Assembly (NCBI GenBank): GCA_016648135.1 | Contig: JADDOH010024943.1 | Coordinates: 1-64,000, forward strand | DNA length: 64,000 nt | Reading direction: 5' to 3' | From: Agrypnia vestita | Taxonomy: Eukaryota; Arthropoda; Insecta; Trichoptera; Phryganeidae | In this document: one piece after another, positions 1 to 64,000 of the stretch | Layout: each line of letters starts with the position of its first letter | Numbering within the stretch: position 1 is the first letter of the stretch | Translations under genes and position numbers: made by a program | The notes under the pieces: generated by a model | What the model saw: the letters and a program-made list of their open reading frames with translations, nothing else | Database searches by the model: none | What the model was told of the DNA's origin: nothing

Positions 1-186
1 GAGTTATTAAATTACAACTATAGTTTCGAGAGGAGCATTCCCTCTCATCATCAGGTATAGATAATAACTAACTTAAATACAAAATTTATCAATCTAATTG
101 GGTAGGTCAGGGGGGTCAGGGGGGCGCGCGGCAGGGAAGGGTATTTTTTTCGCCGAACAGCTCTAGGAGTGGTGAACTGGACTGAA

Positions 187-243
187 ATGTGATATTATTT
201 ATTAATGTGTTTCCTGGAAACACATTAATAAATAATATCACAT
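187..243. repeat. perfect 28-bp inverted repeat
   Basis: Arms 187-214 and 216-243 are exact reverse complements around a single T. It is AT-rich with a TTTCC/GGAAA tip. No coding context. Confidence 0.9.
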
Positions 244-299
244 ATTTTAAATTCTTGGAAACAAATTATGTCTGGGTATGTTTAATGATGATATTGTCG

Positions 300-415
300 C
301 TGTGGGGGGAAAGAAATGGCTACAATTAGCCAACAACAGGGAAGAATGAAAAAATAAGGATGAGACCTATATCCAGCAGTGGAAAGATGAAGGCTGATGA
401 AGAAGAAGATGTTTA
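300..415 (+). mobile_element. LINE 3' tail fragment
   Basis: It contains the signature 'atccagcagtggaaagatga' followed by 'gctgatgaagaagaagat', which resembles the C-terminus and tail of LINEs common in Lepidoptera. It is short and decayed. Confidence 0.5.
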
Positions 416-861
416 ATGCAATTTTGTTATATTTAGATTGATAATGCCCTCACAAGGCGAAACGAGTCTCAGTAAATTAAAAAAGTAGAACTAAAAAACA
501 ATTGTTTTTTAATTCCATATGTGTGATTATAGAGTTCTACAAACTTACCTCTCAAACAATAAACGTGGTTGTCATATTCAGAATATTTTGACTATGTTCC
601 ATTTCTGGGAACACGATCCAGTATTTTTTTTATATTTTGACATAAGTACTCCAAATATTCTGAATATATAAAAGCCGGTCTAAAAAAGAAGATAAAAATT
701 TAAACAATCTTTTCTAGTGTATATGTTAATAATTCGGATAAATGTCATCTACATATAAAAAAATATAATGCTTCATACCTTGTCGAAAAATAGATGACAG
801 ATTTCAATCACAGATGACGTTAGAAAATTTGTACGTTAAACGAGGTGTGTTGATTGGTCAA

Positions 862-998
862 TCTAGGGTGGAATTGTGAATGTTACATTGTGTAAAATGA
901 TCACTTAAGCCAGCCACAAGATAGGTGGAAACCCCTATAAGTACCTAAAGACTTCAATACCTACTTTCCCATATAAATAGCTTCATCTTTGTGAAACA
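862..998 (+). repeat. dispersed repeat 'GATCACTTAAGCCAGCCAC', copy 1
   Basis: A ~135-bp unit also found inverted at 13990-14137 and 15383-15525, and in this orientation at 28055-28190. Shared words include 'gtgtaaaatgatcacttaag' and 'acctactttcccatat'. Class unknown. Confidence 0.75.
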
Positions 999-1073
999 TA
1001 CATAATATATCTTGAAAAATGTGCCTTGAAATTTAATACATACGTCGCTAGAATTTTTCAAAACAGAAAAAGT

Positions 1074-1105
1074 GATTCATCTCACGGGTATCCGTGAGAT
1101 GAATC
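1074..1105. repeat. 14-bp perfect stem-loop
   Basis: Arms 1074-1087 and 1092-1105 flank the loop gtat. A GATTCAT-type word is repeated just after it. No gene is adjacent. Confidence 0.7.
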
Positions 1106-1489
1106 ATGAATGAATCATGAATCTTTGTATAAAGAAAAAAAACTAACTTATAAAAATCAAGTTTTTATTACTTCCTTTCTCATTTACTAGTTGAAACAGG
1201 TTTCGTGCCTTCCCCATCGGGCTTCTTTCTCATCTGTATCGTTTCCAATTTGAAATAAAATTTCGAAAAATCCAAAATTATACTAACTACAACAATTTTA
1301 AAAAATTAAATGAAAATTTGTCAGATCGTTTTTATTGTCGCCACGAGTCAGCCTGCAAAGTTTCAGCTCGACCGGATCACGGTAAAAGGGTTAAAAATCG
1401 ATCCAAAGTTTTTTGGCAGACAAGCGTACAAGCAGACAGGCAGACGCTACGAGTTAAAAGAAAGGGAGTAAAAACAGGCGACAGTAAAA

Positions 1490-1880
1490 TGTTATGTCTC
1501 GTAGCTAGTATAAAAAACTTCTGGGGAGACTTCGTCATTCAGTTTTGAATAGCTAACATTATTTACAAGTTGGGTGAAATGCTGACTGGAGATAATCGAC
1601 ATCAAAGTGTGGTATTTGTTTTTCAATATTTCTGACTTATTTCCTGTAAAATATTAGAGTGTAAAATATTACTACAGTCAATTAAATGGAATATTAACAA
1701 TTCATTTGCTTTAATACAAGTAAAATAAAATGACAAAAACCTTACAAAAAAATATTTATCATCTTTTTGCAAGGTTGCAATAATTAAAAAACGTAAGCTT
1801 TGTGTCGCTTATCTCCGTAACTGTCGATATTTCACGCAAAGTATAAAGAATATTTTCTTTTCTAAATGGCATTAAACATA
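1490..1880. repeat. decayed copy of the foldback MITE family
   Basis: It contains the family core (ttcatttgctttaatacaag, 'caatatttctgacttatt', 'cttatctccgtaactg') but the ends are diverged. See 6704-7219 for an intact copy. Confidence 0.55.
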
Positions 1881-2463
1881 CCCAGACATTTTTGCTACTA
1901 GCAATGAGACACCCGTAATAATAATAAGAATATTTCAAATCAGAAAATATAACATTACTAAAATACCTCAATTCATTTAATTTCGTTTGAACGTTTTAAG
2001 TATTCTGTCCAAAGAGATATTGCTTTTTCTGTATACAGCTTTAAATAATAGTTTTAAGTAATAAAAAAATCTCCAAGTGTGTACAAAGACCAAAACAAAA
2101 TACGTACAGAAACAATAATTATTCAAAGACTTATTATTTTATTTTCTATAGATTATTAGTGCACAGGTACACAGCGTAACATTACAGAAAGATGTTATTA
2201 TATTTATACAACCGAATAAACTTTGTGACATTTTTAAATAATTCAAATTGCGGCCCAAACGATCCCTTCTTTCTGTGACATCAAAACCCTCGTTGTGGTG
2301 TCACCCTGACGTCCCACACCCTTGTTATGTGTTTTCACATTTCGACTCTTGCTATGTATGTAAATATCAGTGGCGTGCAGCGCATACAAGCAAAAATGCT
2401 GTGCATTAGTAAAGATTCTGGGAAACAAATATTAATTAAATAATCCTTATCTTAAGAAAAAGT

Positions 2464-2610
2464 TGATTTAAAATTCTAGCCGTAATTCTTCCTACGGCTA
2501 GAAGTTTTATTTCTGACGTTTCTGTTTAACGTGACATGTCTGTTTTTTTCGATTTAAAATTCTAGCCGTAATTCGTTCTACGGCTAGAAGTTTTATTTCC
2601 GAATTTTCTG
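2464..2610 (+). repeat. two direct repeats, each with a hairpin
   Basis: A ~60-bp unit occurs at 2464-2525 and 2551-2610 (87-bp period). Each unit contains CTAGCCGTA...TACGGCTAG, a 9-bp stem. Confidence 0.85.
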
Positions 2611-3344
2611 TACCTAACTTCATGTCAATTCTTCATTTATCTCACTTGTTTGCGCCCAACAAATTTATTCCATAGATCTAGTCAAGTCGAAAAAAATTCG
2701 TCCCGAACCGTGTATTTTTACTTAGCTCTATGTCTGCGAGTTTTGCGTAATAGACTAGTTAATTTTTCATGGAATAGCGTGTTTCTTCAAAAGATCCTAT
2801 GCCAGGTGAGAACTACGCGAACGTCATTGCAGAAATGATATTTTTTACAAATTCTACCCTAACTTTTGTGTGAATTATATTTGTCATTTCTATGGTGAAT
2901 GTAAATACTAAATACTATGTGTCATATCCAATGGTCATAGGTACCATAATGATTATTTACGACGACATTGCCATCGATGATATCATAAAATGTTTGATTT
3001 GATTTGAAATTAGTATTATCCCCGATTTAATTATATCTAAATCGTCTTCGAAATATATTGAAAATTTATGCCGTATTACGTATATATAAAATATTTATTT
3101 ATTTATATAATCTTGTTTACAATACTTCTTTATAGTGCAGTTATTTTTTTGGATTGAAGCTACTCAAAATAGTTCATTATATACAGTTAAAAAAATTCAA
3201 AAAATGTATGTGCCCTTATAGGTAATATGCGCATATATATATTTTTGATATAAGTATACAGTCGATCACAGCATAACCTAAGTTTATACCCACTGCACGC
3301 CACTGGTAAATATAGATAATAATGTATATGAAATAAGAAATATG

Positions 3345-3800
3345 TAGATCATTTGATGGGTACGAAAGCAATAGCAGCAATATCCAGCAATATCAAAAAT
3401 TAAGATAAATGTTTTAAATGCAGTCACAGAGGATTACTAATTTAGAATGCACTGAATTCGAAATTTATAGGAAATATAAATATCACTTCCTAAACCATGT
3501 TTCCAAATTACCAGATATTTAAAGCAACAATATCCTCATAGTGTATAAATCAAAGGTAGCAATGTCCAATTTAAATCCAATGTAAAAAGCAAAAGCAGCA
3601 ATGTCAATTTGGTAGCAAACACAGTAATATCCGTATTTAAAAGTTAAATATTTATTTAAACACGTACATAAAAGAAAAACAGAGGTGGTGATTGTTTTAA
3701 TAAATTTATTTCAGATAAGATGTACGTTTCGCAGATTCCAGAGATATCACCTTGAGTAGTGACAGATTTTTTGTGCTTATCTCAGAAACACCTCTGTGGA
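3345..3800 (+). repeat. dispersed repeat with GCAGCAATATCC motifs, copy 1
   Basis: It is similar along its length to 57700-58680, including 'gcagtcac-gag', 'ataggaaata' and 'ccttgagtagtgacag'. The word agcagcaatatcc recurs several times within each copy. Class unknown. Confidence 0.7.
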
Positions 3801-3864
3801 ATATTACTGGCTTTGCTTTAACGCTTTGCCTCTAATTTTTAGTTGTTGTTTGTATTTAACATAT

Positions 3865-4171
3865 TGTTACGTGGCGTGGCTCGCTCGAAAAATGAAATGG
3901 CACAACTCGTAAAATAAATCTTTTATTATCGCTTGTACATTATCTCTCACATTTTACAATCGCTCGCAACGCAATACTACTCCTATTTTTTATTCAAACA
4001 CAAAAGAACAGCTCTCTTTTGTTTTTCTACTCGGGTAAGAACCCTTCCATTTCTTCGCTATTTATTAATCATGTTAGTTCTTATTTCAACCACTGGGCAT
4101 ACCGGCCTGCCGTTCTGCGCATGTGACACTTTTCTATGGAACTGTCAAATGTCAACGAACAGCTCGTTACA
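3865..4171 (+). mobile_element. probable solo LTR of an ATAT-targeting Ty3/gypsy-type retrotransposon
   Basis: A 307-bp segment starting TGTTACG and ending TTACA is flanked by exact ATAT duplications (3861-3864 and 4172-4175). It contains an AATAAA. Insertion into ATAT is known for some gypsy-group elements. No coding region remains. Confidence 0.55.
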
Positions 4172-4559
4172 ATATATTTGATACATTTTTAAGTGGCACT
4201 AATTTTTAAATATTTAAAAGGTATTAAACTTGTGTGAATTACTATTGTTAAACATTTGAACATTAACTTTTTATGTTTTCTTTACACCTTGCCTCAAAAG
4301 AAAATTACCTACATTTTTGTACTTGAACAAAATAGAAGTAGACCAACACGCCAACGTGCAATTGACAGAAGAGGAATGTAACGTCAATTTTTCACTGCCC
4401 GGTGGCACTTAGTTTTAGAAATTGATCGTTTAGCGTAGAGTTTCAAATTGAGAAATACAAAATAAAACCTCAATTTCATTTATTTTTATTTCAATATCGT
4501 ATTCACAATAATTCGTACTAAATATGTTCATTATCTTTTGTTAGCGAAAATACCCCTTT

Positions 4560-4870
4560 GGGCACAAATAAAATCCTAGAAATAATTTTCCTGTGGTACG
4601 TACCTAATATGCCGTGTTTTACGATCTTTCTGGCCGACGTTTCGGATCCCATTGCAGAGTCCATCATCAGGGCTGATGTATTGTGGTTAGTGTTGATGTT
4701 GTGGTTAAGTATTGGCTTGCAATACTGTGTAAAAATCAGGGTGAGAACGTTGTCAGTGTTATGTTAAGGATTGGCTAGCAATACCGTCTCGAGGGCTTGG
4801 TGTTTCTATGTTTTTGTAAGTTTATTATTGTGGGTCCAGAAAGGTCGTAAAAATACGGCATAACATCCCA
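4560..4870 (-). mobile_element. Penelope-like element tail (minus strand)
   Basis: On the minus strand it carries CTGATGA (4664-4670), a ~20-nt partly pairing spacer and GAAACG (GAAA 4640-4643), the hammerhead-like core typical of Penelope-like element ends. The coding part is not recognisable. Confidence 0.45.
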
Positions 4871-5304
4871 GAAGATTCCGTGACCGTGAAAACCTAAGAA
4901 CATTATAATTTTAAATAATGTCTGAAAGAACCATGACTTATAAAAAATGTCGTTTTATTTATGAAAAGAAATTATAAATAGAATTGTACTGACATAATAA
5001 TTATTATTCGCATCGACCTACCTTTTATCGTAGGTATATAACTAAGGTTTAAGAAAAATCTTATTAGGATATATGGAGCACAACACTATATTAATATGAA
5101 GAATTGTGAATGTTAGCCGGGTGGAAAGAAACGATGTCGCGACATTTTGGAAGAATAAAAATAATATCTTTGAGACGGTCTAAAGACTGATTGAAAATTA
5201 AGAACTTAAATAAATTTATAAAGAAGTGTATTATAAATGCACTACTGAAATTTAAAATAAATTTAACAACCGAATATTGTTAAATGTGAGTTTATAGATA
5301 GAAG

Positions 5305-5688
5305 TATCTCATAGCTAGTACAAAAAACTTTATTGGTGGATTCCGGCCTTAATAATGAGTCGAAAATGTTCAAGCAATCCTAACCTAATTAATATCAATA
5401 GTTATAGAGATATTCAATATCAAAGTTTCTTTTTTTCAATATTTGACTTATTTTTTGCAAAAAGTTAAACTATCATTACAGTAACTTATATCGACTGTGA
5501 AAAAATCATTTGCATCAAAACAACTCAAATGAAATGATAAAAACCTTATAAAAAAATTATTTTTTTCAATTTTTGCAAGGTTTTTATCATTTTATTCGAC
5601 TTGTATTAAGGCGAATGAATTTTTTATAATCGATATACATATGTTACTGTAATGATATTTCAACTTTTGTAAAAAAAAATTCAGAAAT
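5305..5688. repeat. truncated copy of the foldback MITE family
   Basis: The left end and core are present; the right end stops where the tRNA-like inverted repeat begins at 5689. Confidence 0.6.
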
Positions 5689-5773
5689 CTATCCGGGAAT
5701 GTGCATTACCATGACGCTACATCAGCCTCGTACATTTCCGTCAATATATCAACTTTATCTGTAAGTTGTACGA

Positions 5774-5846
5774 GGCTGATGTAGCGTAATGGTAACGCAC
5801 CTTCCCGGATAGAAAGGAGATCCGGGTTCGAGTCCCGGAAGCAGCC
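5774..5846 (+). pseudogene. tRNA-like sequence with pol III signals
   Basis: GGCTGAT pairs with the AGCAGCC end with one mismatch. A D-arm (GCG...CGC), an A-box-like tagcgtaatgg, a perfect B box GGTTCGAGTCC (5825-5835) and a full T-arm are present, with a T7 terminator at 5852-5858. The anticodon arm is 18 nt with a bulge and lacks U33, so it is probably not a functional tRNA; a tRNA pseudogene or SINE head fits better. Its 5' 45 nt also occur inverted at 5689-5733. Confidence 0.6.
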
Positions 5847-6703
5847 ACATATTTTTTTGTCGATTTGTTTTTTCTGTATGTCTTTCTAATTGATTAATAA
5901 ATGTTTTTATTGATCATGAACTTAAATACGCTCATTTAAGTGTTAACCTCTGCTGAGTCGAGCACCTTTACAACAATAATGAGTTAAAAATACTATTTAA
6001 AATGAATTATTGCTTAGATTTTATATAATACAATAAAATAAAATATAGAAGTGTATATATTATGTGTTTGTTCGAATTTATGAAATAATACAAGTTCTAT
6101 GATTATTTAAATAAACTGAAACCTGTATTCTACAGTTGGGTACTTGTGCACCTGCAGTTGACAATGTCTTGTATAATTTTGTATCACTAAAAATAATAAT
6201 AATAATAATAAAATGGAGACCAACAACATATTGATATCATTATTATCACTCAACATAACACGCTTAATCAGTTTTTTAAATAGTGACAATATATTTACAA
6301 TCTTAATGATTTCGGGAAGAACATTAACGAACAGAAGAGCTTTGTGAAAAAAAAATTATTTGTCCAGATGGTATCTTGTCATTTATCGCTGATACATTTG
6401 AGAAGCATGCGTTCTAGTGTTATTTTGTGTTGTTTTGGCGATAACTTTGTTATTAAAAATTTACATCTGAATCATGAAAAATTGGCTGACGTTCATAATT
6501 TTATATTCACATTGTTTTTAAAATTTATTTTACGCAGTTTTTTTGTAATTCTAAAGTTTTCTTGCAGCAGTTTCTCCATCAAATGATTTAATAAGTTAGT
6601 AGTAGTATTTAATAAATTAGTAGATTGTAAAATAGCGAAATATACCGTTTTTCAGTCCAGTATGTGTCTTAGTTCCTTCAAGATACATTAAAATTTAATT
6701 GTA

Positions 6704-7219
6704 TACAGGGTGTACCAGAGCTAGCAGCAGAAACATTGCCGGTAGATTCCTGCCTACGTTATGAGTCTAAAATGTTCAAGCAACCTTGGCCTAATATCAA
6801 TAGTTATGGAGACATGCATTATCAAAGTTGGCATTTTTTTTTCAATATTTCTTATTCTTTTTTGCAAAAAGTTGAACTATCTTTACAGTAACTTATATAG
6901 ATTATGAAAAATTCATTCGCTTTAACACAAGTCGAATAAAATGATAAAAAAATTGAAAAAAGTTATTTGTTACAAGGTTTTTACCATTTAATTTTAGTTG
7001 TATTGAAGCAAATGAATATTTCATAATCGATATAAGTTACTGTACTGATAGTTCAACTTTTTACAAAAAATAAGTCAGATATATTGAAAAAAAAACTTTG
7101 ATATTGCATATCTCCATAACTATTGACATTAGGTCATGGTAGCTTGAACATTTTAGACTCATAACATAGGCAGAAATCAACCGGCAAAGTTTCTGCTGCT
7201 AGCTCTGGTACACCCTGTG
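6704..7219. mobile_element. complete foldback MITE (reference copy)
   Basis: Terminal inverted repeats of about 30 bp (6705-6734 and 7189-7218; ACAGGGTGTACCAGAGC...) enclose two arms that are complementary over most of their length, giving a ~500-bp hairpin. It contains no open frame. Other copies lie near 1490, 5305, 7890, 10085, 24894, 26050, 28838, 56640 and 57806. Confidence 0.85.
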
Positions 7220-7429
7220 TAAGAATATTTCTTTCCAAGAAACTATAGAAAACAGAAATACATAGAAAGAAAACAACTAAATCCAAATCTATTCTTTAGT
7301 TCCCTTCTCGGAAATGTTTTTCGTTTATATATTTTGATCAATTATTAAGCTTTCAGTTCGCCCGTAAAGCGGGGCAAAAAAAAACAAAGGAAAAATCGTA
7401 AGTCTTCCAGGTTTCAAAGGCGCCATTTT

Positions 7430-7660
7430 CCGTGTGTTTTTTTCCCGCCTAAATCGCGTAAAAAAAATAACAATGGCCGCCTTTGATTCGCGCCAAAACG
7501 GGCCAGAGGGCGAGCCCCGCGAAACAGAAATCCTCCACTCTCGCCCGTTTCATTCACTTTTCTCCGCATTCTTTTTTGCCTTTTCATCCAGAACGTGCGG
7601 GAGAAAGCACAGCGCGGTAGGTATACGTCGTTACGCGAATTGCGCGCCCAGCCGCGGTGC
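7430..7660. promoter_or_regulatory. GC-rich island in slit intron
   Basis: Clearly more GC-rich than its surroundings, with the words GCGCCATTTTCC and AATGGCCGCC (GCCAT cores). Open frames exist on both strands and look incidental. Possible enhancer or Polycomb-type element; inferred only. Confidence 0.3.
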
Positions 7661-7889
7661 ACCGGCTCCGCTTACTCTTACAATTGTTGCTGTACCTACC
7701 TTAGAAAATTACGGTAATGACCTCATTTTCTTCAACTGCTTCGGCAGTCAGCGTCAGTTTAGACGCTGCAGTGAAAAACAGTTCGTTGGTCGGGAGTTTT
7801 CGAGTCTTCTGTCTCGACTTCCATTACTGAAGAGTTTTTCTTACGAACTACCAATTGTATTGCGCTAGAGTGAATTTTTTGGATACAAC

Positions 7890-8160
7890 GAATGCTTAGA
7901 ATTATTAAAACCTTGCAAAAGATTGAAATATGATTTGTCTGTATGGTTTTTATTTATTTTTTTATTATTATTTTATCATTATTATTATTCTTATTTTAAC
8001 ATTATTATTTGTCTTGTAAGCGAATGAATTTTTAATATTCGATATAGGTTATTTTCGCGATAAGGACACAAGGTTTAACAGAAAACAAGTCAAAAATATT
8101 TTTTTTAATTTTAACATTCAAGCTGCGTATCTCCATAACTACCGAGTTATTGTATTTTGT
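7890..8160. repeat. partial foldback MITE copy
   Basis: It contains the core words 'gcgaatgaattttt', 'cgatatagg-tt' and 'cgtatctccataactac'. Decayed. Confidence 0.5.
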
Positions 8161-8269
8161 TTATTTATTATTCTTCTTCATTACATTACAAAAGTGAACA
8201 TAGTTAATTTGTTTGTTAATAATTAACTATCCTAATTTCTAATGTCCGTCCGTAACTTGCTGGAATTAC

Positions 8270-8960
8270 AACAGTGAATGGACAACACAACCCACCGCAT
8301 TCCCAGGACCGTTGTATGAGCAAAAGCTCCCGTATCGGTCCTACTCATACGTCGCTAGGTTGACATTTTTTTCACTAACGGCCCTTCCCGTGCGGCACCG
8401 TGTAAAGGGCGACACTACAAGGTTCGGGCCGCAAAAGTCCATTCACTGTTCCTCCTCCCGAACTCAACACAATTTATAAAAAATACAGAAAATAATATTA
8501 TCAAAAAATACAAAGTATAAATTTAAACAGAATGAAGGCAAGGGTGGACTGAGTGGAAAGTAGGGACAGTGAGGGACTGGTAGAAAAGATATCAAGATAC
8601 TCTCCCTATCGGTGAAAGACAAAACAGACAACAATAGTCAACGATTTGAAGTGTGAAATTTGAAGAGTTTTTAAAGTGATAAAGCGATTTGAAGTATGCA
8701 ATTTAAAGTGTGAAATTATAAGTGTGCAGTTTGTAGTGTGCAGTACACTTACAAACGTGTGAAGTGTGCGCTTCACTATAATGTAGTACTAAATTGTAGT
8801 TCTCAGTACAAAGAGGACCCATCGCTACACTATACACGGGGTATCATTCACACTAATGCAAGTGGCTTTCATAAAATGAACGGACCCCTATAGACGTACC
8901 GCTATAACTTGGCGTGCGAGGGAGGGCGTCCCTATCGCGTAACAGAAGTTGTCAGGGTGT
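8270..8960. other. moderately GC-rich unidentified segment with AAGTGTGNA repeats
   Basis: 8270-8460 and 8830-8950 look like decayed transposon sequence. 8640-8790 contains many AAGTGTG/GTGTGCAGT words. I cannot assign a class. Confidence 0.3.
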
Positions 8961-9059
8961 AGATTTATTACACAATACATAATGTACAGAATGTCCGGTG
9001 ATCGGTGTCGTATTACATACAGAAATTTGGTCGGGCAGCACTAAAGCAACCATGCAGTA

Positions 9060-9620
9060 ATGGCGGCCGTTCTATCTGTCAAACTGTCAGACGGTAATAT
9101 CGGTCCATTATTCGCTTTTTCAGCTTCGCAAAACTTTAATACTTCATTGGCAATTGTTCTTGCACCATCCCGGACTATTTAGGATGTTTTGGACATAATA
9201 ATTCAGTATATATTGGTAATCAAGATGACACAGCTCAAAGACGAGAATGAACTGAATGACAGGGCGAGGGGTTACCGCCGGGTGCGGGCGGGGCGGGTTT
9301 TAGTTCAAAATTCGCCGCACGCCAAGTTACGTTGGGCAAGCAATACCTTTTCCATTTCATACTTCCCACGGCACACAATAGCAGAAAAGTCGCGCGGAGT
9401 CCACTCCAGGAGAGCGGGCTCACCTCGGTCGGTGAGCCGCTTTGTGCTCCGAGCAAGAAGTCCCCCCTCCGCCCTCAGCCCGGCGTCTTCCCCGCCATTA
9501 TATTTTTCTTTGGCGCCAAAATGGATGAAAAACAAGAATGAAAGGAAAATGGCCGCTTTGACGGGCCGCCGCTTCCCACGACACCTCTTAATTGGTGACA
9601 CATTTCGGCTTTGCGAGTGA
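9060..9620. promoter_or_regulatory. GC-rich island in slit intron
   Basis: It contains taatggcggccg, cgccattat, cgccaaaatgg and aaaatggccgc, i.e. repeated GCCAT/ATGGC cores. Overlapping open frames on both strands have no recognisable protein features. Confidence 0.3.
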
Positions 9621-10084
9621 GTAATCTGCCCGGACGGAATTATATTTTCTTTTCAATTTAATACTACCTTAAAGGATGAGCGCAAATATGGTGAAATATT
9701 ATGACACGGCGCTACAGGTTCAGTGTTAGAGCGACATCTAGCGAATGCCGCCCCAATGATAATATTGGTAATAAGCGGCATCTAGCGCTCGATCGACTGC
9801 TTTGTAATTAAACTGGTATTATAAGCGAACCAATAAAGTGTTGAAAGGAGAGAAGAAACATCTTTCTCAATTTTTAGTTTTTGAACTAATCTTCTTTTTT
9901 TTTAAATTTTATTGTAACGGAAGTTGCGCACGATCAGCGTACGTATTTCACCGGAAATGCATGTAGCGGGATTGCGAGATCACGAAATGCGCAAGATTCC
10001 ATTTAAATGCCAAAAATGTATTCACTTGAAATTAGTGTTCCAGTAATATAAATAATGTATTTTCATAAAAATGCTTAATTCAAA

Positions 10085-10260
10085 AGCTGATAGAATAGAA
10101 GATAAGTAAGAAATGTCGAAAAAAATTGCAAACTTTGAAGTCTTTTTCTCCATAACTATTAAAATTTGAACAATGTCACTTCAATATTTTCGATTCATGA
10201 TTTAGGCAGTAATCTGCTGGTAAAGTTTTGTGAACCTGCTCTTTTACAACATGTACATAT
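10085..10260. repeat. right-end fragment of foldback MITE
   Basis: 'ctccataactattaaaattt' and 'gtaaagttttgtgaacctgc' match the right half of the family. Confidence 0.45.
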
Positions 10261-10899
10261 AAGTACAAATATAAATACAATTTTTAAGCAAAATTTGTGT
10301 TACGCACTCCCAAAAAATATGATTTGAATTATCTGAATAACATTTAAAAAGTTTATAATTTAATACCCATAAAATTTAATTTATTAATGCTATAAATATT
10401 AAATGAAATTAAAGCTTTGTTTAATGTACTTACTGCACTTAAATAAATAAGGCTCAGAGACGATTTGAATTTCTGTTTTAGATTCGCTTAAGTCTGAAAA
10501 TTGCAATAAATGTGTACAATGTGGTTTCCCAAATATTTTAGTTATTTTTTAAACAAAAGCTTTTTTGCGTTGCTCTGAAAAAGGAACAACATTTAAAGCT
10601 ATTATTTTATATTAGAAACTTTATCAATTATTAAATATGTATTATTCACCGGTATATTATAATTTTCTGAATAGGTCGATTGTCAGTTGTTTGTGAAAAA
10701 ATTTAACACAAATTAAAACGTTCCATTTTAACAATTCTAATTAAATGAAGATTAATAGGTACCTACTGATCTTCATTTACAAGTGTTTGCCACGTTATTG
10801 AAGTTTATACATTTTAAGTACCTGTCGGTGAACTGGAACATTAAATAAATTCGCAACAAGTTGATTGACAAACAAATTCATCTCGATAATATACGTTAA

Positions 10900-11380
10900 A
10901 CTCCCTTCAAATCAGCGTACGTCGAGGGCTTCCGCTGTGAATGTACCCACACATCGCGTCTGCCTTCGCCGTGTTCAGAAACTAATTACACTAACGCGCG
11001 CATGTTTAATTTTCCATAACTCATCCGCCCCGCGCGTACAAAGTTCCGGGATGTTCATTACTCTCTCGTCACCCCTCCCCGTCAGTTTTATTATTCGTCA
11101 GCCGAAAGAAAAGAAATATCACCCGCGAAATGAATCCGGACGGCCTCGCCAAATTTAATAATGAAAATTACAGGCCGCGCTCCCGCGCCGGAGAAAAATG
11201 GCCGCAATCATTACAGACCGCGAAATTTTCCGCGGGAAATTTATCGCCGCGGGAGGGGCGCCCAACTTTGCACCGCGACTGTACCGCGGGCGGAGCGCGC
11301 TCCCCGTGCCGCGATCCGCCGCGAGCGCCGCGTGCGAGCGCGCGCTACAGCCGCGGCCAGACTAGTGGGGGCGGCTCCAA
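10900..11380. promoter_or_regulatory. strongly GC-rich island in slit intron
   Basis: The most CpG-dense non-coding block in the window (ccgcgctcccgcgccgg, ccgcgggcggagcgcgctcc). It again includes aaaatggccgc. Possible regulatory element or intronic promoter; no exon is evident. Confidence 0.35.
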
Positions 11381-11739
11381 TTTAATTGGTTTTTTATTGC
11401 CGATTGAAATGTTTTCATTGTGTTCACAAAGAGGCGTATACATTACATACATACATAAATCGAGCAGGCTTGAAACTCTAAACGTAGTTCACGTTAAAAC
11501 TCTATACGTGACAAAAATTTAGTCCAGGTGCATGGATGAAATAATATGATATTCATCGTGGCTTATGTAAACATACATTTAGAAAAAACTCGAAATCAAA
11601 TATTTATCTGACCAAGCATATCGTTATTGTTCGTCATACAAGTGCTTTTCTTTGTTTACATACAGCATTATATTTTTGTTTATTGTGCATACTTGATCCG
11701 ATTCCGCGCTGCGAACAATGTCCAGCCGACAAAACAATT

Positions 11740-12510
11740 TTATTTTGTTTTTTTTTATTTTTTTTATTTATTTCTATTTAATTTTAAGTATAAATTTTGG
11801 TTGGACTGTGCCTGTCTCACTAGAAATATCTGTGTTGATACAGGCATAGTTTACAATATTGTGTAGGTACAAAACATAGTAAATAGATAATAAAGTGTTT
11901 AAAGTAACATAATAGAAAATACATATATCATATATATGTGTGTTTGTGTAAGTGTGCCTATTTTATCTCTCCCTTGTTTCGGATCCACTGTTTTATTTTG
12001 TATTTTATGTTAGGGTTGTAAATTGTGGTTAGCCCGGATTGTTTTAATTCGTCAAGCATGCAATTAAGTAATTTGGGTCCAAAAGAGTTATAACTCCTTT
12101 GTCCATACGTGGAATTGTAACCTTGGGATTTGTAGATTGAGTTTATTTGACAGTGTGGTAATTATTGTTTGAGTTGGTTTAAACTGTGTATTTTTGTGTT
12201 TGTATGTGTATTTAAGAGTAGTATTCGCATAAATTTGTTTTTTATCGAATACATCGAATTTGTTGAATATTTCATCTGTCCTTGAGTTAAAATTGGGTTT
12301 TATAGCATGTCCTTAGATTTTCACGGCCATTCAGAATCTTCTGTGTGTAGTTTTCTGGAATATTCTGCTGTGTATATGTTTTTTTATAGCAGAAGACTTT
12401 TATAGCAATTTTTTGAGTTGCAATAATTGGATTGAGTGCACTCATAGTTGCTCCTCCCCATGCAATTATGCCGTTTTCTATTGCACCGTGTATGAAGGTA
12501 TGTGGATAAA
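11740..12510 (-). mobile_element. decayed LINE, reverse transcriptase C-terminus (minus strand)
   Basis: The minus strand of 12499-12316 reads FIHGAIENGIIAWGGATMSA and continues open; the GI-AWGGA motif is typical of Jockey/CR1-type reverse transcriptases near the C-terminus. Further decayed coding and a poly(A)-like tail (AT run near 11740) follow. Confidence 0.65.
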
Positions 12511-13450
12511 GCAGTGTTTTTTATTGTGGAAATATTGGTGAGTCGGGTCGAACAAGTAGGTTAAGAGGCTGTGGACGCGGATATCCGAGATTGGGCAATA
12601 CTGCAATCCTTCGTTAGCACCCTTCTGCAATTGCCTCCGAGGGCGTTTAAATTACGAACTCGCACATGAAGAAGGGCAGTCAAATCGGGTGAACCTCCGC
12701 CGCGTTCCGTTGTTTTTCTACTTGTAGATCTTCACTTGCTTCCGGAGCTTCTCTTTGGTGAGAAATAAACACTCACACGAAAACGCAAACACTCTCTTAT
12801 TCCACGAACCTAAAACGCTTCGCTCAAATGATATTTTAAAATTTGATAATGGATCCAAAATATGATTCAAATTAGTGGTCAGTTGGAAGCAACGGTGTCA
12901 TATTCCGAATTGAATTAAAACTAAAATACAAAAATAACCCACTTTAAGATTTCTCTTTTAGTGGATGGACTCATCACTAGAAATCTTAGTCCTTTCTTCT
13001 GCTTCTATACCGCGAACTCCTTTCCCACTCTTCGCGGTCCTCGAACTTGTTTTGAGTGAAGAGTTATCTCTTAGACTTAGTCTGTCTAAACAGCATGAAA
13101 AAACTTAAGATAAAAGTGCAGAAGTAGTCAGGATCAACTATATCCTTCTGCATCCTACATAAAAAAAATGTAATCTAATATCTAATAGACACGTTACTTG
13201 AATATAATATTGCTGTTTGTTTACTTTTTGTGTAAAACATTATTAAAACGATAAATCAATCAAATTGATAAAGTTTACCATGTTCTTCCCGGATGTTAGC
13301 CAAGAATTTCTTATATTTTTCCGATAATTGCCTGTCTCGTCCAATATGACATCATTGATAATATGTCATAATATCCCTTCAGAAAATTATGTCACAGTAT
13401 TTAAAATGTATAGTTTGTTTATTTCTTTATCGATTAATTAATATAGCAGA

Positions 13451-13935
13451 CTAGCTGTTCGTACCCGGCGTTGCACAGGTTAAGAATTAAGATGAAAATA
13501 AATTTGTGGGGGGAAACAAAAGTTTGATTCGAACGGTACAGATTTGGATCGAGAATATGTCAAGGAGGGAAAAAAGGTAAAAGGGGAGGGAGGAAATGTC
13601 ACCTTTGTTACCCGCCGGGTCCTAAAGAATAAGTTTGAGTCCGATCGGTCGAACGGTATAGATTTGTATCGATGCAATCGGTAGAGATGGGAAATGTAGC
13701 CTATGTTACCTGCCGAGTCTTAAAGAATAAGTTTCCAAATTTTGAGTCCGATCGGTCAAACGGTACAGATTTGCATCGAAAATATATCAGAGGAGGGGAA
13801 GGGTTAAAAGAATAGGGGGGAAATGTCGCCTATGTTAACCGCCGGGTCCTAAAGCATAAGTTTATAAATAAATTTTAAAAATATAAATAATTTTATAGAG
13901 AACAGACAGACAGACAGACGTTGAGTTTTACAAGT
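13451..13935 (+). mobile_element. retroelement 3' region with three ~120-bp tandem units
   Basis: It begins CTAGCTGTTCGTACCCGGCG, a start common in insect LINE/SINE tails. It then has three imperfect repeats of 'gatcggtcgaacggtayagattt...cgccgggtcctaaag-ataag', and ends in (CAGA)n. Confidence 0.65.
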
Positions 13936-13989
13936 ATAGATACTTTGTGGTGCAACATGATTATTTTAATCAAGATATATTATAACTTT

Positions 13990-14137
13990 CACATAGAGAC
14001 GAAGCTATTTTTTATATGGGAAAGTGGGTATGGAAGTCTTTTTGGGTGTTCATAGGACTTACGACCCATCGTACGGCTGGCTTAAGTGATCACTTTACAC
14101 AATGTAATGTTCACTAATTACACCCATGATAGACTAC
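13990..14137 (-). repeat. dispersed repeat copy 2 (inverted relative to copy 1)
   Basis: Same unit as 862-998 ('tatgggaaagtgggtatgga', 'ggcttaagtgatcacttt'). Confidence 0.75.
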
Positions 14138-14299
14138 CACATCTTTCAAAATTTCAAAAGAATTGATGGTCTGGTAGTCCATTATTTGAATTTTAAGTTT
14201 GCCATAAGTAATTAATTTAAAAAATTAATAAAAATTTTACGTGTGCTATTTGACATCATACTATTTTGTAAACTGAATAAAATGTTCATTTTATCTGAA

Positions 14300-14525
14300 T
14301 ATTATAATTTCGTAGTCTGTTCGTCTGTCCGTCTTTTCGTCTGTCTGTCTGTCCCCGTAACTTAGTGTAAGGTCCGTAATTTCGTTCGAATTCACGGCTA
14401 AAACAAATAAATTAAATCGTCGGAGATGGGGCTTGAACCCCGGGCCAGCAAACACAAAGGCGGCAACGATAGCGATTTTGCTACCGCTGCCCCTCTGCGG
14501 ACCGCCAAAATAATACATACTAGAG
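14300..14525 (-). mobile_element. tRNA-derived SINE (minus strand)
   Basis: The minus strand carries GGCAGCGGTAGCAAAATCGC and a B-box-like GGTTCAAGCCC (14428-14438), followed downstream by a (GACA)n tail ending near 14320. This is the layout of a tRNA-derived SINE. Confidence 0.55.
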
Positions 14526-15382
14526 CCTAGCAAAGACGCGAACCAATGTTCCAACATTTTTGACGGGTGATTTTTTTTAACGGAATGAATTCAGCTGTTG
14601 TATTTTAGTTACGGTCACGGACGGACTCTCCAGATGATGATTATTATTATTATTATTAGGGATAAGAATGAAATAGTTCATTATTTATTCACTTATTATA
14701 TGTTTTTGCTATACGAAGTACCTTTTACCATAAATATATTTTACCATAAAGATGATGACCAAAAATTATTTGTAGAAAATTACATAAAATGTGTGTAAAT
14801 AGTTCGTATGCATTTTTTAGATTTTTATAGAAACTAAAATCAAATATTCAAGAAAAAATTGATAAAAAAGTGTAAATTTATGATATATTATAATATTTTA
14901 GAATGATATATAAATGTATGAGGATCATATACCTACAAAACATGTTTAATTTATAATTAGCATATTTTTTGTGAACCTACACGTATTATATCATTTACAA
15001 TATCCCACACATTTTAAAAAATGTTTTGTCGGCATCTTTCCCAGTAAAAATTGTCACGAAAACTGCGCTCCGTGTAACGTGTTTTTAAAATTTTGAAATA
15101 TGTTTATTTCACCCTTACTTTCAAAGTTTCCCATCACACGGAATTAGACCGTTACTTCTACTGAGTGTGCTACGCCCACAGCTCCGATAGTCGCCAGTTA
15201 TTTTTCATCGGAACAGATTCTGGCAGTGGAATTTATTTTATATTTTTTTCTTTTATATTAAAAATATTTTTATTTTCAAGTAAAATGTATCACTAAACTG
15301 CATTAAAAATAGCAATATGAAAAAATATTTCTACTATTTCAAATTTCCCTAATCAAGATAATATTACAGGTGTTACAGATGT

Positions 15383-15525
15383 CTCACAGAGACGAAATCA
15401 TATTTTTTGTGGGAAAGTAGGTATGGAAGTCTTTGGGTGTTCATACGGCTTACGACCTATCGTACGGCTGGCTTAAGTAATCACTTTACACAATATAACG
15501 CTCACCATTTCCACCCATGATAGAA
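15383..15525 (-). repeat. dispersed repeat copy 3
   Basis: Same unit as 862-998. Related words 'taatcaagata' and 'ttacagatgt' flank it at 15350-15390 and, inverted, at 15643-15667, suggesting the full element is ~340 bp. Confidence 0.65.
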
Positions 15526-15995
15526 TACCACATCTATAAAATTTTTGGAAGTTGTATATATTTAAATTTTACAATCTTTTTCGTATATGTGTCGTAATAA
15601 TCATTAGCGCGACCGGCATCCAAAGCCTTTTCATTCCTCTTAAACATCTGTAATATATATCTTGATTAATGATGTCCCTGTGACAAAATCCAGAACTGTG
15701 TTCTGAAAAATTTGGACAAACTCAAAATATTCTAAATTTCCCTTTTGAAAACTCTTAGAAACTCTTTAGGATAAAAGCCATCTATGGAATAATCATAAAA
15801 AGTGTTTTATCAACAGATAAAAAATATCTGATATCACCAATAAAAATATCAGTGATGGTGCGAAACCAACGTAAATATTCAACTAAATTTATGAGTTTTT
15901 TTGTCCTGGTTTTTGCATTATGTGGTGTTAACCATCACCAAATTATATTTTGTCATTTATTATCTATATATTTAAATAAGCGTTGTTTCTTCCAG

Positions 15996-16139
15996 TGACT
16001 TAAGCCACAACCAGCTGACTGCCATCAACAGGAAGGCTCTGCGCGGCCTCAGCTCCCTCAGGAACCTGCAGCTGGACAACAACAAGCTCAACTGCGTGGA
16101 CGACCAGTTGCTGAAGATGTTCAGGGACCTGGAGATCCT
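15996..16139 (+). CDS. slit: slit exon: D1 leucine-rich repeats
   Basis: This 144-nt exon is exactly two 24-residue LRR units ([11 protein letters not shown]..., [11 protein letters not shown]...), corresponding to middle repeats of the first LRR domain. The acceptor is ttccag and the donor gtgagt. It starts by completing a Leu codon and ends in phase 2. Earlier slit exons are not in this window. Confidence 0.93.
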
Positions 16140-19100
16140 GTGAGTACATTCACCATTCAGCTTTTTGGCAAAGAGCGAGTCAACATGTTAAAATCATTTC
16201 TTAGGTCAAAAAATACGAGGGTGTATTCAAGGTGACTATGGCCCGGTTGTTTCAAGTTCGATCAAAGTAAGTGGTCGATAAAAGCATAGATTTTTACGAA
16301 AACGGATCGTCTGATTGGTGGAGAACGTAAAATTTCAGTTTAAACTCTACGCTTAGGCCCGGTTGTTTCAAGTTCGATCAAAGTAAGCGGTCGATAAAAG
16401 CATAGATTTTTACGAAAACGGATCGTCTGATTGGTGGAGAACGTAAAATTTCAGTTTAAACTCTACGCTTACTTTGATCGAATTTGAAACAACCGGGCCT
16501 TACTTTGATCGAATTTGAAACAACCGGGCCTATAAAGGACCAAGTTGCAAGTTGAAACTTGCAATAGTCACCGATCTCGGCCAGATGCAACTCATTATTA
16601 AATTAAATTAATTAAAATTCAAAAGTACAATTCAAATAATTCCTACTGATTAATTTAAAATACAATAAATATTTCAACTCCAGGCTAGTACTTATTATAT
16701 TTTTAACACTAAATTTGTCAATTCATTGTCAAATTTGTAGAATACAAGTTGATATATGAATATAAAAATTCGTCTTCAAAGATTTGTAGAAATGAATTGA
16801 TATTTCACGAATCTCGGGACTAACACGTAATACATAAGAAATATAGGATTAATTGTATATTATTAGTTCGGAGATATTTCATTAAGATTGAGAAAAAATG
16901 AGATAGGAATAACGTGATTAGATAAATCAAGAGACCCGACGATTCTGTTAACGAAGCGGACATCCGTTGAATAACTAATTGGACGACACAAGAAGCTGAT
17001 TTTTTGCCCTCACACGACCGGATTCCGACAGGGGGCACTCTCTCCGACGCACCCCAGTTTACGTACCTTTTAAAATTCGGCAATTGAATTCCGAACTCGA
17101 ATTTGAAACGTCGCGTTTTGAATTTGAAAGCGGCGCGGATCGCATGACGGCCGCGCAAATTGAATCAGATGTACTCACGCCATCGGCGGCCCGCCATTGG
17201 CCGGTTCGAATTTCGGAATTCCGTGTTCCAAATTTAATTTGGCCGACCAATCGCGGCGCGGGTCACGCGATCACTTCAAAAGGACGAGGACTGATTCGTT
17301 TTTGTTTTCTGGTCGCGGTTTTTTTTTGATTCTCGTTAATTCTTCAAGGAGCTAAATGTCGGCGGCCGGCCAGGGAAACTCAAAGGTCAAAGGTAATTGA
17401 AAATAAATGCTTTTGCCCCATTAACTACGAACAGCGTCGACGTGTCACTCTCCCCGATGATGGTGGCAATTTGGCGTTTCTTTTATGGATGTATTTTTTT
17501 TTTAATTATGCTGTATAAAGTACCATTAAGCAATAAATACATTTTGGATAAATAAGACTTGGGGTGAACACAATATATATGTACCTAGAGCAAATATGTT
17601 TTAAGTCCAAAAAGCTCATTTTATAGAAAACTCATTTTCACCAGTTTTTTCACGAAACTTTTTCACTTTTTATTCTATACTTGTAATATGTTCACAATTC
17701 ACTCATTCATTTAGATTCTTTTTTATGATTTTCTTTGTTTTGTAGTAACTCTCAAAATTTTCCTGATAATTTGATATAAGAAGATAAGTACGTGGCGACT
17801 GACCGAACAACACTATCCCATGTGATATAGTATTAAAAATTAGGAGCCAGAATGTTTCAAGCGTCGTTTTGGCTTAAAATTACAATATACTTAAGACGTT
17901 ATTGCAATGGTGATCTTTTTTTTTCTGTTTCTGTTATATATGGTTACAAGAATTTCAAGATGGAAGGATTATGGTGTTGTATTAATAAAATGTATTTATG
18001 TCATTTTAGCCAAAAATGGATTTAAGACATGTTGACTGTGAGGTGCAGATCAAAAATAAACAATAAATAAAGTATCTAATAACATTTTTCAACTAGAAAA
18101 TACAACATATTTGTTACTACTAAAGAATGACAATCCTAAAATCTACAGCAGGGGTCTCTTAAAAAGAAGTCAAGTCATGAAATATGTCTACAAATTCGCT
18201 ACGCCTATTTCCAAGCATATAAATATATTTTATTTATTTCACTGTTTGTTTAGTTCCATACAGTTCTGTGTTGGTTCATTTTTAAATTTTCTCGGGCCAG
18301 CTGATTTAAGAGTTATTAATTTAGTAAAAATAATTATATTATCGATGCTTATTTCACGTCAAGCTTTACAATATCAATCTAGGATAATATTTCTCATCCT
18401 TACCTAGAATTATCTACTACAACGATATCTCATCCAGTAACGGCAACCCGGATATATTCTACACGACTGAGGCTCAGATTAAAAGCGACATCTTATTGCA
18501 AAGTCCTTCGTACATGGTACATGGTTACCATAAACCAAATACACAATTCTCGTTTAAGTCGAGGACTATTGCGTCTCACGTGATAGTCTTCGTCGACCTT
18601 GGAACCTACGCTCTCTACACTTGTACCATGTTTTATATCTTGTATTACTTTGTTTAACATTATTTAAAAACAAATAAAAATGGATTTACTGAAGAAAAGG
18701 AATTAAAACTGGGAGAAGTAGAAAAACGAAAAGAAAAAATTAATGTTTTTAAAAAATAAGACCTACAAACACTATTTATACTTCAAAAATATTGGTAGAT
18801 CTGAATGTGGTATTCGTGACTTTGTGTGTGCTCAATCTTAGTCAGGTCAGCTCAGAACCTAAAACCTAGTTCAACTCAAAACCTACATATCGCCTTTCGA
18901 AAAAAACGTTTTTTTTTAATGAAAAGTGGTACGAGTACTTAAAATTGAATGCAAGTATATCGTTTTGAAATGTAATTGTTTTATTATAAGAAATATAACA
19001 ACAATAATTATATTTTATCATGTTGATATTGAGGTGAATAAAGTTTAAAAAGATGGAACGTCTTCAGGGAGAGACATTAGAGTTAGGGGATTTTTGTACC

Positions 19101-22100
19101 TTTCTCAAACTGGAAATTAAGTTATTAGAATTTTTACGTTATTCCAGGGTGTTTGGCGCAGGACTAGAAAATGAACCCCGATTGAAACTTATGTACAAAA
19201 ATTTTCAAAACAAAGTTTAGTAATCTTAGATTAATATTTAATGTTTTGATTTAAATAACTTCAGAATGATTAGTAATTTTGTCCAAAATAATATAAATAA
19301 AAATGTGGCGATACGAGGACTTCAAGATTGCATCAAAGCATTTATGAAGTAAAGAATAATGATCATTTCAAGAATATAGTACCCGATGCAATCAAATCAA
19401 AAGAAAGACATCAATTATATTAGTGGTGGAAACAATCGACGACCATTTAAAGAAGGATCCGTAGCACTCGGGTGAGAAATCTCAAAGCCCCACGTTGGGC
19501 GCCAAATTTCAGATGAATAAAGTTCAAAGTGACGAATCATCTCCACCGACTAGTTCAGGCTCGTGGGTTCGATTCGGGGTGAAATTTATTTGTAACGCTG
19601 TCCACAGTTTACATTATGTCGCGATATCATCATTTTGGGGGCCTTCATCTCTTCTTCCATAATAGGCCCCTACAACGGCGCTTTCGTCAGGAAGATCTCC
19701 TTTATCGCGGTGATTCTCACGCTCACATTAATGTCAGTACTACGTAATGTTTCCAGCACGCTGAACAACAACAACCTGACGAGCGCGCACCTGGACGGGC
19801 TGGGCACGGCCCCGCGCCTGCGCTCGCTGCGCCTGGCAGACAACCCGCTGCGCTGCGCGGGGGCCGCGGCCGCGTGCCTGGCGCAGGCGCTGCGGGCCGC
19901 GCCGCGCCTGGCGGGGGCGGGGGCGCGCTGCGGGGCCCCCGCCGCGCTGCGGGCCACGCCGCTCTACAGGATGCAGAGCCCCGCCGCGCCGTGCGAAGGT
20001 AACGCAGATCCATTCTGGCAAAGCCGCGTGGCCATACAGACTGCCACCGGGGGCACACACACGGATCTGACTCGATCGGACGTTTCCGACATAGCGTCTA
20101 CAACTTCTTACCATAATCATAACCCAATATGGTAGCTTTTGCTCGTAAAGTGCAATGAAAGTGACACAGACATTGATATTTGTTATATCGAGCCATCTGG
20201 GAAGAGGGTACTAACTGGGTTGTAAAGATTTCGCGGATGTCAGGCGACGTAGTCATCGTCGTAAGGTTTTATTTAACATGAAACCAAATTTCCATTCTCT
20301 TAATCTTACAATCGTCAAAACAGTCAATTAACTAAAACTCAATTAACAATTTGGGAGGAGTTAATCTCTAAAATTGTAATCCAGAGCAGGCACTTTTTAC
20401 TGCTAAAAAGCTACTTTTTACCGCCATATATTTTTATTTTTCCAAAATAACTATGTTTATATATGTTGTATAGTATTTGCTTTATTAGAGAACAAATCTA
20501 CTATTATTCCAATAAACCACAAGTTTGAACATTATTTGTATCCTTTCAGGTGCGGTTGTTTCCATGGAGTGCTCTCCAGATGCGAGCTGCCCGTCCACAT
20601 GTCGATGCACAGATGGCACCATCGATTGCCGGGAAAGAGCACTGGCCAGACTACCATCATCCCTGCCTCACGATACCACTGAACTGTGATTATTATTTAA
20701 TTTCATAATTCTCTAATATACTGCAACAGATAAACATTTTACTGTCTTACGCGTGTGTATAGTTTCAAAAAATTATATACTGCATCAGTCAATTAATAGA
20801 TTTCCCTGGCATTTATTAGTGTCAACACCAAAACTTACACCTCTCTTGAATCTCTTTGAATCCCACTGAATGCGTATAATTTTTACAGCCGCTTGGAGCA
20901 GAATACCTTGACAGAGGTACCTCCCAAAGCATTCTCTGGGTTGCGGCGTCTTCGCAGAATAGATCTCAGCAACAACAAGATATCTCGGATAGCTGCGGAT
21001 TCTTTCACTGGCTTACGGAGCCTGACATCTTTGTAAGTTCACTTTAAAATATTCACCATTTTCTTAACTCTGTAACAGACTAGTTTTCAAGAACTTAAAA
21101 CATATTATCGGCAATATCAGTTATACTTTTAAGACATTATTAAAGGATAGTGATATTGTAGGCGTGCAGTCCTAGTGCAAATCAAATTGCTATGCGAATA
21201 TATATATATATAATGGAAAACTAAGACTTAATATTTATCGCATAATATTCCAAGTGATGGATTTTCAAAATATATATGTTTGTTCCATGTATATTTGTCA
21301 ATGCACACCTTAAGAATGATTATTTTTAGATAACATGGGTCGTATTTTCAAATAGAAGTACACAGTACATTTGCGATGCAAAATATTATCTCTAATATAA
21401 TAAAAAGAAAACACAGGTTCTTATATATTTTACACAATTTCAAGATTGTATTTGTTCAATTTGTATTCTACATCTTCGACTGTGCCCAGAAAACCGATCG
21501 CCGGTATTTAAGCCATTTATTCATATTATAATATTATATTATATTATATTGTTCCAGGGTTCTGTATGGTAACAAAATTAAGGACCTGCCATCCGGTGTC
21601 TTCTACGGATTGACATCTCTACAGTTGCTGTTAGTTTTTCTACATATAAATTATTTTTCTTCCTTACAAATAATATTTCTTACTTACCTACTTTATAAAT
21701 CAAAATTAGTTCAATCGTATATTACAAGTTTTTTAAGTATAGGTTTTAATATTTTCAGGTTGTTGAATTCCAACGAAATATCCTGCATACGCAAAGACAC
21801 CTTCAAAGATCTTCATAGCCTCAATCTTTTGTGAGTACTTACTTTAAATTTGAGAACTTGGTTTTCAAAGTATAAAATTGTACAGAGATGAACTAAACCT
21901 CTTCTTTAGGCAAGGAGATTGGAATACAGCGGAAGTATATCCCCCCTCATGTTTATTTAAAACATATTTATATTGCAGTTAAAGTATATATTCTTGGATT
22001 ATCAAATCCCCTAGTACACAAAACGGATTTTTTACAATGGACTTTGTTTTTTTAAATTTCATAGAGTATTAATTAATTTCATAGTTCTAATAAAAATGTA

Positions 22101-25100
22101 TTTTTGTAGTGAAGTGCAACTTATTTACTAAGACGTTAATTATACTTTTTATGAGTATTTAGAGAATTGTTTAAAAATTTACAAGCTACAAACAAGACCG
22201 TGTACCAAACACATTGTTCACATCTATATATTTTGGTAGTCCATGATATTTTTCCTTTCAAATTATCTTTTAAATTCTATACATTTTTTTTCACAATAAA
22301 AAAAAGTTACTGCCATTTATTTATCTTTAAAATAAACAATTTGTTAGTTATGATAATTTACATATAAGAGGTTCATGTACCTACATAATTTATTTAAATG
22401 AAATATTTCTGCGATGTGTTCAGCTATGACATCTTTACAGGAACAGAAGGCACTGCTATAAAAAAAGTGAGCACCAGCTCTCTATTCATTTAGGTGGTCT
22501 GCAGACGGCACAGGGTCTTGTTTAGGGTGGTCGACACTTAAACCATTCTGACTTTTATTTGGTTCTCCATATCCCAAGTTACGATGTATAACAATTTACC
22601 ATGATATACAGTCGATTAAACTGTAAAATGCAATTTTAAAACTTCAGAATAATAAAATTTCAGAAGAGATTAAAAAATCAGTAATGTGTTCAAAATATGA
22701 CTAAAAAGAATTATGAATGTAATGTGTCTTTACAAAAAAAAACATTTTATTTATTCCAAAAATAACCTATCCAGTACAATAAATGCATGTTATCATTCTA
22801 GGTCCCTGTATGATAATAATATCCACACCCTGGTGAACGGAACATTTGACCCGATGACCAGCATACAGACATTGTAAGTATATTAAGCTTCAATGCCAAA
22901 AGACATTAATCTTTCGTTTCCGAATGGTGTAGTTGTATATTTAGAATATCCGTCAGCTTTTCAGAACCAACCCATTTTGAGAATTATATATATAGACTAG
23001 CTGTGCCCGCGCGGCTTCGCACGCGTAGATTTTTAGTACACTGTTTGGATCGTCATTGAACTTTCGCGAACCTTCTCCTTCCAGAACTTTCAAGAAATTT
23101 GTTGAATGTGCAGGAACGTTCTAGACACACCGACACATTTCGCCACTGAGTTTAGAACCTTATAGAACTTTCATGAATTTTCTAGAACCTTCTACTTCCA
23201 GAACTTTCTAGAGCAGGTTTTTCCGGAACCTTCTAGACTCACCGACATAGTCGGCGCGCCTATTTTGAAACAATCTGAAGCATTTGCGGCCTTCCCATAA
23301 CAATTTCGTTACCCACTCCCACCCGCGCAGAGCCACCCCCACCAAACTCGCATATTTTCGATGTGACACCAAGGGCTATCCACCACCATAACAACCGGTC
23401 GGTGGTTGTGGGGAAAACTTGGCGGGTAGGGAAATACGGGTTTTCTTAGATATATATATATATATATAAGGGGGATATATATATATTATATCTATATATT
23501 GATTACTCTTTTGTAGACAAATTTATAAATCCTTTTTTAACTACCCTTTTTAGACACTTGGCAAGAAACCCCTTTGTTTGCGACTGTGGCATGCGCTGGA
23601 TCTCCGATTACCTGCAGCAGCACCCGATAGAGACGTCTAACGCTCGCTGCGACTCCCCCAAGCGAGTGCATCGCAGAAGGCTGGAGGCGCTGAGAGAGGA
23701 CATGCTCAAGTGTAAAGGTTTCTATTTTTATAGTATCAGTAGTGGAAGCATTTCCCTCGAGTGCCTTGTGGGAGAAAGTTTCTTCGTTTATGCCAGATTT
23801 CCCTTAAACTACAGCGTCCCTTAATATGATATAGTCTTGAAATACCATGATTCTAAATAATGTTTTATTTCATATACCAAATCACAAGAATCAAACATTT
23901 GATCAAATATCCTTACTAGATCTCTTGTCATGGTTTTTTGTTTTAACTAATGATTTTACAATTTACAGGTGTGGACGATCTGATCCTGGGAGACGGCTGC
24001 CCCATTGAGGCACCCTGTCCATCTCCCTGCTCCTGTCGCGGCACGCAGCTTAATTGTGGAGCACTAGGGCTGCACGAGATGCCCAGAGATGTTCCTATCC
24101 ACACCACACAATTGTGAGTAGTGTCCGGTTTAATGTAACTATAGCTTATCATGGTTAAACAAAATGTGCTGCACTAATAATAAAAAAAGTTAATAATTGA
24201 AAAAGACTTTTCACTAACGATTTACGTTTTAAATTAATAAAATAATTTAACAGTTACAAAGAAATTGTGAAATATGGATGGTGTTACTACTGCAAATTTT
24301 TTTTATTCTTTGCCGTTTTGTACACTGATTACGCGCTTGTTCAGACACAGCGGGAACCGTTCAGTTTCAGAATCTCGTTTCAAAACACGCGATTTGTGTC
24401 ATCTGTTCACACAGCCGCGGTTAATAAGCGATTTGTGCGCGCGAAAATAAACGTCAGTTTGACAGTTCTGGTGCCGTTCTCCATCTTTGAATATCAGAGA
24501 TATATTCGCTCATTACTTTGTTAACGACGGCCGTGTTCCATGGCAAGACACATAAATATCATTCTGTCAGTTCATTTTTGGTGAATAAATACCTACTTCT
24601 CTAAAATACTCTTTTTTTCCACCATTTCCAAATATCTCCACCAACTCCTGCCAAGCTTGGTTCTTGGCATATTTGAGTAATCCTCACACTATTACAGGTC
24701 TTTTCTCCCATATTACAGGTCTTTTCTCCACTTCATCAATAAAAAATTCAGTGTCAAAGCGATCCATAACCATAGAAAAGAGAATATAATCCACGCGTGC
24801 TCCTGTTGTGACATGGAACCACGCGGTGCCCGCAACGCGACTGAACGCTCTCTACATGTCATTCACATATCATAAGCCATACACAAACGTATACAGGATG
24901 TACCAGAGCTAGCAGCAGAAACTTGGCCGGGAGATTCCTAACTATGTTATGAGTCTAAAATGTTAAAGCAACCATGACCTAATATCAATAGTTATGGAGA
25001 TATGCAATATCAGAGTTGGCATTTTTTTTAATATTTCTGACTTATTTTTGTAAAAAGTTGAACTATCATTACAGTAACTTATATTGATTATGAAAAATTC

Positions 25101-28100
25101 ATTTGTTTCAATACAACTTAAATAAAATGATAAAAACTTTGTAAAAACTAACTTTTCTCAATTTTTGCAAGGTTTTTATCATTTTATTTGACTTGTATTA
25201 AAGCGAATGATTTTTTTATAATCGATATAAGTTACTGTAATGATAGTTCAAGTTTTTGCAAAAATAAGTAAAAAATATTGAGAAAAAAAAGCAAACTTTG
25301 ATATTGCATATCTCCATAACTATTGATATTAGGCCATGGTTGCTTGAAAACTTTAGACTCATAACATAGGCAGGAATCTACAGGCAAAGTTTCTGCTGCT
25401 AGCTCTGGTACACCCATATATATACAATAAAATTATTCTTTAATAGTCTGGCAAATTTTCACATGAATCTACTGTACAACGAGTTTTACATTTCTATATC
25501 CTAAGGCCCGGTTGTTTCAAGTTCGATCAAAGTAAGCGGTCGATAAAAGCATAGATTTTTACGAAAACGGATCGTCTGAGTGGTGGAGAACGTAAAAATC
25601 TATGCTTTAAGAGAACGCTTACTTTAATCCAACTTGAAACAACCGGCCCTAAGTCTATTTACCTATTTCCCATTGACCAAGAAATTTACATTATCCTTCA
25701 TTGCTTCAATCTCCAGTTGAATAGCTTTCCTTGTGAGTCAACCACCAATCATTTTCCAGGATAATGAGCGACAACCGTCTGGGCAGTGTCCGGTCAGATG
25801 GACTGCTCGGCCGCTTGCCCAACCTCGTCCGGCTCGACCTGAGGAGGGCGGGCGTTCGGACAATAGAGGAAAATGCATTTGAGGGAGCTGCTAAGCTGCA
25901 GGAGCTACTGCTGGATGGAAACCTGATCTCATCCATCACTAATAAGATGTTTCTTGGCCTACATAGCCTCAGACTATTGTGAGAGTTTAAAATAAATAAG
26001 TCACATATTAAGTTACATATTAATTTCTGCGCAATAAATTATAATATCATGGTGTAACAAAACTTCACAATACTTTACGCAACTTTACTTCAGTGACTTC
26101 AAAATATAAATTTTTTCTATATATCTGACTTATTTTCTGTAAAACGTTGGACTATCATTAAAGTGATTCTTATTGAATATTAAAAATTCATTTGCATACA
26201 AGTCAAATAAAATTATTAAAACGTTGCCGAAATTTTAACAAGAATATTTCGCAAGATTTTAATCATTCTATTTGACTTGAATTAAACCAAATGAATTTTT
26301 AATTTTTGATGTAAGATACTTTAATGATAGTGCAACGTTTTACAGAAAATAATAAATATTTTTAAAATGCAAAATTGAAGTCACTTATCTTCACAATTAT
26401 GATAATTAGGACATTGTTAGTTGAATATTTTTGACACATAATTTAGGTAAAAATCTCTATAAAATATTGTGGACTATTTTTGTTACATCCTGTATTTAAA
26501 AGTACACTCAATACCTAATTTCAAAAGTACTTACTCCATTCAGAACTGTGGTTTATGGTAGTAAATTTGTTTTCATATACATATTACAGTTGACTGATAA
26601 TATAGCATCTCGTTGCAATCAATCCTCATCATACTGCAGGTGAATACAGAGGGGAAGCAAGGTATTTTAGCACTCAAGCATTAAAAAAATTATGCGTGTA
26701 ATTTTTTTAACATTGTCAGCCAGTCATCCGTATTCTAAACTAAGCAGTATTGCTATTTCTGTATCTTGAAAGTTATTGTATAACATTGTGACGCCATTTT
26801 TTTGACATTTTGTATTTGACAGGTTTAAAATTAATAAATTCAATCAATTAGAAAGCTCATCATTCGTAATTGTGAATATATTAACATTTGTTTACATTTA
26901 CGTTTAACAAATACAATGTTATACATACCTATCAAGATTGGGATAAAGATCTAATATTCCAATATTGCTATTTTCAGAATAGCACAGAGTGGTTCAGAAC
27001 ACTGAATCGTCACTTATTCTTGACAAAAGAAAGTTGTCAATTTTGATTTTTTCCACATTCAACGAAGTAGTTCTAGTTAGTTCTGCGCTTACCAATCAGC
27101 ACTGCACCTTTTCCACCTCTAAGTGAAGAAAAAGTAAATTAAAAATTGCGGAATTTTAGATCATGTTTCAGGGTTGTTAAACAATTTATTTTATTTTATT
27201 TCTAGATCTTTGAATGAAAATGAAATCTCCTGCGTGATGCCGGGGTCCTTCGACTATCTTACGGCTCTTCACACCCTGTAAGTCAAAAATGCTTATAAGT
27301 ATTTCATATCTTTTATCAGGCCCCACTATTTAAAAGTCACAATTTCGGGTGATGAAATATCTTCCCTGATTCAAACCAGTCACTAGTCAAACTAGTTACT
27401 TTATATTATTCTTTTCAGAGTGCTAGATGGCAACCCGTTCCGCTGCAACTGTCACCTAGCGTGGTTGGGGTCCTGGCTGAGGACCAACGAATTGGCGGCC
27501 AGCGCCACCTGTAGAGAGCCGGCCAAATTAAGAGGATCTTTGCTTAAAGATGTACCGCATCACGAGTATAAATGTACAAGTAAGTTAATGATTAATTAAA
27601 ATCAATGAAAATCATGAAACCATAATAAACTATAATAATAATAATAATAAAAAAATAAAGTAAACCGGAATTTTTTTCCGTGATAAAATAAATGGCAGAT
27701 GCCAACCTAATCAATGGGAATGTGAGTCATAAAGCCATATATATATTGTTTAATTTCAAATGTCGGTCTGGTCAGTAAACAATTTGACAAAGGTGACACA
27801 TGGTGGCCAGTATATTACTTTCTTGTAAAATTTAAAATTTTATTATTTTTCGTGAATGAAAATAATTGTATGAAATCAAATAACATTTTGTTTTGGCAGA
27901 ATATTTTTTCATACCACTGTATTTGTTTATAATAATGTCGTTGGAGAAAACTGTATCATCATAAAACTCAGTGCTATACATTGCCAGTAAAACTCTGTTT
28001 AATTTCTAGAGGATGTTCACTTTCCTACATCAAAAAATTTGCTATATACGGTTGTCTATCATGGATGAAATTGTGAATCTTACATTGTGTAAAGTGATCG

Positions 28101-31100
28101 CTTAAGCCAACCACACGATAGATCGTAAGCCCTATGGACACCCAAAAAGACTTCCATACCTACTTTCCCATATAAAAAAAGTAGCTTAATTTTGATTTGA
28201 TTTTAAAATTGAGATGATCTTGGAAAAATCGGTCTTCCAATTCTTGAATATGATACATTCCAGGTGACACAGAGGAGGGCTGCCTGGTGGGTGGATACTG
28301 TCCGGCACAGTGTAAGTGCGCAGGGACCGTAGTCAGATGTGCCAGAGCGTCGCTGGATGCAATTCCGGAGAATATTCCATCAGAGACCACCGAACTGTAA
28401 GACTGTATTTTTTTTTGTGGATTATAGTATTAATTAAATTTAAAAGTACTGAGATAACCCTAAAAAAATCAGGGTTCGCTGATACATATCAGCGGAAATA
28501 TATTGTGATATACATCATTTGATATTTATGCGGATATATATTAATTGATATTTTACTGTCTTCTGAATCATAAATTTAGCGGACTGATGTTTACTGGCAA
28601 CACTTATTTTCCCGAAGCGGCAATTTTATCGGAAGCTGGGGGATGCACCATAAACTTGCTTGTACGGCTAGTTTTTTATTGAAATTCAAGCTTTATATCC
28701 ATATCATAAGGTTTAGTTTACATGAGGTAATAAAAATTGGGGATTCCCTTGTTCAACCTCATATTTTATTATTTTACCTTTTGTCAGTTTCAACTACTTA
28801 CAGAAAGAAAATTACTTATTTTTCTTATTGTTGATATATACAGGGTTATTTGTAAAACATTAATAACCTCGCAGGACTATATTCCTGCCTTGATTATGAG
28901 TCGAAAATGTTCAAGCTATTATGACCTAATATCAATAGTTCAGGAGATATGCGACATGAAAGTTTGCATTTTTTTTCAATATTTCTGACTTATTTTTTGT
29001 AAAATGTTGGACTATCATTATAGTAACTTATATCGAATATGAAAAATTCATTCCCTTTAATACAAGTCAAATAAAAAAATAAAAACCGCAAGTGAGGTAA
29101 ATTCATCCCTCACCTCACATAATGATGAAAGAGCAAGGGGTCCTTTGTGACCCGGTACTGCTGGCAACGAGATCAAAGTCAAGTCAAAAACCTTCAAATT
29201 CCAATTGGAAGACATTCCAAGTGGAATTTTTTCAGGGTTTTTATCATTTTATTTAACTTGTATTGAAACGAATGAATTTTTCGTAATCAAAATGAGTTAC
29301 TGTAATGATAGTCCAACGTTTTACAAAAAATAAGTCAGAAATATTGGAAAAACGATGCAAATTTTGATGTCGCATATCTCCATAACTGTTGACATTAGGT
29401 CATAATACCTTGAACATTTTCGACTCATAATCAAGACAGGAATATAGTCCTGCGAGGTTATTAATGTTTTACAAATAACCCTGTATATATCGGATATACC
29501 TATATCAAATATCGGATATTTTGATATTTATTATAAATATTGGATTTTTGTAAACCTTGAAAAAAATACATATTAAGTGTCTCAGATACACAATAAATAA
29601 ATAAATTCTGGCAAGGAACAGAACCCCTATCTCCTACATAAATGCGGATGTACTTATCACTGTACTGGTGAGGAATAAACACTACATGTGAAAATATTCA
29701 ATCAGAATTACGAGGGATTCCTAATTCTTATAAATAAAAATTAAATATTTGCGTTAAAATTGACTTTAAGAAAGATTGAATAAAAAAGTAGCAATATCAA
29801 GTAAAGAAATAAATACATTAAATTCTTATATTACAATTTGGTATGACTAACTGGGTACGTAGCTAAAATAATTGAGTAAAAGCGCACTTGCGTTGTTTAA
29901 AAAGTAGTGGGTTCTCAGAATTTGTAAACCTTTTAATTGAAGAAGACCACACGTTCAATAATAACACAAGAGGTAGTATTATTCATAAAAACGGAATAGG
30001 TAATAGACTAGATAATTTAGAGGCATTAGAGATAAGAAAAGCCATTAATTTAAATCATAAAATAATTAATAATCAAATAAATTTGTCTTATAGTCCACTC
30101 TTAAATATGTTAATAATAATATTCCCTGTATAATCCCACCCCCTACCCCCACTATTGGCACTCCATCCTTCCACCTTTCACACTAGTATATAAGTGCATA
30201 ACTTTTGTATGTTTAGATAGTTAAGATCCCTGAAGAAGCTACGGTAGTAGCGAAACCTGGTTGGATTTTTAATAAATATATATAAGTGGTGTATAACAAA
30301 GTTATTTTTATTTATTTAATTATAATGTCTCACCACCAAGTGTTTGCTTCCTTTGAAAATTAAAGAAATATTGACAAAATCAGATTGACAAAACATTATG
30401 TATTTTGCTCTGCTGTATAGTTCGAAAATAATTTGTATATCAGGAGTGGAAACTGAATGCTGATATTGACATAGATATTAAAATTTATTTAATTTTATCA
30501 GTTCAAATAGTATTAACATTTATCCAAAACAAACTACCTACATAGTTAGCCATGTTTACCCTGCTAGCTATCTGGCCCTATCCAATGATACTTACTCATA
30601 TTTTTTTCAGCTACCTCGAGTCTAATAACATCTCTTCAATCGACCCTGCCCGAATTTCCCAGCTCTCCGGCCTGACGCGGCTTGACCTGTCTAACAACAT
30701 GATCGGCGTCTTGGCCAATGGCACATTTTCTGGTCTTTCGCGCCTTTCAACACTCATCGTGAGCTATAATAAACTTCGCTGCGTACAACCCAGGGCACTT
30801 TCGGGACTCCCTGCTCTGAGGGTGTTGAGTTTGCATGGTAACCAGCTGAGCACATTGCCAGAGCGACTTTTTGAGGGACTGCACTCAATAACACACATGT
30901 ATGTGTATATTTTAAATCTTTCCTGGTTCTATTAAAACATGAAAAAATCTTTTTCCCTAGGAGTTACTTTACTAAAATGAACTGCATATTTATAATGAAT
31001 GAAAATGCCGTTATCTCTGATATTACTTTATCAAATTAGGTTATCGGAGTCAAATTTATACATTTTTCCCAATGTGCCCTTGAAATTAGATGTCTTCTAC

Positions 31101-34100
31101 TTCTATCTCTGCTTTCTTTGAACACAAAGATGTCTCAAAAATAAACAAATTGGGAAACAAAGAGGTGATGTTAAAGTTATGTAAGTAGATGCGTATTATG
31201 TGATATTTTAGGATGCAACGAAATGGGTTCACATCGGGCATTGGAATATTTTCACACCATAAAGTCACGATATCAAAAGCTAAGATGGCGGTTTTCCGAG
31301 TGATACATTTCTTTTGCATACATAAGTACACGGGCATAATTTTTTTTTACTAGTTTCTGGTCTCATTTTTGAGAAATTGTTAATGATACTGTTTTTAATG
31401 TTATACGGGCTGTAATACTAGAAAACATATAGTCATCTAGTATCTATATATCATTACCAAGCAGCCTGTTATTATGTCAAAAAGTAATATTCCAACTTTT
31501 ATCGACTATGTTTTCGGTACATTTTTCAGAGCATTGGGATCTAATCCGCTGTACTGCGACTGCTCCCTGAAGTGGCTCGCCGATTGGGTTAAAGTAGACT
31601 ACGTGGAACCGGGAATAGCCAGGTGTGCCGAGCCCTTCTATATGAAGGACAAATTGCTGCTCAGTACGCCCGCAGCTGCCTTCCAATGCAAAGGTCAGGA
31701 ACTAATTATAAATCTTTTATAAAGAGCACCTCAGAAAGTGTTGGAGTGACGGACTTTCACACTTTTCAAATCTTATTAGACCCCAATGCAAAATATTTCA
31801 CTTACCGATATGAAAGATGTAATTTTTATATTTTCTTGTATTACTTTAATGAGCGTGGGGCCACGTCGGACCTGTGCGACAGACAATGACAGGGGCCAGA
31901 GTACCACGTCGGATATGTGCGACAGGCACAAAATTAATTATTTCTCGACGGCCGCGTATCGAATTTGAAAAACGTGATTTTTTTCCCAGTAGAGAAATCC
32001 CATGGTGACCTGTCGTTCCATTTTTAACTCAAAAATATCACAGATTATATTTTAAATCAACAATCAAAACAGAAATTTTTCTGCCGTCAAAATCGTATAG
32101 AATAGTTGTATATGTCGCCCCAAACGCGTGTTGCGCAATCGAAATTCAAATATTCCGTCATTCAAGGTCACGCACAAAGTGCGCGGGAAATACAATTTAT
32201 TTTTTTCAATTTTCGATTTATTTGTACACATATACATAAATATATACAACATGTTTTGCGATATTTGTCAGTTTTTGTTGGTTTATGATTCAATTGAATA
32301 CTAACAGTGATTTATTAACAAAAATACACGCAATTTTGTTGCGTTTATTTGAAATATGTGTGTTATGAGTGCGATGTCCCGTCGTGTGGCGTGCCGTGCA
32401 ACAAAATATACCACACAGAAGAATATACGTATGTTTTCACGGTTTTTTCGTAAAAAGAAAAATCACAAAAAATTCAGAAAATCTTTGGCCTTGGTGATTT
32501 ACTTTTGTCTGTGTTTTTTTGGCCCTCAACAAGTTAACTATCTTAAATAAGTTTATCTTTTAAATTGACACATATAAAAAATATCTTCTTTTTCTATTTA
32601 TGTAATACATACATAAAACACCTTTATCCACAAAAATTTATTGTCTATTCGGTTTACTGTTTACTGAGCTCTTCTGCAGAGCGTCTCTGAATGATCTGGC
32701 CTTGATTTCGACAAAGGGACGTATGAGTTTTGATTGTATGTTAGGTTTTGGTGTACAATAGTTACTGTTGCGAGAGCTTTCAAGTCAAGCTAGTCTCATC
32801 TGCAAAACCAGCAGGATTTGAAATGGGATCTGAAATATGGAGCCAAGAGGTTGAAATACAAGAAAGGATGGCTCAGAAAACTTGATACAAAAAATTTTGA
32901 ATGGCTGTGACAACCTGGGAACACTTTTATCTCTGTCCAGGTCCTGTACCAGAAGCTGTGGCCACAAAATGTGACGCATGTCGCTCGTCTCCCTGCGAGC
33001 ATGGTGGCGCCTGCTCTGCTGGAGAATCGGGTGGATTCCTATGCACTTGTCCTCCCGGCTACCACGGTGACACATGCGCACGCTCTATAGACGCGTGCTA
33101 TGGCCAGCCGTGTGCCAACCAAGCCACCTGTACGCTTCTGGAGGAGGGTCGCTTTAGGTAAGAATTTTTAAGCTTATGTGACTTTTCTTGTAACATATCT
33201 CATTATTTTCTGCAGGGTACTAATGACCTATTTTATGCATTTTCAGCTGCCAGTGTGTTCTCGGCTTCACGGGTATGCGCTGCGAAACCAACATAGATGA
33301 CTGCGTGAACCACACTTGTCAGAATAATGCCACATGCGTGGACCAGCTCAATTCTTACAGTTGTCAATGTCAACCTGGATTCACTGGTTTGTTATTCGGA
33401 TTTATTATTATTTGTAAGAGAAAGATTGTTGTTATTTGTAACAGATTTATTATTGTTGTAAAAAATATACTGTAATATTTGCATACTTTAACTTTTGTTA
33501 TACTTTTACTTTCAATATACTTTTACTTTTGTCCAAAAAATATTTGATTTACTTTTACTTTTGTCCAAAAAATATTTTAAATTATTATTTGTCGAGTTTC
33601 AATTGATTGAGTATTATTTGTCGAGTTTCAATTGATTGAGTATTGTTTTTCTTGGTTTTAAGGCATTCCAAATTGTGCAACAACCTCATTTGATAGTCCT
33701 TATCCCTTATTTTTGTAATGTGGGTTATGTTTATTTTTAAAGGACAGTCATTAAATTAAAAGAAACCAGATCCAATCCTTATGTACCTACATAGGATCGC
33801 TATTTATTGGTAAAAAAAACTTAACACAAAACACAAAATTTATTTGTATTAAAAAGGCTAATTTGTATTAATTTTAAATTGATGTTAGAATGTAGATGAA
33901 TAGAATTTAATGAATTTGGAATAGAATAGAAAATAATAATGAACATAATTCAATTTTATATCTAATCATGACCTTCCACTCCGTAATATAATACAATCAT
34001 TATACTGAATTCATCAGCTCCTCATTCGGAACCTACTATGCTCAAATATAAAATCATCACAAACCATAACTATCTTCTAAAGCAGACTAAACAATTTCCG

Positions 34101-37100
34101 TTACCTTTCCCAAAACTTAGTTTAACCCTTCTTTATCTCCATCCATCTCCTACTTATCTTGTTAACATGGAACTAGTTTTGTCACCGTAAAATTTTATAC
34201 CGGAAATCTATTTTAATTATTCCACTTACATTGTGCGGTTGGTTGGAAAAAATTTCCAACTGACCATTACAATAATTTACACAAAAAGTGAATAAGTACC
34301 TAAGTAAATAATAACAATAATTCAAAAGCAGTTCACATATTTCTGTCTCAAATGAATTTAAAAAAATCAAAAATATTGTGAATGACAATAAAGTATTGAA
34401 GCTGTTTATGGTCATTAATCTTCAGTATATATTAGGTCCTTACATATGAAATTGACGTTTTACCGTACTGGCAAATTTGATCTCAAATATCTTCTCTTTG
34501 GTTAGGAATTCCAAATCCAAATTTTTACAGCTATTTACTCATGTATTTGTGTTTTGAAAATTATAATTCATTTGTTTTTTCCTCAATTGTTTTTTTCTTT
34601 GCGAGACTCAGTTTACAAAATGAAAAACTTGAAATATCGCGTTATTTACGAGTACGAGTTCCACCGTGGCACCAGTGCTGCAGAAACGGCTCGAAGGATT
34701 AATGATGTGTATCGCGACGGTGCCGCAAAAGAAAACACAGTGCGTTTTTGGTTCTAACGTTTTCGTTCTGGAAATTTCGACCTGCAGAACAAGCCCCGTG
34801 GACGACCGGAGACCAAAGTTGATAATGAAGAATTGAAGGCTATTGTGGAAGCGGAATCCATCGCAAACCACATCCGAGTTAGCTACAGGCTGCGGTGTTA
34901 GTGATAAAACTTTTTTAATCCACTTGAAGCAAATTGGTAAGGTGAAAAAGCTTGAAAGGTGGGGTAACCTCACGAATTGAGTGAAGCAAATCAACAAACG
35001 CGAGTTACTTGTGAGCGTTTGGTGGACTAGTGCTGGTGTCGTTCACTACAGCTTTCTTAAATCTGGCCAGACGATTACGGCAGATGTCTATTGTCAGCAA
35101 CTGCAAACCATGATGGAAAAGCTAGCTGCTAAACAACCGAGGCTGGTAATCGCTCTAGGCCACTGCTGCTTCATGATAACGCTAGACCACACACTGCACA
35201 ACAGACGGCTACCAAATTAGAGGAGCTTCAATTGGAATGTCTAAGACATCCACCGTACTCTCCGGACCTTGCCCCAACAGATTACCATTTTTTTCGAAAT
35301 TTGGATAACTTCTTGCAAAGGAAAAAATTCAACTCCGATGGGGCAGTCCAAACCGCCTTCAAAGATTTTATTGATTCCCTTCCGAATGGTTTTTTTAGTA
35401 AAGGGATCGATGAACTACCTATGAGATGGCAAAAGTGCATAGATAGCAATGGTACATACTTTGATTAAATAAATATATTATAATAAAAAAAAATCGACTT
35501 TATGTTCCTCCCATACTAAACGTCAATTTCATATGTAAGGACCTAATAAATAATGTTTGTCTCTCAGGTGACAGATGCGCCATGAAGATAGAGTTCTGTC
35601 CTATTGGTGGTAATCCGTGCGGCTTGCGTGGTACCTGTGTGGACCACTCCACACATTACACGTGTGACTGCCTCCCCGGCTACTCAGGCGTCAACTGCTC
35701 CGTTAACATAGACGACTGTGCCACACACATGTGTCAGGTATGTTGAAATCATATTTTTATTACGCTAATTAATAATGAATTAACTACCACTGGCAATACT
35801 ATTTATTCAATTTATATTTTTGAATTATTCAGGAAAGATTAGTTTTGCTGGGATTTCAACTCAGGATCCCTACATCCAATTCTTTGTTTAATGTTTCACT
35901 AACATTTTATAGTAATGACTGGTGTTATAATTAAAGCTGTGATTAATTAAAGTATTACAGTAATATCCCCAGTTATGTTGCCCTGATGAACGTAAATTTT
36001 CGGTACATACTTACATTATTTTCATTTCACTTCGTCCCTCATCCGTTCGTTAAACTCTCAAAATAACTTATGTCACATGTTTTTCTATTTGTTTTATAGA
36101 ATGATTATATGTATAATGAAAATAAATTTTAATCACAAATTATTACTTACTATATATGTCTTAATGTTTTCTTAGTAGACACGTAGCAGCTATCAAAGAA
36201 CCTTACAGCAGAAAGAAAAGACCTTGTACCTTTTCTATGAATGTTCATATCCTAACTTGTGTTTTTTCAAATAAGGTTATCTGTATTGTTCCCACTTATA
36301 ACTAAACTTTGAGGTATTACTGACATTATATTTTTTTTATAATCAAATTAAATTGTAAGAACACTTAATAATATTAATGATTTATTTTGTGATCCGATCA
36401 TTTAATTTGTTAATATTCTATTAATGGTTAATAACTCATTTTGTAAAACAAATTAAATTTTATTAAAAAATCTATTCTGCCCCACAATATCAGCAACATT
36501 ATTGTTCCAGAACGGTGGAACGTGTGTGGACGGTGTCAATGATTACACTTGTCTCTGTCCGGATGACCACGCGGGCCGCTACTGCGAGCTCGGCCCCACC
36601 CTTTACCCAGCTGCGTCTCCATGTGCGCACCACGAGTGCGTTCACGGGGTGTGCTACACCCCACAGCACACAGATCTAAACACGGCGCCATCTGACTATC
36701 TGTGCAAGTGTGCGCCTGGATACTCTGGTGAGAGTCTGCCTGTTAAAAACAATCCTTTATTCTTATGCGTGTATCATAACTTGTTTGAGGTATAATTGAA
36801 GGGACCGAAGTCTTCAATATGTAATCATGCGGCAACCATTTAATAAATGGACAAGGTTAACCTTACAATATGACAGGTATAAACGTCAATATTAATTAAA
36901 AATAATTGTAATAACCCTTGTTAAATTAACTTTTGTTGTGAAAAGTTGAGGTGTTAATTATTAGAAAGAACGAAGGGTTAAAGAACACATCAAAGCTTTA
37001 ACTAGCAATGTTGAGTCGGATTTTGCAAAACACTTAATAGAATATGACCATACATTTAAATTTAATACAGGTTTAAAAATTTTGCATATTAGTTATAAGA

Positions 37101-40100
37101 TCCCACAAATAAATAATTTATAAATACTTGAAATAAGGAAAAATGTTAATATTAATTCAAATATAATAAACACTCAGACTAAATTTGTCCACAACCCACT
37201 ATTGAATATTTTTCCACTAAAGATTCCATCCCCTTCAGATGACATTCCTAATAAATAACACCTCCGACCCCCCCTCTTTTCCTCCCATCATCTACCTCTT
37301 TACCGTAACATACTTGCATGGTTTAACTTTTTCAATTTTTAGTACACAAATAATCCTGATGAAGAGAACTTGTTCTTGAAACATGTAGGTTATATAATCT
37401 AATAATGTGGTGAAAACAAAGTGATATGTGTTTTATTTTAAAAATTTTTGCTTATTAATTTTTAACTTCTCAATGCATTAATTTCAAAATTGATTTTCAC
37501 AGGAAAACTTTGCGAATACCTCACGTCTCTCACGCTGCTCCATAACAACTCCTACGTTGAGCTTGAGCCGCTTCGGACGAGACCTGAAGGTAACGTAACT
37601 GTGGTCTTCAGCAGCACGCAGCAAGACGGAGTCCTGCTCTACTTTGGACAGCACGAGCATCTGGCGGTGGAGCTCTTTAATGGAAGAATCAGGGTCAGCT
37701 ATGATGTGGGGAACCATCCTGTATCGACTATGTACAGGTAAGCATAGATTCAAAATTTGTATTGTAGGTATTGTATATTTTACACATTTCTTTGACTAGT
37801 TTATTGACTTGGGGCTGGTTGTTTCAACTTAGTTTATGGTAATTATTCCTTTAAAGCATAGATATTTGCGTTTTCCACCAACTTACAGGGTTACACCACC
37901 TTGAGACATCAAAAAATATACCTGAATTAAAATATTTTTTTCAAGTAACATTTTGCACATACAAAATTTGTTTTATTATAATTGTTTACAGCAAACATTG
38001 GTTGATATTTTTCATTGACAAATTATGTTGAAAATTTCAAAATGGTGGAGTCATGTGCTGTCCTGCAAAGATCCTTTGTGACGTGAGCAGCTGGTGGAGA
38101 TAATCACTGATGTAATATCTATGATGTAGCGTAGTTTGAAAATATTTTTTTTTTCCTAAAAAAACGTAAGTTAAAAATTCTTAAAAGGAAACAGCACATT
38201 TTATCAACAAAAAAAAATGATCATAAACCCACCTTAATAGTAGATATTTTTTCCATAATTACAATTCCATTTTTCCAATAATTACAATGAAACTGATCTC
38301 GTATTTTTAAGTGACTAATTCAAATTTTTTATTTCCTTCAGCTTTGAGATGGTATCCGATGGCGCCTACCACAAGGCGGAGCTCCTTGCCGTGAAAAAGA
38401 ACTTCACCCTCCGCGTGGACGGTGGCCCGGCGAGATCCATTGTGAACGAGGGCCCCCGAGAGTACCTGCGGCTCAACACCCCGCTGTACCTGGGAGGACT
38501 GCCTGAGGGGCCTGGCAGGGAGGCCTACACCAAGTGGCACCTCAGGAATCTCACCAGCTTCAGAGGTAGCCAGCCTGTTTTTACTAACCTTAACTAAAAA
38601 TGACCAATAAAAAATATATTTTTATTTAAACCCTTTGCATTCCAGAATATTTTAGTGACACAGCAGCAACTCCAGGGCAAAAATGTTACATTGTATTTAT
38701 AATATTTTTTTAAAATGTAAACGAAGCAAATTTTGCATTCATAATATCCATCCATTCATCCTCTTGCGAATCATCAGCAACTTAAACACTCAAACCAATA
38801 TTTGATAACTCAAGGACTTTTCATTTTTATGCCCTATGAAATCGGATTCGTCACTAGAACTCCGATTGTTCTGACAGATTTTCATTCTGTTTATCACTAT
38901 GTACATTAAAAACAAACTCATCTTGTCAAACATCACTCAAACAAATTAAAAACAAATTCACTCTCTCTTCGTTCTAAATTTGTGCTTGTTTTATTACATC
39001 ATAAAAATATTAATTGATTTATTTTACATGCAATTGAAACTGCATAATAAATATTTGATTATGTATGCATCCGAATAACAGCAATAACTGTATAAAACTA
39101 ATGTAATATTTTATACCTGCACTAGTAGATACTATGACCCTTACTTAAGAATAAAAGACATGTTATTTGCGGCGACATATAGTCTCCAATGGAGTTATAA
39201 AGGAATTTATTATGGCAACATACTGTCACCAATGAAGCGCAAAAGATTAAATATAAAATGGTTTCACAGGTTGCTTCAAGGAAGTGTGGATTAACCATAA
39301 ACCTGTTGACTTCACAAATGCTGCCAGACAAGTCAGAATAAACCCGGGCTGTGCACTTCTAGAGGAGGCTGAGGTGGAACCCACTGCCGATATGATGGGG
39401 GACATACGAGATACTCAGGTAGGGCGAGTACACACTATTCATTTCACAACACAAATTTTAGCTTGTGAACCCATAAACGCTTGATCAAAAATTAGTCTAG
39501 ATGCATGTCATTTTTGTAAATTTACTAATTCTGACAACTATTTGACGTCTCTCAACAACTCCAAACATATACGACGGTTCCTGTGTAAACTCGCACATCA
39601 CCAAAAATGCATTTTTTTCTTTTTGTACCAATACATAGAAATTAAAAAAAAAGTTTCCATTTTTTTCAGAGAAAACAACTGATTGATAAAAAATTGTAGA
39701 TATATAAGTTCAGGGACCATCGAAATCTCTTTAGAGGGAATTGATTATTTTAGATACAATACTTAGTTGTATATAGTACCTCAAAAAAAATCTTTAAAAA
39801 AATTTAAAAATTCAATCTAGAGAACTTTTGATATAAGTTAACAAAAAAATTCATATACATCATCAGCAAAAAGCTGAATTAGTATTGAAAGTTCCCCTAG
39901 TAGCCATATTTTTCTTTGTTGTGGCACGATAAACTAATAGTCATCGATGGTCCAATATGATATTATTAATGGATCTGGCGTTTACATCGTACAGATTATT
40001 CGTGATGATCATTGAATTAGGTGGACACATAAACTATATTACCTCTATGTGAGCTTAATTATAATTTTGTATATTACTCTCGAGATTTAAGTAGTAACAT

Positions 40101-41912
40101 ATAAAATTATGAGTTAATTCACGCAGAGATAACTTTGTTTAAGTATTTACACAATTTAAAGATCATCCAATAAGATGTTTGTGATATTTAAGAGATTTCT
40201 TATTGTAGTACACATATATTTAACTGAAGAGCTCACCAAGCACACTCAAGTAATTTGAATGTTGTATTAATTACTTAGACTATTGACTCTTCCTACAGAA
40301 AATTTGAGACTCAATTATATATGTATCATAACTCAATTCAATTCATATTCTTCCAGGAGGCTTGTACGCCTAATCCTTGCAAGCGCGGTGGCAAGTGTGT
40401 TCAGGAGGGAGACTCCAAGAGCGACTACTCGTGCCGCTGTAAAACTGGCACCAGAGGTCTGCACTGTGAGATGCTCGCATCCATCGGTATGTTAGACCCA
40501 TTCATTTGTGCGCTTATGCCATGTTCAGGAATAAATATTCACGAATGTTTCCAAGATATATTTGTACATTTCTCATTTATTATTTGATGGAAAGCTCCAC
40601 TATGCAGGCCAGAGAGATGATAGTACAAAAGTGATGTGTGTAGTATTTGTAACCTTTTTTATCATTTTCAATTACCTTTTAAAACGATGGTTTCATCATA
40701 AGTGTGTTAAAAAACTATAACGCTAATGCTGATTATATTTTCGAAAGGCGTTGGTAATAATACGTCCCACTTCGCTGTACATCACAGCTTCAGATTTAAC
40801 ATTCAATGATGATAATGTTTGTGAACAGGCAAAGCAAATTTTAAATCAGTCTTTGTAATTTAAACAAATTTGCCTATTTTATGTTTATTTAAGACAATGT
40901 TTCCTCTGTATTATTGAGTTTAATTTTTTTAAACGATTTTGCACCCTTTCAAAGGTGGATCGACAATTTTGGGTGGATCCAAGTCCACAGGTTCCAAGAT
41001 GAGGCAACAGGTCAGCGTAGACTCTGCAACAGGTCTCACTCATGGTATGTCATGTACAAAATTACTATGTACTAATAATATTATAGTATTAAATGTGTAT
41101 GTGACATGTTTATATTGAAATAGTACTGCTACAACATCTATTGCTGCAATTATCGAACATCATCAAATATTTCCACAGTAGGAATTTCTCAGCCGGGGCC
41201 GTCCATACCCAGTATGGGCAGCAGCGGGACGTGCCGCAAGGAGGCTCAGCGTGAGCACATTGTGGAGGCAGACTGCAGGTCACGTAGACCGCTGAGGAGT
41301 GCCCGCTGTAAGGGCTCCTGCCCCCGAGGCTGCTGCGCCCCTCGGAACACCAAAAGGAGGAAGGTAAACATCGTTCACAATCTTCCATCTCTTCAAAATT
41401 CGAAGAAATAATGTACATCTCTAATCAATTTCAATTTGACTTTAAATCATCAAAAAAAACATCAAATCTTATCCTTTGCTCTCCGCTGCTATAAACCGAG
41501 TTAACTTTGTCTCTAATGATGTGAATATCTAAGTAAATATACTAAATACAGATTTTATATTTTAGGTTTTCCTCTTAATTACAATGTATAGGTATTTACA
41601 AAACAAAAAAAAATTGAAACTGGCGTTAATTTGTCATTTGCCAATACGTGTTTTTGGGCGAGTGGTGGCTTTAGTGTCGAATTCTTAATGTGTGCGTAAG
41701 ACTAGATTTATCACAAAAGTGCACATAAACTCTTTGCATATTAGGTTGAATTTAGATTCATAATTAAATGATATCCATGTTCTTGTCAATAATACATTTA
41801 TCATTTCCAGGTGAGACTGTTCTGTGCTGACGGATCCCGGCGCACCAAGGAAGTTGAAGTAGTCCGAAAGTGCGCCTGCGGCCGTCGCTGCAACCGACCG
41901 AGCTCAAACTGA
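15996..41912 (+). CDS. slit: slit, secreted axon-guidance ligand (26 exons, 5' end outside window)
   Basis: Slit is a large secreted glycoprotein that binds Robo receptors and heparan sulphate, and repels growing axons and migrating cells at the midline. The exons encode, in order, the end of LRR domain D1, complete D2 (the Robo-binding domain), D3 and D4, six EGF repeats, a laminin-G domain, EGF7 and a C-terminal cystine knot. This is the diagnostic Slit architecture, and stretches such as [45 protein letters not shown] and KKNFTLRVD match fly Slit from memory. All 26 exon junctions are GT-AG and phase-compatible: LRR exons are in phase 2 and LRRCT-LRRNT junctions in phase 1. The 4,087 nt give about 1,361 residues; whole Slits are about 1,500, so only the signal peptide and first LRRs are missing. 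The stop is TGA, and the frame remains open beyond it (see the 41913-45638 entry). Confidence 0.97.
16240..16530. mobile_element. Harbinger/Tourist-like MITE with a second copy inserted inside it
   Basis: The outer copy (16240-16355 plus 16500-16530) is flanked by TAT (16237-16239, 16531-16533). The inner copy 16356-16499 is flanked by TTA (16353-16355, 16500-16502). Both begin GGCCCGGTTGTTTCAAGTT and end with the reverse complement. The 3-bp TWA target duplications fit the PIF/Harbinger group. Confidence 0.8.
16980..17380. promoter_or_regulatory. GC-richer block in slit intron
   Basis: It includes repeated TTCGAATTT/AATTCGGAATT words and gcccgccattggcc. Open frames on both strands appear incidental. 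Possible regulatory block. Confidence 0.25.
19757..19998 (+). CDS. slit: slit exon: last D1 LRR and a degenerate LRRCT cap
   Basis: The exon encodes one LRR ([10 protein letters not shown]..., [10 protein letters not shown]) and the C-terminal cap of D1. It is extremely GC- and alanine-rich compared with every other slit exon. The usual CxC...W cap signature is replaced by C-A-G-A-A-A-A-C, so the second Cys is displaced and the conserved Trp is lost, although four cysteines remain. Acceptor ttccag, donor gtaacg. Both boundary phases fit the neighbours, so it is almost certainly used. Confidence 0.9.
19999..20549 (+). other. slit intron
   Basis: No feature recognised. Confidence 0.85.
20550..20685 (+). 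CDS. slit: slit exon: D2 LRRNT cap
   Basis: It encodes the cysteine-rich N-terminal cap of the second LRR domain ([16 protein letters not shown]), followed by the lead into the first repeat (LPHDTTEL). D2 is the Robo-binding domain. The exon begins in phase 1 and ends in phase 2, as LRRNT exons do throughout this gene. Confidence 0.95.
20889..21032 (+). CDS. slit: slit exon: D2 LRRs 1-2
   Basis: This 144-nt exon encodes two LRRs ([30 protein letters not shown]). They match the start of fly D2 closely. Acceptor tttacag, donor gtaagt, phase 2 at both ends. Confidence 0.96.
21033..21557 (+). other. slit intron
   Basis: Only AT microsatellite stretches, including (ATATT)n directly before the acceptor. 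Confidence 0.85.
21558..21629 (+). CDS. slit: slit exon: D2 LRR 3
   Basis: A 72-nt exon encoding a single LRR ([15 protein letters not shown]). The acceptor follows an (ATATT)n run and gttccag; the donor is gttagt. Phase 2 at both ends, so skipping it would remove one repeat without a frameshift. Confidence 0.96.
21759..21830 (+). CDS. slit: slit exon: D2 LRR 4
   Basis: A 72-nt single-LRR exon ([17 protein letters not shown]), after a short 129-nt intron. This is one of the most conserved D2 repeats and contributes to the Robo-binding concave face. Acceptor ttttcag, donor gtgagt. Confidence 0.96.
21831..22801 (+). other. slit intron
   Basis: AT-rich; no feature recognised. Confidence 0.85.
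22802..22873 (+). CDS. slit: slit exon: D2 LRR 5
   Basis: A 72-nt single-LRR exon ([16 protein letters not shown]) with an NGT glycosylation sequon that is also present in fly Slit. Acceptor ttctag, donor gtaagt, phase 2 at both ends. Confidence 0.96.
22874..23553 (+). other. slit intron with retroelement-like insert
   Basis: A GC-richer insert from about 22995 (CTAGCTGTGCCCGCGCGGC, a retroelement-tail start) to about 23430 carries the heat-shock-element array at 23058-23238. A (TA)n tract follows at 23450-23490. Confidence 0.75.
23058..23238. promoter_or_regulatory. dense array of heat-shock elements (HSF-binding pattern)
   Basis: Alternating GAA and TTC triplets spaced by exactly two bases occur at 23058-23075 (4 units), 23079-23096 (4 units), 23114-23126 (3, last GAC), 23155-23192 (8, one imperfect), 23196-23213 (4, last GAG) and 23221-23238 (4, last GAC). 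This is the nGAAnnTTCn pattern bound by trimeric HSF. Confidence 0.7.
23554..23717 (+). CDS. slit: slit exon: D2 LRRCT cap
   Basis: It encodes the C-terminal cap of D2 with the canonical [16 protein letters not shown] signature and the SPKRVHRRR stretch, which is conserved in fly Slit. The four cap cysteines are present. The exon begins in phase 2 and ends in phase 1 at donor gtttct, a weaker donor. Confidence 0.95.
23969..24113 (+). CDS. slit: slit exon: D3 LRRNT cap
   Basis: It encodes the N-terminal cap of the third LRR domain ([19 protein letters not shown], then VPIHTTQL). Acceptor tttacag, donor gtgagt. The phase 1 to phase 2 pattern is the same as for the other LRRNT exons. Confidence 0.94.
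24894..25415. mobile_element. complete foldback MITE
   Basis: Its ends ACAGGATGTACCAGAGC... and ...GCTCTGGTACACCC are inverted repeats, and the arms are complementary throughout. Close relative of 6704-7219. Confidence 0.85.
25505..25649. mobile_element. Harbinger/Tourist-like MITE
   Basis: A 145-bp palindromic element starting GGCCCGGTTGTTTC, flanked by TAA duplications (25502-25504, 25650-25652). Confidence 0.82.
25760..25978 (+). CDS. slit: slit exon: D3 LRRs
   Basis: This 219-nt exon encodes three LRRs ([42 protein letters not shown]). The LGRLPNLV and [10 protein letters not shown] stretches match fly D3. Acceptor tttccag, donor gtgaga. Confidence 0.95.
25979..27205 (+). other. slit intron with decayed foldback MITE
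   Basis: 26050-26500 has the foldback family core and inverted arms but poor ends. 26500-27200 shows nothing recognisable. Confidence 0.7.
27206..27277 (+). CDS. slit: slit exon: D3 last LRR
   Basis: A 72-nt single-LRR exon ([18 protein letters not shown]). Acceptor tttctag, donor gtaagt, phase 2 at both ends. Confidence 0.95.
27419..27579 (+). CDS. slit: slit exon: D3 LRRCT cap
   Basis: It encodes [17 protein letters not shown] and the remaining cap cysteines. This canonical CxC...W cap contrasts with the unusual D1 cap at 19757-19998. Acceptor ttttcag, donor gtaagt, ending in phase 1. Confidence 0.95.
27580..28263 (+). other. slit intron with dispersed repeat copy 4
   Basis: 28055-28190 is copy 4 of the 'GATCACTTAAGCC' repeat ('aaagtgatcgcttaagccaa'). 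An (ATA)n stretch lies near 27630. Confidence 0.75.
28264..28396 (+). CDS. slit: slit exon: D4 LRRNT cap
   Basis: It encodes the cap of the fourth LRR domain ([27 protein letters not shown]). D4 mediates Slit dimerisation in known family members. Acceptor ttccag, donor gtaaga. Confidence 0.94.
28838..29490. mobile_element. foldback MITE with internal insertion
   Basis: Inverted ends 'atatatacagggttatttgt...' and '...acaaataaccctgtatatat' enclose complementary arms. A ~125-bp insert (about 29087-29215) interrupts the centre. Confidence 0.8.
29888..30300 (+). mobile_element. Penelope-like element 3' remnant with hammerhead core
   Basis: The open stretch contains [32 protein letters not shown] and LSYSPLLN, which resemble the C-terminus of GIY-YIG-containing Penelope-like proteins. 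Downstream is CTGAAGA-stem-GAAAC (30230-30256). Confidence 0.6.
30611..30898 (+). CDS. slit: slit exon: D4 LRRs 1-4
   Basis: This 288-nt exon is exactly four 24-residue repeats ([49 protein letters not shown]). The SYNKL and LSLHGN motifs are diagnostic of Slit D4. It is the only exon in the window with four fused LRR units. Acceptor tttcag, donor gtatgt. Confidence 0.96.
30899..31529 (+). other. slit intron
   Basis: No feature recognised. Confidence 0.85.
31530..31693 (+). CDS. slit: slit exon: D4 LRRCT cap
   Basis: It encodes [19 protein letters not shown] and [13 protein letters not shown], nearly identical to fly Slit. Acceptor tttttcag, donor gtcagg, ending in phase 1 ahead of the EGF region. 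Confidence 0.96.
31694..32940 (+). other. slit intron
   Basis: It contains a direct repeat 'ccacgtcgga--tgtgcgaca' at about 31860-31925 and CpG-containing stretches near 32110-32190 that suggest a decayed insertion of unknown class. Confidence 0.6.
32941..33157 (+). CDS. slit: slit exon: EGF1 and start of EGF2
   Basis: The first EGF has the six-cysteine pattern ([15 protein letters not shown]...[12 protein letters not shown]). The second begins [14 protein letters not shown] and is split by the intron after LLEEGRF. Acceptor gtccag, donor gtaaga. Confidence 0.95.
33247..33386 (+). CDS. slit: slit exon: end of EGF2 and EGF3
   Basis: It completes EGF2 ([12 protein letters not shown]) and encodes most of EGF3 with the calcium-binding start NIDDC and CQNNATC. 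Acceptor tttcag, donor gtttgt. The downstream intron contains the mariner. Confidence 0.95.
34432..35546 (+). mobile_element. full-length inactive mariner transposon
   Basis: A 1,115-bp element with 29-bp perfect terminal inverted repeats (34432-34460, 35518-35546; TTAGGTCCTTACATATG...) and TA target duplications (34430-34431, 35547-35548). The transposase reads [18 protein letters not shown] near its start, and later [16 protein letters not shown] and NFLQRKKF, the mariner [14 protein letters not shown] block. Several stops and frame changes break it, so it is dead, although the terminal repeats are perfect, suggesting a fairly recent insertion. Confidence 0.92.
34618..35466 (+). pseudogene. 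mariner transposase pseudogene
   Basis: It begins [15 protein letters not shown] and ends GTYFD-stop. Internal stops occur after VRFWF, near YRLRC and before VKQINKREL, and a frame change lies near 35160. The catalytic D34D-type region is only partly readable, so no activity is expected. Confidence 0.85.
35568..35737 (+). CDS. slit: slit exon: EGF4 and start of EGF5
   Basis: It encodes the end of EGF3, EGF4 ([18 protein letters not shown]...[12 protein letters not shown]) and the start of EGF5 ([11 protein letters not shown]). The acceptor (tctctcag) lies only 21 bp from the end of a mariner, so the branch point is probably inside or at the edge of that transposon. Ends in phase 0 at gtatgt. 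Confidence 0.95.
35738..36510 (+). other. slit intron
   Basis: AT-rich; no feature recognised. Confidence 0.85.
36511..36727 (+). CDS. slit: slit exon: EGF5, cleavage region and EGF6
   Basis: It encodes [20 protein letters not shown] (EGF5), a short linker ending in YPAASPC, and EGF6 (HHECVHGVC...CKCAPGYSG). By position, the linker before SPC corresponds to where Slit proteins are cleaved into N- and C-terminal fragments. No basic residue stands directly before SPC here. Acceptor gttccag, donor gtgaga. Confidence 0.95.
36728..37502 (+). other. slit intron with Penelope-like remnant
   Basis: 36950-37400 contains decayed coding ('gaatatgaccatacattta', a form of EYDHTF) and a hammerhead core at 37356-37381. 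Confidence 0.6.
36950..37425 (+). mobile_element. Penelope-like element 3' remnant with hammerhead core
   Basis: Broken frames read like the Penelope-like C-terminus (EYDHTFKFN..., ..KFVHNPLLN). CTGATGA at 37356-37362, a 5-bp stem and GAAAC at 37378-37382 follow, as in the copy at 29888-30300. Confidence 0.5.
37503..37737 (+). CDS. slit: slit exon: laminin-G domain, part 1
   Basis: It encodes the end of EGF6 and the first part of the laminin-G (ALPS) domain. The stretches [38 protein letters not shown] and NHPVSTMY are almost identical to fly Slit. Acceptor ttcacag, donor gtaagc. Confidence 0.97.
37738..38341 (+). other. slit intron
   Basis: 37811-37905 is a fragment resembling the Harbinger-like MITE ('ggttgtttcaactt', 'aaagcatagat'). 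Nothing else. Confidence 0.65.
38342..38565 (+). CDS. slit: slit exon: laminin-G domain, part 2
   Basis: It continues the laminin-G domain ([37 protein letters not shown]). Acceptor ccttcag, donor gtagcc, beginning in phase 2 and ending in phase 1. Confidence 0.97.
38566..39269 (+). other. slit intron
   Basis: No feature recognised. Confidence 0.85.
39270..39418 (+). CDS. slit: slit exon: laminin-G end and acidic linker
   Basis: It encodes [29 protein letters not shown] and an acidic linker. This corresponds to the end of the laminin-G domain and the linker before EGF7. Acceptor ttcacag, donor gtaggg, ending in phase 0. Confidence 0.96.
39419..40356 (+). other. slit intron
   Basis: No feature recognised. 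Confidence 0.85.
40357..40486 (+). CDS. slit: slit exon: EGF7
   Basis: It encodes the seventh EGF repeat ([20 protein letters not shown]...[12 protein letters not shown]). Acceptor cttccag, donor gtatgt, phase 0 to phase 1. Confidence 0.95.
40487..40954 (+). other. slit intron
   Basis: No feature recognised. Confidence 0.8.
40955..41044 (+). CDS. slit: slit exon: short Gly/Ser-rich linker, possibly optional
   Basis: This 90-nt segment is open in the expected frame ([20 protein letters not shown]...) and is flanked by tttcaaag and gtatgt. Both ends are phase 1. Inclusion or skipping would keep the cystine-knot frame, because the EGF7 exon can also join 41179 directly in frame. The position corresponds to the poorly conserved linker between EGF7 and the knot. 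Its acceptor has a modest pyrimidine tract. Confidence 0.6.
41179..41363 (+). CDS. slit: slit exon: C-terminal cystine knot, part 1
   Basis: It encodes the first cysteines of the knot ([34 protein letters not shown]) and a basic NTKRRK end. Acceptor ttccacag, donor gtaaac, ending in phase 0. Confidence 0.95.
41364..41810 (+). other. last slit coding-region intron
   Basis: No feature recognised. It ends ttccag directly followed by GTGAGA. Confidence 0.85.
41811..41912 (+). CDS. slit: slit terminal coding exon: end of cystine knot and TGA stop
   Basis: It encodes [20 protein letters not shown] and the final knot cysteines CACGRRC, then six further residues NRPSSN before TGA. Fly Slit ends one residue after the equivalent Cys. 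The exon starts with GTGAGA directly after ttccag, so its first bases also resemble a splice donor. The stop context is AAC-TGA-CTG, a UGA-C stop. The frame stays open downstream. Confidence 0.95.
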   Translation: MRLFCADGSRRTKEVEVVRKCACGRRCNRPSSN

Positions 41913-41946
41913 CTGCCCGGCGCGACCGACCGCCCCGCCGACCGTA
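41910..41946 (+). promoter_or_regulatory. slit stop codon with proximal readthrough element
   Basis: TGA 41910-41912 is followed by CTGCC and then, from 41918, a GC-rich segment with repeated GACCG. Bases 41918-41933 and 41937-41946 are complementary, in order, to 46192-46207 and 46178-46187 (16 bp with one G-U, and 10 bp). The five-base spacer resembles the spacing of known stimulatory RNA structures 3' of leaky stops. The function is inferred; the complementarity is read directly. Confidence 0.7.
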
Positions 41947-44900
41947 ATGCCGACCGCAACCACCACCCACTCAGCCGTGGGAAGGGCAAATCTAGCCGTA
42001 GAATAAGTTATAGCCGTAAGAATATAAATCGCCGCCTCAAAAACAATGAAGAAATCCCTAGAAATATGGAGTTTAAAAATGTTTTTGACACTTTTAATCG
42101 AGAAGATGGTCATGAAGACCATCTCGTTGCTATTAAAAGCAATTTTGACGAGTCAAATCAGGAGTATTTGAGTGGAAATGAAAAACAAAGAAGTCTTACA
42201 GATGTTACAAATACTGAAGATTTCAATGATGACGTCAAAACTGACAAAAATCACATTCAAAACCATTTTCGACATCATTCTGACAAACTGGTAGACAGTT
42301 TGCATCACCATCTTGATGATGAAGATGATTTTGACAATGAAGGCGGCAATTTTAGACATACCCACCAACACCTTAGCCATAGTATAAGTTCTAGTTATGT
42401 AAGCGACCGTTTGACAAGTGACAGTGGCGATCCCAGCATTGGAACGGATCACCCCGGTCACAATAATGACGGTTTTCGATTTATTGATACTTTAAGTAGT
42501 CGTAATGAACATTTAAAAGATGAAATTTATCACGACTTCGACAGCAGTGTCGATAAAGATTTTACAAGTGAAAATCATAAAGCTAGCGGTTTCCACCAAA
42601 GAGATATTGTAAAAAATAGTGGAGATCATTCTGTCATTGATGAAATTGTTGCTGATGAGCGTTCATCATTAGAAATAATTAAAAATGACGATGAATTAAG
42701 CTTTGTTGATGAACATCTCAATGACAGGGATGACCGAGTTAGCATTAGCGATTTTAGCTTTAATAATACGAGTCAAATCGATAATATTTTCGATGATGCT
42801 GATGAATCCGATGAAACATTGATAATTGTACCCAGTATCCTACACATCGATGAAGATACTAAAATGACAAACAATGAAGACAAAGATATAAAGACATTTG
42901 ACAATGATGATTTCTTACATTTTAATTTTGATTTTGAAGTTAAAGACTTTGGTGAAACAAGCACTGAATCATTTGAATCGGATCAAAAAATGGTAACTTC
43001 CACAGAAATTACACCAAATTCAGACAAAGATGACAATTTTGATATTGTAGAAGATGTGGCACAAATCAACAGTGACGATCTTAATGAACAGAATACAGAA
43101 TATTCCAAAGAGATTTTAAATGATGGTGCATTGATCCTCGATGATGAAGGACTCATGACTACCGAGAGTAATGAATATAATGGATCAGATAGCGAAATTG
43201 GTTTATTGGAACAACCTTTAAATTTAATTTTGGACTCAAGAAAACCTCTGCAAAATGATACAACAGAATCAATAACGGAAGAATTGAGCAAAAACATTGT
43301 ACAAAATTATACAAATTTGGAAAATTATTCAACTAATTACCAGAGTACAGAAGATAATACAGATGATACTGCCGAATTATTTTATGCATTGGAATATGGA
43401 GTTATGAACCAAATCTATGCTTTGGTTAAGAGAGACGTTGAAAGTAATTTACCAACCATGGATGGTTTTGGAAAAACCACTCTGAATTTTACAAAAAGCG
43501 ACTTTGAAAGACTTGTGTCTGAAATCCACAATGATTCATCTTTGAAAGTTGAGTTCAAAGAGTACTTAAGAGCCCTTGTGAAGATTGAAACTGAACACCT
43601 TATCAAAGACAGTCAAGAATTATTGGAGCTGAATGAAACACTAAAAATTGGAGAACAACAGAATGTCGCAAAAATTGATGGAGCTCATAATGTTAAACAT
43701 GAGGAAGTAAAACACTTCCATGTGAAGAAAAAAGAACTGATGGTAAATGATTTGAGAAAAGAGTTTAATGGAGTCTATAGAAAAATCTTAAACCTTCCAA
43801 ATTTAAGTAAAATTCCTTCAATTGAATCTAAGCTTAATAATGATGATCATATTTTGAACGAAGATATTGACAGAGAAGTGAATGATCAAGAAAGTGTTGG
43901 ATCTATTCAAATCGCTGTAGCTTTGCCCAGCAGGCAAGATGCTACAGATGACTATTATGATGCTTTGGACAAAGATGACAAAACCGGAGATGAAGAAATC
44001 AAGAGAAGAAATAGAGTGAGCAGTGAAACTGAGAAAAATGCTCCTGATAAAGCATTCAAAACTTTTGATACGCCTAGTGGAAGGGTAAAAATCCTATACC
44101 AGGTGAATGAAAAGGAACACTCAAAGAAAAGTAAAGATATAAATACTCCAGAGCAGAAAGCCACGGATATAAATACTGGATCTATTCAGAATACCGGAAA
44201 GTTTTTGCAGGAATCAGAAAAGCACAAGGTCTCAGCCGTCATGACTTCGGATGGAAAGATTGGCATTCTGGTCAAAGCAAAGGGTAAAACAGATGACCAG
44301 ATTGTTAATCTGGATCAATATGATGACAGAAGTTACCCTAACCCAAAATTGGTACCCACAAAAATACTAGACAGTGAATCACCACTAAAAACAACTGTTT
44401 TAAGACCAGTGTCTGGGACATTAGATGTTTTTGATGCTGGTAGGACTGTGCTAAAACCTGTTGGAACCAATGTGTGGACTGCTCACAGGAAAGAAAGTGG
44501 TGATGCCAATAAAGCGAAGGATGACAATTTAGGCGACGTGCCGTACGATGATGATTATTATGATGAAGATGAATTTGAACGAAAGGGAGACTCTACAACA
44601 ACTCGAAAATCAGTGACTGGTTTAAAAAAAGTGCTGTGGGATATTAAAAGTGCCGAAGAGAATGATATTACTGAAAGGGTAACGATTAACACGGATGTAA
44701 AAGATATCGGAAGTCATCCAATAAGTGAAACTGATAAAATTATTGAGCCACGTGAAAAAAATGTTATCAGGACTTTTGATGAAGATTTCTTAAAGGGTCT
44801 TCAGAAGAATGTGTCCGAAGAAAAGTGGGATAGGAAACCGGATTACCCTGGTGGAATAAGAAATCCAAATTCTATAGATTACAGAAAAAATCATGAAAAA

Positions 44901-45638
44901 TCAGTATACCTTAACATGCTGGATATACTTGGGCCCGACTCGAGAGATGTGATTCAACTTTTGAAAGATGTGAAGCACATTAACAATGATAGAAGTCCGG
45001 GCAGCAAAAAACAACTGCAAAATTCTAATGAAAATGATAGAAGGACTAGTTCTGTAGAAGTGAGCATTCCTATTTTAAACAGAACTCCTTTAGAAAATGA
45101 TAGAAATATACACGGATACAATGATAAAGATGGAAGTAAAATTTTTGACGAAGGGGAATTAGAAAACCCGGGTAAGGAACATCAAAGAAACAGAGTCGAC
45201 TTCCATCTGAATCGAAATTTAAATTCTGAACTTGAAGGCGACAGAGACTTTGGTGGTAACACACACCGACCAAGAAAGCTCGAAGATATCTGGTCTGACA
45301 CTGAAGAAGAATTAGCCGAGGACTCGATGGTTAGAATCATTCCAGTACACACAGGACACTCAATATTTCAACGGATTAATGCGAAAAAGGGTAGAAATGA
45401 GGCTAGTGATCCGATTATCGGAACAATTCCCTCGTTCGGAGATTTGGAATTCACAACAGAAGGCTTTAACGAAGAAAGAATCCTGACCGCAAATAATTCC
45501 TCCCAGAGAGGATTTGGAGATACAAAGTTACGGTTTATCTTGTGTTTCTGCACCATTTTTGGCTTTGGATTTTACACTCTCTTATCATGGATTAGATTGC
45601 AATCAAGATTTTTTAATTTAGTTCAAATGCATTGGTGA
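41913..45638 (+). CDS. 1,241-codon in-frame extension of slit: putative readthrough, transmembrane C-terminus
   Basis: Immediately after the slit TGA the same frame is open for 51 codons, reaches an ATG at 42066 and continues for 1,190 more codons to TGA 45636-45638. The first 51 residues are basic (RGKGKSSRRIS, INRRLKNN). The next ~1,100 are strongly acidic, rich in Asp, Asn, Ser and Glu, with His clusters (RHH, HHH). They contain no cysteine until the C-terminal membrane segment. At least ten N-X-S/T sequons occur (NNTS, NDTT, NYTN, NYST, NFTK, NDSS, NETL, NVSE, NRTP, NNSS). A 20-residue hydrophobic stretch (residues ~1157-1176 counted from the ATG) is followed by a 14-residue tail. No signal peptide follows the ATG, so a separately translated product would not enter the secretory pathway from its N-terminus, whereas a Slit fusion would. 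I recognise no domain. Alternatives are a separate single-exon gene or a splice that bypasses the TGA. Confidence 0.8.
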   Translation: MPGATDRPADRNADRNHHPLSRGKGKSSRRISYSRKNINRRLKNNEEIPRNMEFKNVFDTFNREDGHEDHLVAIKSNFDESNQEYLSGNEKQRSLTDVTNTEDFNDDVKTDKNHIQNHFRHHSDKLVDSLHHHLDDEDDFDNEGGNFRHTHQHLSHSISSSYVSDRLTSDSGDPSIGTDHPGHNNDGFRFIDTLSSRNEHLKDEIYHDFDSSVDKDFTSENHKASGFHQRDIVKNSGDHSVIDEIVADERSSLEIIKNDDELSFVDEHLNDRDDRVSISDFSFNNTSQIDNIFDDADESDETLIIVPSILHIDEDTKMTNNEDKDIKTFDNDDFLHFNFDFEVKDFGETSTESFESDQKMVTSTEITPNSDKDDNFDIVEDVAQINSDDLNEQNTEYSKEILNDGALILDDEGLMTTESNEYNGSDSEIGLLEQPLNLILDSRKPLQNDTTESITEELSKNIVQNYTNLENYSTNYQSTEDNTDDTAELFYALEYGVMNQIYALVKRDVESNLPTMDGFGKTTLNFTKSDFERLVSEIHNDSSLKVEFKEYLRALVKIETEHLIKDSQELLELNETLKIGEQQNVAKIDGAHNVKHEEVKHFHVKKKELMVNDLRKEFNGVYRKILNLPNLSKIPSIESKLNNDDHILNEDIDREVNDQESVGSIQIAVALPSRQDATDDYYDALDKDDKTGDEEIKRRNRVSSETEKNAPDKAFKTFDTPSGRVKILYQVNEKEHSKKSKDINTPEQKATDINTGSIQNTGKFLQESEKHKVSAVMTSDGKIGILVKAKGKTDDQIVNLDQYDDRSYPNPKLVPTKILDSESPLKTTVLRPVSGTLDVFDAGRTVLKPVGTNVWTAHRKESGDANKAKDDNLGDVPYDDDYYDEDEFERKGDSTTTRKSVTGLKKVLWDIKSAEENDITERVTINTDVKDIGSHPISETDKIIEPREKNVIRTFDEDFLKGLQKNVSEEKWDRKPDYPGGIRNPNSIDYRKNHEKSVYLNMLDILGPDSRDVIQLLKDVKHINNDRSPGSKKQLQNSNENDRRTSSVEVSIPILNRTPLENDRNIHGYNDKDGSKIFDEGELENPGKEHQRNRVDFHLNRNLNSELEGDRDFGGNTHRPRKLEDIWSDTEEELAEDSMVRIIPVHTGHSIFQRINAKKGRNEASDPIIGTIPSFGDLEFTTEGFNEERILTANNSSQRGFGDTKLRFILCFCTIFGFGFYTLLSWIRLQSRFFNLVQMHW
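45534..45593 (+). other. predicted transmembrane segment of the slit extension
   Basis: These codons encode a 20-residue hydrophobic run rich in Phe, Ile and Leu with two Cys (FILCFCTIFGF...), preceded by KLR and followed by RLQSRFF and the C-terminus. With the Slit signal peptide it would give a type I topology with a 14-residue cytoplasmic tail. The orientation is uncertain because basic residues flank both sides. Confidence 0.75.
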
Positions 45639-46260
45639 TTACATTATAAAGAATTAAAGCATTTAGTTTCTAAATAAATTTAAATTAAAATTTTCAACCG
45701 TCAAAAAATATGTTGGTATTAGATTAATGAAGGCATTTTTTATTTCATTACTCAAATGGGAAATGCATAAAGATGAAAAGGTTGCCAATTTTTTAAATTT
45801 TTCCAGTGATTATTGTCATGTATTCAATGTTTATTTTGGACCAAAAGAATGTATTTTTAACAGTGCCCCACTGAAGATTTTAAATAATTTACTTTCTGTT
45901 TTAATTACTTTTTATTCAGTTTATTTGATTTTTTTTAGCTATGTTGCCTATGAAAAGAATGTACATAATAAAACTGAATGATACTTGAAATGTCAAATCA
46001 ATTATGACAAGTTACGTCAAATTTGACGCATGTACGACTGCTTTTACATTTTCATCGAAACGAATTGACTTTAAGTGAATCTGTATAAAATATTTAATAT
46101 ATTATATTATATTATACATACTCTGTATTAGGCCTAGATTTTAGATTAAGTAAACTAAGAAATATTGAATATAAAAATACGGTCGGCAGATGCGGTCGGT
46201 CGCGCTGCTATGTTTTATACAACTACAAAAAAAACTAAGGAATAAAATATAAATTATATA
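45639..46260 (+). other. presumed 3' UTR of slit/extension mRNA with three poly(A) signals
   Basis: AT-rich non-coding DNA with AATAAA at 45673-45678, 45967-45972 and 46241-46246. Only the last lies beyond the distal pairing element, so the choice of 3' end would decide whether the element is in the mRNA. No transcript data are available here. Confidence 0.55.
46178..46207 (+). promoter_or_regulatory. distal pairing element in the presumed slit 3' UTR
   Basis: This GC-rich island stands alone in very AT-rich DNA, about 540 nt after the extension stop. It contains two copies of CGGTCGG and is the reverse complement of the segment just after the slit stop. It lies 34 nt before an AATAAA. Confidence 0.7.
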
Positions 46261-48460
46261 AATTTAAATTAAACTATTTAATATTGACGCGTTTTTTGAG
46301 CCACCGATCCCGAAACTCATATTCGTTTTAAATATTCTAGAGAATGACGCAGTACATTTGTATAGTTTGGTACTGGATAGAATACCAACTTCTGAACAGA
46401 ATTAATATCTGTATCCAATTTTATGTCGAATTTATGATATTGTCCAGTAAATCAATGTTAAAATATTTCAAAGAGTTGTCAAATAGAGAGAAAAAATGGT
46501 AACTTAAAAGAAAACATATTTTTAACGGTGGCTTATAAAGTTAGCAATGTTTTAAATGTAATATATATTTTTTATGTGTTTTATATAAACCTAGAACGCT
46601 TGTTAAGAGTATTTATGTTGAAATATTTGATGTTTTTAATTTATGACAAATGAATATCGGTGTGAATGTCAAAAATTATTAGGTACTTTAAATGTTGCTT
46701 TGGAAGATGGCATTATTTTTTATTTAACCTAGGATGAAGGAAATGATCAGCGATGAAAACCGGCCAGGTGAACCTGTAAGACTCGAAAAATAACAAAATC
46801 TGTCACTAGTTGAAGCAATTTTTTAAATGATATACATTTGCAGAACTGGCAATCTACCTTTGTTCCGAAAGGATGTTCCGAAATAGGCAGAATCAAAAGG
46901 TGTAGAAAATTCCACATCGTCAATATTAAAAATTGAATAGAAATTATGTCACATTCATTTGACAATTTTGTCAGTATTGACCGTGTACGAGGGCCTACTA
47001 GAATCACTTTGGCTGTATTTGATTAATTTACATGACATTGCAAACATTTGCTCTAATATTTTCAGTATTATTTTTCTATGACTAATTGTAAACGTAAAAA
47101 ATATATGTATGCTTTTTAAATTATTTCTGCATGAGTTTATGAGAAAATATCTTAGTGTTCATTAATTAAGGATGTAATATTGATAACCTGACAACATTCT
47201 AACCTTATTTATTTTAAACCTTCAAACATGTTTAGTTATTTTCGCATTATTACCTACATATTTATTTTTCTTTTAAGAAGATTGGATAAAATACCTAGCT
47301 ATAAAATTTACTATTTCTTAGCGGAAATATTTGTTGAACTTATCAGATTGCTGTCAGATTATCAATCTTTCATTTGCTATTTACGTTTTAATTTAAGTTT
47401 AATTTATTCACCAAGATTCGGGTATTCCACATTATTTTAACTTTATTTAATCTATTAACGAATGTATAGATCTTAAAAACCTGGAGACGACTCCACTCGG
47501 AAAACACTGATGTAATATATAATATACCTATTGAATGAACGATATATCTGTAATCAGATGTTACTTTCAACATCTACAAACATATTAAATATATATCCAA
47601 ATTAAAAAACACATTGTTTCTTATATTGAAAGCTGTATTTCCTATAAAATTTTCCTACAAAACTGTGTTAGGAGTTATTTTCATTGATTACCTACATAAT
47701 ATTATGTTATTGCATGTAATTCCTCTATATATTTCTTATAGTATCAGAATATCCACAGAAATATATATATATATATATATATATTAAAAATTAATAAAAA
47801 TATATCTCACAAAGATATTTACGATTTTTTTTTGTAAAATGTTGATCGTTTTGCACATTATACTGAAATTTGACACTTGTTAATTAATTTTTTTGTTAGA
47901 AACATATCCAACTTGAGTGTATATTTTCAGTGATTTCGGAGTGGAGCTCTGCAGAGAGTATTCAAAAGTGTACCTAGGTATTTTTTACATTTTTAGCAAT
48001 GTTATGAATAATAAAACAAATAATATATTTATAAATAAGCATTTTTGAAACGTGCATTGTACGGATGTGTATTATTATTCGGAGAATAAAAATTACTCAA
48101 ACTAATAAATTTGTTTTAATGAGTTCCAACACCAGTCTCCCGCTGTCAGATAATTATAACCACCCTGCCAAGGAATGCAAGCAAGACATGAAAATATTAG
48201 TTTACAAATATCTTAAAATCATTATTGATACTGACTTGTTACAAAGTCATCAACAGGAATAATTGTTTTTTAAATTACATAATACTAAGTAGATACTAAT
48301 ATTTATAATGTAAGAATAATAAAAAAAATATATTAAAAAAACAAATGAATGCATTTGATTATAATACAAGAAGTCAGCATTAGTGATGGTATTTTAACCG
48401 GTGACATACTAACCATTATCTGATATCTATATTTTAGTAACTGATTATTCAATGATTGAT
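46261..48460. other. intergenic AT-rich DNA
   Basis: No gene recognised; a (TA)n tract lies at 47760-47785. The longest open stretches lack any protein signature. Confidence 0.75.
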
Positions 48461-48464
48461 AACT

Positions 48465-49818
48465 GAGCCCTTGCCCGGAATAACGTTGTATCCAACACAA
48501 ATGTCAATTTTGAGTTATTGATGCAGTTATGTTAGGTTAGTTATTATGTATCGTTTAAGGTAAATAATATGTCAAGAAAAAAATATTTAGGCTTCTGGCT
48601 GCATTTTAAAGTTATTGGTTTATGGAATAACGTTGTATAGTGTTTCTCAAAATGGCGTCGCCGAGCGTCAATATCGTGGAGCGTGGTTTAATTCACATGA
48701 ATAAAGGGAGAAAACGAACATCAAATGTTTTAAATTGGAAATATATCAAAGCCAATAAGTTGAAGGATGCAGGAAAGGAGTTTTTATCCAGAAAAAATAT
48801 TATCAAACCTGCAATTGACCCGCCAGAACATGTTTGTGGAATAACGTTGTATACGATTTGGCAGTTCTGATGGATATTGTGATTTCATATGTGACAATAT
48901 TATTTTGTCGAACGTTAACCAATTTTACTCAATTGATTTATCCATATTGATATTTGAAATGCTTTTTGATAATAATGCTGGCTTTATAGTGCTCTTTATA
49001 TCGTAACTTAATATAACACCGATACAAAAAGTTTATTTAATTCCTCATTCTTTTTCGCAGGGTCGAGTTTGTGCCAAAAATGTTTAAATCCGGGATGTTT
49101 TCTCCATTTTAATATCAAGATAAATATTTAATCAGTAGGTATTCAGGTTACTGAATTACAATGATAAAAGTAATCATATCGTCTTGTGTATTAAGAAATT
49201 GAACGTCCGACGCCATATTAAGCAAACAGACGGAGATATGTAATAGTATGTACGAGAGACTTATCGTTCCGTAAAAGCTCTTTACCTACTAATGATCTCA
49301 TCACAATCAGAGCTCAAACCTTCCACATACAATTAGAATCATGGACCTCCTATAGCTTTCTACCAACTATTTGTGGAAGGAGGGGAAGATTGGCTACCGT
49401 TTGGAAAAAAATCATGCAGTTAGGGAGCCTGGAACTAACTTCAATGTATTCCAATCTACTGCCAATAAGACTGTTAAGCTCAAAGACCTCGATGACATTT
49501 GTGAATTTATGTTAGATGAGCACATGCTGTTTTTAAAAGGTATTATCAAGTAAAGTAGAATAAAAAAATCCATTTTGCGGAATAACGTTGTTTGTGAAAA
49601 TTTCATATACAACGTTTTTCCACTGATTCAGCATGTTTTTTTACAATAGATTCAAATTTAATTGCCTTTTCCCCCTATTTTATTTTGAGATTAGTTAATA
49701 ATTATATGTTTGTTATATTTAAAATATAAAATGTAATAAATTGTAACTGGTTTCGTTTTTTCAATTTTTCTCGGAATGAGAGTATTGTTGGATACAACGT
49801 TATTCCGGGCAAGGGCTC
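48465..49818. mobile_element. 1.35-kb DNA transposon with ~34-bp TIRs, possibly Sola-like
   Basis: Ends GAGCCCTTGCCCGGAATAAC... (from 48465) and its reverse complement (to 49818) are perfect inverted repeats, flanked by AACT on both sides (48461-48464, 49819-49822), a possible 4-bp duplication. The word GGAATAACGTTGTA recurs internally near 48624, 48838 and 49578. A fragment (48640-48870; RKRTSNVLNWKYIKANKLKD) looks like the basic start of a transposase. The superfamily is a guess. Confidence 0.65.
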
Positions 49819-49822
49819 AACT

Positions 49823-51600
49823 GTTTTTTGCAATTTAACGGGTAACCATCGGTACTAGACAACATTTGAAATTAAGATATGCGCACAGACCACCAAAATA
49901 TATAGACAATGAACTAGTCGAGCTTTATTACAAAATTATGTTTTCACTTGGCATTGGAACAAAATTAAAGAAAACATCTATTGTGAAAAATCTTTTATTA
50001 ATTAGAGGATTTCATTTTCAATTTACACTATCAGCAAGAACAAATACTTCAACCTCATTATAAATGTGTTCTAAATATATGCGAAAAGAGACATACTTCT
50101 GCTGTGCCCAGTCCCCTTGTTTAAAGAATGACCTTGGTTCAACTCTACAAATTTTATGCTCTGTGGATATGTGACTTTTTATTCTGAGATATATTATTCA
50201 AAATATCTATTTTAATACTGACATTATATATATGTACGAATAAAAAAAACTATTGACATTGTCTAAATTAAAAAAAATTGGAATAGTAATATTTCTAATG
50301 CAAATGTTATGCTGATAGATACTAAAAGAAAAGTTAAAAAAGCATAGATTTTTAGCATTTTCCAACCAATTAAACCACTTCTTCAAATATAGCAAATTTA
50401 TTTTGTGGTGACATAATTATAATTTATATAAATTAACTTTGTAAACACCACTTATTTATTGAAAAAATTCAACATGTTTCGAAGCCGATGACTTCCTGAC
50501 GAAGAAGCCATTGGCTTCGAAACATGTTGAATTTTTTCAATAAATAAGTGGTGTTTAGAAAGTTAATTTATATAAATTACAATTAAACTACCTTTTTCAC
50601 AAAAATCTATGCTTTTTTTTCTACAGCTGATCAAACAACCAATTCAAAACCTACATGTAAAATTCTTATTTAGAAATACCATTCTGTCCATAATAAAGTC
50701 TTTCAAAAATAAAGTTAAATGAACTATTTTTTACCTGCCGTAATATGTTTATCAGCCTATGTACCAAACGCATGGACCGAGTTTGATGATACTTACGTCA
50801 ATCGATTTGTCTTAATCTTGCGAGTCTCACTATTATTAATTAAAGACATGACAGTAATCAAAATTTAAAATGGCGACAACCGTATTGCGAAAAAGAAAAC
50901 AATGAAAGTCGACGAACAATGTTAAGTGATAGATATTTTAAAGTCACCTTTAGGTTTCTCATAAAAATGTTCATTTCGAATGACCATTTAGGATCTATAA
51001 TGTTGGTTAGCACTTTAACTGTGGGAAGATTTGAGCCGATCTAGATTTTTAATGGGTCCCGACTGTTAAAGTCGCTATATTTGACATTAGAATTTATTAT
51101 TTGTTTTATGCGTGTATCAATCATGAAACTATTTCAATTGTGTAGTTATTCAGTATTACACTGGCCTTGTTTTTTCTTTTCAGGTTTAAAAAGTGTTTGT
51201 GATGTTTAATAAATATGAAAGCAGATCCAGTTCAGAAGAAGAGACATGTTTTAAAATAAAAACTGACAATAAAGAGGTTTATATCTTTTAATCAATAAGA
51301 GTTATGATACAAACACTATATACAATACAATTTTTTTAAATAAAAATGTAAATATTATGCCAGTAATTGACTACAGATCGTTTTTCTATTGCACAGATAT
51401 AAATTAAACTTTATAAAATGGCCCAATCTACAGCATACAAAAATATCTCAATATCGACTCAGAAGCGTACTTAAGTCTCGGCAAACAGTGTGATGAATTT
51501 AGAGGTTAACTGAAAACTGCATCAACCAAATTTAGATATTTTCGCAAGATGATGAGTCGCCTATTACCATAACATTATGAACGATTATGACTGGCTATCC
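49823..51600. other. intergenic DNA with large palindrome
   Basis: It contains the 50410-50580 palindrome, flanked by words of the Harbinger-like MITE ('aaagcatagatttt' at about 50340 and its inverse near 50600). No gene recognised. Confidence 0.65.
50410..50580. mobile_element. inverted Penelope-like termini with hammerhead core
   Basis: A long near-perfect palindrome (e.g. 50461-50486 against 50513-50538). Within it, CTGACGA (50496-50502), a 6-bp GAAGCC/GGCTTC stem and GAAAC (50519-50523) match the hammerhead core found at Penelope-like ends. Confidence 0.55.
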
Positions 51601-51639
51601 ACTTACTTACTTTCAATTACGCCGTTTCCACAGCTTTTC

Positions 51640-52640
51640 TGTCCCGACACACAGCTCTCGAGTCATCCACTCTTGCGTCATCCACATTCGTACATCTTCG
51701 CATGAAAGCTCCATGATTTTGTGGGTCCTAACAGGACCATCTTCCAGTATCTGGTTAATCTCATAATGCCACATTTCTGCGGTCGCCCTTTCTTTCTGGC
51801 GCCGTCAACGCTTGCATTATATATCTTTCTTACCACCCTTTCCTCATTCATTCGCTCAACGTGCCCAAACCACCTGATCGACCCTTTTTTAATTATAATC
51901 ACTATGCCAAAATCTGCTTTACATTCTTTCCCAATTTGTTCATTCTTTATCATATCATAAATGGATTTGCCACATTCTTGTCTAATTTCCATATTAATCT
52001 CATTTTCACTGCATTATTTGAGTTTACTTTCATTCCTCTTCTGCCAGCTCCAGGCTTCATTTCAATACATCCGTTGTGGTACCAGAATTCCATTGTATAC
52101 CGCTGGTCTTGCCTTGGTAGACATATTTGTATTAGAAATTATTGCACTCAAAGCACCGTTCACCTTATTCCCTGCGGTCACTCTCCTCTCGATATTTTCC
52201 CCAGCCTTCCCTCTTCTATCGAATATACTTCCAAAATACACAAACTCATCTAGCTGTTCCAAACATTCATTGCCTATTAGTATTTCACACATTATCTTAC
52301 ATTCCTCTTTTTCGAATACCGTCACTTTCGACTTGTTAACATCCATAATAAGATCACTTTCCTTGCATACGTCGTACATCCTGCTTACTAGACTCTGTAA
52401 GACTTGTTCGCTATTTAATATTAATACTCCATCATTTGCATACAGCAAACAATGCAATCGCTCATTTTCACACGTATATTCATACTTTCTAGATCCTCAA
52501 CACAATTATTCATACACAAGTTGAACAGCCACCGAGACATTATGTAACCCTGCTGTACACCTTTTATGATGTCAAACCATGATGCGAATGATCCATTGCT
52601 TGTTACACATGTAGTACTCCTATTCACTAACATGTATAAG
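51640..52640 (-). mobile_element. decayed non-LTR retrotransposon, reverse transcriptase (minus strand)
   Basis: Reading 52633 to 51678 on the minus strand gives FDIIKGVQQGYIMSRWLFN, a LLYANDGVLI version of the YADD active site, DEFVYFGSIFDRRG, then IRWFGHVERMNEERVVRKIY near the C-terminus. The frame is broken at least twice and the catalytic motif is YAND, so it is inactive. Confidence 0.8.
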
Positions 52641-55600
52641 TTTACTGCGCACCCTTAACCAGAAAACATCTTCCATAACATTATTTTTATAACTCTATCT
52701 TAAACCTTTTGCAGATCTACAAATGAACAGAAAAAAGTATTTGATTTTTTTCTAAAAACTTTTCCAACTATCTAAATTAATCAAATCTTAGAATGAACAT
52801 AATTTCATTAGCTAATGCCAGCGAAAATAATGTCAGTTTTGAGATAATTTTGTTGCGTGATAGAATAAGCGGCATATGTTATCATGATGAACAAACTGCA
52901 GGAATCGAACAGAGACCCAGTATTTTCAAAATAAACTCTATTTTGAAATAAAAATATATAAAAACATTGAAAGAGCAGTCACAACATATATAAATTTAAT
53001 ACATAGCATTTTTTCACAATGGATTTCAATGTTGCGAATCTGTTCCCAATAATTCCACATTTAATATCTAAGTTTATCACGTCACCAGTCGATGTAGTGA
53101 ACATCAAACCAGGATTTGGCAGTGATGAAATGAGATAATATTGTCTTGTAAAATTGTGATTTTGTCTTAATAATATTATAGCTGCTAAGAAATCTGGTGA
53201 TGTAACATGACATTCGTGTGATGAAATCGCCGTGATATGAGATAAAGATTGTTTTTAAAGCACAATGTGTTAATATTCTCTCTGACGAAATCACATTATT
53301 TATATAGCTAGGAAATTACTTAATATCTGTCTTACAAAAGAGAGATGAAATAACATAATGTCCAATAAATTCACGATAAAAAGTCTAAAAAATAAAATGA
53401 ACGACTAATTTACGTTAAGTCTTACACAAAAATCATGGTGAAATGACATTATTATAAAAAACTATGAAATGACATTTATTCTAATTTAATTGTGATGAAA
53501 TTACAATAAGTATATTCATTGGTGATGAAGAAACCTTACGTCTCGTAAATGACATTATTTTTAATAGAGGTGTGATGAATTTGTAGCAATGTAAAAACAA
53601 ATGTGTATTTGAGTATTCATGATCTAACCTAATGATAAAGAATCCTCGATAGAATCACAATATTTCATACATAATACAATCAAGAATAAAACATAAAATA
53701 AATACAAGAAAAGTTTGTTTAGTTTACAGAATAGTAATATATAAGTGATGTTTGAATGAAAACAATTTTTTTTAATTAAATATCTGTAACAAAACATCCA
53801 CTTTTGTGTACAAAGTGTGGACTTTTGGTATAGGTACAACTTTCTGCTATATCTCACAAAATTAAACAAATAGACTATAAAATGTTGCAAATTCATGAAT
53901 GAAATGATATTAACCAGTTGTCCAAATATTTTAATTGAGTTTTTTGGCTAAAATTTACAACTTTTATCAGAAATTATGTAAATAAAGGTATTTCAGTTGA
54001 ATTTGTCGTTAATTTTTTACAGACTGATCTCGTTTGAGATTGCTGGGACAACAGCATATCCTATGTATACGTGAGAGTGATATGTATTACTGTAATTAAA
54101 TGATTGATGATTTTTTATGCCATATATTAAGTATGTTCATATGATAAGCTACTGTTTTGTCCTAGTGGCATCAAATGATGTTTGCAGTTTGAAATTTCTT
54201 AAATTATCGAAAATAACATAATTTTAAAATTGATATATCACTACTACAATTAAACACATATAATAAAGTTTAAAAAACAGAAAAAATAATTGTGTTATTA
54301 ACCTTTTAATAATAATTTTTGTAATAAAATTTTACGAACTGCGTCCAGACACATAAGTTTCTAGAAATTCAAGATCGCATCACTGGTGATGTTTCGACTT
54401 TAGAAAAGTGAATTGATTATAGACAAATGAAATACACCTTTATCAAATGGTAATAATAATATTGTTTTCAAAATATAAAAAAAATATGTTTTTTTTTTTC
54501 ATAAACAATCTCAAGCGAGATCGCTGGGACATAACCAGTCAAGAAAAAATATGACATCTGAAACTCGAATGTTGCTAATATCTCTATGATTATGTAGCAT
54601 TTTGAGGCAGAAAATTGCACACAGTATTTTTTGAAAAATTGTAAAATTTTGTAACAGTTGATGAAAAATTCCAAAAGAAAATTAAAAATTATACTAAATT
54701 CATCACTTATATTATATAATATAAAGTGATGAATTTTGTATAATGAAAAACATTAAAATATAACATAATATACTACATATAAATATATATATATTTATAT
54801 ATATACACAATGTAACAGAATTCATACAAAATATATACAGATTGTATTCATTTCATGGTATCGATGGTAGATTTGTTGATAATATATAAAAATTTCCTAG
54901 AAAATTTAACTTTATACTAAGAAAATTCTCTACTTTCATAATTACGTTTGTAACAATTTGTTAACAAAGCTATGTATGATTGCTTGCGGTGTTCTATATT
55001 TATATTGCCTCAGTATGTTTAATACTAATATCGTATATAGAATCTTTAATACCACAGGTGTTACAAAAATCTTATTTGGAAGAAAGCAAAATCACTGTCA
55101 CTTTGTTTGTCTGCACTATATAGTCAGCTCGCTAATGGCCGCTCATACAAAAATGCAATTACACGTCTACTTCAGAAACTATTACAAACAGAGATCGAAG
55201 ATGTTTAAGAATACTGTCTGAATTATTTTATGTAATGCTAACAATATTATTTCTCTAAAAAGTATGCATCCACAGCCATTTGTAGCAGGTATATTTCAAA
55301 AATTTATTACACTAGAGTAATTAGACTGTAAAGGCATCCGGATCTGTCTCGTAAAAGTGTAGATGAAGGAAGTTATCACAAGTTTGTATCAAATTAATTT
55401 AAAAAACTCTAATATGTATTAGGCAAAGCTTCAAGTGCATGAAACAATATGTCATAGATCTATAAAAATGTGAAGAGCATTATGTACATATTTTTTTGTA
55501 AATACTGAACGAACGCTGCTCACAATCTTCCTTACACTGGTAGAGATTAGTGACGAGTCAAACCGCGTTATTTTAAGTGCGAATATGACATTTTTGTGTT

Positions 55601-56096
55601 TGATTGTAACAATGACCGGTAACTGATTATTCCTTATTTGGCGAGTAATTAATGGTACACTAGAAATTAAACATCCATTGCCAATCATTGGTATTTTCCG
55701 ATGATTGGCCAATCATTTGTACAATCAATACCGATCAGAGTCACAATAATGGTTCACCTCGTCACTGGCAGACATTGAGACAATGATCATCAAAAAGAAA
55801 ATGACTTAATATGTTTTGTATTAAATTGGCAACGATTTTAAGGCAATGTATGTAGCACATACAATCTAAAATAAAATTCTCAAATCAGAAGCGCAAACGC
55901 GTAGAGAAACTTTCACTAAAATATATGGTTATAATAATAGTAACTCTGAACATGTACAACATATGTAAGGCCAATGCATCTACAAATCTGGCTGCAGCGG
56001 GGAGCTGTTTCATCATTGGATGTACAGTGAAGGGTACATAAATCAGAATAAGCTAGAACTATTGTTTTAACTCATCCTGTTCTCACTTTTTATATA
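52641..56096. other. intergenic AT-rich DNA
   Basis: 53100-53590 has recurring GTGATGAAAT-ACATTA words. 54022-54062 and 54505-54545 share a short repeat with GCTGGGACA. 54700-54800 has (TA)n tracts. No gene recognised. Confidence 0.65.
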
Positions 56097-56102
56097 TTTA
56101 TT
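56097..56102 (-). terminator. candidate poly(A) signal of the DPP8/9-like gene
   Basis: AATAAA on the minus strand, about 270 nt after the stop. It is the best-placed hexamer I noticed, but others exist in this AT-rich DNA. Confidence 0.4.
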
Positions 56103-56370
56103 TATAAATTTGGTTTTTAAAATCGATTAATAAAAATTTGTGAAAACCTTTTAAAATCTATTGTTGATATTTTTAAATAATAAAACTTGAGGAGAGTTTA
56201 ATAAGTGCTGTGACAGAAGATACGTGGGATATTTTGAGTCAACTCTTCGAAGTATACAACTCACCTGTCCGTAATCGCATATGAGCATGCACAAAAATAG
56301 TCACGTGAACATTACAAAGAGTCCTGTTTGAACTTCACAAGAACTTAAGTCATTTTCGTAGTGTATCTAT

Positions 56371-63086
<6,716 letters not shown>

Positions 63087-64000
63087 CTGTAAAATTAGAA
63101 CACACAATCAGAAAACAACAATTTTACAGTATTATTAAAAAGATGGTAAAAAAATAATTTGGCAGCCAAATTAATGACCACCCAAATATTTATGATACTT
63201 TAGATTGCCTCGTTGCCTCGTAATGTTTTCTTGGAATTTGCATAAATATGTTTATTTGTATATGACATTCATTAATTTTTTCTGGATTTTTGTAAATTTT
63301 GTCAAATTTTATTTTTTTATTTTTGATGTATTGTAATTGAATGTAGTAATGCAGAAAGCAGCCGGCCACAAAAAACTCAAACTGAGATAAAAGCAATTTT
63401 GTCCAAAAATGGAATAATCAAATCTACACAAAACCTAGAATGTTTTTTACTTCAAAAAATTATAAATAATATATAAATGCCAAATTCTAATAACCATAAA
63501 GTGGATTTAAGTGTATATTTTTAAAAATTTGGATGTTTTTTCATCTGTCTGATTTTATTATGTCAAATATGCATTCTACAGAAAACAGCCAGAGTTTCTT
63601 ACCTATTATGAATATCCAGTAATTAAATTTATATTTTTATAGGATTTTTATTATCACCACGTAAATATGTATTTTTTAAATTATATAATAATACTAAATA
63701 TATAACTAAATAACTTTTTTTTGGAGAATATGTTTTGAGGAATAGTCATATTAAAAGTGTTTTATGAAGCTTGGGCGCTTTTAACAGATTTTAAAATGTT
63801 GTTTTCACAATCAATAAATATTTGGGAAGGAGATTACTGTGAATTTTTGTATGAAAATGACTTGACTGGTTTTAGTAGAACATAGAATTAACCTTACCCC
63901 GTCCGATGACATTAATATCTCATTTTTACCAAAATTGTGGCCTGGCGCTTTTCTGCATAACTACGTTCAATTGTTCCACGTGTATTTTCAAACATTTTGC
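63087..64000 (-). other. DPP8/9-like gene intron (continues beyond window)
   Basis: AT-rich; no further exon seen. Confidence 0.75.

Follow-up and report, generated by a model that had tools for sequence, protein, structure and literature searches.

Long-range complementarity between the bases after the slit stop codon and the distal 3' UTR in Agrypnia vestita, with a possible role in stop-codon readthrough

Can a cellular mRNA pair the bases just past its stop codon with an element kilobases away, close to its 3' end, and what would such a helix do to termination? To our knowledge, RNA viruses are the sole setting in which long-range control of readthrough has been described, and foldback of poly(A) comes mainly from artificial constructs; no natural cellular case of either was found by title or abstract opening among the matches listed. 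The question is raised here by the slit gene of the caddisfly Agrypnia vestita, which occupies the + strand of the window (the whole 64-kb stretch of DNA analyzed). The gene matches slit of Arctopsyche grandis (P0004) exon by exon from 15997 to 41897, and P0004 is closer than a Plutella slit-containing protein in most shared exons. The cystine-knot exon ends in ...TKRRK with the donor AAG/GTAAAC in phase 0 at 41363, and with entry into the terminal exon at 41811, also in phase 0, the Slit frame is continuous up to the TGA (Table 1). The terminal exon opens with CAG/GTGAGA (41809-41816, + strand), an acceptor followed by a donor-like word in the style of a recursive splice site, and CTCAG/GTGACA at 35567 resembles this junction. 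Two further open frames resemble, as we take it, a mariner transposase fragment within a slit intron (35133-35465, + strand) and a dipeptidyl-peptidase-type (S9) exon (62409-62867, - strand). The window also holds long inverted repeats like the ends of small transposable elements, at 28841-28909/29415-29483, 48464-48496/49787-49819 and 6705-6734/7189-7218, the last pair recurring at 24899-24924/25387-25412.

Table 1 Features of the slit 3' region in the window (all on the + strand).
Feature	Coordinates	Strand	Basis or remark
Slit exon in which the C-terminal cystine knot begins	41181..41363	+	Sequence; tblastn match of P0004 at 41181-41375; precise start approximate
Final Slit-coding portion of terminal exon, phase 0	41811..41912	+	Sequence; tblastn match of P0004 at 41808-41897
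slit stop TGA, next base C (TGA-CTG)	41910..41912	+	Sequence
Extension ORF, 1241 codons in the Slit frame	41913..45638	+	Next stop 45636-45638
Proximal arm (41918-41933 and 41937-41946)	41918..41946	+	Pairing, duplex energy, MFE, genome motif count
Hydrophobic membrane-span-like segment near C-terminus of extension	45528..45593	+	Kyte-Doolittle; boundaries judged by reading
AATAAA, candidate proximal poly(A) signal; use would drop distal arm	45673..45678	+	Sequence
AATAAA, second candidate poly(A) signal; use would drop distal arm	45967..45972	+	Sequence
Distal arm, GC island pairing with 41918-41946	46178..46207	+	Pairing, duplex energy, MFE, motif count, composition
AATAAA, third candidate poly(A) signal, 33 nt past distal arm	46241..46246	+	Sequence

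The geometry of the complementarity proved to be as the first-pass annotation had described it. The pairing claimed between 41918-41933 and 46192-46207 (16 bp, one G-U, 14 consecutive Watson-Crick pairs) is exact to the base, with 14 Watson-Crick pairs at 41920-41933/46192-46205 followed outward by G41919-U46206 and C41918-G46207. The second helix, 41937-41946 with 46178-46187, has the 10 pairs claimed, and we also confirmed the 3x4 internal loop between the helices, the span of about 4.2 kb and the start of pairing five bases past the TGA. The MFE fold adds one pair, C41936-G46189, at the internal loop. Between the two arms, the differences consist of one pairing-compatible change (the G-U) and one block, which is the internal loop, and no pair is broken inside either helix. 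This is the pattern that selection for pairing would leave, although it is weak evidence because the differences are so few.

The duplex energy of the arms is -56.4 kcal/mol, whereas the best competing 60-nt window on the + strand of 41000-64000, outside the distal arm, reaches -42.8 kcal/mol (at 57570). When dinucleotides were shuffled in the distal or the proximal arm, the best values were -44.9 and -46.5 kcal/mol, respectively, and none of the 1000 shuffles in either set was as low as the observed energy; shuffling of the whole 3' UTR (n = 300) gave -34.3 kcal/mol at best. In a motif scan of the genome (1.32 Gb, 19947 contigs), the 14-mer core GCGCGACCGACCGC occurs six times, two of which are these arms and two others of which are copies of one sequence, compared with three occurrences of a reversed-pattern control. 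The composite motif GACCGACCGC-N2..6-GCCGACCGTA occurs exactly twice genome-wide, at these arms, and its control does not occur. The shuffles and the motif counts rule out a chance match: the complementarity between the post-stop and distal 3' segments goes beyond chance, as is expected of a long-range element.

Known classes of repeat or structured element were rejected as well. Terminal inverted repeats of a transposon are ruled out on copy number, since the composite motif is present twice, no multicopy family carrying it was found in the whole genome, and the extension is single copy both by protein and by its first 300 nt. When 46130-46270 was compared with 226 kb of other genome sequence and the window, the flanks matched over 35 nt at most and the arm matched the proximal arm only. 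An Rfam search of 41000-47500 returned four sub-threshold matches, none of them a SECIS, and a selenoprotein UGA or another Rfam element is ruled out, as none fits in this interval.

The helix also appears in the predicted fold of its region. The MFE fold of the 4465-nt segment 41811-46275, which presumes that the mRNA ends near 46275 and does not include its upstream part, contains the arm helix with the UGA unpaired, and this MFE rises by 40.3 kcal/mol when the distal arm is kept unpaired. Local folds around the proximal arm are weak, at -11.1 to -26.0 kcal/mol over 71-101 nt, and local hairpins were rejected as the main competitor for this reason. The GACCG words near the stop codon had been proposed to compete with the helix and form a switch; this idea is energetically weak, with -28.5 (41880-41912) and -25.9 kcal/mol (41947-41975) against -55.6 for the arm itself. 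The proximal region holds a 12-nt near-tandem repeat, GCCGACCGTAAT/GCCGACCGCAAC, at 41937-41960 (+ strand), and ACCGACCG lies upstream of the stop at 41894-41901.

What would be gained by passing the TGA? The extension is acidic (D+E 250 vs K+R 158) and had no match in a Pfam search, and its Kyte-Doolittle 19-mers above 1.6 start solely at residues 1206-1209. Three predicted proteins, P0001-P0003, match it at 56-57% identity over the alignment and are 85-86% identical among themselves, and a wider profile-based protein search returned these three relatives and no further ones. Conservation is strong from about codon 480, with some weaker stretches, and falls to 20-27% over the first 240 codons. 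As in readthrough genes, then, an open in-frame extension with protein-level conservation in three relatives follows the stop, and it has the appearance of genuine coding sequence that continues the Slit frame. Because the 1241-codon frame is open, ends in a membrane-span-like segment and is kept in three relatives, readthrough giving a Slit anchored to the membrane at its C-terminus is plausible, and the extension may rank among the larger readthrough extensions. The stop itself has a leaky context, UGA with C at +4 (TGA-CTG at 41910); C after TGA is described as typical of readthrough stops in one insect study (PMC5100048). A protein search across the junction of Slit and the extension gave four matches, none spanning both, and thus no species with a stop-free fusion; nothing on slit readthrough was found by title among the literature matches listed.

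The extension could also be reached by splicing round the TGA, or begin at a start of its own as a separate frame; in either case the complementarity would be unrelated to termination. The donor-like word at the start of the terminal exon and one in-frame YAG at 42161 would fit splicing; however, this is the single YAG among the seven in-frame AGs in 41913-42660, and its tract is as weak as the weakest acceptor compared, so that splicing round the stop appears unlikely but possible. In favor of a separate start, the extension has its first ATG at codon 52, and upstream of this codon the similarity score was matched by 90 of 2000 shuffles for P0001, 1614 of 2000 for P0002 and 1334 of 2000 for P0003, which leaves the similarity of codons 1-51 non-significant for two of the three relatives, and this similarity was not counted in favor of readthrough. 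On the other hand, a protein started there would be acidic and carry a C-terminal membrane span with no evident signal peptide (by reading), and the predicted ORF of P0003 begins at roughly the position that corresponds to the slit stop here. Taken as a whole, we regard this explanation as very improbable.

We therefore return to the stop codon and to the reading that we put first, at a probability of roughly 0.38, in which the helix raises UGA-C readthrough into the 1241-codon extension and so yields a membrane-tethered Slit. If, as we infer, the mRNA reaches 46207, the helix forms in cells and readthrough is affected, the slit mRNA would form a long-range helix of 26 bp, enclosing a loop of 4.2 kb between the bases after the UGA and the distal 3' UTR, and this helix would act as a barrier and a tether at the terminating ribosome. 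The ribosome covers about a dozen bases past its A site. While that site holds the UGA, the outer pairs would therefore be melted, and about 18 inner, very stable pairs would stand at the mRNA entrance. This would raise the odds of readthrough at UGA-C, and the product would be a Slit anchored to the membrane at its C-terminus. Of the stimulation of readthrough proposed in the first-pass annotation, the coding-like extension and a helix placed to act on UGA termination stand; the stimulation itself is a fair hypothesis, and a foldback of the 3' UTR fits this geometry equally well.

The nearest precedent is the PRTE-DRTE interaction of a tombusvirus, carnation Italian ringspot virus, where readthrough depends on long-range pairing with a 3' element (PMC3234231). 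The two share a layout in which a segment past the stop is complementary to an element kilobases away, close to the 3' end of the RNA. In the virus, as that text describes it, the proximal element is a 6-nt bulge sequence of a local stem-loop, its partner lies within a folded 3' replication region, and the interaction was proven with compensatory mutants and SHAPE, whereas the slit helix is a prediction from sequence. Unlike the viral pairing, it is a plain duplex of 26 bp in a cellular mRNA with no strong local stem-loop as scaffold; the arm itself is the helix, and the local folds are weak. The viral pairing is, moreover, reported in the same text to be inactive in a dual-luciferase mRNA (PMC3234231), and a context-dependent precedent would argue against the readthrough reading. 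A second comparison is with insect readthrough genes such as Drosophila hdc, which, in that insect study, share the UGA followed by C, a conserved in-frame extension and a structure after the stop. Structures past readthrough stops are enriched in flies and mosquitoes according to that text, but they were sought within 100 nt past the stop, whereas the partner in slit is 4.2 kb away; the word slit is absent from the main text (PMC5100048).

The same helix could act in the opposite direction. Engineered poly(A) foldback constructs suppress NMD (PMC2689704), and the layout of the slit arms matches their geometry as described there, with an arm after the stop pairing with an arm before the poly(A) signal. 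In a natural foldback of this kind, the poly(A) tail with its bound protein would be placed beside the slit stop, so that termination is proper and the mRNA escapes NMD although its 3' UTR is about 4.3 kb long. Readthrough would then fall instead of rising, and the barrier and the foldback thus predict opposite effects; foldback near the poly(A) would be expected to favor termination, which tells against the readthrough reading. The roughly 26 bp, the 5-nt distance from the stop and the 33 nt to the AATAAA all suit a foldback. The geometry is present with the AATAAA at 46241, but this is a candidate site only, and AATAAA occurs 147 times in the 64 kb, so the 33-nt spacing alone is weak evidence. 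The constructs are artificial, were used in human cells and had mRNA stability as their outcome, and their pairing began 28-42 nt or more past the stop (from the legends), whereas the slit helix is natural and begins 5 nt past it, partly inside the ribosome. We consider a foldback role rather unlikely.

Both roles require the distal arm in the mRNA, and two AATAAA words precede it, which would weigh against the readthrough reading. If these alternative poly(A) sites are used, the choice of 3' end would decide whether the helix exists at all. Because polyadenylation before or after 46178 would remove or supply the distal arm, a helix between stop and 3' end at kilobase range could set the extension of Slit, and poly(A) choice around 46178 could switch between secreted and tethered Slit; this extended proposal we hold to be unlikely.

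Is the helix kept where the extension is kept? No DNA loci of the relatives were found in viral_contigs or genome_contigs, and conservation of the arm was judged from the predicted proteins with any synonymous codon allowed; P0002 falls outside this comparison, as its predicted protein begins too late. The first residues of P0001 permit a run of at most 7 bp with this distal arm. Those of P0003 permit 13 bp shifted by five bases (offset 0 vs -5), and 3 of 117 control pieces were as good or better. Over 35 residues, runs of 13 were permitted for both P0001 and P0003, far from the orthologous place and within the range of the controls. Thus, in the two relatives that keep the extension and could be examined, this proximal arm is not encoded at the corresponding register. 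The helix may therefore be restricted to one lineage, and it is unlikely to be an old, indispensable element in the expression of the extension. Readthrough in the species of P0001 and P0003, if any, would not need this helix, and a different helix there is possible.

The origin of the arms bears on the remaining explanation. The distal arm had been described as an isolated GC-rich island in AT-rich DNA, and this holds: 21 of its 30 bases are G or C (by reading), and other 30-mers in 45639-47500 do not exceed 0.57. The proximal arm is part of the generally GC-rich coding end of the slit exon. Codon choice in the arm differs from the remainder of the extension, but it was not counted as support for pairing because the whole slit exon end is GC-rich. 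Most likely, the complementarity arose in one event, when some 30 nt at the end of the slit exon were duplicated, in inverted form, into the 3' UTR. Composition points to the distal arm as the copy, since it is GC-rich amid AT-rich sequence, whereas the proximal arm belongs to the GC-rich coding end. Such an origin would be compatible with a neutral, one-off templated insertion in which the helix is a by-product. A single event would give shared identity at both helices at once, the direction of copying would be explained, and the relatives examined (P0001 and P0003) are without the same arm. Inverted repeats are also common in this genome, with 339 clusters of at least 12 bp at 0.3-6 kb spacing, 84 of them at least 14 bp, in a 200-kb background made up of 20 stretches from five contigs that are not a random sample (four were chosen for the 14-mer and the fifth is the window's own). 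However, GC-rich inverted repeats are rare in the same background (4 of 339 with GC of at least 0.6, the longest 19 bp). The positions of the arms also tell against this explanation, as the proximal one begins five bases past a stop codon and the distal one ends 33 nt short of an AATAAA; the unbroken helices, which differ by a G-U and a loop block, are suggestive only. A neutral by-product is possible in our view, if somewhat doubtful.

In conclusion, the complementarity that links the sequence after the slit stop to the distal 3' UTR is confirmed and unusual, and stimulation of readthrough, as proposed, is one of three explanations still standing. Were the helix neutral, the conserved 1241-codon frame past the slit stop, with its membrane-span-like end, would still be notable in its own right. 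If the readthrough reading is true, slit, a gene of major importance in guidance, would provide a natural case in which the choice of 3' end is linked to the form of the protein, and a tethered Slit would alter the view of how a secreted guidance cue acts.
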